This document shows, piece by piece, positions 1 to 43,683 of a stretch of 43,683 bases of DNA (the first letter of the stretch is position 1; the number at the start of each line of letters is the position of its first letter). This stretch comes from an uncultured Acidobacteriaceae bacterium (GTDB lineage: Bacteria; Acidobacteriota; Terriglobia; Terriglobales; Acidobacteriaceae). The notes below the pieces were generated by a model. It was not told the origin of the DNA, ran no database searches, and saw only the letters and a program-made list of their open reading frames with translations. Where the stretch lies: contig CAIVDV010000072.1 in the NCBI GenBank assembly GCA_903904755.1, forward strand, positions 1 through 43,683. Direction: 5' to 3'. The position numbers and the translations under genes are program-made.

Positions 1-55
1 AGGCCACCTTCGCCTTGAAAGCCGCTGTGTGGTTCCGACGCGGACGTCTGCTCAT
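1..55 (-). CDS. IS3-family transposase OrfA, N-terminal fragment (runs off left edge)
   Basis: The fragment starts at 55 on the minus strand and reads MSRRPRRNHTAAFKAKVA, the usual opening of IS3-family OrfA proteins just before their helix-turn-helix (HTH_Tnp_1). A GAGGAG ribosome site sits about 6 nt before the ATG. Only 18 codons are visible. In this family OrfA binds the inverted repeats and is joined to OrfB by a -1 frameshift to make the active transposase; that part is outside the window. Confidence 0.85.
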   Translation of the reverse strand, partial: MSRRPRRNHTAAFKAKVA

Positions 56-140
56 ATGCTCTCCTCATCCCAGCCATTTTAGGCTGCGGAAGAACAGAAC
101 TCCCACCTATACCCCTGTCCGAATTTGCGCGACCGGCTCA
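1..140 (-). mobile_element. IS3-family insertion sequence, left-edge partial copy
   Basis: This is the 5' end of an IS3-family element read on the minus strand and cut by the window edge. Its outer end is at 140, where the inward-reading repeat starts TGAGCCGGTC. The copy at 43540-43683 supplies the opposite end, starting TGAGGTGGTC. By eye the two ends match at 19 of the first 26 positions and share TTCGGACAG. An orfA start with a good ribosome site lies just inside. The element abuts a GH3 gene whose N-terminus is missing, so the insertion disrupted that gene. The target duplication cannot be checked because the other end of this copy is outside the window. Confidence 0.85.
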
Positions 141-144
141 AGGA

Positions 145-2643
145 GTGCCGGATTACCAGACCTGGAATGAAGCGCTGCACGGCGTGGCGCGAGCCGGGTA
201 TGCGACGGTGTTTCCGCAGGCAATTGGTATGGCCGCGACCTGGGATCCCAAGATTGTGCATACGATGGGCGATGTGATTTCTACCGAGGCGCGGGCAAAG
301 TACAACCAGGCGCAGCAGGAGGGGAACCACCGAATTTTCTACGGGCTGACGTTTTGGTCGCCGAACATCAATATCTTCCGCGACCCGCGCTGGGGACGTG
401 GGCAGGAGACCTACGGCGAAGATCCGTTCCTGACCGCGACGATGGGCGTGGCCTTTGTGAAGGGCGTGCAGGGCGAGGATCCGGCGCACCCCAAAGCGGT
501 GGCAACGAGCAAGCACTTTGCCGTGCACTCCGGCCCTGAGAGCCAGCGGCACACATTCGATGTGCATCCCAGCCCCCGGGACTTGGAAGAGACGTATCTT
601 CCGGCCTTCCGCGCGACGGTCGTAGATGGGCACGTGAAGAGCGTGATGTGCGCGTACAACGCGATTGACACGTTTGGTGCCTGCGCGAACCAGAATCTGC
701 TGGTGGATCACCTGCGCAAGGCGTGGGGTTTCAACGGCTTTGTGGTTTCTGATTGCGCGGCGATCGTCGATGTGAGCGCAGGGCACCATAATGCTCCGGA
801 TATCACCCACGCGGCTGCGTTGAGTGTGCAGGCGGGGACGGATTTGTCGTGCAGCATCTGGGCGCCGGGCTTCAATACGCTGGCCGATGCTGTGCGGCAG
901 AAACTGGTGACGGAAGAGGTGATTACGCGTGCGGCCGAGCGTCTGTACACCGCGCGCTTCCAGCTTGGGTTGTTTGACCCGCAGGGGTCAAATCCCTGGG
1001 ACAAGCTGCCCTACAGCGTGAACGCCAGCGCGGCGAATCGCGAGCAGGCACTGAAGGCTGCCGAAGAAGCGATTGTGCTGCTGAAGAACGATGGCACGCT
1101 GCCCTTGAAGAAGCCGGCATCGATTGCGGTGGTGGGGCCGAATGCGGATCTGCTGCCGGCTCTGACGGGCAACTACAACGGTATTCCGCTGCATCCTGTG
1201 GAGCCGGTGGATGGAATTGCCGCGCAGTTTGCGGGCGCGACGATTCACTACGCGCAGGGCTCGACGCTGGCGGATGGTGCATTTGTCCCGGTGCCGCGGA
1301 CGGCCTTTGCGGGCGGGCTGAAGACTGAGATTTTTGCGACGACCGACTGGACGGGACGCCCGGTGGCGACGCGGACCGAAGCGGATATCCAGGATAGCTG
1401 GGGCGATTCGCTGCCGACGCCTGAACTGCATACGCACAACTATTCGGTGCGCTACACGGGCGCGCTGGTGGCGCCTGCGCCCGGGCACTACAGCTTCAAG
1501 GTGGAGGCGGAAGACAGCTTCCCATACTCGCCGAAGGACACGGTGCGGGTGACGCTGGACGGCAAGGTGCTGGTGGAAGGGAACATGCGCACGGGCGGCG
1601 ACATGAGCGCGATGGGCAACTTCCACGCGGCTCCGGGTGCCAGCCCGACGGCCCCGCCGGTGATGGGATTTGGACATCTGCCGGAGTTTGCGGTGGACTT
1701 TACCGATACCAATCCGCACGCGCTGACGGTGGAGTACAGCCACTCTGTGGACCAGTCAGGCGGCGGGCTTTACCTGAAGTGGGTGGCACCGGCACAGGCG
1801 CAGCTGGATGAGGCGGTGGCGGCAGCCAAGGCTTCCGACGTGGTGGTGGCGTTTGTAGGCCTGTCTCCGCAGCTTGAGGGCGAAGAAATGCCCATCAAGA
1901 TTGATGGCTTTGCCGGCGGCGACCGGACGAAGATCAACCTGCCTGCGGCCCAGGCCAAACTGCTGGAAGCGGTGGAAGCGACCGGCAAGCCCGTGGTGGT
2001 GGTTCTGGAAAGCGGCAGCGCCGTTTCCCTGGACCAGAGTCATGCGGCGGCGGTGCTGGAAGCCTGGTACCCCGGCGTGGAAGGCGGCACGGCGATTGCG
2101 AAGACGCTGGCTGGCGAGAACAATCCGGCAGGACGTTTGCCAGTGACCTTCTACCAGACGGTGGATGACCTGCCGGCCTTTACCGATTACGCGCTGAAGG
2201 GGCGGACCTACCGCTACTACACGGGCAAGCCGGAGTGGGGTTTCGGATTTGGATTGAGCTACTCGAAGTTTGAGCTGGGCGCGGTGACGCTTTCCAGCAC
2301 GAAACTGACGGCCGGCGATCCGCTGACGGCGACGGTGACGGTGACGAACAAGAGCGCCGTGGCCGGTGACGAAGTGGTGGAGGCGTACCTGAAGACGCCG
2401 CAGGTGGGCGGGCCGAATGCTTCGCTGGCTGGCTTTGAGCGTGTGCACCTGCAGGCGGGGGAAAGCCGCGCGGTAACACTGACGCTGGCTCCGCGTGCGC
2501 TGTCGAGCGTGGACGAAAAGGGCGAGCGTGCGGTGATTGCCGGCAAGTATACGCTGACCCTGGCGGATGCGCAGCCGGCTGAGGCGCAGGCCAAGGCTGC
2601 GGTGGATTTCACAGTGGTGGGTACGGCTCCGCAACCGAAGTAA
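145..2643 (+). pseudogene. Glycoside hydrolase family 3 (beta-xylosidase/beta-glucosidase type), 5'-truncated by IS
   Basis: The remaining 832 residues cover most of a GH3 enzyme that releases terminal beta-linked sugars from oligosaccharides. WNEALHGVARAG and FPQAIGMAATWD belong to the N-terminal barrel. Residues 197-207 contain VVSDCAA, whose Asp203 is the expected nucleophile. A PA14-like insert covers roughly 390-545, and a fibronectin-III-like C-terminal domain follows GFGFGLSYS. Normal relatives have a signal peptide and about 60-90 more residues before this point. Here the frame runs back into the IS that ends at 140, so the first part of the barrel is gone. GTG145 is only the first possible start and has no well-spaced ribosome site. 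Inference: the gene is probably inactive unless an IS-borne promoter drives a stable fragment. The xylosidase versus glucosidase choice is open. Confidence 0.85.
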
Positions 2644-2658
2644 GCGAAGCAGGGAAGA

Positions 2659-2688
2659 AAAGGACGCCTGGGGAACCGGGCGCCCTTT
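2659..2688 (+). terminator. Candidate intrinsic terminator after the GH3 gene
   Basis: AAAGGACGCC at 2659-2668 pairs with GGCGCCCTTT at 2679-2688, with one A/C mismatch and a 10-nt loop. The flanking A and T tracts could let it work in either direction. It begins 16 nt after the GH3 stop codon. Confidence 0.5.
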
Positions 2689-2809
2689 CTGCATTTGGAC
2701 CGCCAAATCGGAGCAAGGGATTGCCGCGATTGGTGCCGGAGCTCAGTTTTTCTATTGGTTTTTTTGCTTCCACTTGGAGGGTTGTAACAAAACGAATTAC
2801 CATGGCTTC

Positions 2810-3865
2810 GTGAGTCGAAAAGGAAGTCGCAGTACAGATCCCACTAAACCTGATATCCGCACGGTTGCCGCGCACGCCAAGGTGTCGATTGCGACGGTAT
2901 CGCGGACCATCAACGCCTCTCCGGCAGTTAGCGAAAAGCTGGCCAAGCGGGTGTGGCAGGCGATTGAGGAGCTGAACTATTTCCCCAACACTCATGCACG
3001 GAGCCTGGTTTCAGGCCGCAGCCGGATTCTTGGCATCATTGTTGAAAACATTACCAATCCCTTCTTTCCGGAACTGATTTCGAGTTTCGAAGAGATTGCG
3101 GTGGCGCATGGGTACGAGATTCTGGTGAGTTCGACCAACATCAACTCGCCGAGCCAGCTGACCAGTTGCGTCCGCCGAATGCTGGAGCGGAAGGTTGAGG
3201 GCGTGGCGGTGCTGACCTTCGGCAGTGAAGAGAGCGTGCTGGACCAACTGAGCGTGCACAACATTCCGATGGTGCTGGCTGAGTTCCATGTGGAAGATCC
3301 GAAGATTTCGACTATTTTGCTGGACTACTCGGCGGGAATTCATGCGGCGGTGAATCACCTGGCAGAGCTGGGGCACTCGCGGATTGCCTTCCTGGCCGGC
3401 CCGAAAGAGCTGCACTCGGCGACGACGCGCCTGGAGAATTTTGAGCAGTCGATGGCCGATGCCGGGCTGACGGTGGAGAAGCCGTGGGTTATCCGCTGTG
3501 ACCATACGCTGAAGGGCGGCGTGGCGGGATTTGCCAAGCTGTGGGCGCTGCCGGAGCGGCCGACCGCGGTGATTTGCTCCAACGACATGACGGCGATTGG
3601 CGTGCTGCGCGCGGTGTATATGGCGGGGCTCCGGGTGCCGGAAGACCTGAGCGTGATTGGGCTCGACGATATTGATTTTGCAGAGTTCACACTTCCGCCG
3701 CTGACGACGATTCGGTTGTCGCGGGTGGATCTGGCCAAGGCTGCCTTTGATGCCCTGCAGTTGCAGGCGGAGAACGGTGCCGGGGCAGTGATTCAGCGCG
3801 AGTTCCTGGTATCGACGAGCCTGGTGGTGCGGAACAGTACGGCGAAGCCGGCTGCCAGGGAGTAG
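2810..3865 (+). CDS. LacI/GalR-family transcriptional regulator
   Basis: This 351-residue protein has a LacI-type helix-turn-helix at the N-terminus (TVAAHAKVSIATVSRTIN, then the hinge region NTHARSLVSGRS) followed by a periplasmic-binding-protein-like sugar sensor domain starting at LGIIVENITNPFF. It ends within the normal family length. The GTG at 2810 was chosen because it puts the HTH about 17 residues from the N-terminus, as in relatives; no strong ribosome site is visible, so the start is moderately certain. It follows the truncated GH3 gene on the same strand with a likely terminator between. The arrangement suggests it controls use of plant or fungal oligosaccharides, probably including the GH3 gene, but the effector is unknown. 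Confidence 0.88.
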   Translation: MSRKGSRSTDPTKPDIRTVAAHAKVSIATVSRTINASPAVSEKLAKRVWQAIEELNYFPNTHARSLVSGRSRILGIIVENITNPFFPELISSFEEIAVAHGYEILVSSTNINSPSQLTSCVRRMLERKVEGVAVLTFGSEESVLDQLSVHNIPMVLAEFHVEDPKISTILLDYSAGIHAAVNHLAELGHSRIAFLAGPKELHSATTRLENFEQSMADAGLTVEKPWVIRCDHTLKGGVAGFAKLWALPERPTAVICSNDMTAIGVLRAVYMAGLRVPEDLSVIGLDDIDFAEFTLPPLTTIRLSRVDLAKAAFDALQLQAENGAGAVIQREFLVSTSLVVRNSTAKPAARE

Positions 3866-3888
3866 GAACAGAGGGACTTGCGAATGAG

Positions 3889-3917
3889 CGGGGCGGCCGG
3901 GTGGCTGCCCCGTTTTT
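3889..3917 (+). terminator. Intrinsic terminator after the lacI-type gene
   Basis: CGGGGCGGCC (3889-3898) pairs with GGCTGCCCCG (3903-3912) as a 10-bp stem with one G-T pair and a 4-nt loop, followed directly by five T. It begins 23 nt after the regulator stop, between converging genes. Confidence 0.78.
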
Positions 3918-3934
3918 CTTGTGCCTGAGATGCT

Positions 3935-4756
3935 CTAGGAGACCATCTGGTGGTGCCGGGAGCGCTGGGTGAGGTAGTGGTGGCGGTTGCGCATTTGTTC
4001 GATGGTGTCGTGGGTGCGCCAGGCGGCAGAGCGGCGGTCGGGGAAGGTCTCAGAGTGGGCGAATTGGACCACGGCGGTGAAGGAGGGGCCGCCGAGGACG
4101 CGCAAGAGGTGGGGCAGGAAAGATTCATCGCCGTACCAGCAGAGGTCGCGCTCGGTTTGCGGCGGGGTGGTTTCGTAGAAGATGGCGGCGGGGGTGACGG
4201 GGAGCTGGGCTTCCACGGCGGGGTCAAAAAGAGCGGGATGGAAGCGGAGGAGTTCTGAGCCGTCAGTGCTGGTGCCCTCGGGAAAGAAGAGAACGGGGAC
4301 GTGTTCGCGCAGCCGGAGCGCCATTTCTTCCGCGGTTTCGCGTGAGCGGTGGCGGCTTTCACGGTTGACGAAGAGGGTGCCGCCGAGCCGGGCTAGGGAG
4401 CCGAAGACTGGCCAGCGGGCGATTTCGCGCTTGGCGACAAAGGTGCATGGCAGGGCAGAAGCGCAGATGAGGATGTCGAGGTAACTGAGGTGGTTGGCGA
4501 CGATGAGTGTGGTTTCCTCCGGGATGACGCCAATGACGCGCGAGCGTATCCCGACCGAGCCCAGAGCGAGCCGCGCGCAGAACTGGAGCCACAGGGCGCG
4601 CTGGTGGGCGGTGAAGCGGCGGCGGCGGATAAGCGCAGCTAGACGCAGGTAGCCGTAGCGCAGGAAGCAGAGGCAGATGCCCAAGACCAGGACGGCAGTG
4701 CGCCAGATGGTTCGGAAGGTTCTGGTAAGCCCGCCGTCAGCGGTGGCGGCGGTCAC
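3935..4756 (-). CDS. olsA: PlsC-type 1-acyl-glycerol-3-phosphate acyltransferase, probable OlsA (lyso-ornithine lipid O-acyltransferase)
   Basis: This 273-residue protein has a hydrophobic N-terminal segment (TAVLVLGICLCFL) and the PlsC signatures NHLSYLD (HX4D catalytic motif) and FPEGTSTDG (acyl-acceptor site). PlsC-fold enzymes move an acyl chain from acyl-ACP or acyl-CoA to a lysolipid hydroxyl. The GTG at 4756 overlaps the stop of the upstream gene as GTGA, so the two are translationally coupled. That partner is OlsB-like, and the OlsB-OlsA pair makes ornithine lipids in Rhizobium and relatives. OlsA is therefore more likely than the housekeeping phosphatidate synthase. An upstream in-frame extension would lie inside the olsB frame and was rejected. 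The acceptor amino acid is not provable from sequence. Confidence 0.75.
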   Translation of the reverse strand: MTAATADGGLTRTFRTIWRTAVLVLGICLCFLRYGYLRLAALIRRRRFTAHQRALWLQFCARLALGSVGIRSRVIGVIPEETTLIVANHLSYLDILICASALPCTFVAKREIARWPVFGSLARLGGTLFVNRESRHRSRETAEEMALRLREHVPVLFFPEGTSTDGSELLRFHPALFDPAVEAQLPVTPAAIFYETTPPQTERDLCWYGDESFLPHLLRVLGGPSFTAVVQFAHSETFPDRRSAAWRTHDTIEQMRNRHHYLTQRSRHHQMVS

Positions 4757-5688
4757 TGGGTCAGGGGGGCCAGGAACCGGTTCCGCGCGGAGGAAGTAAT
4801 CGAGCGGAGATCCATCAGCGTCAGGAAGTCGATGGTGCCGAACTCCCGATCCCAAGCCGGCGCGCTGCAGATGCGGGCGCCAATCGCCAGATAGGTTTTC
4901 AGCAGTTTGGGCGGTCTCGGCTGTTCGGCATCGGGAGACTCGGGCGCCGCGGCATCTTCCGGAGGACAGAAGAAGGCGTCGGTGGGCCGGGTCTGGAGCT
5001 CGCTCGCAGCGCGATAGTTTTCCAACTGGCGGAAGATCTGCCAGCCTTCGCGCGGGTCAGCCGTATTCAAGCTGGAGCAGCCGATGAGGTAGCGCAACTG
5101 CATATCGGTAGCATACTGCGCGATACCCCTCCACAGCAGCGTGAGCACCTCGGGAGTGCGATGTTCGCGGTCAATGGAGGCGCGGCCAAGCTCGAGAATT
5201 TCGGGGCGCAGGTGCTCGTAGGGGGCGAAATCGAACTCCTGCTGGGAGTAGTAACCGAGATTTTCGGCCGCAGTCGTGCCGGTCTGCAGGCGATAGGTGC
5301 CGATGATGCGGCGAAGATGGTTGTCCTGGGTCTGGTCCTCGACGAGGAGATGTTCGCAGAAGGGGTCGTAGGGGTAGGTGTCGAGGCCGGTTTCGTAGCT
5401 GGCGTCGAGGCCCTTGCCCATTTCCAGGTTGAAGACGCGGAAGCGCAGACGGCAGGCGGCGTCGCGGTCGTGGGAGGAGGAGGCAAGGCGCAGGCGGTAG
5501 CGGCCGACTTGTGCGTGTATGCGCGGAACGGGCGGAGCGATGGGAAGGGAGGGAAACTCCAGCAGCTCCAAGCCGGCTGAGGGGGCGGCGACCCGTGTGG
5601 TGACAGAAAGGCCGCGGTTGCTGCTGGCGGTACCTGCGAGAGGGTAAGAAGCCGTCGGAGAGCTCACGAGACTGAGTATGTGCGGCAT
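4753..5688 (-). CDS. olsB: GNAT-family N-acyltransferase, OlsB-like (ornithine/aminoacyl lipid synthesis)
   Basis: This 311-residue protein contains the OlsB/hemolysin-type acyltransferase core: YRLRLASS, CRLRFRVFNLEMG, FCEHLLVED, IIGTYRLQTG, ILELGRASIDREHR and LLWRGIAQYA, followed by LIGCSSLN. In known OlsB enzymes this fold transfers a 3-hydroxyacyl chain from ACP to the alpha-amino group of ornithine, forming lyso-ornithine lipid. It is coupled by a 4-nt overlap to the PlsC-type gene that would add the second chain. The first 55 residues are variable. ATG5688 lacks a ribosome site; a GTG at 5667 has CATACT 7 nt upstream and could be the true start. Another amino acid, such as glycine, could be the acceptor. 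Confidence 0.75.
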   Translation of the reverse strand: MPHILSLVSSPTASYPLAGTASSNRGLSVTTRVAAPSAGLELLEFPSLPIAPPVPRIHAQVGRYRLRLASSSHDRDAACRLRFRVFNLEMGKGLDASYETGLDTYPYDPFCEHLLVEDQTQDNHLRRIIGTYRLQTGTTAAENLGYYSQQEFDFAPYEHLRPEILELGRASIDREHRTPEVLTLLWRGIAQYATDMQLRYLIGCSSLNTADPREGWQIFRQLENYRAASELQTRPTDAFFCPPEDAAAPESPDAEQPRPPKLLKTYLAIGARICSAPAWDREFGTIDFLTLMDLRSITSSARNRFLAPLTQ

Positions 5689-5764
5689 TTACGACATGAC
5701 GGTAAACGCCGCGCTAAGGTTTTGCAAAAAGCGGGGCGGGGAAGGAGAGACGGGAGCGGGGATT

Positions 5765-5797
5765 CCCCGGTCTCAAGGGCGAGACCGGGGGCACCCG
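5765..5797. repeat. REP-like hairpin repeat, copy 1 of 3
   Basis: CCCCGGTCTC and GAGACCGGGG form a perfect 10-bp inverted repeat with loop AAGGGC, followed by GCACCCG. It sits in the gap upstream of the olsB-like gene and after the GH16 stop. Near-identical copies occur at 11800-11832 and 28514-28546. Confidence 0.8.
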
Positions 5798-5833
5798 GAG
5801 ATTGGTGGGAGGGGGATTCCCGAAGATTGGCAG

Positions 5834-7006
5834 CTAGTTGGTGTAGATACGGACATAGTCTATGAGCAACTCGGCCGGGAAGGGGGTGGTGTTGTTGGGG
5901 TTGCCGGGCCAGTTGCCGCCGACGGCGATGTTGCAGATGAGGAAGACGCCCTGGCCGGCATCAAAGGGCCAGACAGCACCCGGCAGGCCGTTGAGGCTCG
6001 CGGGGTTGGTATAGGTGACGTAGGGGGTGGAAGGGTCGTCGATGTAGTAGGAGACGGTGTTCTTGCTCCAGATCATGCCGTAGGTGTGCCATCCGGCAGC
6101 GGTTTGGCCGGCGGGGAAGTTGTAGACTGTGCCCAGGCCGGTGCCGCCGATGAAGCCGGGGCCGTGGATGGAGCCCTCGTTCCAGTCGGGTGATCCGGGG
6201 GGAAGCATGGCTCCGCCGCCGGCAGGGGAGGAGCCGGCGGCGTTGATGCGCTCCATGATGTCCATTTCGCCCGAGGCGGGCCAGTTCACTGTTGTGATGT
6301 TGTTGCCGAGTGCCCAGAAGGCGGGCCAGATGCCTTGACCTTCGGGAACCCAGATTTTTGCCTCAATGCGGCCGTACTGGAAGCTGAAGAGGCCTTCGGT
6401 CTTGATGCGGGCGGAAGTGTAGGAACTGCCTCCTAGCGATTGTGCGACCAGGTGGAGATAGCCGTCGGTGCCGACAAAGGCATTGGGGCTGGCGGGATTG
6501 CATGGACTGGCGGAAGAGCCCCAGGCGCAATAGTCTTCCAGCTCGTTGTTGCCCCAGCCGCTCGCGCCGGTGTCGTAGCCCCAGACGGTGGGGTTGGGCT
6601 GGGCGTTGGCGCCGCTGGTGTTTGTAAACTCGTCGGCCCAGACCAGAGTTCCCGAGGCAATGTTGGGGGTGAAGGCCTTGGAGGCGACATTGCTGGCAGT
6701 GTAGCCCTGGGCGGTTGCGATGGCGTTGACGGTGAGGTTGGCGGCGACGAGGAAGGGTGCTTCGTAGACCTGCGAGGAACTGCCGGGGGCAGAGCCGTCT
6801 GTTGTGTAGTGGATGGATGCGCCGGGGGTGGTGTCAGCAATCGCGACAATGACCGCGCCGTTCTGGGCGGCGGTGGTGCTGATGGTGGGGAGGGATGCCT
6901 GGGATACAGGGGGAATGGTGACCGTGGAGCCACCGCCGCCTCCGCAGCCGGTGAGGGAACAGCTGAGAAAGACTGCAAGCGCAGTGAGAGAAATCATCGA
7001 ACGCAT
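5834..7006 (-). CDS. Exported GH16 endo-beta-1,3(1,4)-glucanase (laminarinase-like) lipoprotein
   Basis: This 390-residue protein begins with a lipoprotein signal peptide (LTGC lipobox, Cys21), then a glycine-rich linker. Residues about 40-115 resemble the chitobiase C-terminal-like domain (ASIHYTTDGSAPG). The GH16 catalytic domain covers about 120-390. GEMDIMER at 246-253 holds the expected Glu247 nucleophile, Asp249 and Glu252 acid/base. GH16 enzymes cut beta-glucans such as laminarin or lichenan; this one would act at the cell surface. The ATG at 7006 has a GGAG about 8 nt upstream. No partner gene is adjacent on this strand. Exact substrate specificity is not determinable here. Confidence 0.9.
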   Translation of the reverse strand: MRSMISLTALAVFLSCSLTGCGGGGGSTVTIPPVSQASLPTISTTAAQNGAVIVAIADTTPGASIHYTTDGSAPGSSSQVYEAPFLVAANLTVNAIATAQGYTASNVASKAFTPNIASGTLVWADEFTNTSGANAQPNPTVWGYDTGASGWGNNELEDYCAWGSSASPCNPASPNAFVGTDGYLHLVAQSLGGSSYTSARIKTEGLFSFQYGRIEAKIWVPEGQGIWPAFWALGNNITTVNWPASGEMDIMERINAAGSSPAGGGAMLPPGSPDWNEGSIHGPGFIGGTGLGTVYNFPAGQTAAGWHTYGMIWSKNTVSYYIDDPSTPYVTYTNPASLNGLPGAVWPFDAGQGVFLICNIAVGGNWPGNPNNTTPFPAELLIDYVRIYTN

Positions 7007-7137
7007 CCTTAACTCCGTTTCGCGGTGAAAAGAAGGAGAACAGCCGCGATTAGCCTTTATAGCACGGGGCAGGGTGGGGCAAATCGTTTGTTTCGGGGCA
7101 GCGGAAGCGGAGTTTACCAGGATGAAAACCGAGCGGA

Positions 7138-7196
7138 AAAAGGGACGGACAGTTGCGCCGCAGAACTGAGGAAACAGCTTGTCAGCGCGACCGTCC
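7138..7196 (-). terminator. Candidate terminator for the SH3-like lipoprotein gene, in the 300-nt gap
   Basis: On the minus strand GGACGG pairs with CCGTCC (7143-7148 with 7191-7196), a second 6-bp stem lies inside (7153-7158 with 7185-7190), and CTTTTT follows. The loop is long, so it could equally be another structured RNA. The rest of the 7007-7306 gap shows only a possible TATAAA box at 7058-7063 on the minus strand, ahead of the GH16 gene. Confidence 0.35.
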
Positions 7197-7306
7197 GCCT
7201 GGAGATCACATGTCCATTTCTCGCCTGATTGTGATTGTGCCGGAAAAGGTGGAAATTATCGGCAAACGCCGGGCAAGAAAAATTCAGGCGGGCCGGGAAT
7301 GGGCCG

Positions 7307-8644
7307 TCAGTGCTTCTTTTTCTTGCTTTTGGGAGAGGGCTTGTTGGCGGTTTCGGCGGCGTGAGTCAGCTGGATGGGGCCCTGGTCGGCACCGGTGCGC
7401 TTGATCATGTTGCCCTCAAGCCGGAAGGAGATGGTGCGGGGATTGAGTGGGTGCGCGGTGCCGGTATCAGGGTCAATGGAGACGTTGGGGCCGTTTGCAA
7501 TCTGGAAGCTGAAGACAGGTTCCTTCTGTCCGTTGACGGTTTCCTCGGAGATGCGCAAGGGGAGGTAGCCCTGCACCCCGCGGAGGCGGAAGCCGGTCTC
7601 GTAGCGGTGATGGTTCAGGCTCCAGGTAAAGACGCGAACCTGGTCAAAGTCATAGGGCAGTCCGTTGTGAAGCGGGGTGAGCAGGGTGACGTACTCGGTG
7701 TGGCGCGGGTCGATGGGGGCTGTCGGGGCTTCAGGCGCCGCGGGTTCGGGAGCAGCCTTGGCCTTGCCGTGCTTTCCTGCGCGGTCTTCGGGCTTTTTCG
7801 GCTTTTCGCCATTGTCGATGACGGTGGCAATTGGGAAAGCGGCGACGATGCGCTGGCCTTCGGCATAGCCACCGACCTCGTCGGGAATCTCGACATCGAG
7901 GCGGCCGGCGAGAAGCCAGCCGACGTGGCCCTGAGGGTCGCGGACGAGCCACCAGTCTTCCATGGGCGGGGGCTCAGGGGCAACAACCGTTGCCGATGGG
8001 CTAACGGCGGGGGCTGTCTTGCCGGCCGCTGCCGGGTTTGGTGCGGCAGGGCCGGGGGCGGGGCTGGGGGCTGGGGGCGCTTTGGGCTTCAGTGCCGGTT
8101 GGCCGGGCGTGACCTTTTCCACGGTGCCGCGCTGCAGCAGTTCGACCTTGGTGTTTTCCGGGATGAGGTAAAAGTGGTCCTGCTCACGGCCGGGCAGCAC
8201 ATGGACAAACAGCTCGTCGCGGAGCTGGGCGCGGGCGGTCACAACGTCCTGGGCATGCTTTTCGGCCAGGTCCTGGAAGCGCTTGTAGAGGTCCTGGTCG
8301 ATCACGGCGTGCTCTTCCACCCAGCCGGTCTGGTTCTGGTCTGTCGTGACTTTGTAGAACCGCTTCCCGCGCTCCACAACAAGCAGGCGCTGACCGTTGG
8401 TGACCAGTGCTACACGGTTGGAGACTGCGGCAACCCGGTCGTGCAAATAGACCTGTCGAGCTGCGACGTAGACGTATTCGTGTGCGTCCGAGTGGAGGCG
8501 ATGGCAGCCGGAGAGTGCCAAAGCGACGAGGAGAATGAAGACGGGCAGGACTGCGGTGACCGGGAGTCGGCCAGGCGGGGTGCGACGATAGTGGGTTGGA
8601 ACGAGGGAAGACACAGAATGACGAATCTGAGATGAGGATAGCAT
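7307..8644 (-). CDS. Hypothetical lipoprotein with bacterial SH3-like domains
   Basis: This 445-residue protein is not a family I can name. An N-terminal tail precedes a membrane segment and a lipobox (LSGC, about residue 47). Residues about 55-105 look like a bacterial SH3 domain (YVAARQVYLHDRVAAVSNRV to GWVEEHAV). A Pro/Ala-rich linker leads to a second, weaker SH3-like stretch (WWLVRDPQGHVGWLLAGRL). A C-terminal beta-rich region and a lysine-rich tail (SPKSKKKKH) end it. SH3b domains usually bind cell-wall or protein ligands, so an envelope role is plausible. The start is uncertain because no ribosome site precedes ATG8644; an in-frame GTG at 8614 is an alternative. It is flanked by the GH16 gene and divergent pyrH. 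Confidence 0.75.
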   Translation of the reverse strand: MLSSSQIRHSVSSLVPTHYRRTPPGRLPVTAVLPVFILLVALALSGCHRLHSDAHEYVYVAARQVYLHDRVAAVSNRVALVTNGQRLLVVERGKRFYKVTTDQNQTGWVEEHAVIDQDLYKRFQDLAEKHAQDVVTARAQLRDELFVHVLPGREQDHFYLIPENTKVELLQRGTVEKVTPGQPALKPKAPPAPSPAPGPAAPNPAAAGKTAPAVSPSATVVAPEPPPMEDWWLVRDPQGHVGWLLAGRLDVEIPDEVGGYAEGQRIVAAFPIATVIDNGEKPKKPEDRAGKHGKAKAAPEPAAPEAPTAPIDPRHTEYVTLLTPLHNGLPYDFDQVRVFTWSLNHHRYETGFRLRGVQGYLPLRISEETVNGQKEPVFSFQIANGPNVSIDPDTGTAHPLNPRTISFRLEGNMIKRTGADQGPIQLTHAAETANKPSPKSKKKKH

Positions 8645-8740
8645 TTGTGGGATTGCGGGGTGTTCGCGGGATGGGACGAGACGTGTAGCGGGGCGGTTGC
8701 GGGGCGAATTTGGGGATACCGCAGCAAAAGACCCGTGTGC

Positions 8741-8746
8741 GATACT
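8741..8746 (+). promoter_or_regulatory. Candidate extended -10 (TGC-GATACT) of pyrH
   Basis: GATACT preceded by TGC ends 9 nt before the pyrH ATG. No convincing -35 is seen. This spacing puts the transcription start at or very near the start codon. An AGGA in the gap could also act as a ribosome site if the transcript starts further upstream. Confidence 0.35.
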
Positions 8747-8755
8747 CGTTAGGAT

Positions 8756-9460
8756 ATGTATAAGCGGATTGTTCTCAAGCTCTCAGGAGAGGCACTGGCG
8801 GGCCAGCGTGGATTTGGTCTGGATGCCGATATTGTCTCTGAAATCACCTCGGAAATTGTGGAAGTTCACGGGCTCGGCGTGGAGATTGCGCTGGTGGTCG
8901 GCGGGGGAAATTTCTTCCGCGGCGTGGCGGAGCAGGCCAAGGAGATGGACCGCGTGAGCGGCGACAACATGGGAATGCTGTCGACCGTAATCAACGCGAT
9001 TGCCCTGCAGGACGCGATTGAGAAAAAGGGCGTTGCTTGCCGCGTGATGACTGCGATTGCCATGGATCAGGTGGCCGAGCCCTACATCCGACGGCGTGCC
9101 GTGCGGCATCTGGAAAAGGGCCGGGTGGTGATTTTTGCTGCGGGCATTGGCAATCCGTTTTTCTCGACCGATACTGCGGCGAGCCTGCGGGCGATGGAAA
9201 TCAAGGCCGACGTGCTGTTGAAGGCGACCAAGGTGGAAGGCATTTACAACGCTGACCCGGTGCTGTTCAAGGACGCGGTGAAGTACGACGAGATTACTTA
9301 CATGGAGATTCTGCAGCAGGGGCTGAAGGTGATGGACCTGACGGCCGTGAGCCTGTGCAAGGACAACGCCCTGCCGATGATCATCTTCAACATGAACCGT
9401 GCGGGGAACATCAAGCGGGTGGTGTTGGGCGAGAAGGTCGGTTCGCTGGTAACGGCCTGA
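8756..9460 (+). CDS. pyrH: UMP kinase (uridylate kinase)
   Basis: PyrH phosphorylates UMP to UDP with ATP in pyrimidine nucleotide synthesis and acts as a cytoplasmic hexamer. The 234-residue length is normal. Family motifs are complete: [13 protein letters not shown] near the N-terminus, [11 protein letters not shown] for the phosphate loop, [15 protein letters not shown], and the C-terminal nucleotide site around [14 protein letters not shown] lies 2 nt before the ATG. In many bacteria pyrH sits between tsf and frr; here a membrane acyltransferase follows after 19 nt and neither translation gene is present, so the common cluster is broken. Confidence 0.97.
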
Positions 9461-9479
9461 CCCCAGGGGCGGACACGCG

Positions 9480-10649
9480 ATGCGGAAAGCGCCTGTTGCG
9501 GAAATCGTCAAACCGAAGAAGCTTGAAGCTCTGACAGGCCTGCGGTGTTTTGCGGCGCTGAATATCGTCTTTTTCCATTTTTCCAATCCAGACTGGTTCA
9601 ATTTTCGCGGGAATTATCACTTTCCGGGAGTGGGGCATCCGGTGCAGCTGGTGGCGAATTTTGCGCCAGTGGTGAATGCCGGATACCTGTCGGTGAGCTT
9701 TTTCATTATGCTCTCCGGCTTTGTGCTGGCGTATAACTACGCGGGCCGGGCGCGGGTGGGCACGCTGGACAAGCTGCGCTTCTGGGAGGCGCGCTGGACG
9801 CGGCTGTACCCGGTCTATCTGCTAAGCCTGGTGCTGGGCTGGCAGATGATTTCCGTCGAGTACGGGGCGCACCGGCACTGGATGTTCTGGCTGGGCATGG
9901 GACTGACGCCGCTGCTGATGCAGGGCTGGGTGCCTGAAGTTGCCACTTTCTGGAATACGCCTGCCTGGACGATGTCGGCGGAAGCCTTCTACTACGTGAT
10001 TTTTCCTTGGGTGGCGGCGTGGAAGAAGCCTTCGACCAAGCGGCTGCTGCTGCGGATGGCCCTGGTGTGGGGCCTGGCGATGATTCCGGGGTGGCTGTAT
10101 GTGCACTATAGCCCGGATGGAATTGCGCATCCTGACCGATTCAGCTGGGGGCCGTGGCTGCAGGTGCTCAAGTACACCCCCCTGCCGCACTTGCCGAGCT
10201 TTGTGTTTGGCGTGCTGCTGGCCAACCTGGATGAGGCGATTGGGCGGGATGCCCGGCTGAGGGTGGTGCTGGGGCTGACCGGTTTCCTGGGCGTCTACGG
10301 CATCCTGATGATGGGCCCGCAGGTGCCGTACGCGATGATTCACGACGGGCTGCTGATTCCGCTGTTTGGCGCGATTGTGCTGGGGCTTGCCGGGGACAAC
10401 TGGCTGAGTAAGTGCTTCCGCTTCCGGGTGCTGGTGTTTATTGGCGAATCGAGCTACTGCCTGTACCTGCTGCACTTTAACCTGTGGAACATGCTGCACC
10501 AGAGCGGGTTGCTGCCGCGGCTGGGTCTGGATCGCTTTGACCCATGGCTGAGCTATGCGCTGCTGGTTGCGCTGGGCTTGCTCACGCTGCACTTTGTGGA
10601 GAAGCCGGCGCAGAAGGTGCTGCGGAGCTGGATGGGTGTTTGGCGGTAG
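9480..10649 (+). CDS. Membrane acyltransferase, acyltransferase-3 family (OafA/YrhL-like)
   Basis: This 389-residue integral membrane protein has about ten predicted helices and the acyltransferase-3 pattern: LTGLRCFAALNIVFFHF (conserved R and H of the first helix), GYLSVSFFIMLSGFVL, and RFWEARWTRLYPVYLLSL. Family members transfer acetyl or other acyl groups to sugars of exported polysaccharides, lipid A-like glycans, peptidoglycan or antibiotics. It starts 19 nt after pyrH and runs the same way; co-transcription is possible though unrelated in function. The next gene, an exported hydrolase, begins 19 nt after it. The acceptor cannot be predicted. Confidence 0.9.
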   Translation: MRKAPVAEIVKPKKLEALTGLRCFAALNIVFFHFSNPDWFNFRGNYHFPGVGHPVQLVANFAPVVNAGYLSVSFFIMLSGFVLAYNYAGRARVGTLDKLRFWEARWTRLYPVYLLSLVLGWQMISVEYGAHRHWMFWLGMGLTPLLMQGWVPEVATFWNTPAWTMSAEAFYYVIFPWVAAWKKPSTKRLLLRMALVWGLAMIPGWLYVHYSPDGIAHPDRFSWGPWLQVLKYTPLPHLPSFVFGVLLANLDEAIGRDARLRVVLGLTGFLGVYGILMMGPQVPYAMIHDGLLIPLFGAIVLGLAGDNWLSKCFRFRVLVFIGESSYCLYLLHFNLWNMLHQSGLLPRLGLDRFDPWLSYALLVALGLLTLHFVEKPAQKVLRSWMGVWR

Positions 10650-10668
10650 GGCATTGCCGGAGATGGGG

Positions 10669-11721
10669 ATGAGGATGAACTTGCGACGGATGTTGGGAGT
10701 GGTTTTGCTGGTAGCGGGGTGTTCCGGCGCGGCGTACGCGGCCAACGGGGCGTTGCAGTTTGCCGAGCTGGGCAAGTGCCAGTTGGAAAGCGGGCAGGTG
10801 ATTGAGAACTGCCGGCTGGGCTACCGGACATACGGTGAGCTGAATGCCGCCAAAACGAATGCCGTGCTGATGCCGACGTGGCTGTATGGCAGTTCAGAGG
10901 GGATGGCGGGGCTGTTTGGGAATCCGGCGACGAAGGACGGGGCCGGGGTGCTGGTCGACACGACCAAGTTTTTCGGGATTGCGGTGGATACGCCGGGTAA
11001 TGGGGTGAGTTCGTCGCCCTCAAACAGCGTGGGGCAGCGGGGGTCGGCGTTTCCGGCGATGACGATGAAGGACATCGCCCGGATGGAGTACCGGCTCGTG
11101 ACCGAGACGCTGGGTTTGCAGCATTTGCACGCCGTACTGGGCCTGTCGATGGGCGGGGAGCAGACTTTTGACTGGGCGGTGCTGTATCCCGGCTTCTTTG
11201 ACCTTGCGGTGCCGATACTGGGGACGCCGCGGCTGACCAGCTACGACCTGGAAGTGAAGCAGATCATGGTGGAGACGATTGAGGCCGATCCGGGCTTCCT
11301 GGGCGGGCGCTACACGCGTCAGCCGAAGCTGGGGCTGGCAAATCTCTTTGGCTCGCTGGTGGTGACCAGCCCGGCGTGGCGGAACCGGGAGACCTCGCGC
11401 GCGGCTCTGGGCGAGTTTATCCAGGCCACCGAGGCTCCGCAGCCGATTGACGCCAACGACCGCATGGCGCAACTGAAGGCAATCATGACCCAGGATGTGG
11501 TGGGGACCGGGCCGATGGCGGAGGCGGCGCGGCGAACGACGGCGAAGTTTCTGGTGATTGTGTCGGCAGAGGACCACCTGGTGAATCCGCAGCCGGCGCT
11601 GGAGTGGGCGACGGCACTGGGCGCGCCGACGTATATCTCGCGCGGGGAGTGCGCGCACCTGATTATGCTGTGCGATTCGCTGGAAGTGGCGCGACGGACG
11701 AGGGAGTTTTTGGCGCAGTAA
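10669..11721 (+). CDS. Exported alpha/beta hydrolase, homoserine O-acetyltransferase (MetX)-like
   Basis: This 350-residue protein has a MetX-type alpha/beta-hydrolase fold: YRTYGELN, GNPATKDGAG, nucleophile elbow GLSMGG, catalytic Asp in SAEDHLV, and His in ECAHLIML. True MetX enzymes acetylate homoserine in the cytoplasm. This one has a signal peptide (LLVAGCSGAAYA) that also contains a lipobox-like VAGC, so it is exported and may be a lipoprotein, which argues against a direct methionine-synthesis role. It is more likely an esterase or acyltransferase of the family. ATG10669 has GGAG 6 nt upstream; ATGs at 10663 and 10675 are alternatives. It lies 19 nt after the membrane acyltransferase, suggesting joint action on an acylated envelope substrate (inference). 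Confidence 0.82.
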   Translation: MRMNLRRMLGVVLLVAGCSGAAYAANGALQFAELGKCQLESGQVIENCRLGYRTYGELNAAKTNAVLMPTWLYGSSEGMAGLFGNPATKDGAGVLVDTTKFFGIAVDTPGNGVSSSPSNSVGQRGSAFPAMTMKDIARMEYRLVTETLGLQHLHAVLGLSMGGEQTFDWAVLYPGFFDLAVPILGTPRLTSYDLEVKQIMVETIEADPGFLGGRYTRQPKLGLANLFGSLVVTSPAWRNRETSRAALGEFIQATEAPQPIDANDRMAQLKAIMTQDVVGTGPMAEAARRTTAKFLVIVSAEDHLVNPQPALEWATALGAPTYISRGECAHLIMLCDSLEVARRTREFLAQ

Positions 11722-11799
11722 GAGATCAGGGGTCAGAGATCAGTTGGATCGAGCTGCGCTCGATGGCGGTTTGGGGTGGTGGTTGGGACGGTGGTTACT

Positions 11800-11832
11800 C
11801 CCCGCTCTCAGAAGCGAGACCGGGGGCACCCG
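11800..11832. repeat. REP-like hairpin repeat, copy 2 of 3
   Basis: CCCCGCTCTC, loop AGAAGC, GAGACCGGGG, then GCACCCG. One C/C mismatch lies in the 10-bp stem. It sits in the 159-nt gap between converging genes, after a short GGGGTCAG-containing stretch. Confidence 0.8.
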
Positions 11833-11880
11833 ACATTTTCTTCCCTTCATTCTGAAGGACAAATCAGAGGAAGACGCTGC

Positions 11881-13125
11881 TTACACCCACTCGCCCTGGC
11901 GCATGAGAGGCTCGGCGGTACCGGCTTGCGTGATGCCGTCAATGTCGAGGGAGCCGGAGCCGATCATCCAGTCGACGTGGATGAGGGAGTCGTTGGCGCC
12001 CTTCGCGGCTAGCTCGGCCGGGGTGAGCTTGTCGCCGTCCTTGAGGCAACTGGTGTAGGCCTGGCCCAGGGCGATGTGCGAGGCGGCGTTTTCATCAAAG
12101 AGGGTGTTGAGGAAGAGCAGGCCGCTCTGGGCGATGGGCGAGGAGTGGGGGACGAGGGCGACTTCGCCGAGGCGGCGCGCTCCTTCGTCGGTGTCGATGA
12201 GGCGCTGGAGGACTTCCTGCCCCTGGGTGGCGCGGGCTTCGACGATGCGGCCTGCCTCAAAGCGGACCTGGATGCCGTCAATGAGCGTGCCCTGGTGGGA
12301 GAGGGGCTTGCTGGCGGTGACAATGCCGTCGGCGCGGTCTTTGTGGGGAGTCGTGAAGACCTCTTCGGTGGGCATGTTGGGGATGCAGTATTGGCCGTTG
12401 CCGGCGACGGTGCCGCCGCCCATCCAGAGGTGGTCGTCGGCCAGGCCGAGGGTGAAGTCGGTGCCCGGGCCCTTGTAGCGCAGGGCAGAGTAGCGCTTTT
12501 CGTTGAGGATGGCGGCGCGGGACTGCAGGCCGGCGTCGTGCTGGCGCCAGGCGGCGACGGGGTCAGGCGTGTTGATGCGGGAGGTGAAGAAGATGGCCTC
12601 CCAGAGCTTTTCAAGAGCGACCTCGGGGGCATCCTCAGGGAACATGGCTGCGGCCCAGGCGGGGGTGGCACCGGCGACGATGGTCCAGTTGATTTCGTGG
12701 CGGGTGATGAGCTCCAGCGCCGGGCGGTAGGCCTTGGAGACGGCGCGATTGGCGCGGCTGACCTTGGCGGGGTCCTGCTGGGAGAGCAGGCTGGGGTTGC
12801 CGCCGGCAATGGCGAGCCGTGCCGCGCCGCTGCGGAAGGCTGCGCCCATGCCTTCGTAGAGCCAACTGGCGGCGTGGTCAAAGCTTTCGTCAGGCGCGTA
12901 GAGGTAGCGCAGGAGGGCGGATTCATCGTCGGTAAAGAGCGTGGTGACCAGCGATGCTCCGGCGCGGTACGCCTGCTCGGTGATGCGGCGGGCCAGCGGG
13001 AGGGAGTCGAGCGAGGCGGTCATGACGAGTTCCTGGCCGGGACGAAGGCCGAGGCCGACGCGGATGGCAACCTGGGCGAGGAGATCGAGCTTTTCAGAGT
13101 GAGTGCGTTCGGTTGGGGCGGTCAT
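11881..13125 (-). CDS. Aminopeptidase, M29 family (AmpS/PepS type)
   Basis: This 414-residue cytoplasmic metallo-aminopeptidase matches the M29 thermophilic aminopeptidase family in length and order. Candidate metal ligands are visible in NMPTEEVFTTP, LGEVALVPHSSPI, LFDENAASHIALGQAY and LIHVDWMIGS, which supply the Glu, Glu, His, Tyr, His and Asp set. M29 enzymes remove N-terminal residues from peptides, working as dimers. The start at 13125 has GGAG about 9 nt upstream. A possible -10 (TAAACT) lies about 60 nt upstream, near the start of the divergent beta-helix gene region. It converges with the MetX-like hydrolase gene. Confidence 0.93.
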   Translation of the reverse strand: MTAPTERTHSEKLDLLAQVAIRVGLGLRPGQELVMTASLDSLPLARRITEQAYRAGASLVTTLFTDDESALLRYLYAPDESFDHAASWLYEGMGAAFRSGAARLAIAGGNPSLLSQQDPAKVSRANRAVSKAYRPALELITRHEINWTIVAGATPAWAAAMFPEDAPEVALEKLWEAIFFTSRINTPDPVAAWRQHDAGLQSRAAILNEKRYSALRYKGPGTDFTLGLADDHLWMGGGTVAGNGQYCIPNMPTEEVFTTPHKDRADGIVTASKPLSHQGTLIDGIQVRFEAGRIVEARATQGQEVLQRLIDTDEGARRLGEVALVPHSSPIAQSGLLFLNTLFDENAASHIALGQAYTSCLKDGDKLTPAELAAKGANDSLIHVDWMIGSGSLDIDGITQAGTAEPLMRQGEWV

Positions 13126-13335
13126 GCGGGGCGTCTCCGTGGGTCAGGGATGGTTGCCGGCGGATGCCGGGCGATGGAGATAGTTTAGACGGTGGGACAG
13201 GGGGGCCTGCGCCGGGGTGGGTTGGTTATACTTCCCACGCCTGCCGGGGTACGAGGTTGGGACGCGTGTAGCGCGCAGGGAAGCGGCAGTTTGGCGCGGG
13301 CTGGCATGCCTGGCCAGCGGAAAAGCGGGGAGAAC

Positions 13336-14985
13336 ATGACGGGGATTCACCGGTATCTGATGGGCGCACGGTCGCGCCGGAGTTTTCTGTGGGAGGGCGG
13401 CGGTGCGCTGGCAGCGGCACTGGTGCTGCCCAGGATGGATTCTGCCTGGGCGGCGGAGACGGTGGCCAGCTCCGCAGTGCGGCGGTTTTATGTTTCCACC
13501 AGCGGCAACGATGACGCCACAGGCCGCACTCCGCAGGCGGCGTGGAAGACGCTGGAGCGCGTGAACCGCGTGCCGTTTGAGGCTGGGGATGCGATTTTGC
13601 TGCGCTCGGGAGATGTGTTTCGCGGGCAACTGCGGCCACAGGGCTCCGGCACGGAAAACCGGCCGATTGTGCTGGGCCGCTACGGGACGGGGCGGCTGCC
13701 GGTGGTGGATATGGGCGCGGCCGAGGGCGCTGCTGTGAAGCTGGAAGACCAGTCGTGGTGGGTGATTCGCGAACTGGAAGTGACCAGCGGCGCACCCCCT
13801 GACCCGGCACGCGGGCGGCAGGGGATTGGGCTGCACGCGACCGCCGAGGGCAAGCTGCACAACATCGCGGTGCACGACTGCTACGTGCACGACATTTGGG
13901 GAACCCTGTTGGGCGCCGGGCCGTGGGACCAGTACTTCAGCTCGGCGATATTTGTTGGCGGCTCGTGGAACGCACATGGGGCTGTGGGCTCGGGATACAC
14001 GGTGCTGGTGGAAAACAACCGGATTGAGCGCGTGGACCGGTGCGGCGTGATTGCGCTGAACTGCAAGCAGGGTCTGGTGGTGCGGCGCAACCGGATTGCC
14101 GACTTGGGTGGCGATGCGATTGTGCCGATTGGCTGCGACGATTGCCTGGTGGAGCGTAATGTGGTGCATCGCAGTTGTCTGCGGACCGGGGATCCGGTGA
14201 TTTGGACGCCGGAGATTGTGCGCGATCACAAGGAAGATAACCAGCATTCCGCAGGCATCTGGCTGGCATCGTGCAGCCGCGGCATCATGCAATTCAACGA
14301 AGTCTACGACACGGGCCGGGCGGCGCTGAATGGGGACGGCGAAGGGTACGACATCGATCTCGATTGCCACGACTGCATCCTGCAGTACAACTACAGCAGC
14401 AACAATCACGGCATGATGCTGCTGATGCAGCGGACAAGCGGGAACATTGCCCGCTACAACATCAGCGAAAACGACCAGACGCACATTCTGGCGCTGCGGC
14501 CTGATCTTGGGGATGGCAACCTGATTCACAACAACGTCTTCTATGTGGATTACGGCACGGCGCTGATTGAGATGCGCGACGACGAACACGAGGCCAGAAA
14601 TCTGCAGAAGCTGGGCGTTCCCCTGCGAAACAACATCTTCTATGCGACGGGTCAGGGGCGATTCCAGGTGGTGTATGCTTCGCCGACACTGCCGGATCCG
14701 ACGCCCGGTGCGAATCGGCTCTTCCTGGATAACTGCTACTTTGGGCCATGGCTGGGTGACGGGCCGAACGACTCGAACCGCGCTGCGAACACCTACGACC
14801 CGCTGTTTGTTGCGCCGGGGCAAGGCGGGCAGGGGCTGGATACCCTGGCCGGGTACCAACTGCGGCCAGAGTCGCCGTGCCTGGGCCGCGGGATTGCGAT
14901 TGCGAACCACGGCGGGCGGGACTTCTGGGGGAATCCTCTGCCGGAGGGCAGGCTGGATATTGGGGCATTCCAGCACCGGAAGTAG
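13336..14985 (+). CDS. Exported right-handed parallel beta-helix protein (polysaccharide lyase-like)
   Basis: This 549-residue protein starts with a Tat-type signal (SRRSFLW followed by a hydrophobic run ending near AWAAE), so it is probably exported folded. The next segment, FYVSTSGNDDATGRTPQAAW, is the usual opening of secreted beta-helix proteins. Repeated short coils follow (VENNRIERV, VVRRNRIADLGGDAI, VERNVVHRS, LQYNYSSNNHG, IHNNVFYVDYGTALIE). Such proteins are often lyases or hydrolases acting on pectin-like or other acidic polysaccharides, but no catalytic set is identifiable. ATG13336 has GGGGAG 4 nt upstream. A TATACT at 13227-13232 may be the -10 of a leadered promoter. It ends 12 nt from the converging imuC gene. 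Confidence 0.85.
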   Translation: MTGIHRYLMGARSRRSFLWEGGGALAAALVLPRMDSAWAAETVASSAVRRFYVSTSGNDDATGRTPQAAWKTLERVNRVPFEAGDAILLRSGDVFRGQLRPQGSGTENRPIVLGRYGTGRLPVVDMGAAEGAAVKLEDQSWWVIRELEVTSGAPPDPARGRQGIGLHATAEGKLHNIAVHDCYVHDIWGTLLGAGPWDQYFSSAIFVGGSWNAHGAVGSGYTVLVENNRIERVDRCGVIALNCKQGLVVRRNRIADLGGDAIVPIGCDDCLVERNVVHRSCLRTGDPVIWTPEIVRDHKEDNQHSAGIWLASCSRGIMQFNEVYDTGRAALNGDGEGYDIDLDCHDCILQYNYSSNNHGMMLLMQRTSGNIARYNISENDQTHILALRPDLGDGNLIHNNVFYVDYGTALIEMRDDEHEARNLQKLGVPLRNNIFYATGQGRFQVVYASPTLPDPTPGANRLFLDNCYFGPWLGDGPNDSNRAANTYDPLFVAPGQGGQGLDTLAGYQLRPESPCLGRGIAIANHGGRDFWGNPLPEGRLDIGAFQHRK

Positions 14986-14997
14986 CCGCGGGCTGCA

Positions 14998-17900
14998 CTA
15001 GTGGAAGTCGTGCGAGGGGATGGGCAGGAAGGCCACTTCCAGCGGGGCGACGGACCGCGCTTTGACGTGGATGACGCCGTCCTGATTCTGCACCGGCCCG
15101 TGGATGCGCAGGAAACGCGTGCGGGTGACGACGGTGCGGTTGGCCTCGAAGGTGTCGGGGTCAAGGATGACGTTGGCGATGCCGGTTTCGTCTTCCACAG
15201 AGAGGAAGACGAAGCCCTTGGCGGTGCCGGGGCGCTGGCGTGCGATGACACATCCGGCAATGGTGACCAGTTGCCGGGTGCGGCAGTGGAGCAGGTCGGC
15301 GGCGGAGAGGATGCCCTGGCTGCGGAGTATTTCGCGCTGATAGGCCATGGGATGCGGGCCGGTGGTGAGGCCGGTGCCACTGAAATCTGCCGACAGGCGC
15401 TCCTCGGTGGTCATGGATTTGAGCTGAGATTTGTGACTGGATTCGGGTTGTGATTTGCGATGGGCCGGCTCGTCTGCGTCGGCTTCCCGCATGTGCTGCA
15501 GCAGCGGGCCCACCGGGCGGCCGGCACGCTCCACCTGCCACAGGGCATCCCGGCGGTCCGCAACGCCGTCCAGCGGGTTGAGCGCGCCGATGGTGGCCAG
15601 GGTGACGAGCTCGCGGCGGTTGATGCCGGGGATGCGCTGCACAAATTCGTCAATGGACGCGGGGATGGCGTGGGTGCTGCGGCGGGCGAGGATCTGCTCG
15701 GCGGTGGACTGGCGCAGGCCCTTGGCGTAGTTGAAGCCGATGCGCAGGGAGAGCGAGCCGTCGGGCTCCGATTCAAGCGTGCAGAGCCACTGCGAGCGAT
15801 GAATGTGGATCGGGCGGACGCGGAGACCGTGGCGCTGCGCGTCCTTGATGAGCACGGCGGGGGAGTAGAAGCCCATGGGCTGGTTGTTGAGCAGGCCGCA
15901 GGTAAAGGCGGCCAGGAAGTGGACCTTGAGGTAGGCCGAGGCATAGGCGATGAGGGCGAAGCTGGCAGCGTGGCTCTCCGGGAAGCCGTACATGGCAAAG
16001 GACGAGATGCTGTGGACGATGTTGTCCTGAGCTTCAGGAGTGATGCCATTGCGGGTCATGCCGCTGCGCAGGCGGCCTTCCAGGTCTTTCATGCGCTGCA
16101 TGGAGCGGCGCATGCCAACGGCGCGGCGGAGTTCCTCGGCCTCGGCACCGCTGAAGTCGGCAACCGTCATGGCCATGCGGAGAAGCTGCTCCTGAAAGAG
16201 GGGTACGCCGAGGGTGCGCTTGAGGACGGGTTCAAGCGAGGGGTGGGGGTAGGTGACCTCCTCCTTGCCCTGGCGACGGCGCATATAGGGGTGCATCATT
16301 TTGCCCACGATTGGGCCTGGGCGGATGATGGCCACCTGGACGACCAGGTCGTAGAAGCGGGTGGGCGCGTTGTGCGGGATGGAGGCCATCTGGGCGCGGC
16401 TTTCCACCTGGAACATGCCCACAGTGTCCGCCTTCCGCAGGGTTTCGTAGACCTGCGGGTCTTCCGGCAGGGTGGCCAGGTCGAGCTGGCGGTTGTAGTG
16501 GCGGGGGATGATCTCGATGGAGTCCTTGAGGACGGCCATCATGCCGAGGCCGAGGAGATCGACCTTGATGAGTCCGAGGTCGGCGCAGTCTTCCTTGTCC
16601 CACTGGATGACGGTGCGGCCTGGCATGGAGGCGGGCTCGATGGGGACGACGCGATTCAACATACCGGCGCAGATGACCATGCCGCCGGAGTGTTGGCCTA
16701 GGTGGCGGGGGAGGCTCTGCATGCGCATGCAGAGGTCGAGGTAGCGGGCGATGCGGGGGTGGCGGATATCAAAGCCGGCCTGGGCGAAGTGGTGGGCCAT
16801 GGTGTCGTTTTCGCCGCGCCACTCCCAGTGGCCGACGAGGGTGGAGAGGCGGGCGATCTGCTCGTCCTCAAAGCCGAGCGCCTTGCCGACCTCGCGCGCG
16901 GCAGAGCGGCCGCGGTAGGTGATGACGTTGGCGGTCATGGCTGCACCGAGGGAGCCGTAGCGCTGGTAGACGTACTGGATGACCTGCTCGCGCTGGTCGC
17001 CGGAGGGCAGGTCGAGGTCGATGTCGGGCCATTCACCGCGATTTTCGTTCAAAAATCGCTCAAACAGCAGCTCCATGCCGACTGGGTCAACGGCGGTGAT
17101 TTCAAGGGCGTAGCAGACTGCGGAGTTGGCCGCCGAGCCGCGGCCCTGGACGAGGATGCCCTGGCGGCGGCAGTAGCCGATGAGGTCCCAGACGATGAGG
17201 AAGTAGCCGGCAAAGCCGAGTTTTGCGATGAGCTTGAGCTCGTGGGCGACCTGTGCGCGGGCCTTGTCGAGCAGGTGGCGCTTGGCCGGGGAGCCATAGC
17301 GTTTGGTGACGCCCTCTTCGGTGCGGCGGGCGAGGAAGCTGTCCATGGTTTCGCCGTGGGGCACGGGGTACTCGGGAAAGCGGTAGCCGAGGTCGCGCAG
17401 GGAGAAGTCGAGGCGGTCGCTGACGATGCGGGTGTTGGCGATGGCCTCAGGAATATCGCGGAAGAGGGTGGCCATTTGCCGGGCAGAGCGCAGGGCGCGG
17501 GCGGTGTTGGCGTTGAGCAGGCGTCCGGCGCGGTCGAGCGAAGTGTGATGGCGGATGGTGGTGAGCACATCCATGATTTCGCGGTCGTGGTCGAGGGCGT
17601 AGGTGACGCCGTTGGTGGCGACGATAGGCAGTTGCAGGGAGTCAGCGAGCGAGAGCAGAGCCTGGTTGCGGACCTCCTCGTCGCGCTGGTGGTGGCGCTG
17701 GAGCTCCAGGTAGAGATTGCCGCGGCCGTAAAGCGAGGCGAGGCGGTCGATGAGGCTGTGTGCGGCGGGTTGGCCACCCTGGTTGAGCGCGGCAGCGACG
17801 GGCCCCTCGCTGCCGCCGGTGAGGCAGAGGAGCCCGGAGGAGAATTCCTCGAGATCGGCGAGGGTGGCTGCGCCCTCGGCTTTGTGGCCTTCGCGCATCT

Positions 17901-18252
17901 TGATGCGGGTGATGAGCTGACAGAGGTTCTGGTAGCCGGTTTGGGTGGCGCACAGCAGCAGCAGGCGGGAGGGCTCCTGGGGGACGCTGTGCGGGAGCCA
18001 TGCGGATGGGGTGAGCCTGCCGGGCAGGTCGGCGACGGCGACTTCTGCCCCGACGTGGCCGCGGATGCCGGCGCGAACGGCGGCGGTGTGGAAGCGCGCA
18101 GAGCCGTAGAATCCATTGCGGTCAGCCAAGGCGATGGCGGGCATGCCGAGTTCTGCGGCGCGCTCGGCGAGGGCCTCGGGCTGGGAGCCTGCTGCGAGAA
18201 AGCTGAAGGCGCTGGAGGCGTGCAGCTCGACATAGTCTGCCGCGTCAGTCAT
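14998..18252 (-). CDS. dnaE2: Error-prone DNA polymerase III alpha subunit, ImuC/DnaE2
   Basis: This 1084-residue C-family polymerase is the catalytic part of the ImuABC mutasome, which copies past damaged bases and causes damage-induced mutation. It opens with a PHP domain of DnaE2 type ([13 protein letters not shown], lacking the second His of the metal-binding H-x-H seen in intact PHP domains). The palm follows with GRGSAANS (about 370-377) and the catalytic [14 protein letters not shown] (PDIDLD at 409-414). A C-terminal OB domain is present ([19 protein letters not shown]). ATG18252 overlaps the imuB stop by 8 nt, giving tight coupling. An upstream extension of 30 codons would lie inside imuB and was rejected. 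The ImuA-ImuB partners precede it, so the ImuC role is well supported. Confidence 0.96.
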
Positions 18253-19744
18253 AGAAGGCTTCCAGATGCCAGGCGCGCGTCTGGCGGTCTTCCACGAGGA
18301 GGCATGCGAGGGATTCTCCGCTGGTGGCCTGGGCCAGGACATCCCACTCGGCCAGGTCCCAGCCCTCGGCAGCCCACCATGCGCCGCTGGTCTTCCAGGG
18401 GCCGTAGGCGGCGGAGATGGCGTAGGTGTGCTGGCGGTCGCGGAAGGCGGTGGGCTTTTCCGCCTGAACCGTGACGCGGACGGGGATGGGGGGCCTCATG
18501 CGGCGCAGGGCCAGATGGGTGCGCCGGCTGGAGGCATTGGAGGGCTTTTGTGGGGTGGCTGAGACGGCGAAGGGGGCAAGGTGGAAGCTGCCGGGGCGGT
18601 GGGTATCTTCGAGTACGGGGGAGCCGACGCGGTCTTCTCCGGCGATGGCCTTGAGGCGGGCGAGGGTGACGTCAAGCCGCGAGGGCTCAGGGGTTTGCGG
18701 CGCGAAAAGGCCAAGCTGGACCTTGCTGGACTGGCCGGCTTCCGCACGCAGGGTGATCCGCTGAACCGCGGCGCTGGGGGGATTGGCGGCCAGTTGCAGT
18801 TGCAGCAGCTTGAGGAGAAACTTGCGGTCGATACTGGGGATGGCGGGGGCGATGACGCGGCGGCAGACCGCGCCTTTTTCCAGCTCCATGTGCAGGATGA
18901 GCCGGGCCAGCGAGAAGGCGCGGGCCGAGGCACGGGCAACCAGTGAATCGATCATCCGCGCGCCGAGGAAGAGCAGGGAATCGAGGTCGGCGACGGGGGT
19001 CTCGAACTCGAAGAACTCCTGAAGCTGGAAGGCGGGCTCGACGGGCTGGAAGCTGTGGGGCGCGGTGCCGAGAGCAAGCTGATGCCAGAGCAGGGCTCGC
19101 TGGCCGAGCCGTGCGATGAGCTCGTCCTGGGGCAGCGCGGCCAACTCGCCAAGGGTGTGGATGCCCCAGTTGGCGAAGGTCTGGGCGTCGTCGGCAGGGA
19201 GGTTGAGCGCAGCGAGAGGCAACTGCGCGAGGGTTGGGGCTTCCTGCCCGGTGGGAATGAGGGTGATGCCGCGCGTGGCGGCGGCGAGGATGCGGGCGGT
19301 GTGGAAGCTGGCGCTGATGGCGATGGAGGCGCGGAAACCGAGGGTGGTGAGGGCCTTGCTGAGGCGCTGGGCGAGTGCGTCGGGCGGGCCGAAGAGGCGT
19401 TCGGTGCCGGTGATGTCGAGCATGAGGGTGGAGCTGGTGGTGGTGCCGAGATTTTCAATCCGGGGGGAAAAGCGGGCGGCGGCCTCAAAGAGGACGTTGT
19501 GCGCGGCGGACTCGATTTGAGGGTTGCGGGCGAGCAGTTTGAGGCCGGGGATGCTTTCCGCTTCGAGGCGGGTCATGCCGAGTGCTGCACCGAGGCGGCG
19601 GGCAGGCCGGTTGAGCGAGCAGAGGGCTTCGAGAGGCGCGCGGCCTTCCATGACGGCGACAGGCTGGGCACGCAGCGTGGGTTGCAGGCGCAGCAGCGCC
19701 TGGGCGGGGAACTCGGCGAGATGGAGGCAGGCGTACAGAGTCAT
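18245..19744 (-). CDS. imuB: ImuB, Y-family polymerase-like mutasome scaffold
   Basis: This 499-residue protein has the Y-family polymerase fold but lacks key catalytic acids: the first motif reads YACLHLAEF where active enzymes have D-x-D, while LDITGTERLFG (109-118) is the remaining palm motif. ImuB is known to be catalytically dead and to link the beta clamp to ImuC. A clamp-binding motif QLGLF is visible at 343-347, just where ImuB proteins carry it. Its start overlaps the imuA stop as ATGA and its end overlaps imuC by 8 nt, so the three genes form one translationally coupled unit. Confidence 0.93.
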   Translation of the reverse strand: MTLYACLHLAEFPAQALLRLQPTLRAQPVAVMEGRAPLEALCSLNRPARRLGAALGMTRLEAESIPGLKLLARNPQIESAAHNVLFEAAARFSPRIENLGTTTSSTLMLDITGTERLFGPPDALAQRLSKALTTLGFRASIAISASFHTARILAAATRGITLIPTGQEAPTLAQLPLAALNLPADDAQTFANWGIHTLGELAALPQDELIARLGQRALLWHQLALGTAPHSFQPVEPAFQLQEFFEFETPVADLDSLLFLGARMIDSLVARASARAFSLARLILHMELEKGAVCRRVIAPAIPSIDRKFLLKLLQLQLAANPPSAAVQRITLRAEAGQSSKVQLGLFAPQTPEPSRLDVTLARLKAIAGEDRVGSPVLEDTHRPGSFHLAPFAVSATPQKPSNASSRRTHLALRRMRPPIPVRVTVQAEKPTAFRDRQHTYAISAAYGPWKTSGAWWAAEGWDLAEWDVLAQATSGESLACLLVEDRQTRAWHLEAFYD

Positions 19745-20562
19745 GCGCGTTTCTCGGTCGCTGGTGCGGTGCTGATGTCCCAGGTGCAGTTAGCCGACCA
19801 GGTCGAGGCCGGTGGCTTGCGGATGGGGGTTGGTGCCGGGGCGAAGCGCTGGCGGCCACGTTCTGCGTGGAATTCGAGGCTGGTGAGGACGGTCTGGTGA
19901 GCGGCTTTGCCGGCGGCGCGGGCACGCAGGGGGGCGCAATCCAGCACCAGCGCGGCGCTGGACTGCGCGTAGCTGTCACGGCCCAGGACGAGCAGGGAGG
20001 TGCGGGCGTGGTCGGCAGCCTGGCGAAAGCGGAACCAGGTGGCCAGCGGGATGCGCATGGCGCTGGCTGGGTCAATGGAGCCGAGGTCGAGGACGATGGC
20101 GGCAAATCCGCCGGCCTGGAGGAGGAGGTCGGCGGAGCGGAGAGCCTGGTCAAGCTGGGAGAGGGCGCTGGTGGCGGCCATTGGGGTGCCTGGCTTGCTG
20201 GGCTGGGGCTTTGCGGCGGGTGTTCCGCAGCGCACCCAGAGGAGCCGCCGCAGATCAACCCCGTTGGCAGCAGCCGACTCGGGGTCGAGGGCGTCGCCGG
20301 CATCGACCCAGGCGCAGACCTGGGCGTCCTGGGTTCGCCGGGCGAGGAAGGAGAGGGCGAGCGAGGTGCGTCCGGAGGACTCCTGCCCGGAAATTTCGCT
20401 GATGGCACCAACGGGCAGGCCACCATCGAGCAGGGAGTCAAGCACAGGTATGCCGGTGGAGGCGGTCTCGTAAATGGTTCGGGCAGAGGGGGTTAAGGCC
20501 GCCGGGAAGCGGTGCTGAAGCGAGCGTTCGAGGGTGATGCGGAGAGCGGCAGCGGTGCCCAT
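19741..20562 (-). CDS. imuA: ImuA, RecA-like mutasome accessory protein
   Basis: This 273-residue protein has a RecA-like core: TGIPVLDSLLDGGLPVGAIS, a Walker A-like GQESSGRT at 59-66, and a Walker B-like AAIVLDLG. ImuA works with ImuB and ImuC in damage-induced mutagenesis and regulates RecA. The Walker A lysine is replaced by Arg65, which would weaken ATP binding or hydrolysis. The C-terminal part is Ala/Arg-rich and degenerate, as usual in ImuA. The ATG at 20562 has no strong ribosome site; a TATATA sits 4 nt before it on the minus strand. It is first in the imuABC unit and diverges from the SRAP gene across a 97-nt gap. Confidence 0.88.
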   Translation of the reverse strand: MGTAAALRITLERSLQHRFPAALTPSARTIYETASTGIPVLDSLLDGGLPVGAISEISGQESSGRTSLALSFLARRTQDAQVCAWVDAGDALDPESAAANGVDLRRLLWVRCGTPAAKPQPSKPGTPMAATSALSQLDQALRSADLLLQAGGFAAIVLDLGSIDPASAMRIPLATWFRFRQAADHARTSLLVLGRDSYAQSSAALVLDCAPLRARAAGKAAHQTVLTSLEFHAERGRQRFAPAPTPIRKPPASTWSANCTWDISTAPATEKRA

Positions 20563-20572
20563 GCGGTATATA

Positions 20573-20603
20573 TTCGCCTTTTCTTCGCCTATCTTCGCTC
20601 GAA
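20573..20603. promoter_or_regulatory. TTCGC direct-repeat array between imuABC and SRAP
   Basis: TTCGC occurs at 20573-20577, 20584-20588 and 20594-20598, spaced 11 and 10 nt (one helical turn), and the last copy opens a small palindrome TTCGCTCGAA (20594-20603). The array begins 11 nt before the imuA start on the minus strand. It is a candidate operator for a damage-response regulator shared by both divergent genes. It does not match the E. coli or Bacillus LexA consensus. Confidence 0.4.
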
Positions 20604-20644
20604 ATCCGTGCTTTGTAAAGAGCTTTCGTGTGTGGGAAATCCGC

Positions 20645-20650
20645 TATTCT
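20645..20650 (+). promoter_or_regulatory. Candidate -10 (TATTCT) of the SRAP gene
   Basis: TATTCT ends 9 nt before the SRAP ATG, and no Shine-Dalgarno lies between. This suggests a leaderless or near-leaderless transcript. No clear -35 is visible. Confidence 0.35.
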
Positions 20651-20659
20651 GGTGCCACC

Positions 20660-21385
20660 ATGTGTGGACGCTTTGCCCGGAAATCGACGCAGGAAGTGCT
20701 GGCAGCCTGGTTTGACCTGGAGGCCGAAGAGATGCCGTGGTTTGCGCCCACTTACAACGCCGCGCCGCAGAGCTTTCAGCCGGTGGTGCGGCTGAACCGT
20801 GACACGGGCGGGCGCGAGGTGGCGATGCAGCGCTGGGGGCTGGTGCCCTTCTGGGCGCGGGATGCGAAGATTGGGCTGAACACCATCAATGCCCGGGCTG
20901 AGGAAGCACCCGCGAAGCCGGCCTTTCGCGATGCCTTCAAAAAGCGCCGGTGCCTGATTCCAGCCGACGCGTTTTATGAGTGGCAGCGACCGGATGCGAA
21001 GACGCGGCACCCGTTTGCGATTGGGCTGAAGAGCGGGGAGCCGGTGGCCTTTGCCGGGCTGTGGGAGCGCTGGGAGCCTGCGGATGCAGCGGCGCAGGGG
21101 CCGCTGGAGAGCTTCACGATTCTGACCACGGACCCGAACGAGCTGATGGCACCGATTCACAACCGGATGCCGGTGATTGTGGAGCCGAAGGATTACGCGC
21201 GTTGGCTGGATTCCGGCAACGCTGCTGCGGGGGATGCGGCCAGGCCGCCAGTGGATTTGCTGCGGCCCTTCCCGGCAGAGAAGATGCGGGCCTGGGCGGT
21301 GAGTGACCGGGTGGGGAACGTGCGCAACAACGATGCGGCTCTGCTGGAGCCGGACGCGCCACCGCAGGGCTCGCTCTTCGGATAG
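20660..21385 (+). CDS. SRAP-domain abasic-site DNA-protein crosslink protein (YedK/HMCES family)
   Basis: This 241-residue SRAP protein covalently traps abasic sites in single-stranded DNA at forks. After Met removal Cys2 (MCGRF) forms a thiazolidine with the sugar. The other active residues are visible: Asn in LNTINARAE (about 74-77), Glu107 in FYEW, and His167 in IHNRMP. The extreme C-terminus is PPQGSLFG, and QGSLF (236-240) resembles a beta-clamp-binding pentapeptide; human HMCES ends with a PCNA-binding box. The start at 20660 is fixed because Cys must follow Met. It diverges from imuABC, and both would act at stalled forks, so shared damage control is likely (inference). The next gene downstream is unrelated. 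Confidence 0.95.
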   Translation: MCGRFARKSTQEVLAAWFDLEAEEMPWFAPTYNAAPQSFQPVVRLNRDTGGREVAMQRWGLVPFWARDAKIGLNTINARAEEAPAKPAFRDAFKKRRCLIPADAFYEWQRPDAKTRHPFAIGLKSGEPVAFAGLWERWEPADAAAQGPLESFTILTTDPNELMAPIHNRMPVIVEPKDYARWLDSGNAAAGDAARPPVDLLRPFPAEKMRAWAVSDRVGNVRNNDAALLEPDAPPQGSLFG

Positions 21386-21424
21386 CTTGCGGAAACTTTG
21401 CAGGTGGATGAGACTGGGTGGGCT

Positions 21425-23338
21425 ATGCGAATGGTCCGCTGTTTTGTCGTGATTGCGTGTGTGCTGGCTGCCGTGCCGGCGTTTGCTTCCAACCTGGTGA
21501 CGGGCAATGGCTACGGTTTTGCCGTGGTGGCGCCGGCGCAGGGAGCGGTGACGAAGTTCTACGCGCGTCCCTACAGCTTTGAGCGGGCAGAGCCGGGGAA
21601 GCCGCTGAGCGAGGGCGTGCCGACGGCGAATTTTGTGAAGGAGATTGGCTGGGGCGTTCCGGGGACTGAGGGTGCCGGGGCGGAGTATGTGCAGGACTCG
21701 CACGTGATTCGGGCGCGGAGCCGGGGCGGCGAGGGGCTGGTGTTTATGCCCTTTGGCCTGGGGCGCACTGCGCTGGTGGTGGGCTGGGAGGCGGGTGCCG
21801 CGGAAACACGGCCCGGCGGGCTGCGGGTGGAGTGGAACCGCCCGGTAGCGTCGCGGCGATTGCTGTGGGTGCAGGGCGGAGAGGTTGAGGTGCTGCGCTT
21901 TGAGGGGATTCGCGAGGCTCTGCTGCTGATTCCGATTGGTGGAAAGGCGGCTGGAGGGGACGGGAATTCGCTGGGGGGCAGCCGGGCGTGGGCGCTGATT
22001 TCGCTGGAGAAGAATGAGGATGCAGCGGCGGCGGCGCGGGAGTTTGCGCGGTGGCGGGCGGGGCTGGGAGTGCATGCGCTGGCGCAGCGCGAGATTGCCG
22101 AACTGGAGCGCTGGCGGGTGCAGCCGGCGGTGCACTTTACCGGTGAGCCCGAGCGGCACCTGTGGCGGCAGAGCGAGGTGATGCTGCGGATTGCGCAGTG
22201 CCGCGAGCCGAACCGGCCGGGACGCAACGGCAACGGGCTGATTGTGGCGAGCCTGCCCGATGGGCTGTGGTTTACGCCGTGGGTGCGGGATATGGCCTAT
22301 GCTGTGGTGGCGCTGGCGCAGATGGGCCACCAGGCTGAAGCAAGGGCCGGGCTGATGGCCTACTTCAATGCGCAGCCCACGGGGAAGATGCGAGCGGAGA
22401 CAGCGGGGGCGGATTACCAGGTGAGCGTGGTGCGGTATTACGGCGATGGGGAGGAGGAGCCGTTTTTCACCGAAGAGGGCGCAACGAATATCGAGTTTGA
22501 TGACTGGGGCCTGGTGCTGTGGGCGCTGGGCGAGTATGAGCGGAAGTACCAGGATGCCGATTTGCTGAAGGCGGCCAGCTATCGCGGCACGGTGTATGCC
22601 AGCGCCAGAGATTTTGTGGTGAAGCCGCTGGTGGCCAATACCGAGCCGCAAGGGGCGGCGGGCGGGCGGATTGTGGCGGCGGATACCTCGATTTGGGAGG
22701 AGCACCAGAAGGACCAGAAGCACTTTGCCTGGTCCACGGCACTGGCGATTGTGGGGCTGAAGGGGTTTGCCGAGATGGCCGCGCAGATTGGCGATGTGGC
22801 CGGGAGGGATGCTGTGCTTGGGCATGTCAAGGCGCTGGAGACAGGCTTTGTGGATGCCTTTGTCCGCGACGGCAAGTTGCACGGGACGCGCGAGAAGGGA
22901 GAGAAGAACGATATCGACGGTGCGCTGCTGGCGATTGAGGATTTCGGCGTGGTTACGGATCCGGCGTTACTGCGGGATACGGTGGAGCGGATGGAACTGC
23001 TGAAGGTGGCCAGCGGTGGCTACCGGCGGGTGCGCAGCAACTACACCGACCCGGCGATTTTTGAGTACTGGTATGAGCGGCAGGAGTTTGTCTTTGTGGA
23101 CTTCAGCCTGGCCGAGGTGCAGTGGCGCCTGGGCAGGGACGACGAGGCGGCAGCGATTCTGAAGCGCATTGAGGAGAAGGCCGCAGCAGACCACAATCTG
23201 CTGCCGGAGATGTATGTTTCGCTGCCGTGCCAGCTTTTTCCGGGCAAGGTGGGCGACCCCACGGGCGCGCTGCCGATGGTGGGCTATGGTGCGGGCGAGT
23301 TTGTGCTGCATTTGCTCAAGCGGGAGAGCCTTCGCTAG
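21425..23338 (+). CDS. Exported glucoamylase-like six-hairpin glycosidase (GH15-related)
   Basis: This 637-residue protein has a signal peptide (residues 1 to about 22, ending in AFA-S), an N-terminal beta-sandwich and an (alpha/alpha)6 barrel. GH15 landmarks are WFTPWVRDMAYAVVAL, the IWEEH stretch carrying a probable general acid Glu, and LLPEMYVS carrying a probable general base Glu. GH15 enzymes release glucose from starch-like or trehalose-type glucans. The barrel signatures are partly divergent, so the substrate is uncertain. ATG21425 was chosen because the signal peptide begins directly after it; the ribosome site is weak. It follows the SRAP gene by 39 nt but is probably functionally separate. 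Confidence 0.75.
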   Translation: MRMVRCFVVIACVLAAVPAFASNLVTGNGYGFAVVAPAQGAVTKFYARPYSFERAEPGKPLSEGVPTANFVKEIGWGVPGTEGAGAEYVQDSHVIRARSRGGEGLVFMPFGLGRTALVVGWEAGAAETRPGGLRVEWNRPVASRRLLWVQGGEVEVLRFEGIREALLLIPIGGKAAGGDGNSLGGSRAWALISLEKNEDAAAAAREFARWRAGLGVHALAQREIAELERWRVQPAVHFTGEPERHLWRQSEVMLRIAQCREPNRPGRNGNGLIVASLPDGLWFTPWVRDMAYAVVALAQMGHQAEARAGLMAYFNAQPTGKMRAETAGADYQVSVVRYYGDGEEEPFFTEEGATNIEFDDWGLVLWALGEYERKYQDADLLKAASYRGTVYASARDFVVKPLVANTEPQGAAGGRIVAADTSIWEEHQKDQKHFAWSTALAIVGLKGFAEMAAQIGDVAGRDAVLGHVKALETGFVDAFVRDGKLHGTREKGEKNDIDGALLAIEDFGVVTDPALLRDTVERMELLKVASGGYRRVRSNYTDPAIFEYWYERQEFVFVDFSLAEVQWRLGRDDEAAAILKRIEEKAAADHNLLPEMYVSLPCQLFPGKVGDPTGALPMVGYGAGEFVLHLLKRESLR

Positions 23339-23420
23339 TTGCCCGGCATCGGTTTGGTTTGGGAGTTGTGCGGAGTTCGTTGAAGTCTTCGGAATACTGG
23401 TTAGTCCGGCGTGATTTTCG

Positions 23421-23458
23421 TTGACAGTTTTCCATTGCCCTGAGAGTCTCCGGAGACT
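23421..23458 (+). promoter_or_regulatory. Candidate promoter/operator: TTGACA with a 14-bp perfect palindrome
   Basis: TTGACA (23421-23426) is a perfect -35 hexamer, and AGTCTCCGGAGACT (23445-23458) is a perfect palindrome located where a -10 region or operator would be. No good -10 is seen. It lies 24 nt before the membrane protein start. Confidence 0.35.
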
Positions 23459-23482
23459 GAGGAAACCTCTGGAAGGTACAAC

Positions 23483-24244
23483 GTGGAGAAGGCTGCACGC
23501 TGGAAGTGGCATGTGCGCGGGAACTGGAGCGTGCGGGAAGACCGAATTCCCTCTGCGGTGTGGCTGGGCATTCTGTGGATTGGCATGATTGCCGGTTTCG
23601 CCCTGGATGCGAAGTCATTCCTGGGTCAGCATCCGCCCCTGCTGCTGCATGCTCATGCCGCAGTTTTCACCATCTGGATGTTTCTGCTGACGGCGCAGGT
23701 GCTGCTGGTGGTGCGGGACCGGGTCGATTTGCACCGCAGGTTGGGATGGCTATTGGTCGGGTGGGCCTGCCTGATGGGCGTGATGGGCCCGGTCGGGGTG
23801 TACACCGCATTGATGATGAATGTAAAGGCACACGGGCCTTTCCCCTACCCGTTCTTCGCTGTTCATGCGGTTGATATTGGTGGCTTCCTGGTGCTGCTGG
23901 CAATCGGAATTGCGCTTCGGAAGAACCCCGCGGCGCACAAGCGGATGATGATTCTCTCAACCGTCGCGCTGGCAGATCCCGGCTTCAATCGCGCCATTGG
24001 TTATATCTACCCGGCAGATCCGCAGACACCGTTCTTCAACTTCCTGTATACGTTCTACGGCAATGTTCTGATTGTTGCGCTGATGCTGGGCTTCGACCTG
24101 TATAAGCGCAGACTTATCCGCTCGCACGTGATTGCTTCTATCTCCCTGCTGGCGTGCCTGTACGTTGCCGCCTGGATGTACTGCTGGAAGCCGTGGCCGG
24201 ATATGACGCTGCAGTGGGTGAAGGCATTGGCTCGGCAGGGGTAG
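23483..24244 (+). CDS. Hypothetical multi-pass membrane protein
   Basis: This 253-residue protein has about seven hydrophobic helices. HAHAAVFTIWMFLLTAQVLLV and DLHRRLGWLLVGW place paired His residues near membrane boundaries, a pattern seen in DUF2306-like and cytochrome b561-like membrane proteins. No named family can be assigned. The GTG at 23483 has AAGG about 6 nt upstream, so it is preferred over later starts. It is a single gene with its own likely promoter and palindrome, and tRNA-Val follows on the other strand. Confidence 0.75.
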   Translation: MEKAARWKWHVRGNWSVREDRIPSAVWLGILWIGMIAGFALDAKSFLGQHPPLLLHAHAAVFTIWMFLLTAQVLLVVRDRVDLHRRLGWLLVGWACLMGVMGPVGVYTALMMNVKAHGPFPYPFFAVHAVDIGGFLVLLAIGIALRKNPAAHKRMMILSTVALADPGFNRAIGYIYPADPQTPFFNFLYTFYGNVLIVALMLGFDLYKRRLIRSHVIASISLLACLYVAAWMYCWKPWPDMTLQWVKALARQG

Positions 24245-24304
24245 GGGCGCGCGCAGGTATCCCGCGTGAGCTTTGGCAGTTGGAGAATTGGGGAGGGGAA
24301 TTTC

Positions 24305-24379
24305 TGGTGGGCGGTGCAGGATTCGAACCTGCGACTTCCACCGTGTGAAGGTGGCACTCTACCGCTGAGTTAACCGCCC
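24305..24379 (-). tRNA. tRNA-Val (CAC)
   Basis: The minus strand folds as a cloverleaf. The acceptor stem GGGCGG/CCGCCC is followed by discriminator A and an encoded CCA (24305-24307). The D arm contains AGCGGTAGAG. The anticodon stem CCACC/GGTGG encloses loop TTCACAC, giving anticodon CAC, which reads GUG codons. The T loop contains GGTTCGAATCC. All arms pair. Confidence 0.96.
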
Positions 24380-24652
24380 GTCCGAGGCGTTGGGAGCCTG
24401 GCTGGGTTGTGGGCACAGGAATGTGCCAGCAAAGGTAGATTATCATCAAGAAGCCGGGGGCGGCAATTGCAGCCCGCCGGGCAGAATTGCATGCGATTTG
24501 GATGGCGACCAATGCGGTTGGCAGCACGCTTCCCGGCAGGGGACGGCGAGGCCGGTGTGCGTGTGGCAGGCGGCAGCGGAAATCGCGGGAAAATCAATCC
24601 GGAAATTCATTCGGAAGCGCAACAAATCGCTGTGGACGGGGTTGAGGAGGGT

Positions 24653-25327
24653 ATGGCAACCCTGGTGATGGACAATCCGGGAGGGCAGAGCAGCCGGAGC
24701 GCAGGCTTTGGAAGCCCGATTCGCGCGACGGGATTGCGACCGGAAGCCACCAGCGGCGAGCGCAGCGATGCCGAAGTGATGCTGGCCGTGGCGCAGGGCG
24801 ATGAGGCCGGATACACCTACCTGGTGGGCAAGTATCACCGGCAGATTATCCACTTCCTGTTTCGGATGGTTCGGAATGAGTCGGTTGCCGAGGAGTTGGC
24901 GCAGGAGGTGTTTCTGCGCGTGTACCGTTCGCGGGAGAGCTACCGGGCCGAGGCGAAGTTCAGCACCTGGCTGTATCGGATTGCCACGAATCTGGCTGTG
25001 AATCACGCCCGGGATACGAAGAGCGAGCGAACGGCACAGACACTGGAGCTGGACAAGCCGGACGAAGAGTCGGGCTCAAGGCCGGAAGTGGCCGACAGCG
25101 AAGCGAATGTGGAACAGCGGATGCTGCGGGAAGAGCGGATGGCGGCGATCCGGGCTGAGATTGCGGCACTGCCGGAACGGCAACGGTTGGCGGTGCTGAT
25201 GCACAAGTACCAGGAGATGGATTACCGGCAGATTGGTGAGGTGCTGAAGTTGAGCGAGTCGGCGACAAAGTCGCTCTTGTTCCGGGCCTACCAGACGCTG
25301 CGGGAGCGGTTGAAGAGTTTTGTTTGA
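24653..25327 (+). CDS. ECF-type RNA polymerase sigma factor
   Basis: This 224-residue protein has sigma region 2 (FRMVRNESVAEELAQEVFLRVYR and FSTWLYRIATNLAVNHARD) and region 4 (LPERQRLAVLMHKYQEMDYRQIGEVL followed by SESATKSLLFRAYQTLRE). The N-terminal 40 residues are extra and low in homology. The ATG at 24653 is just 2 nt after GAGGAGG; the upstream open frame of 82 codons was not accepted because it lacks sigma character. The anti-sigma gene starts 45 nt later and a DUF3106-like exported protein follows, a typical ECF regulon with its own regulator and envelope target. The inducing signal is unknown. Confidence 0.9.
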   Translation: MATLVMDNPGGQSSRSAGFGSPIRATGLRPEATSGERSDAEVMLAVAQGDEAGYTYLVGKYHRQIIHFLFRMVRNESVAEELAQEVFLRVYRSRESYRAEAKFSTWLYRIATNLAVNHARDTKSERTAQTLELDKPDEESGSRPEVADSEANVEQRMLREERMAAIRAEIAALPERQRLAVLMHKYQEMDYRQIGEVLKLSESATKSLLFRAYQTLRERLKSFV

Positions 25328-25372
25328 GGGAAGCAGAAAGCCGGGAGACACCGGCGGGGAAAGGGGGAAGTG

Positions 25373-25873
25373 ATGATGACTTGTAACGAGATGCAGACGA
25401 GAATGGCGGATTTGCTGCTGGAGCCGGAAGCGGATGCCTTGGTTTTGACGAAGAGTGTGCGGGCAGAGTCCGATGCGCACCTGGCGGGTTGCACGGCATG
25501 CCGGCATCAGTTGGATGAGCTGCGCGCGACGATGAATCTGCTGGACAGTTGGGAAGCTCCTGAGCCGAATCTGTACTTTTTGACGCGGATGCAGGTGCGG
25601 CTGGAGGAAGAGCGCGCGGCCGAGCCGGCGAGTTGGATAGAGCGGCTGCGGGCGCGGCTGATGTATGGATCCAGGTTCACGCTGCGACCGGTGGCGGCGA
25701 TGGCGATGAGCGTGGTGCTGCTGCTGGGCGGTGGCGCGTACCTGGGGCTGAGCGGCTGGGACCAGACACCTGCGCCGGCACCGACGCCGGTGGTGCACGA
25801 CCTGCAGGCGCTTGATAGCAATGCGCAACTGCTGGATCAACTGGAAACGCTGAGCAATCAGAATGACGATTAA
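25373..25873 (+). CDS. Zinc-finger anti-sigma factor (zf-HC2 type)
   Basis: This 166-residue protein has an N-terminal zinc-binding anti-sigma domain whose signature is HLAGCTACRHQLDELR (H-x3-C-x2-C); a Cys near the start (MTCNEM) may also take part. Residues about 107-128 form a single membrane helix (VAAMAMSVVLLLGGGAYLGL), with a short outer tail. Such proteins hold the ECF sigma at the membrane until a signal releases it. GGGGG lies about 5 nt before ATG25373; GTG25370 is an alternative. It is in the same operon as the sigma factor, 45 nt downstream. Confidence 0.9.
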   Translation: MMTCNEMQTRMADLLLEPEADALVLTKSVRAESDAHLAGCTACRHQLDELRATMNLLDSWEAPEPNLYFLTRMQVRLEEERAAEPASWIERLRARLMYGSRFTLRPVAAMAMSVVLLLGGGAYLGLSGWDQTPAPAPTPVVHDLQALDSNAQLLDQLETLSNQNDD

Positions 25874-25889
25874 GGGCTGAAAGCGAGCA

Positions 25890-26834
25890 ATGAGCAAAGG
25901 AACGACAAGGCGGAGCAGGGTGGCGGCAGCGGGTATGGGCTTGCTGATGATGACCTGTGCGCCGGTGTGGGCTGGCGGCTGGCAGCACGGTCAGCAGCAT
26001 GGGGGGGGACAGCAGCCGAGCCGGCCAAGTCAGAGTCCAAGCCAGGGGCCCAGCCGAAGTACGAATTCGGCTCCGCGGAATGCGCCGCAGCCACGGCAAA
26101 TGCCACAACCGCGGCAAATGCCACAACCACGGCAGAGCCCGCAGGTGAGGCCGATGCCGCAGTCGGGGAATATGCGCCCGATGCCGCCGGTGCGCGGACC
26201 GTATGGTGCCGGGGCAAACGGCCAGCCGGTGCGGATTCAGCCGGGCGGGAATGGCAACGGGATGCGCCCGAATTACGGTGGAACGCAGATGAATCCGGGA
26301 TCTCGGAATGTTCCGAGCAGGCCTGGGTATCCGGCCATGCCGGGAAGCCAGAATGTGCCGGGAAACAATGGAATGAGCTTCCGGCCGACGCCAGGGCCAA
26401 CCGGGCACCTGCCGGAATGGCTGGCGCAGCATAACGGATTGCCGGCAGACCAGCAGGAGCGATTGCTTCGTCAGGAGCCGGGTTTTAATCGGCTGAATCC
26501 TGATGCGCAGCAGCGGGCGATGGAGCAGTTGCATCGCCTGAATACGCTGCCGGAAGAGCAGCGCCAAAGGCGCCTCGCGCGCAGTGAAGCGCTGGAACGT
26601 CTGACGCCGGTGGAGCGACTGCAGGTGGCCGAGAGCGCTCGTCAGTTGGCAGTGCTGGCTCCGGACAGGCAGACGATTGTGCGGCGTGCGTGGCGGGATT
26701 TGCGGGGCGTGCCGATGGATCAGCGCGAAACGGTGCTGAATTCCGGCAGGTACCAGCAGAGCTTTACACCGCAGGAGCGGGGGATTCTGTCGAACCTGCT
26801 GCGGGTGGAACCGTACGAGCCGGTGCAGCCGTAG
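25890..26834 (+). CDS. Exported Pro/Gln-rich DUF3106-like protein
   Basis: This 314-residue protein has a signal peptide (residues 1 to about 28, ending VWA-GG) and a low-complexity Gly/Pro/Gln/Asn-rich section (about 30-170) with three in-frame copies of PQPRQM/S. A charged helical C-terminus resembles DUF3106: LPEWLAQHNGLPADQQERLL, LNTLPEEQRQRRLARSEALE, and FTPQERGILSNLLRVEPYE. DUF3106 proteins are periplasmic and often co-encoded with ECF sigma and anti-sigma genes. It follows the anti-sigma by 16 nt, so it is probably part of that operon and perhaps its sensor partner (inference). Confidence 0.82.
   Translation: MSKGTTRRSRVAAAGMGLLMMTCAPVWAGGWQHGQQHGGGQQPSRPSQSPSQGPSRSTNSAPRNAPQPRQMPQPRQMPQPRQSPQVRPMPQSGNMRPMPPVRGPYGAGANGQPVRIQPGGNGNGMRPNYGGTQMNPGSRNVPSRPGYPAMPGSQNVPGNNGMSFRPTPGPTGHLPEWLAQHNGLPADQQERLLRQEPGFNRLNPDAQQRAMEQLHRLNTLPEEQRQRRLARSEALERLTPVERLQVAESARQLAVLAPDRQTIVRRAWRDLRGVPMDQRETVLNSGRYQQSFTPQERGILSNLLRVEPYEPVQP
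26085..26138 (+). repeat. Three 18-nt in-frame tandem repeats (PQPRQM/S)
   Basis: Units at 26085-26102, 26103-26120 and 26121-26138 encode PQPRQM, PQPRQM and PQPRQS within the low-complexity part of the DUF3106-like protein. Copy-number change would keep the frame. Confidence 0.75.
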
Positions 26835-26856
26835 AGCTTCGCAGACCCGTACACTG

Positions 26857-27780
26857 CTAGCGGAAGAGGTTGCGTGCCAGGAAAAGCACGTTTGCCGGCC
26901 GCTCGGCCAGGCGGCGCATGAAGTAGGGATACCACTCGCGGCCGAATGGGACATAGACGCGCACGTTGTAGCCTTCGCGGAGCAGACGCCGCTGGAGATC
27001 GCGACGGACCCCATAAAGCATTTGAAACTCAAAGCGGTCAGGCGAGATGCCGTTGTTGTTGGCAAAGGTCTTGGCGGCTTCAATCATGGCTTCGTCGTGG
27101 GTGGCGAGGCCGTGGTAGAGGGGGCTTTCCAGCAGCAGAGCGGCGAGACGGACGTAGTTGGTGTCAGTATCGTGTTTCTTGGGGAAGGCAACCGATGAGG
27201 GTTCCTGATAGGCGCCCTTGCAGAGTCTGACCCGAATGCCGTCCTGAATCAGTTGGCGGATGTCAGCGTCAGAGCGGTAGAGGTACGCCTGGATGACGAT
27301 GCCGATATTGCCGTGATATTCCTCGCGGGCATGCAGGTGCCGGACGAGGTCTAGAGTGACCTGGGTGAGGCTGGAGCCTTCCATGTCGATGCGGACAAAG
27401 TTGTTGGTGGCGGTGGCATGCTCGGTGAGGCCAGCGGCGATTTTCATGGCCAGGCCGGGGTCGAGTTCGAGGCCCATCTGGGTGAGCTTGACGCTGATGT
27501 TGGCGTTGATATCGCGGGCCAGGATTTCGTGCAGAAGATCGTGGTAGATGGCAGCGGCGCGCTGGGCCTCTTCCTCGCTTGTTACGCTTTCGCCGAGCGA
27601 GTCGAGTGTGACGAGAAAGCCCTGCTGGTTGAGGCGCTGCGCAGTGCGAAGAGCGTCTTCGATTTCTAGCCCGGCAACAAAGCGGGAGCTGAGACGGCGG
27701 CCGAAGGCAGAATTCTCGCAGAAGTTGCGTAGCGTCCTGTTGGTAGAAAGCGCGATAAGAGCGGAACGAAGAAGGGGCAC
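26857..27780 (-). CDS. Proline dehydrogenase
   Basis: This 307-residue flavoenzyme oxidises proline to pyrroline-5-carboxylate and passes electrons to the respiratory chain; it is the single-domain PRODH/PutA-type barrel. Motifs visible are LVTLDSLGESVTSEEEA, RIDMEGS, RLCKGAYQEPSSVAF, FEFQMLYGVRRDLQ and YVPFGREWYPYFMRRLAERP. GTG27780 was chosen over ATG27837 because AGGAG lies 9 nt before it and family members begin LLRSAL. The partner P5C dehydrogenase is not in the window, so this is the separate, not bifunctional, form. It converges with the DUF3106-like gene. Confidence 0.93.
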   Translation of the reverse strand: MPLLRSALIALSTNRTLRNFCENSAFGRRLSSRFVAGLEIEDALRTAQRLNQQGFLVTLDSLGESVTSEEEAQRAAAIYHDLLHEILARDINANISVKLTQMGLELDPGLAMKIAAGLTEHATATNNFVRIDMEGSSLTQVTLDLVRHLHAREEYHGNIGIVIQAYLYRSDADIRQLIQDGIRVRLCKGAYQEPSSVAFPKKHDTDTNYVRLAALLLESPLYHGLATHDEAMIEAAKTFANNNGISPDRFEFQMLYGVRRDLQRRLLREGYNVRVYVPFGREWYPYFMRRLAERPANVLFLARNLFR

Positions 27781-27927
27781 GAGGCATTGCTCCTGGGGGG
27801 ATAGCCCGTTGCGGCGGAGGACCCGCGTTGGCCTCATAAACAGTTTCTCACGAAGGTCCGGATTCACGAGCGTTGTTGCGCATCGAAAGGGAAAGTGGAG
27901 TGGAGGATATGGAAAGATGGAAGTGCG

Positions 27928-28461
27928 ATGACGACGAAGAATGTACGGATGCGGGCGAGTGTGGCGGTGCTGCTGGTGCTGCTGGCGGTAGGCGGAGTGG
28001 TGGCGCAAACGCCGGGGGGAATGCCCGCAAGCGAGGCAGAGACGCTGAGCGGCAAAAAAGTAGTGGTGGCTGAGGCAGCCCGCGGGCACCGGACGGTGCT
28101 GGTCATGGGCTTCAGCAAAGATGCCGGGGATGGTTGCAACGAGTGGGCACGGGCGCTGCGGGCGGACTCGTCGTTGGCTGGGGTGCCGGTGTACGGCGGC
28201 GCCATGCTGGCAGCAGCCCCTGGGTTTATCCGCGGGCTTATCAAGTCCGCCCTGCGCAAGAGCCTGTCCCCGGCAGAGCAGGAGCAGTTCCTGGTACTGG
28301 GTGCAGACGAGGCAGCGTGGCGGGCGTGGTTTGGCGTTGGAGATGACAAGCAGCCCTATGTGGTGGTGCTGGATGCGGCGGGGAAGGTGGCCTGGCGGGG
28401 CCATGGGGCGGCTCGGGAGTTGGAGGGGCAGGTGCGGGGGGCTGTGGCTGGTAGCCACTAG
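27928..28461 (+). CDS. Exported thioredoxin-fold-like protein without CXXC
   Basis: This 177-residue protein has a signal peptide ending near VVA-Q. The mature part reads VLVMGFSKDAGDGCNEWARAL, then a charged middle, then QPYVVVLDAAGKVAWRGHG, which has the strand-helix-strand order of a peroxiredoxin/thioredoxin fold. It carries one Cys where a CXXC would be, so a disulfide-exchange role is unlikely. I do not recognise the family with confidence; distant similarity to ATP10-type proteins is possible. ATG27928 has GGAAG about 5 nt upstream. It is divergent from proline dehydrogenase, and a REP-like repeat follows at 28514. Confidence 0.65.
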   Translation: MTTKNVRMRASVAVLLVLLAVGGVVAQTPGGMPASEAETLSGKKVVVAEAARGHRTVLVMGFSKDAGDGCNEWARALRADSSLAGVPVYGGAMLAAAPGFIRGLIKSALRKSLSPAEQEQFLVLGADEAAWRAWFGVGDDKQPYVVVLDAAGKVAWRGHGAARELEGQVRGAVAGSH

Positions 28462-28513
28462 CCTTGCACTGGATATATTCCAGGAATTTGCTGGTGCCAT
28501 GGAGTTTTGGGTT

Positions 28514-28546
28514 CCCCGCTCTCAGATGCGAGACCGGGGGCACCGG
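28514..28546. repeat. REP-like hairpin repeat, copy 3 of 3
   Basis: CCCCGCTCTC, loop AGATGC, GAGACCGGGG, then GCACCGG, with one stem mismatch. It sits in the 112-nt gap between converging genes. Confidence 0.8.
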
Positions 28547-28573
28547 GCACCCGAACTGTGTTTCGAGACGGGA

Positions 28574-29932
28574 CTATTCCAAGTGGAAAAGGGCGCTGCC
28601 GTGGGGTGGGACGGTGATTGTGAGCTGGTCGGTGGAGGGGCTCGCGCTCCCGTCGTAAAGGTTGTGCAGGCGGGCGTGATGGGGGATGAGGCCGCCGAAG
28701 TCCTTGAGGGCTGTATGGATGGTTACGGCCTTGTTTTCCAGGTTGAAGAGGGCGAGGTAAATGGGCGGGTTGGCGAAGGCTTCCTCGTCGGCTTCCCATA
28801 CACGGATCGTTGCCGGGAGCGAGGCGGGAGTCTTGAGCTGCTGGCTCGCCCAGGCGCGCTGGTGGATGCGGATCACGTCTTTGTTGGTGACCAGCGACCG
28901 GGTGAAGTCATCGAGTTTGGTCAGGTTTGCACCCAAAATCAGCGGGGTGCGGGCAATCGCCCACAGCGTGAACTGGGTGCGCTGCTCGTCCTGCGTGAGG
29001 TTGGACTGGCGGGGTTTGCCCCAGCCGGGGTTGGGGCCGAGGTAGCCCCACGGGAGCATGTCGGCGTCAGGGTAGTTGCCGGGCTTGTTGTAGGGGGCCC
29101 ACTTGGCGAGGTTGTCAAAGGCGGAGAGCAGGCCGTTGGGCCACTGCTGGTTGGGGAACTCCCAACCGTCCCAGATGTCGTCGGCGATGCGCCACATCTG
29201 GGCGTTTTTGGCGATTTCGGCGGCGTTCTCCAGTTGCGTGGGGCCGGGGGAGAGGCTGAGGGCGATGGGGCGGCCGGTTTTGTGGATGGCCGAGGCAATC
29301 ATGCGGATTTCGGCGGCCCGGTAGGGGTGGTCGGCGATGCAGTCCACTTTGACGAAGTCAATGCCCCAGGCGGCGTAGAGGGCGAAGAGGGAGTCGTACC
29401 AGGCCTGGCCGGCGGCGGAGTCAGGGACGCCATAGTTGTCGGGATTCCAGGGGCAGGTTTCGGTGGTGTCGGCTGCGTCGGCGGCGTGGAAGCTGGAGCC
29501 GGCGATGGGCAGGTTGCCCTTGACGGCGAGCTTGGGGATGCCGCGGAGGATGTGGATGCCGAACTTTAGGCCTTGGGCGTGGGTCCAGTCGGCGAGGGGC
29601 TTGAAGCCGGCGCCTTTGGCGGCAGAGGGGAAGCGGTTGGGTGCGGGGATGTTGCGGCCGTTGGCGTCAAGCGTGTAGGTCAGCGTTTCGGGCTTTTCGG
29701 CGGCCTCGGGATTCTGCAGGAACCAGCCTTCATCGATGGTGGCCAGCGTCCAGCCGTAGTCCTTCAGCGTGGCGAGGACCTGGGCGTTGTCGCGGTACTG
29801 GCTCTCGGTGATGGCGAGACCGTAGGCGTCCCAACTGTTCCAGCCCATGGGTGGGCCGGCGGGGGCCTGGGCGAGAGTGGCGACGGAAGCGAGTGCGAAA
29901 CAGAGGGCGGAGAAAAGGCTGCGACGAAGCAT
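28574..29932 (-). CDS. Exported GH27 alpha-galactosidase
   Basis: This 452-residue enzyme has a signal peptide (cleavage near AQA) and a GH27 barrel beginning PPMGWNSWDAYG. Asp197 in IDFVKVDC is the expected nucleophile and Asp251 in RIADDIWDGW the acid/base. A C-terminal beta-sandwich follows (about 365-452). GH27 alpha-galactosidases release galactose from galactomannans and raffinose sugars; a few members are alpha-N-acetylgalactosaminidases. ATG29932 has no ribosome site, but TATACG lies 7 nt before it. It converges with the thioredoxin-fold-like gene. Regulation is not visible. Confidence 0.93.
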   Translation of the reverse strand: MLRRSLFSALCFALASVATLAQAPAGPPMGWNSWDAYGLAITESQYRDNAQVLATLKDYGWTLATIDEGWFLQNPEAAEKPETLTYTLDANGRNIPAPNRFPSAAKGAGFKPLADWTHAQGLKFGIHILRGIPKLAVKGNLPIAGSSFHAADAADTTETCPWNPDNYGVPDSAAGQAWYDSLFALYAAWGIDFVKVDCIADHPYRAAEIRMIASAIHKTGRPIALSLSPGPTQLENAAEIAKNAQMWRIADDIWDGWEFPNQQWPNGLLSAFDNLAKWAPYNKPGNYPDADMLPWGYLGPNPGWGKPRQSNLTQDEQRTQFTLWAIARTPLILGANLTKLDDFTRSLVTNKDVIRIHQRAWASQQLKTPASLPATIRVWEADEEAFANPPIYLALFNLENKAVTIHTALKDFGGLIPHHARLHNLYDGSASPSTDQLTITVPPHGSALFHLE

Positions 29933-29939
29933 GGGAAAA

Positions 29940-29945
29940 CGTATA
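29940..29945 (-). promoter_or_regulatory. Candidate -10 (TATACG) of the GH27 gene
   Basis: On the minus strand TATACG, preceded by TGTGG, ends 7 nt before the ATG and no Shine-Dalgarno is present, suggesting a leaderless transcript. Confidence 0.3.
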
Positions 29946-29979
29946 CCACATTCAGGGGTCAGGGGTCAGTCACTGGTAG

Positions 29980-31989
29980 TCAGGGTTGCCAGGTGATGGC
30001 GACGACGGTGATGTCGTCAGACTGGCCGAAGGATTGGGCAGCCTTCGCGATGGCCTTGGCGGGCTGGGTGGAAATCTCTCGGGCTCGATCAAAGCCAAGG
30101 AGTTCCCGTGTGGGGGATTCGGCTTCGACAACTCCATCCGAGACGAAGACCAGGCGACTGCCGGGGGTGAGTTCGCAGGTGATGGAGTCGAACTCCGCTG
30201 TTGGGGCGAGGCCCAGGGGGAGTGCGCCGGGAAGGCTGATCTCTGCGCCGTCGAGGTAGGGCGCAATGTGGCCTGCGTTGGCAAGCGTGAGTGTGCCGGC
30301 TGCGGAGATGTGCGCGCAGAGGCCAGTGGCAAAGCCGGAGATGACCCCGGCGAGAGCGCGGTTGAGGTGGGCGAGCACGGTGGTGGGCTCGCGGGAGGGT
30401 TCGTTGCGTAGGATGCCGACGATGGTGGAGACAACCAGCGCGGCCTGGATGCCCTTGCCACTGACGTCGCCGACGACCAGCAGGAGGCTGTTGTCTGGTG
30501 CGGGGGAGACGAGGAAGAAATCGCCGCCGACTTCCTGGGCAGGGAGGTAGACGGTTTCGACAGCGAAGCCTGGCGTGGCCGGGGGGGTGGAAGGGACGAG
30601 GAGTGCCTGGACGCGGCGGGCTGCTTCCAGGTCCGCGGCAACGCGGGCATTCTCTTGGCTGAGCAGCGTGGACCGGTAGACGATGATGCCGGGGATGGAG
30701 ACCCAGAAGAGCGTGTTGGCAAGGAAGCCGGAGTCAATGCGGATGCCGCCGATGAGGATACCGTTCATTAGCGCCGGGAGGTGATGCAGAAGGCCGAAGT
30801 TGACGAGCACCTCAGAGCCGAAACGGAAGAGGAAGTCGAGGCCGAGCAAGGAGAAGGGGACCAGCATGAGGATGCCTTCGCGGAGGTCGCCCCAGCCGAT
30901 TTGACGAATGGTTATGAAGGGGTAAAGGAGTAGAGGCACCCAGCAGAGGAGAAAGAGCGCGGTGGTGATGGAGTCGGGCAGCAGGGATGTTTCGCCATTG
31001 AGGATTTCCAGTGTGGCGACGCCGAATGCGCCGACGTATGCCAGGCGCTTCCAGAAGCGGACATGGTGCCGGCGGAGATCTGCGTAGAAGACGAGATAGA
31101 GGACGCTGAGCGCACCGTCGAGCAGTCCCTGGGTGATGCGGGCGAAATCCCGTTCGACGGGGATGGAGTTGTCGGCAATGTTGAGTGCGCCTTGCAGGAC
31201 CTGCTGGAAGGCGAGCATGGCAATCCAGAGATAGTCGCGCTGCGAGGGTTGGGAGCGATAGAGGTAGAGGGCGAGGAGGCCGACGAGCAACTGGAGGAGG
31301 TTCAGGGCGTAGTACGGGCCGCTGAAGCTGAGGACGTCGCGCTGGTGGCTGGCGATGAGGTCATCGCGGCGGCCCAAAGTGAGCTTGTCGGGACCGATGA
31401 GGGGATGGGTGAGGCTGGTGGCGTTGCCGAGCAGCCGGCATCGAAAGGCGAGGACCACCTCGGTGGGATGGGAAGACGAGGCTGGCAGGTCGTAGTATTC
31501 CACCGGCTGGTAGGTGGGGTACTCGTGGCCGGGGCTGCCGCCAAACTGGGCGACTCGGTTGCCGTTGATCCAGAACTGGTAGGCGCGGGAGATAAGGTAG
31601 GCCTGGAAGGCGGGTTGGCTTGCGCCGGCGGGGATGCGGAGGTGAAGGCGATACCAGTAGACGGCGTTGGTCTGGACGGGCGCGTATTTCGCCAGCGGTG
31701 TGGTGGGGGAGATGCGCTGCCAGCCGCGGTCGTCGAAATTGGGCGAGGCGAAGTCGGGCGATGAGAGTGAGGTGTCATCGCCGAAGTGGAAGAGCCAGGT
31801 GGCGTCGGCGAGGTCGGATTGCCCCGGGCCAAAGCTGGTGTTCAGCACTGGTACCGGTGAAATGGCGGGGGCTTGTGCGAGTGTGGGCGCGGCCGCGGCC
31901 AGCAGCAGAAGCAGGAAGATGAGGGGCTTGGGGGGAAGCACGTGCAAACGGGGGCTCCTGCAAATGGGCTGGGAACGGCTTGGTGCCAT
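29980..31989 (-). CDS. Membrane-anchored SpoIIE-family protein phosphatase
   Basis: This 669-residue protein has a signal peptide, an exported beta-rich sensor region of about 200 residues, then about seven membrane helices (roughly 220-420) in the 7TM-DISM order. A short coiled coil (LLSQENARVAADLEAARRVQALL) leads to a C-terminal PP2C-like SpoIIE domain. Phosphatase motifs are complete: AQEVGGDFF, VGDVSGKGIQAAL, LANAGHIAPYL, FVSDGVVEA and SDDITVVAI. Such proteins dephosphorylate anti-anti-sigma partners after sensing an envelope signal. No STAS or anti-sigma partner is adjacent. The start at ATG31989 is uncertain; a TTG at 32010 is the other candidate. It diverges from the phosphodiesterase gene. 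Confidence 0.9.
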   Translation of the reverse strand: MAPSRSQPICRSPRLHVLPPKPLIFLLLLLAAAAPTLAQAPAISPVPVLNTSFGPGQSDLADATWLFHFGDDTSLSSPDFASPNFDDRGWQRISPTTPLAKYAPVQTNAVYWYRLHLRIPAGASQPAFQAYLISRAYQFWINGNRVAQFGGSPGHEYPTYQPVEYYDLPASSSHPTEVVLAFRCRLLGNATSLTHPLIGPDKLTLGRRDDLIASHQRDVLSFSGPYYALNLLQLLVGLLALYLYRSQPSQRDYLWIAMLAFQQVLQGALNIADNSIPVERDFARITQGLLDGALSVLYLVFYADLRRHHVRFWKRLAYVGAFGVATLEILNGETSLLPDSITTALFLLCWVPLLLYPFITIRQIGWGDLREGILMLVPFSLLGLDFLFRFGSEVLVNFGLLHHLPALMNGILIGGIRIDSGFLANTLFWVSIPGIIVYRSTLLSQENARVAADLEAARRVQALLVPSTPPATPGFAVETVYLPAQEVGGDFFLVSPAPDNSLLLVVGDVSGKGIQAALVVSTIVGILRNEPSREPTTVLAHLNRALAGVISGFATGLCAHISAAGTLTLANAGHIAPYLDGAEISLPGALPLGLAPTAEFDSITCELTPGSRLVFVSDGVVEAESPTRELLGFDRAREISTQPAKAIAKAAQSFGQSDDITVVAITWQP

Positions 31990-32037
31990 GGTAGCGAGTT
32001 GGCGCGACAAGGGGAAGGAATTTCAGCGGACGCTGGA

Positions 32038-32068
32038 TTGACGTGGAAGCGCGATTGCGGCTGATAAG
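32038..32068 (+). promoter_or_regulatory. Candidate sigma-70 promoter for the NPP-type gene
   Basis: TTGACG (32038-32043) and GATAAG (32063-32068) are spaced by 19 nt. They lie 20-50 nt before the ATG, which has its own GAGGAG ribosome site, as in a normal leadered gene. Confidence 0.35.
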
Positions 32069-32088
32069 CTGTTGCCGAGGAGAATTGG

Positions 32089-33432
32089 ATGCCCCGAGAG
32101 ACGCGATTGCGAAGTGGATTGGTAGCCAGTGCATTTGCACTGCTTCTGTTTGCGGGCGGAATGCGTGCCGGGTTGGCGCAGGCAGATATGCGCAGCGATG
32201 CCGCGGGCGCAGGTGGGCATCCGATTACGGTGGTTCACACCGAGCATGGGCCGAACTCCGCAGCGGCGATGAAGGCGCATTACGTGGTGCTGGTATCGCT
32301 CGACGGCTTCCGGTGGGATTATGCGGCACGGGACAAGGCTGCCAATCTGCTCGCGCTGGGCAAGGCGGGCGTGTGGGCACCAAAGGGGATGTATCCCAGC
32401 TATCCGTCGCTGACCTTCCCGAACCACTACGCGATTGCGACCGGGTTGTATCCGGAGCACAACGGGTTGGTGGCGAACGGCTTTTGGGACGAGGGCAAGC
32501 AGGCGCGCTACAACATGAGCGAAAACAAGATCGTGACGGATGGAAGCTGGTATTCCGGGACGCCGTTGTGGAGCCTGGCGGAGAGCCAGGGGATGCGGTC
32601 GGCATGTCTGTTCTGGCCGGGCTCTGAGGCGAAGATTGCCGGGGAGCTGCCAAGCGAGTACCTGCACTTTGACGACAAGGTGGATGAAGAGGCGCGCATT
32701 GGCCAGGTGGTGAAGTGGTTGGGCGAGCCGGCAGAAACCCGCCCTCACCTGATTACGCTCTACTACTCGAACGTGGACCACGCCGGGCATGAGTACGGGC
32801 CGGATGCGGCGGAGACCACGGCGGCTGTGGTGCACGTGGATGGACTGATTGGAAAGCTGCGCGCGGCGCTGGCGGGGACGGGGCTACCCGTGGATCTGGT
32901 GGTGGTGAGCGATCACGGGATGGTGCACCTGGACCCGAACTGGGTGACGCTGGACCAGTTTGCCGACCTGACCGGCGTGGAGACGGCGGGTACGCTGCTG
33001 TATGCCAAGACCGAGGCGGATCGGGCGCGCCTCTATGACCAGTTGAAGAAGGCAAGCAAGAAGTTCCACGCGTATCGCCGAAAGGACGTGCCGGCGGAAC
33101 TGCACTACAACGAGAACCCGCGCGAGGGTGACCCGGTGGTGGTGCCGACCGGGCCCTACGCGATTCGGGCGCGTGGGCCCGCGGCGGGCAAGCCGGATTC
33201 ACCGCCGAGTGCCGGGGCGCATGGGTTTGACCCCAGGACCATGCCGGAGATGAAAGCGAGCTTTTTTGCCGCCGGGCCGGACATCGTAATTGGCAAAATA
33301 GTGGAGCCATTTGATAACGTGAACATTTACCCTTGGATTGCACATATTCTGGGATTGCCGGCAGGGAAGACAGACGGGAATCTGAATGTGCTGGCAGGAA
33401 CGCTGCGGGATAATGGTGAGACGAAGGAGTAA
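32089..33432 (+). CDS. Exported nucleotide pyrophosphatase/phosphodiesterase (NPP/ENPP family)
   Basis: This 447-residue alkaline-phosphatase-superfamily enzyme has a signal peptide (cleavage near LAQA). LVSLDGFRWDY holds the metal-binding Asp72, PSLTFPNHYAIATGLYP the Thr109 nucleophile, and NVDHAGHEYGP and VVSDHGM the remaining metal ligands. NPP enzymes cleave phosphodiester or pyrophosphate bonds, for example in nucleotides or nucleotide sugars, outside the cytoplasm. GAGGAG lies about 7 nt before the ATG. A GlcNAc-kinase-like gene starts 3 nt after its stop, then a transporter, which suggests scavenging of amino-sugar nucleotides or wall fragments (inference). Confidence 0.92.
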   Translation: MPRETRLRSGLVASAFALLLFAGGMRAGLAQADMRSDAAGAGGHPITVVHTEHGPNSAAAMKAHYVVLVSLDGFRWDYAARDKAANLLALGKAGVWAPKGMYPSYPSLTFPNHYAIATGLYPEHNGLVANGFWDEGKQARYNMSENKIVTDGSWYSGTPLWSLAESQGMRSACLFWPGSEAKIAGELPSEYLHFDDKVDEEARIGQVVKWLGEPAETRPHLITLYYSNVDHAGHEYGPDAAETTAAVVHVDGLIGKLRAALAGTGLPVDLVVVSDHGMVHLDPNWVTLDQFADLTGVETAGTLLYAKTEADRARLYDQLKKASKKFHAYRRKDVPAELHYNENPREGDPVVVPTGPYAIRARGPAAGKPDSPPSAGAHGFDPRTMPEMKASFFAAGPDIVIGKIVEPFDNVNIYPWIAHILGLPAGKTDGNLNVLAGTLRDNGETKE

Positions 33433-33435
33433 ACA

Positions 33436-34350
33436 GTGAGCGTAATTCTAGGCATAGATGGCGGAGGAACGAATACCCGGGCAGTGATTGAGCGGGATGG
33501 CGCGGTGCTCGGCCGGGCGCACGGCGGATCGATCAAACGACTGCGTGTGGGTGCCGAGGCGGCGGAAGCAAATCTTCGCACGCTGCTGGCCGAGGTATAC
33601 GATATCAGCGGTGTGGATCGGGTCGATACGGCGACGGTGGGAGTGGCGAGCGCAACCATGCCCGGTGTGAAAGAGTGGATTTCGGCTGTCCTGGAAGAAT
33701 TCCACGTCGCAAAGAGTGAGATCGTCGGTGATGAGGTGATTGCGCTGGACGGAGCATTTCAGGGCGGCCCCGGGATCTTGCAGATTGCCGGGACGGGGTC
33801 CAATACGATTGGCCGCACGGCGACCGGGGAACGGGAAAGTGCGGGGGGGTGGAGCTCGACTCTGGGCGATGAAGGGTCGGGATATTGGCTCGGATTGCAC
33901 GCGATTCGACGAAGCCTGAAGGCATATGACCAGCTGAAGCCGACGCCTGTACTGGAGCGGGCAGCGGAGCTGTGGGGCACGACGACACTGGATGAACTGG
34001 TGAACGTGGGCAACGCGACGCCGGGGCCTGACTTTGCGGCGTTGGCGCCGGTAATTGCCGAACTGGCGGGCGAGGGTGATGCGCTGTGTCAGGGGTTGCT
34101 GGATCAGGCGGCTGCGGACCTGGCTGAGTTTGTCCTTCTGGTTCGGCGCAAGCTGCGGGAGCGGCACGGGCTGACGGATGAGGTTCCCATCGCATGGATT
34201 GGCAGTGTGCTTGGGAAGATACCTGGGGTGCTGGAGCGGTTTACCGAACTGCTGAAGGCCGAGGCTCCGCTGATGGAGGTGGCGACCAGCGAGGTGAACG
34301 GTGTGGAAGGGGCGCTGTGGCGCGCGCGACGACTGGCCGAGCAGGGGTAA
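33436..34350 (+). CDS. BadF/BadG-type ATPase, probable N-acetylglucosamine kinase
   Basis: This 304-residue sugar-kinase-fold protein opens with VILGIDGGGTNTRAVI (phosphate-1 loop) and has IAGTGSNTIGR (phosphate-2) and GWSSTLGDEGSGYWLG. This family includes GlcNAc kinases and CoA dehydratase activators; the latter carry iron-sulfur cysteines that are absent here. GlcNAc phosphorylation to GlcNAc-6-phosphate fits the nearby NagA and MFS transporter. GTG33436 is 3 nt after the phosphodiesterase stop and has GGAG about 7 nt upstream, so the pair is co-translated. The exact amino sugar is inferred. Confidence 0.85.
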   Translation: MSVILGIDGGGTNTRAVIERDGAVLGRAHGGSIKRLRVGAEAAEANLRTLLAEVYDISGVDRVDTATVGVASATMPGVKEWISAVLEEFHVAKSEIVGDEVIALDGAFQGGPGILQIAGTGSNTIGRTATGERESAGGWSSTLGDEGSGYWLGLHAIRRSLKAYDQLKPTPVLERAAELWGTTTLDELVNVGNATPGPDFAALAPVIAELAGEGDALCQGLLDQAAADLAEFVLLVRRKLRERHGLTDEVPIAWIGSVLGKIPGVLERFTELLKAEAPLMEVATSEVNGVEGALWRARRLAEQG

Positions 34351-34399
34351 GTGCAGTGAAACCGAAGAAAAGGCATGGGTTTCCGTTGGCGACCTGACG

Positions 34400-34405
34400 T
34401 ACACT
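34400..34405 (+). promoter_or_regulatory. Candidate -10 (TACACT) of the MFS transporter gene
   Basis: TACACT ends 7 nt before the transporter ATG and no Shine-Dalgarno is present, suggesting an internal leaderless start within the cluster. Confidence 0.38.
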
Positions 34406-34412
34406 TGTCTCC

Positions 34413-35696
34413 ATGTCCACCCAGGTTTTGATGCCCAGCCAAGGCAAAAAACGCATTGCCCCCGTGTGGTTAATGGGGCTTTCCAACACCACTTTCGGGC
34501 TGGTGAGCGGCTTTATTGTGCTGCCGCTGCCGCAGATGCTGGCGGCGCAGGGCGTGCCCGAGGTAAAGATTGCCGCAGTGAGCGCGGCGTGTTTCCTGCC
34601 GGGTTTCTGGACGTTCCTGCTGGGGCCGGTGCTGGATATCCGCTTCAGCCGGCGGTGGTATGCGACCCTGTTTGCTGTGCTGGCGGGGGTTCTGCTGACG
34701 GTGGCAGTGCTGTGCAGGGGCCATTTGCTCTGGCTTGAAATTGCTCTGATGCTCTCTTACACGGCGGCGGTGATGGCTTCCAATGCGCTGGGCGGGTGGC
34801 TCGCCGGTGTGATTCCCGAAGTGGCCGGGGCCGAAGGGGATACCTCGAACCACGAAGGCGCCAAGCTGAGCGCTTGGACGCAGGTGGGCACCTTCCTTGG
34901 CAATGGGCTGATGGCCGGGCTGGCCGGGGAAGCTCTGCGCGAGCTGCCGCTGGGCCTGGCGGCGGTGTTGCTGGGTGCGCTGGTGGTCCTGCCGGCGGCA
35001 ATCTTCCCGTTTATCCCGGTGCGTGAGCGGCTGCTGATTGAGGCGACGGGGAGTGTGCTGGGGCAGCTGGGAGAGGGCTTCCGCAAGCTCTTCCGCGAGT
35101 TGGGTGTTCTGTTCAAGCGGCAGGAAGTGCTGCTGGCGCTGGCGCTGTTTTTGGCTCCGACGGGGTCGTTTGCTCTGAGCAACCAGCTGGGTGGCGTCGC
35201 AGCCGACTTCCACGCGCCGGAAGCCTTTCTGAGCCGCATTGGCGGGATGATTCTGACCGTGGCGGGTGGCTTGAGTTGCCTGCTGCTGCCGGTGCTGGCC
35301 AGGCGGGTAAAGGCTCTGCCGTTGTACCTGGGGATCGGTGTGGCGGGCAGCGTTTTTACCCTTCTTCTGCTGTTGCTGCCACGGAACGAGTGGACCTTTG
35401 CGGTAGCGTTCCTGGGCGAAAATTCAGTCCAGGCGCTCAGCTTTACGGCGGCCGTCGCCATCTGCTTTGCGACAATCGGGCGCAACAATCCGCTGGCCGG
35501 AACGCAGTTCAGTCTGCTGACCGCGGCTACCGTGCTGCCCATTACCTACATGGGCGTGCTGGATGGGCGCGTGTACGGGGCAGCCGGGCTGGCGCGGATG
35601 TACCTCGTGGATGGCGGCCTGAGCCTCGCAGCCTGTGCTGTCCTGGCAATGGTGATGTGGAAGCTGGGACGGCGGCTGGGGGATGAGGTGGCGTAG
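34413..35696 (+). CDS. MFS transporter, AmpG/muropeptide-permease-like
   Basis: This 427-residue protein has about 12 membrane helices and a central charged loop, in the MFS order. Its N-terminus (APVWLMGLSNTTFGLVSGFIVLPLPQML) resembles AmpG/PAT-type transporters, which import GlcNAc-anhydro-muramyl peptides. With the GlcNAc-kinase-like gene upstream and NagA downstream, uptake of GlcNAc or of cell-wall sugars is likely. The ATG at 34413 has no ribosome site but has TACACT 7 nt upstream. An XRE regulator follows after 38 nt on the same strand. Confidence 0.83.
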   Translation: MSTQVLMPSQGKKRIAPVWLMGLSNTTFGLVSGFIVLPLPQMLAAQGVPEVKIAAVSAACFLPGFWTFLLGPVLDIRFSRRWYATLFAVLAGVLLTVAVLCRGHLLWLEIALMLSYTAAVMASNALGGWLAGVIPEVAGAEGDTSNHEGAKLSAWTQVGTFLGNGLMAGLAGEALRELPLGLAAVLLGALVVLPAAIFPFIPVRERLLIEATGSVLGQLGEGFRKLFRELGVLFKRQEVLLALALFLAPTGSFALSNQLGGVAADFHAPEAFLSRIGGMILTVAGGLSCLLLPVLARRVKALPLYLGIGVAGSVFTLLLLLLPRNEWTFAVAFLGENSVQALSFTAAVAICFATIGRNNPLAGTQFSLLTAATVLPITYMGVLDGRVYGAAGLARMYLVDGGLSLAACAVLAMVMWKLGRRLGDEVA

Positions 35697-35704
35697 GGAG
35701 CTGA

Positions 35705-35729
35705 AAATATAACAAATAGTGTTATATTT
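35705..35729. promoter_or_regulatory. Perfect 10-bp palindromic operator/promoter of the XRE-nucleotidyltransferase pair
   Basis: AAATATAACA and TGTTATATTT are a perfect inverted repeat with a 5-nt spacer (AATAG). The right arm includes TATATT (35723-35728), a -10-like box ending 6 nt before the GTG start of the XRE gene. This AT-rich block stands out in GC-rich surroundings. Binding by the XRE protein would block RNA polymerase, as in self-regulated toxin-antitoxin operons (inference). Confidence 0.72.
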
Positions 35730-35734
35730 AACCT

Positions 35735-36421
35735 GTGACTGGTGTTGACCTCAAATCCGCGCGCAGAGAGATTGGGTGTACGCAGGCTGAGGCTGCGGCT
35801 CGGCTCGGAGTGACTCAGGCGTATCTGTCGATGGTGGAGCGGGGTGTTCGATCCGTTTCAGCCGAGTTGAGCGCGCGTGTGCTGGAAGTGATGGACCTTC
35901 CGGCGACAGCCTTGCCGGTGGGCGAGTATCTGCGGCCCGGGCGTGAGCACGGTTTCTTTCAGGCGGCGCTTGCGAGTCTCGGGTACCCGGGGTTTGCCTG
36001 CTTGGGGGCGGGGGCGCTCAGGAATCCGGCTGAAGTCCTGATGGCAGCGCTGGACACGGATGATCTGGATGCGCGGGTAACGGAAGCGCTGGCGTGGCTG
36101 CCGATGGAGTTTCCCACGATGCCCTGGGATTGGCTGACGGCGCAAGCGAAGCTGGCGGACCGGCAGAATCGCCTTGGCTATGTGGTGGAGCTAGGGCGGC
36201 AGGCGGCGGGACGTACGGGGAAATTGCAATTGGAGGCGGAACTGGCTGCCCGCGTTGCCAAGCTGGAGCCGTCGCGGCTGGCGAAGGAAGATACACTCTG
36301 CCGTGAGTCGATGACCAGCGCCGAGCGGGGTTGGCTGCGGGTACATCGGGGAAAGCTGGCGGATCACTGGAATCTGCTGACGGACTTGACGGTGGAGCAA
36401 TTGAGCTATGTTGGAGCGTAA
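35735..36421 (+). CDS. XRE-family helix-turn-helix protein, probable antitoxin of a nucleotidyltransferase pair
   Basis: This 228-residue protein has an XRE helix-turn-helix at about 5-55 (CTQAEAAARLGVTQAYLSMVERG). Residues about 60-228 form a further domain of unknown family (LGYPGFACLGAGALRNPAEVL, FPTMPWDWLTAQAKLADRQNRLGY) that presumably neutralises the partner. The GTG start at 35735 has no Shine-Dalgarno but lies 6 nt after a -10-like box. The nucleotidyltransferase gene starts 14 nt inside its 3' end. The palindrome at 35705-35729 is its likely binding site. It splits an amino-sugar gene region and is probably an acquired stress module (inference). Confidence 0.8.
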   Translation: MTGVDLKSARREIGCTQAEAAARLGVTQAYLSMVERGVRSVSAELSARVLEVMDLPATALPVGEYLRPGREHGFFQAALASLGYPGFACLGAGALRNPAEVLMAALDTDDLDARVTEALAWLPMEFPTMPWDWLTAQAKLADRQNRLGYVVELGRQAAGRTGKLQLEAELAARVAKLEPSRLAKEDTLCRESMTSAERGWLRVHRGKLADHWNLLTDLTVEQLSYVGA

Positions 36422-36839
36422 GCGACAGCCGGAGCCGTGGGACGCCTTTTCCAAGGAGTTGGATGCGGCTGTGGATGGGACGTTGCGGCTGGACTGCATT
36501 GGCGGATTCGTCGTGACGCTGCTGTACGGGCTCGGCAGGCCAACGGCGGATGTGGATGTGATTGAACTGGCGCCGCGCGCCGCCGCAGACACGATGATGA
36601 GCCTCGGAATTTTCGGCGGTCAGCTGCACCGCAAGCACCGGATATATCTCGACCGAGTGGCTGTTGCTGCTATTCCGGAAAACTACGAGGAAAGGCTGGT
36701 GGAGATGCTCCCGCGCGCATACAGTCACCTGCGTCTGATGGCACCGGATGCATACGATTTGGCGCTATCCAAGTTGGAGAGAAACAGCCAGAAAGACCGC
36801 GACGATGTGCGGTTTTTTGGCGCGCAAGATTCCGTTTGA
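36408..36839 (+). CDS. Nucleotidyltransferase (DUF6036-like), C-terminally frameshifted; probable toxin
   Basis: This 143-residue frame encodes a minimal nucleotidyltransferase: the motif IGGFVVTLLYGLGRPTADVD has GG at 32-33 and DVD at 48-50, the usual metal-binding site. Such proteins paired with XRE partners (AbiEii/MNT-type) act as toxins that modify RNA or proteins. The reading frame ends in FFGAQDSV right after a run of six T (36813-36818). With one T fewer it continues as FLARKIPFDLNVLKERY to 36966, which fits the family C-terminus. Either the gene is disabled or the run can switch. It overlaps the XRE gene by 14 nt. Confidence 0.72.
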   Translation: MLERKRQPEPWDAFSKELDAAVDGTLRLDCIGGFVVTLLYGLGRPTADVDVIELAPRAAADTMMSLGIFGGQLHRKHRIYLDRVAVAAIPENYEERLVEMLPRAYSHLRLMAPDAYDLALSKLERNSQKDRDDVRFFGAQDSV

Positions 36840-36966
36840 TTTGAATGTGCTGAAGGAACGCTACAAGGTGGAGTTGCGCTGGCAGCTTGGAGTGCCGAAG
36901 CGGGAAGATTTGACGATGGAGTTGTGGCTGGAGATGCTGCGGGAGGATCGCGGCGAGGATGGTTAG
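36819..36966 (+). pseudogene. Out-of-frame C-terminal part of the nucleotidyltransferase
   Basis: In the +1 frame from the T run, this stretch reads LARKIPFDLNVLKERYKV and continues with ELRWQLGVPKREDL to a TAG at 36964-36966. It completes the nucleotidyltransferase in length and in character, so the full gene would be about 185 residues. It would not be made unless the frame is restored by mutation, slippage or frameshifting. Confidence 0.65.
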
Positions 36967-36993
36967 TGGCCTGATGGCACGAGTGGGACGGTG

Positions 36994-37022
36994 GCCCTGG
37001 AAGTGATTCTCCGGGGCTTTTT
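36994..37022 (+). terminator. Intrinsic terminator after the nucleotidyltransferase gene
   Basis: GCCCTGG (36994-37000) pairs with CCGGGGC (37011-37017) with one G-T pair and a 10-nt loop, followed by TTTTT. It lies before the converging nagA stop. Confidence 0.72.
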
Positions 37023-37038
37023 GCGTTTGGGGAGGGGG

Positions 37039-38199
37039 CTAGAGCGATTGGCCTGGGTGGTGGTGGGCCAGCAACTTACCCTCTGCCGCGAGCGCCAGGA
37101 AGTCAGCCCGCGCGCCGACATGCAATGTCCCAGTCGGCTCAGCCAGCCCGGTCATGGCGCTGGGGTTGGTGGTGAGCAGGGGAAGGGCTTCGGCGATGGG
37201 GGTTCCGGTGAAGGCGAGGAAGTTCTGGAGGGCGCGGTCGAGGGTGAGGACGGAACCGGCCAGGACTCCGCCGGCCATGGCGCGCCCCTCGGCCACCTGG
37301 ACTGCGAAGCCGCCGAGCTGATATTCGCCATCGGGCATGCCGGTGGCGGACATGGCGTCTGTCACGAGCAGGGCGCGCTGGTTTCCCTTGGCGCGGAACC
37401 AGAGCTTGACCAGCTCCGGCGCAACGTGGATGCCGTCGCAGATGAGCTCGGCGTAGGTTTGGTCGTCGGTAAGGATGGTGCCCAGGATGCCGGGTTCGCG
37501 GTGGTCCAGCGGGCGCATGGCGTTGTAGGTGTGGGTGGCGGAGGTTGCTCCGGCGGCGAGGACGGCGCGGGTTTCCGCAGCGGTCGCGTTGGAGTGGCCG
37601 ACGGAAATGCGGACTCCTCGGCTGACGGCGTGGGCGGCGAATTCGGCGGCGTGGGGCAGCTCCGGGGCGAGCGTGAGCAGGCGAATGTAGCCCTCGGCAG
37701 CGTCGTAGAGGCGGTCGAAGAGGGCGATGTCCGGCTCAAGCAGGTGGGCGGGCGGATGGACGCCACGCTTCAGGTGCGAGAGGAAGGGCCCCTCGAGATG
37801 GATGCCGACGGGCTGCGCGCCGGGCAGCGGGGTGGATTCGGCCTGGCGGATGAGCCCGGCGAGGCCGGAGAGAGAGGTGAGGATGGCGTCGAGTGGGGCG
37901 GTGACCGTGGTGGCAAGGAAGCGGCCGGTGCCGCGGGAGGCGAGGAAACGGCTGACGGCGGTGAGCGACTCCGGCGTGGCTTCCATCACGTCATGGCCTG
38001 CGGCGCCGTGGATGTGCACGTCAAAAAACGCGGGCGCGAGGGTTGCGCCGGGGTAGTCAAGGTGCTGGGCGGTGGGGTCAAGCGCGGCAGTGGCGCGGCT
38101 GGCGACGCCGGTGATGTGGCCGGATTCGAGAGTGAGGATGGGGTCGGCGAGGAGGCGCTGGCCATCCCAAAGCCACGCGGCGGTTACCTGAGTACGCAT
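37039..38199 (-). CDS. nagA: N-acetylglucosamine-6-phosphate deacetylase
   Basis: This 386-residue amidohydrolase removes the acetyl group from GlcNAc-6-phosphate, a step after GlcNAc kinase in amino-sugar use and cell-wall recycling. Motifs are complete: FFDVHIHGAAGHD (the usual first metal motif), IHLEGPFL (Glu metal ligand), VGHSNATAAE, THTYNAMRPLDHREPG, LICDGIHV and LVTDAMSATGMPDG with the catalytic Asp. No NagB is adjacent. ATG38199 was chosen; no ribosome site is evident. It faces the GlcNAc-kinase and transporter genes on the other strand, separated by the XRE-nucleotidyltransferase pair. Confidence 0.95.
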   Translation of the reverse strand: MRTQVTAAWLWDGQRLLADPILTLESGHITGVASRATAALDPTAQHLDYPGATLAPAFFDVHIHGAAGHDVMEATPESLTAVSRFLASRGTGRFLATTVTAPLDAILTSLSGLAGLIRQAESTPLPGAQPVGIHLEGPFLSHLKRGVHPPAHLLEPDIALFDRLYDAAEGYIRLLTLAPELPHAAEFAAHAVSRGVRISVGHSNATAAETRAVLAAGATSATHTYNAMRPLDHREPGILGTILTDDQTYAELICDGIHVAPELVKLWFRAKGNQRALLVTDAMSATGMPDGEYQLGGFAVQVAEGRAMAGGVLAGSVLTLDRALQNFLAFTGTPIAEALPLLTTNPSAMTGLAEPTGTLHVGARADFLALAAEGKLLAHHHPGQSL

Positions 38200-38282
38200 G
38201 GGGGCATGATTGCAGGGGGAGTGTGGAGGTGGCAAGGGAAGCGGAGTCAGCAGACCTGGTCGGTGCGCAAGCTGGAGCGGTA

Positions 38283-38573
38283 TCAGTGGATCAGCGTTTT
38301 GTGTCCCGGCGTCTGGGTGCGCTTCTCGCGGATGGCGGCCATGGCATCGTCGATTTGTGCGCGACAGCTTGCCAGCTCGGCGTGAAGCTCGGCGAAGCGG
38401 GTGTTCATCTCCATGCGGAAGTCTTCAATGCTCTCGGCGAGCCAGTCGGACTGCTGGCGCTGCTCCGTCTGGTTGTCCTGGATGGATTTGAGGGACGGGA
38501 CAATGGACTCGACCAGCAGGCGGTAAAGCTGCGTGAGCGCGTCGGAGATGCTTTGGATTCGGTTCTCAAGCAT
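38283..38573 (-). CDS. Small coiled-coil protein of unknown function
   Basis: This 96-residue, charged and almost entirely helical protein has heptad-like spacing (ISDALTQLYRLLVESIVPSL, TRFAELHAELASC). It has no signal, membrane segment or catalytic motif. The start at 38573 has no Shine-Dalgarno, but TACAAT, a 5/6 match to the -10 consensus, ends 6 nt upstream. It lies between nagA and endonuclease IV, both with their own starts. Function cannot be assigned; it is likely expressed because of the promoter-like box and clean frame. Confidence 0.6.
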   Translation of the reverse strand: MLENRIQSISDALTQLYRLLVESIVPSLKSIQDNQTEQRQQSDWLAESIEDFRMEMNTRFAELHAELASCRAQIDDAMAAIREKRTQTPGHKTLIH

Positions 38574-38579
38574 GGGTGG

Positions 38580-38585
38580 ATTGTA
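38580..38585 (-). promoter_or_regulatory. Candidate -10 (TACAAT) of the coiled-coil gene
   Basis: On the minus strand TACAAT ends 6 nt before the ATG with no Shine-Dalgarno between, pointing to a leaderless transcript. Confidence 0.4.
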
Positions 38586-38675
38586 GCCCCGAAAACCGGA
38601 AATGGCTTGATGACTTAGGTAAAGGTACGGAAGTACCGGGCGAAATCAGGTTGCCGGCAGGGTGAGGGAGGCGGG

Positions 38676-38681
38676 TAGACT
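38676..38681 (+). promoter_or_regulatory. Candidate -10 (TAGACT) of the endonuclease IV gene
   Basis: TAGACT ends 7 nt before the ATG. TTGCCG at 38651-38656 could be the -35 at 19-nt spacing. No Shine-Dalgarno is present, suggesting a leaderless transcript. Confidence 0.4.
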
Positions 38682-38688
38682 GGGGTCT

Positions 38689-39543
38689 ATGACGAAGCGA
38701 ATTGGGATTCATTTGGGAACGACTGGCGGGGCGTCGAATGCGGTGGTGCGGGCGCGGGAGATAGGGGCGAATACCTTTCAGATTTTTTCCTCCAGCCCGC
38801 GCATGTGGCGCGCGCCCAAGGTGCCGGCCGAGCAGTGCGTGCGCATGCGGGAGTTGCGGGCGCAGTATGACGTGGGCCCGCTGGCCATCCACACCAGCTA
38901 CCTGGTGAATGTGTGCAGCCAGAACGAGGAAGTGCGGCAGAAGAGCGTGGATGCCTTCCGCGGAGAGATTGAGCGGGCGCTGCAGTTGGGTGCGGAGTAC
39001 CTGGTGCTGCACCCGGGAAGCTGGAAGGGGCTGACGCGCGAGGAGGGCCTGCGGCTGGCGGCCGAATCGATTGCGGCTGCCATTGACGGGCTCCCGTGGC
39101 AGGGAACCGGCTTCCACATCCTCATCGAGAACACGGCCGGAGCGGAGTTCAGCCTGGGCGGCAGCTTTGAGCAGGTTGCCGAACTTGTCGAGCGCCTGCG
39201 ACCGGTGGCGCCGATGGGCGTGTGCCTGGATACCTGCCATACACATGTGGCGGGCTATGACCTGGTGTCGCCGGAGGGGTACGAAGAGACGATTGCGCTG
39301 GTGGAATCGACGATGGGCACGGCAACCGTGAAGGTGTGGCACTGCAATGACGCCAAGGCGGCGCGCGGCTCTAAGCTGGACCGGCACGAACATATCGGGC
39401 AGGGGACGATGGGCCTGGAACCCTTCCGGCGTCTGCTGAACGATGCGCGGTTTGACCATTGCGCCTTTATCGCCGAGACGCCGGTGGATGAAGACGATGA
39501 TGATTTGCGGAATGTGCGGGTGCTGAAGGGGTTGGTGGGGTAG
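38689..39543 (+). CDS. nfo: Endonuclease IV (AP endonuclease)
   Basis: This 284-residue TIM-barrel enzyme cuts DNA 5' to abasic sites with three zinc ions. Its ligand motifs are all present: IGIHLGTTGG, LAIHTSYLVNV, LVLHPGSWKG, ILIENTAGAE, CLDTCHTHVAGYD, KVWHCNDAK, DRHEHIGQG and FIAETPVDED. The ATG at 38689 follows TAGACT by 7 nt. It repairs the same lesion that the SRAP protein at 20660 protects. The stop at 39541-39543 is followed by four more in-frame TAG codons in a 9-nt tandem repeat. Confidence 0.97.
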   Translation: MTKRIGIHLGTTGGASNAVVRAREIGANTFQIFSSSPRMWRAPKVPAEQCVRMRELRAQYDVGPLAIHTSYLVNVCSQNEEVRQKSVDAFRGEIERALQLGAEYLVLHPGSWKGLTREEGLRLAAESIAAAIDGLPWQGTGFHILIENTAGAEFSLGGSFEQVAELVERLRPVAPMGVCLDTCHTHVAGYDLVSPEGYEETIALVESTMGTATVKVWHCNDAKAARGSKLDRHEHIGQGTMGLEPFRRLLNDARFDHCAFIAETPVDEDDDDLRNVRVLKGLVG

Positions 39544-39579
39544 CGGAGTTAGCGGGGTTAGCGGAGCTAGCGGCGTTAG
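39544..39579 (+). repeat. Four-copy 9-nt tandem repeat (consensus CGGNGTTAG) with in-frame stops
   Basis: Units CGGAGTTAG, CGGGGTTAG, CGGAGCTAG and CGGCGTTAG each end in TAG in frame with the nfo stop, giving five stops at 9-nt steps. Confidence 0.8.
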
Positions 39580-39638
39580 ACGGGTGGCTGGTTGTGTGTC
39601 ATTCTGGCGATGGTGTCTGATAGGGAGGGAGATTTGAT

Positions 39639-39947
39639 GTGCTGCAGACTGAGCGAAGGCCCGTAAGCGTAGGTGAGATGCTGACAGAGGAGTTTCTGGT
39701 GCCGATGGCACTGACGCAGAGCGCGCTGGCCGAGGCTATGGGGGTTCCGCGAAGGCTGGTCAATGAGTTGTGCAACGACCGGAGGGCGGTTACGGCGGAT
39801 ACGGCGCTGATGCTGGCGCGGGTTTTTGGAAATTCGCCGGAGTTCTGGCTGAATATGCAGCGGCGGATGGATCTTTGGGAGGCACTGCACACGCCCCGGC
39901 GCAGGGAGCGGATTGAGCGGGCGCAGGCGCTGCAACCGGTGGCTTAG
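39639..39947 (+). CDS. HigA-type XRE antitoxin, orphan
   Basis: This 102-residue protein matches the HigA/VapI-type antitoxin layout: SVGEMLTEEFLVPMALTQSALAEAMGVPRRLVNELCNDRRAVTADTAL spans the helix-turn-helix, followed by FGNSPEFWLNMQRRMDLW. HigA normally binds the RNase HigB encoded just upstream. Here the upstream 95 nt hold only a tandem repeat and a strong GGAGGGAG ribosome site, and leuS follows after 94 nt, so no HigB is present. The gene may be a solitary regulator or a TA remnant. The GTG at 39639 is set by the ribosome site. Confidence 0.85.
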   Translation: MLQTERRPVSVGEMLTEEFLVPMALTQSALAEAMGVPRRLVNELCNDRRAVTADTALMLARVFGNSPEFWLNMQRRMDLWEALHTPRRRERIERAQALQPVA

Positions 39948-40026
39948 GGGGCAGCTTCCTTTGCCGATCGGTATGGGCTAGCACTACACGCCGGGCAACG
40001 GTGCCAGTGGCCCATCTTCAGGCGGT

Positions 40027-40032
40027 TACACT
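40027..40032 (+). promoter_or_regulatory. Candidate -10 (TACACT) of leuS
   Basis: TACACT ends 9 nt before the leuS ATG. A GGAAGAG in the gap resembles a weak ribosome site. No T-box leader is visible in the 94-nt gap. Confidence 0.35.
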
Positions 40033-40041
40033 GGAAGAGCC

Positions 40042-42585
40042 ATGTCTGATGCATCGAACTACCCTGAAAACGCCCCTCGTCCCGATTCCGCACGCCCCGA
40101 CCCGCCCCGCTACACGCCGGCTGAGATTGAGCCCAGATGGCAGGAGAAGTGGGCGGCAAATCCGGCGCTGTACCGTGCCGAGCCGGCGGGAACAGCCAAG
40201 CCCAAGTACTACGTGCTGGAGATGCTGCCGTACCCGAGCGGCCAACTGCACATGGGCCACGTACGGAACTACTCGATTGGCGACGCGCTGGCGCGCTACA
40301 TGTGGATGCAGGGCTATAACGTGCTGCATCCGATGGGCTGGGATGCGTTTGGACTGCCGGCGGAAAATGCCGCGCTGAAGAACAATACGCCGCCGCGGGA
40401 GTGGACGCTGAAGAACATTGTCGCCATGAAGCGGCAGATGCAGCGGCTTGGCCTGGCCTATGACTGGGCCAACGAAGTGACGACGTGCCTGCCCGACTAC
40501 TACCGCTGGAACCAGTGGTTTTTCCTGCGGATGTACGAGCGCGGGCTGGTGTACCGCAAGCAGAGCAAGGTGAACTGGTGCAACCTGTGCGCCACCGTGC
40601 TGGCCAACGAGCAGGTGGTGGATGGTTGCTGCTGGCGGCACGAAGACACGCTGGTTGAGCAGCGCAATCTGGAGCAGTGGTTCTATCGCATCACTGCCTA
40701 TGCCGATGAGCTGCTTGAGGGCCTGGACAAGCTGGAGGGCTGGCCGGAGAAGGTGCGCACCATGCAGCGCAACTGGATTGGCCGCTCGGAAGGCACCGAA
40801 GTCGACTTCACCCTCGCCGGAGATGCGAGCGAGAAGATTCGCGTCTTTACCACCCGCGTGGACACGATTTTTGGCGCGACGAGTGTGCAACTGGCGCCCG
40901 AGCACGCGCTGGTGGCAAAGCTGAGCGCGAACAACCCGGCCCTGAAGGCTGAGGTGGAAGGCCTGCTGGAGCAGCAGAAGCAGGCGCGCGAGGCTGGCGA
41001 CATTGGCGCAATTGAGAAGCACGGCGTCCCGACCGGCGCGTTTGCCGTGAACCCCTACAGCGGCGAGCAGGTGCCCATCTGGGTGGCCAACTACATCCTG
41101 GCCGACTACGGCACGGGCGCGATTATGAGCGTGCCCGGACATGACGAGCGGGATTTTGAGTTTGCGACGAAGTACGGGCTGGAGATTCGGCGGGTGATTG
41201 CGCAGGCAGACCCAGCTGCGGAGGAGCCTGCATTGCCGTTTTGCAATGAAGACGGCGTACTGGTGAACTCTGGCGAGTTTGACGGGTTGAGCTGCACGGC
41301 GGCCGAGAAAAAGCTGCAGGAAATTGCCGCGGCGGGCAGCTTTGGCGAGGCCAAGGTGACCTTCCGGCTGAAGGACTGGGGAGTGAGCCGCCAGCGCTAC
41401 TGGGGTACCCCAATTCCCATGATCAACTGCCCGGTCGACGGCCTGGTGCCGGTGCCGGATGAGCAGTTGCCTGTGCTGCTGCCGGAGCAGATTGCGATTA
41501 CCCAGCAGGGTGGGTCGCCGCTGAGCCGTGTGCCGGAGTTCCTGAATACCACCTGCCCCAGGTGCGGCGGCGCAGCCACGCGCGAGACCGACACGATGGA
41601 CACCTTTGTGGACTCGAGCTGGTACTTCTACCGCTACACCGACGCCAAGAATGACAAGGCTCCCTTTGACCCGGCCGTGGCGCAGTACTGGTTCCCGATT
41701 GACCAGTACATTGGCGGGGTGGAGCACGCGATTCTGCACCTGATCTACTCGCGGTTCTTTACCAAGATGATGCGCGACCTGGGCCTCATCACCAACGCCG
41801 AGCCGGCTACGCGCCTGTTTACCCAGGGCATGGTCATCAAGGACGGCGCGAAGATGTCGAAGTCGAAGGGGAACGTGGTTTCTCCCGACGACATGGTGAC
41901 GCGCTACGGCGCGGACTCGACCCGCATGTACGCGCTGTTTGCCGCGCCGCCGGACCGTGATTTGGACTGGCAGGAAGATGGTGTGGCGGGCATCAGCCGC
42001 TTCCTGGCACGGGTTTGGCGGCTGGTGACGCGCTTCGCGCAGGTTGCCCGTACGGCAGAGCCTGGCGGCACGGTTGGCCCGGTGGCGGAAGGCCTGCTGC
42101 GCAAGCTGCACCAGACCATCGCCAAAATGACGCAGGACTTTGGCGGGCGCTGGCACTTCAACACCTCCATTGCGGCCATCATGGAACTGGTCAACGAGCT
42201 GACGGCGGCTGAGGCTTCGCTGGGTTCGGGTGAGGTTCCGGCCAGCGTGGTGCGGGAGTTGCTGACTTCGCTGACGCTGCTGCTGGCGCCTTTTGCCCCG
42301 TTCCTTTCGGCGGAGCTGTGGGCGGAACTGGGCGAGACCAGCGAGATTCTGCGTGCGCCGTGGCCGGTTTCGAATCCTGAACTGGCGCGGGAGAACGAGA
42401 TAGAGATTCCCGTGCAGGTGAACGGCAAGCTGCGCTCCGTCGTGAAGGTGCACGCCGAGGCTGACCGCGCAACCATTGAAGCGGCGGCGCTGGCGGATGG
42501 CAAGGTGCAGGAGTGGCTGGGGGGCAAGGCTCCGTTGAAGACCATCATTGTGCCGGGCAAGCTGGTGAATCTGGTGGTGAAGTAG
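40042..42585 (+). CDS. leuS: Leucyl-tRNA synthetase
   Basis: This 847-residue class I enzyme charges tRNA-Leu with leucine in the cytoplasm. PYPSGQLHMGH (HIGH motif, HMGH at 70-73) and AKMSKSKGN (KMSKS at 604-608) are intact. The CP1 editing domain lies between. CPRCGG in the later part is a zinc-type site. The length is normal. The first 20 residues (ENAPRPDSARPD) are a Pro-rich extension beyond the typical start. The next gene overlaps its stop by 1 nt. Confidence 0.98.
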   Translation: MSDASNYPENAPRPDSARPDPPRYTPAEIEPRWQEKWAANPALYRAEPAGTAKPKYYVLEMLPYPSGQLHMGHVRNYSIGDALARYMWMQGYNVLHPMGWDAFGLPAENAALKNNTPPREWTLKNIVAMKRQMQRLGLAYDWANEVTTCLPDYYRWNQWFFLRMYERGLVYRKQSKVNWCNLCATVLANEQVVDGCCWRHEDTLVEQRNLEQWFYRITAYADELLEGLDKLEGWPEKVRTMQRNWIGRSEGTEVDFTLAGDASEKIRVFTTRVDTIFGATSVQLAPEHALVAKLSANNPALKAEVEGLLEQQKQAREAGDIGAIEKHGVPTGAFAVNPYSGEQVPIWVANYILADYGTGAIMSVPGHDERDFEFATKYGLEIRRVIAQADPAAEEPALPFCNEDGVLVNSGEFDGLSCTAAEKKLQEIAAAGSFGEAKVTFRLKDWGVSRQRYWGTPIPMINCPVDGLVPVPDEQLPVLLPEQIAITQQGGSPLSRVPEFLNTTCPRCGGAATRETDTMDTFVDSSWYFYRYTDAKNDKAPFDPAVAQYWFPIDQYIGGVEHAILHLIYSRFFTKMMRDLGLITNAEPATRLFTQGMVIKDGAKMSKSKGNVVSPDDMVTRYGADSTRMYALFAAPPDRDLDWQEDGVAGISRFLARVWRLVTRFAQVARTAEPGGTVGPVAEGLLRKLHQTIAKMTQDFGGRWHFNTSIAAIMELVNELTAAEASLGSGEVPASVVRELLTSLTLLLAPFAPFLSAELWAELGETSEILRAPWPVSNPELARENEIEIPVQVNGKLRSVVKVHAEADRATIEAAALADGKVQEWLGGKAPLKTIIVPGKLVNLVVK

Positions 42586-43511
42586 TGGCCGCTCCGGTCC
42601 GGGCCACGCAGAACTTTGTGGCGCACATGGGCTTCTGCCGGCGGCATCCGGCGCTCGCGGGGCTTGAGATTGCCTGGCGCTGGCTCTTCGGGATTCCGCT
42701 TCTGCTGGTGATTTGGCAGCAGGTGACCCGGGTTGCCGCAGAGACGCCGCCGGATTCCGTCGGGCTGGACAAGCTGGTGCTCACCAATCCGTGGCTGTCG
42801 TCGCATCTGCTGGCGAATGCGGCCGAGGTGTATTCGCCGGCGGCGACGGATGTGATGCGCTGGCTGCTTCCTGTGGGAATTGTGGTCTGGAGCGTGCTGT
42901 CGGGTCTGGGCCGAACCGTGATTCTGGCGCGGATGGCGCGGCAGACCGACGGCTCGGGCGCGGGATTCCTCAAGCGCATTCCAGCCGTCATTCTGCTGCA
43001 ACTGGTTTGGGCCGTGGCTTTTGTTGGGGTGATGCGGCTGTGGCTGGGTACGGTGGCCTGGGATGCGCACGAGCATCTGATTGGCGCAACCGGTGCCGCG
43101 GAGCCGGATCTGGAAGGCTTTCTGGTCTGGCTCATCCTGATTTCGCTCGCGCTCTATGTGATCTGGGCGGCGGTGAGCTGGGTGCTGACGGTGGCCCCGG
43201 TGGTATTGCTTTGGGAGCGGCGCTCCCTGCTGAACGCGGTGGGCCGCAGTTTCCGGCTGGGGCGGGAGTTCAGTTCCAAGCTGGCAGAGATCAACCTGGT
43301 GATGCAGATTGTGCGCATCGCGCTGCTGGTGCTGGCGCTGGTGTTTTCGTCGGCTCCATTGCCGTTCAGCGACCAACTGGGGACGGATTCGCTGCGCTAT
43401 CTCTATGTGCTGATTGCGATTCTGTGGCTGGTGGCCAGCGACTACTTCCACGTAGTGCGGCTGAAGAGCTTTGTGGAGCTGTGGCGGATGTATGGGGCAG
43501 ACATCCTTTAA
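42585..43511 (+). CDS. Hypothetical multi-pass membrane protein, coupled to leuS
   Basis: This 308-residue protein has about six hydrophobic helices (for example WLFGIPLLLVIW, LLPVGIVVWSVLSGL, VILLQLVWAVAFVGVM, LISLALYVIWAAVSWVL, MQIVRIALLVLALVF, LYVLIAILWLVASDYFHV). No named family is recognised. GTG42585 shares its first base with the last base of the leuS TAG, so translation is probably coupled. No ribosome site is needed in such an overlap. It is the last gene before the right-hand IS copy, which begins 29 nt after its stop. Confidence 0.8.
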   Translation: MAAPVRATQNFVAHMGFCRRHPALAGLEIAWRWLFGIPLLLVIWQQVTRVAAETPPDSVGLDKLVLTNPWLSSHLLANAAEVYSPAATDVMRWLLPVGIVVWSVLSGLGRTVILARMARQTDGSGAGFLKRIPAVILLQLVWAVAFVGVMRLWLGTVAWDAHEHLIGATGAAEPDLEGFLVWLILISLALYVIWAAVSWVLTVAPVVLLWERRSLLNAVGRSFRLGREFSSKLAEINLVMQIVRIALLVLALVFSSAPLPFSDQLGTDSLRYLYVLIAILWLVASDYFHVVRLKSFVELWRMYGADIL

Positions 43512-43539
43512 CGCATTTCAGTAAATTCTGTGGTCTCGG

Positions 43540-43683
43540 TGAGGTGGTCCCGGTTGTTCGGACAGTTTTTGCTGTTTCTTAGGTGGAAGTTCTTGTTCTC
43601 TGTTTAGGCTGCCACGGCTTCTGGCAGGCGGTTGAAGTATACCTGATCGGGCGTGAGCGCTTTCAGGCTGGAGTGAGGTCGGA
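43540..43683 (-). mobile_element. IS3-family insertion sequence, right-edge partial copy
   Basis: This is the 3' end of an IS3-family element on the minus strand. The inward-reading end starts TGAGGTGGTC at 43540 and shares TTCGGACAG with the left copy. orfB ends inside it. Both copies face the same way, so the 43.4-kb interval is flanked by direct repeats. Only 144 nt are visible. Confidence 0.85.
43604..43683 (-). CDS. IS3-family transposase OrfB, C-terminal fragment
   Basis: The last 25 codons read PHSSLKALTPDQVYFNRLPE with ending AVAA and a TAA at 43604-43606. This is the standard end of IS3-family DDE transposase OrfB, which follows the catalytic integrase core. The catalytic DDE residues are outside the window. 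It is on the same strand as the left-edge OrfA. Confidence 0.85.
   Translation of the reverse strand, partial: RPHSSLKALTPDQVYFNRLPEAVAA

Follow-up and report, generated by a model that had tools for sequence, protein, structure and literature searches.

Introduction

The products of imuA, imuB and dnaE2 form an error-prone DNA copying machine, and the product of the SRAP gene caps damaged DNA at abasic sites; RecA-stimulated cleavage of LexA is the established mechanism of the SOS response. In Caulobacter, imuA-imuB-dnaE2 is said to be an SOS-regulated operon, as reported by Galhardo et al. in 2005. The LexA box of Acidobacterium capsulatum was reportedly published by Mazon et al. in 2006, and its motif is reported to be GTTC-N7-GTTC. 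In the available excerpts of the more recent literature, the alphaproteobacterial LexA box is given as the direct repeat GTTC-N7-GTTC (PMC8565304), the LexA regulon of the Balneolaeota has a direct-repeat box and includes a ‘predicted SOS peptidase’ (PMC7739468), and SRAP-like proteins are named as putative PolY partners (PMC12926913). SRAP genes have been found alongside at least two of imuA, imuB and dnaE2 in a study whose methods, in the excerpts available, also sought shared bidirectional promoters (Aravind et al., 2013; PMC3765255); no word in its main text starts with ‘acidobacteria’, and those excerpts do not discuss a common operator for imuA and SRAP.

Here we analyse a locus of an Acidobacteriaceae bacterium in which the three imu genes diverge from an SRAP gene; it lies in a 43.7-kb stretch of DNA (the window, that is, the whole stretch that was analysed) from an assembly of 4.22 Mb in 83 contigs. 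The same three genes as in the Caulobacter operon are predicted to be under SOS control; unlike that operon, the locus has SRAP placed divergently across the operator, and the box is different. The box in the window and GTTC-N7-GTTC are both direct repeats with a period of 11 and a TTC core; however, the half-site here is TTCGC, and the window reads ATTCGC and CTTCGC, that is, without both G residues. A direct-repeat LexA box is also common to this lineage and the Balneolaeota, as far as the excerpts describe the latter, whereas the box sequences differ.

The earlier note on this DNA had suggested that both the gene pairing and the operator type might be undescribed for the phylum, and most of this suggestion was wrong. 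For the operator, a LexA box of A. capsulatum reportedly dates from 2006. The SRAP-ImuA-ImuB-DnaE2 association is already contained in the excerpts of PMC3765255. In the literature searched, in which subscription papers were mostly uncovered, we found no description of TTCGC as a LexA box; because this coverage is partial, the absence is weak evidence for novelty. The locus is, overall, ordinary in kind and made of known parts, and it would usefully refine the LexA box.

Results

The genes of the locus

The features of the locus are collected in Table 1, and the gene identities in it were computed from domain matches, alignments and gene order. As the earlier note had described, three minus-strand genes face an SRAP gene over a divergent gap of 97 nt (20563-20659). 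The genes overlap as called; however, the overlap of 98 nt between imuB and dnaE2 is probably smaller, because the homology of dnaE2 begins near residue 34 and a start at Met31 (18252) is likelier.

Table 1. Positions of the genes and of the candidate regulatory elements in the window.
Feature	Position	Strand	Basis
dnaE2 (imuC), error-prone DNA polymerase III alpha	14998..18342	-	Pfam; NCBIfam NF004225
imuB, Y-family polymerase homologue	18245..19744	-	Pfam IMS; alignment with the DinB-like protein of the same genome
imuA, RecA-like accessory protein	19741..20562	-	Pfam RecA; gene order
Predicted LexA operator (SOS box), TTCGC-CTTTTC-TTCGC	20573..20588	+	Conservation; shuffles
Third TTCGC, period 10, possible extra half-site	20594..20598	+	Not conserved in the nine imuA-SRAP gaps compared
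SRAP (HMCES/YedK family)	20660 (ATG)..21385	+	Pfam PF02586, E 1.6e-69

DnaE2 scores 1201 bits against NF004225 (cut-off 939), with homology from residue 34 in the NCBIfam match, and is confidently predicted to be an error-prone polymerase. In an alignment with the DinB-like protein encoded by the same genome, ImuB is without two of three carboxylates present in that protein: its VDLNS and SIDEM correspond to LHLAE and MLDIT in ImuB. With the aligned carboxylates that we take to be catalytic, ImuB is predicted to be a Y-family homologue whose active site has been lost. The match of ImuA to the NCBIfam family ImuA_translesion (E 1.5e-11, 44.5 bits) is below the 150-bit cut-off; its RecA-like core and the gene order fit the imuA identity. 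The SRAP protein has one match in the genome; it keeps Cys2, and its NTIN, FYEW and IHNR motifs each contribute a residue (Asn, Glu and His, respectively) that aligns with HMCES. Cys, Asn, Glu and His are the residues named for the active site of YedK in the available excerpts of PMC9436759. The window protein is thus assigned to SRAP by its domain and its active-site residues, and abasic-site capture is its predicted activity.

A TTCGC direct repeat in the divergent gap

Three copies of TTCGC start at 20573, 20584 and 20594, that is, with start-to-start distances of 11 and then 10 nt, in agreement with the spacing given earlier. The first two copies form TTCGC-N6-TTCGC with a period of 11, and this is the single such pair in the window when both strands are searched. 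With 131 matches in the window compared with 127.8 expected, the pentamer on its own shows no enrichment, so TTCGC was rejected as a simple enriched repeat. When the gap was shuffled 20,000 times with dinucleotide composition kept, three copies of TTCGC on either strand were found in 207 shuffles, the N6 pair in 20 and the spaced triple in none.

The pair is also the part of the array that is conserved. Among the nine imuA-SRAP gaps compared, the pair is exact in seven and has one mismatch in two (L197 and L064), and in the seven loci with the divergent imuA-SRAP arrangement described below it is exact in six, with one mismatch in the seventh. The third TTCGC and TTCGCTCGAA have no conservation across the nine gaps, and a three-unit array was rejected as the functional unit because its third copy is not conserved. 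TTCGCTCGAA had been noted as a palindrome; it reads TTCG-CT-CGAA, that is, arms of 4 with 2 unpaired bases, and is not a full palindrome. Conservation, which had been proposed as a check on the array, holds for its first two copies and not for its third.

A scan of the 97-nt gap for sigma-70-like promoters found none for imuA or for SRAP. The distance from the box to the SRAP start is 71 nt, and in the window, L193 and L200 the SRAP ATG is preceded by a TATTCT hexamer at a distance of 9 nt; there is therefore room for an independent SRAP promoter.

The pair elsewhere in the genome

By hand count, TTCGC-N6-TTCGC occurs at 31 sites in the genome. The five exact sites with a spacer that starts with YTT, selected by hand from these 31, adjoin the dinB-like, lexA, imuA/SRAP, uvrB and alkB genes, and each is upstream of its gene; at three further N6 sites (C78, C59:7696 and C60), no downstream repair gene was recognised by eye. 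In the lexA promoter, TTCGCCTTTCATTCGC is followed directly by TATAAT and lies 12 nt upstream of the start codon. The LexA protein scores 192.7 bits against TIGR00498 (cut-off 111); the genome contains one match to this protein, and it has one S24-peptidase match above the Pfam cut-off and a second below it. At recA the sequence is TTCGCTTTTTCTTCTAG, with a degenerate second half-site. The comparison with lexA and recA that had been proposed thus gave the exact pair for the former and a partial one for the latter.

The longer pattern TTCGCYTTTNNTTCGC, at one mismatch or fewer, has nine sites in the genome compared with 3 for a reversed control. Four of these nine near-matches (L188, L189, L191 and L012) have no recognised repair gene downstream; L189 precedes a GlnD-like gene, and the frames searched at L188 and L191 are without a Pfam match. 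The raw count of TTCGC-N5/6-TTCGC in the genome is 50 compared with 21 in the reversed control, and this count is inflated because eight copies of one repeat contain TTCGCCGCTCCTTCGC.

The pair before lexA and recA in relatives

The lexA set comprises 60 places in 58 genomes, with the source genome included; split hits of one gene are taken as one place, and the weak fragment G046:C111 (E 2.3e-4) is left out. The exact pair precedes lexA at 47 of the 60 places (30/30 in the first set, which includes the source genome, and 17/30 in the further set), and 8 of the 13 places without the exact form have a one-base variant of it. The 5 of 60 places without a box are two second LexA copies, two distant LexAs and one place truncated at the end of a contig. 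In several of the lexA promoters, TTGACA and a TATAAT-like hexamer flank the pair, which takes up the spacer between them; this is a natural position for a repressor.

In the recA regions of 30 relatives (places deduced from the RecA-core matches given by ImuA), the pair is exact in 12, the first half is followed by TTC in 11, and neither is present in 7. Within the genus, the recA regions of 11 of the 13 relatives examined have a degenerate second half (TTCGC-N6-TTCTa or TTCTC) and 2 have none. Besides its degenerate site, recA of L165 has an unrelated-looking exact pair ∼320 nt further upstream, which was left uncounted.

In the family sample, TTCGCYTTTNNTTCGC is present in 30 of 31 genomes, with 89 sites compared with 6 for the reversed control (hand sum); in the sample of the rest of the phylum it is present in 48 of 266 genomes, with 66 sites compared with 34 in the control, that is, ∼2x (hand sum). 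How widely the predicted box extends outside the family and close relatives is less clear. A G before both TTC is found at 1/47 lexA, 0/69 imuA and 0/12 recA sites, and a site with the TTCGC pair and both G residues (L129) fits both box descriptions; the A. capsulatum box of the literature may be one particular case of TTCGC-N6-TTCGC.

The operator at imuA loci and at SRAP genes

We used the best 80 of 140 confirmed imuA loci, all from Acidobacteriota and many from Acidobacteriaceae, and scanned 450 nt upstream and the first 60 nt of the gene; four loci with <300 nt upstream were dropped. The exact pair is upstream of imuA in 69 of the 76 loci that remain, and in all 69 it is on the strand opposite to imuA (same strand, 0). 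Because the same box in the same orientation occurs at imuA mostly without SRAP nearby, imuA explains both its presence and its orientation, and the orientation of the box was rejected as evidence for control of SRAP. The predicted operator belongs first to imuA.

The set for SRAP upstream regions has 30 loci, of which 3 are beside imuA, 3 are inside or after imu genes and 23 are neither; L043 has no upstream sequence. The exact pair was found at 0 of the 23 SRAP genes without an imu gene in the fetched flank (∼1.5 kb per side where the contig allows), and the three SRAP genes inside or after imu genes are also without an exact pair upstream. Among the 29 loci with upstream sequence, only the window locus and G022 have the exact pair, and both adjoin imuA; the SRAP gene of L064, which adjoins imuA as well, has a one-mismatch pair.

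SRAP as a neighbour of imuA

SRAP is present in 11 of the same best 80 imuA loci (of 140; loci up to ∼11 kb), and in 7 of the 80 it is divergent within 150 nt of imuA (L193, L196, L197, L200, L209, L258 and L265). No adjacent SRAP was found at the other 73 of 80 using the window SRAP as the query at E 1e-5; because of this query and threshold, distant SRAPs may be missed. Any SRAP match at all is present in 34 of 61 relatives, with at most a few per genome. Two points weigh against a strong dependence between imuA and SRAP: the lack of an adjacent SRAP match at these 73 loci, and an interrupted SRAP frame at L197 and L258, which are among the seven adjacent loci and are drafts in which errors are possible. 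Elsewhere in the order, SRAP is located between imuB and dnaE2 (L055, L056) or after dnaE2 (L061).

A tree of SRAP sequences was built without L037 and L098 (taken to be the L200 and L204 loci, respectively) and with L197 retained as a 63-residue fragment. A single clade of the nine imuA-adjacent SRAPs (the seven named loci, the window and G013) is rejected (AU p 2.2e-6), and the tree has at least 4 changes between the imuA-adjacent state and its alternative, with gain and loss indistinguishable. The divergent SRAP-imuA pair, whose conservation in relatives had been proposed as a check, is on this sequence evidence a recurring minority arrangement.

Discussion

The presence, position and conservation of the TTCGC pair were computed, and they suggest that 20573-20588 is very probably the LexA operator (SOS box) of this lineage of Acidobacteriota. 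We infer LexA binding and damage induction, as well as any effect on SRAP, from sequence. LexA bound to the direct repeat with its 11-bp period would keep the imuA-imuB-dnaE2 operon silent; when DNA is damaged, RecA filaments would form and promote the self-cleavage of LexA, and imuA-imuB-dnaE2 would be expressed. The 97-nt gap is also the one from which SRAP is transcribed in the other direction, and SRAP therefore probably shares this control; from its position, we lean slightly towards SRAP being under the same operator, and the abasic-site capping protein would then appear together with the lesion-bypass polymerase. The explanation as a whole, that is, that a LexA operator of the form TTCGC-YTTTYN-TTCGC represses imuABC with SRAP probably sharing the control, is in our judgement likely. 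Weighing against the LexA part are the recA sites, which are half-degenerate in the source genome and in 11 of the 30 relatives and missing in 7, the five lexA places with no box, the four near-matches away from a recognised repair gene, the merely twofold excess over the control outside the family, and a gap in which the scan found no sigma-70-like promoter; against the SRAP part are the 71 nt between the box and the SRAP start, the unchanged orientation at imuA loci without SRAP, the 23 SRAP genes without the exact pair and the two interrupted frames. The earlier note had proposed one damage-response operator for both lesion bypass and lesion shielding; its operator is supported, with the pair at lexA, imuA, the dinB-like gene, uvrB and alkB and partly at recA, and its SRAP half is a possibility only, the predicted box being imuA's own.

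The probability that the TTCGC array is a product of chance is practically nil. The unenriched pentamer and the 207 shuffles with three copies would be compatible with chance, but the N6 pair arose in 20 of the 20,000 shuffled gaps and recurs before imuA at 69 of the 76 loci; this conservation refutes a chance origin of the pair, and only the third TTCGC may be due to chance. Recognition of the box by a damage-response regulator other than LexA is very improbable: such a box is missing at two distant LexAs and at two LexAs that are second copies, as this alternative would allow, but the pair is found in the promoter of lexA itself (47/60 places, in several between hexamers like those at −35 and −10) and before classic SOS genes.

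The alternative that the operator serves imuABC alone, with SRAP using its own promoter nearer its start and lying across the gap by happenstance, is a serious one, and we lean somewhat against it. The box and its orientation are the same with or without SRAP (opposite strand in 69/69), the exact pair is at none of the 23 SRAP genes without an imu gene in the fetched flank, and three loci (the window, L193 and L200) share the TATTCT hexamer 9 nt upstream of the SRAP start codon. However, SRAP is present in 11 of the 80 imuA loci, compared with a rough, uncomputed chance estimate of <1% per locus, the SRAPs next to imuA do not group as a single clade, and imu operons elsewhere in the order have SRAP inside them. 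Shared LexA control of imuABC and SRAP is, by a narrow margin, the reading that we keep. As a more far-reaching reading, which we consider somewhat less likely than not, SRAP genes from several lineages may, in this part of the phylum, repeatedly have been placed across the imuA LexA operator, so that capping and mutagenic bypass are under one switch, and the true box of the group may be TTCGC-N6-TTCGC with the A. capsulatum box as a special case.

With the predicted box, a large phylum that has received little study gains a sharply defined SOS box open to testing, and in the source genome it predicts a core regulon of lexA, imuABC, the dinB-like gene, uvrB and alkB, with recA as a partial member. 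HMCES, the human relative of SRAP, inhibits mutagenic translesion synthesis according to the abstract of PMC9436759. If SRAP is co-induced, the locus would be a compact bacterial test of abasic-site capping versus copying past the lesion.

Gene structure at the imuA locus

The frame of dnaE2 likelier starts at Met31, so that its overlap with imuB would be 8 nt instead of 98. When the ImuA proteins of several relatives (L108, L109, L110, L111 and L112) are compared with that of the window, they align in two blocks with extra sequence in between. In two draft genomes, the SRAP gene adjacent to imuA contains in-frame stops; SRAP at these loci looks as if it is decaying.

Coordinates of the features
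Feature	Sequence	Position
SRAP containing in-frame stops	L197	4722-4910
SRAP containing in-frame stops	L258	138-635
Likelier dnaE2 start (Met31)	window	18252
Stretch with the TATAAT-like hexamer of lexA	L032	1233-1263
TTCGCCGCTCCTTCGC repeat copies	G000 contigs C13, C14, C25, C32, C54, C62, C64, C65 (e.g., L010, L017, L018, L031)	

A repeated element and the lexA genes

The repeat containing TTCGCCGCTCCTTCGC occurs in eight copies in the bacterium's own genome (G000); because several lie <100 nt from contig ends, this is probably a repetitive element at which the assembly was interrupted.

At L032 and several of the loci L067-L083, the TATAAT-like hexamer of lexA ends six nt 5′ of the ATG, so the mRNA may be leaderless there. 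Second LexA copies occur in G006 (L155) and G057 (L152), with identities of 33% and 44%; since the TTC-N8-TTC repeat was not found in the upstream stretch scanned for either, these copies may read another box.
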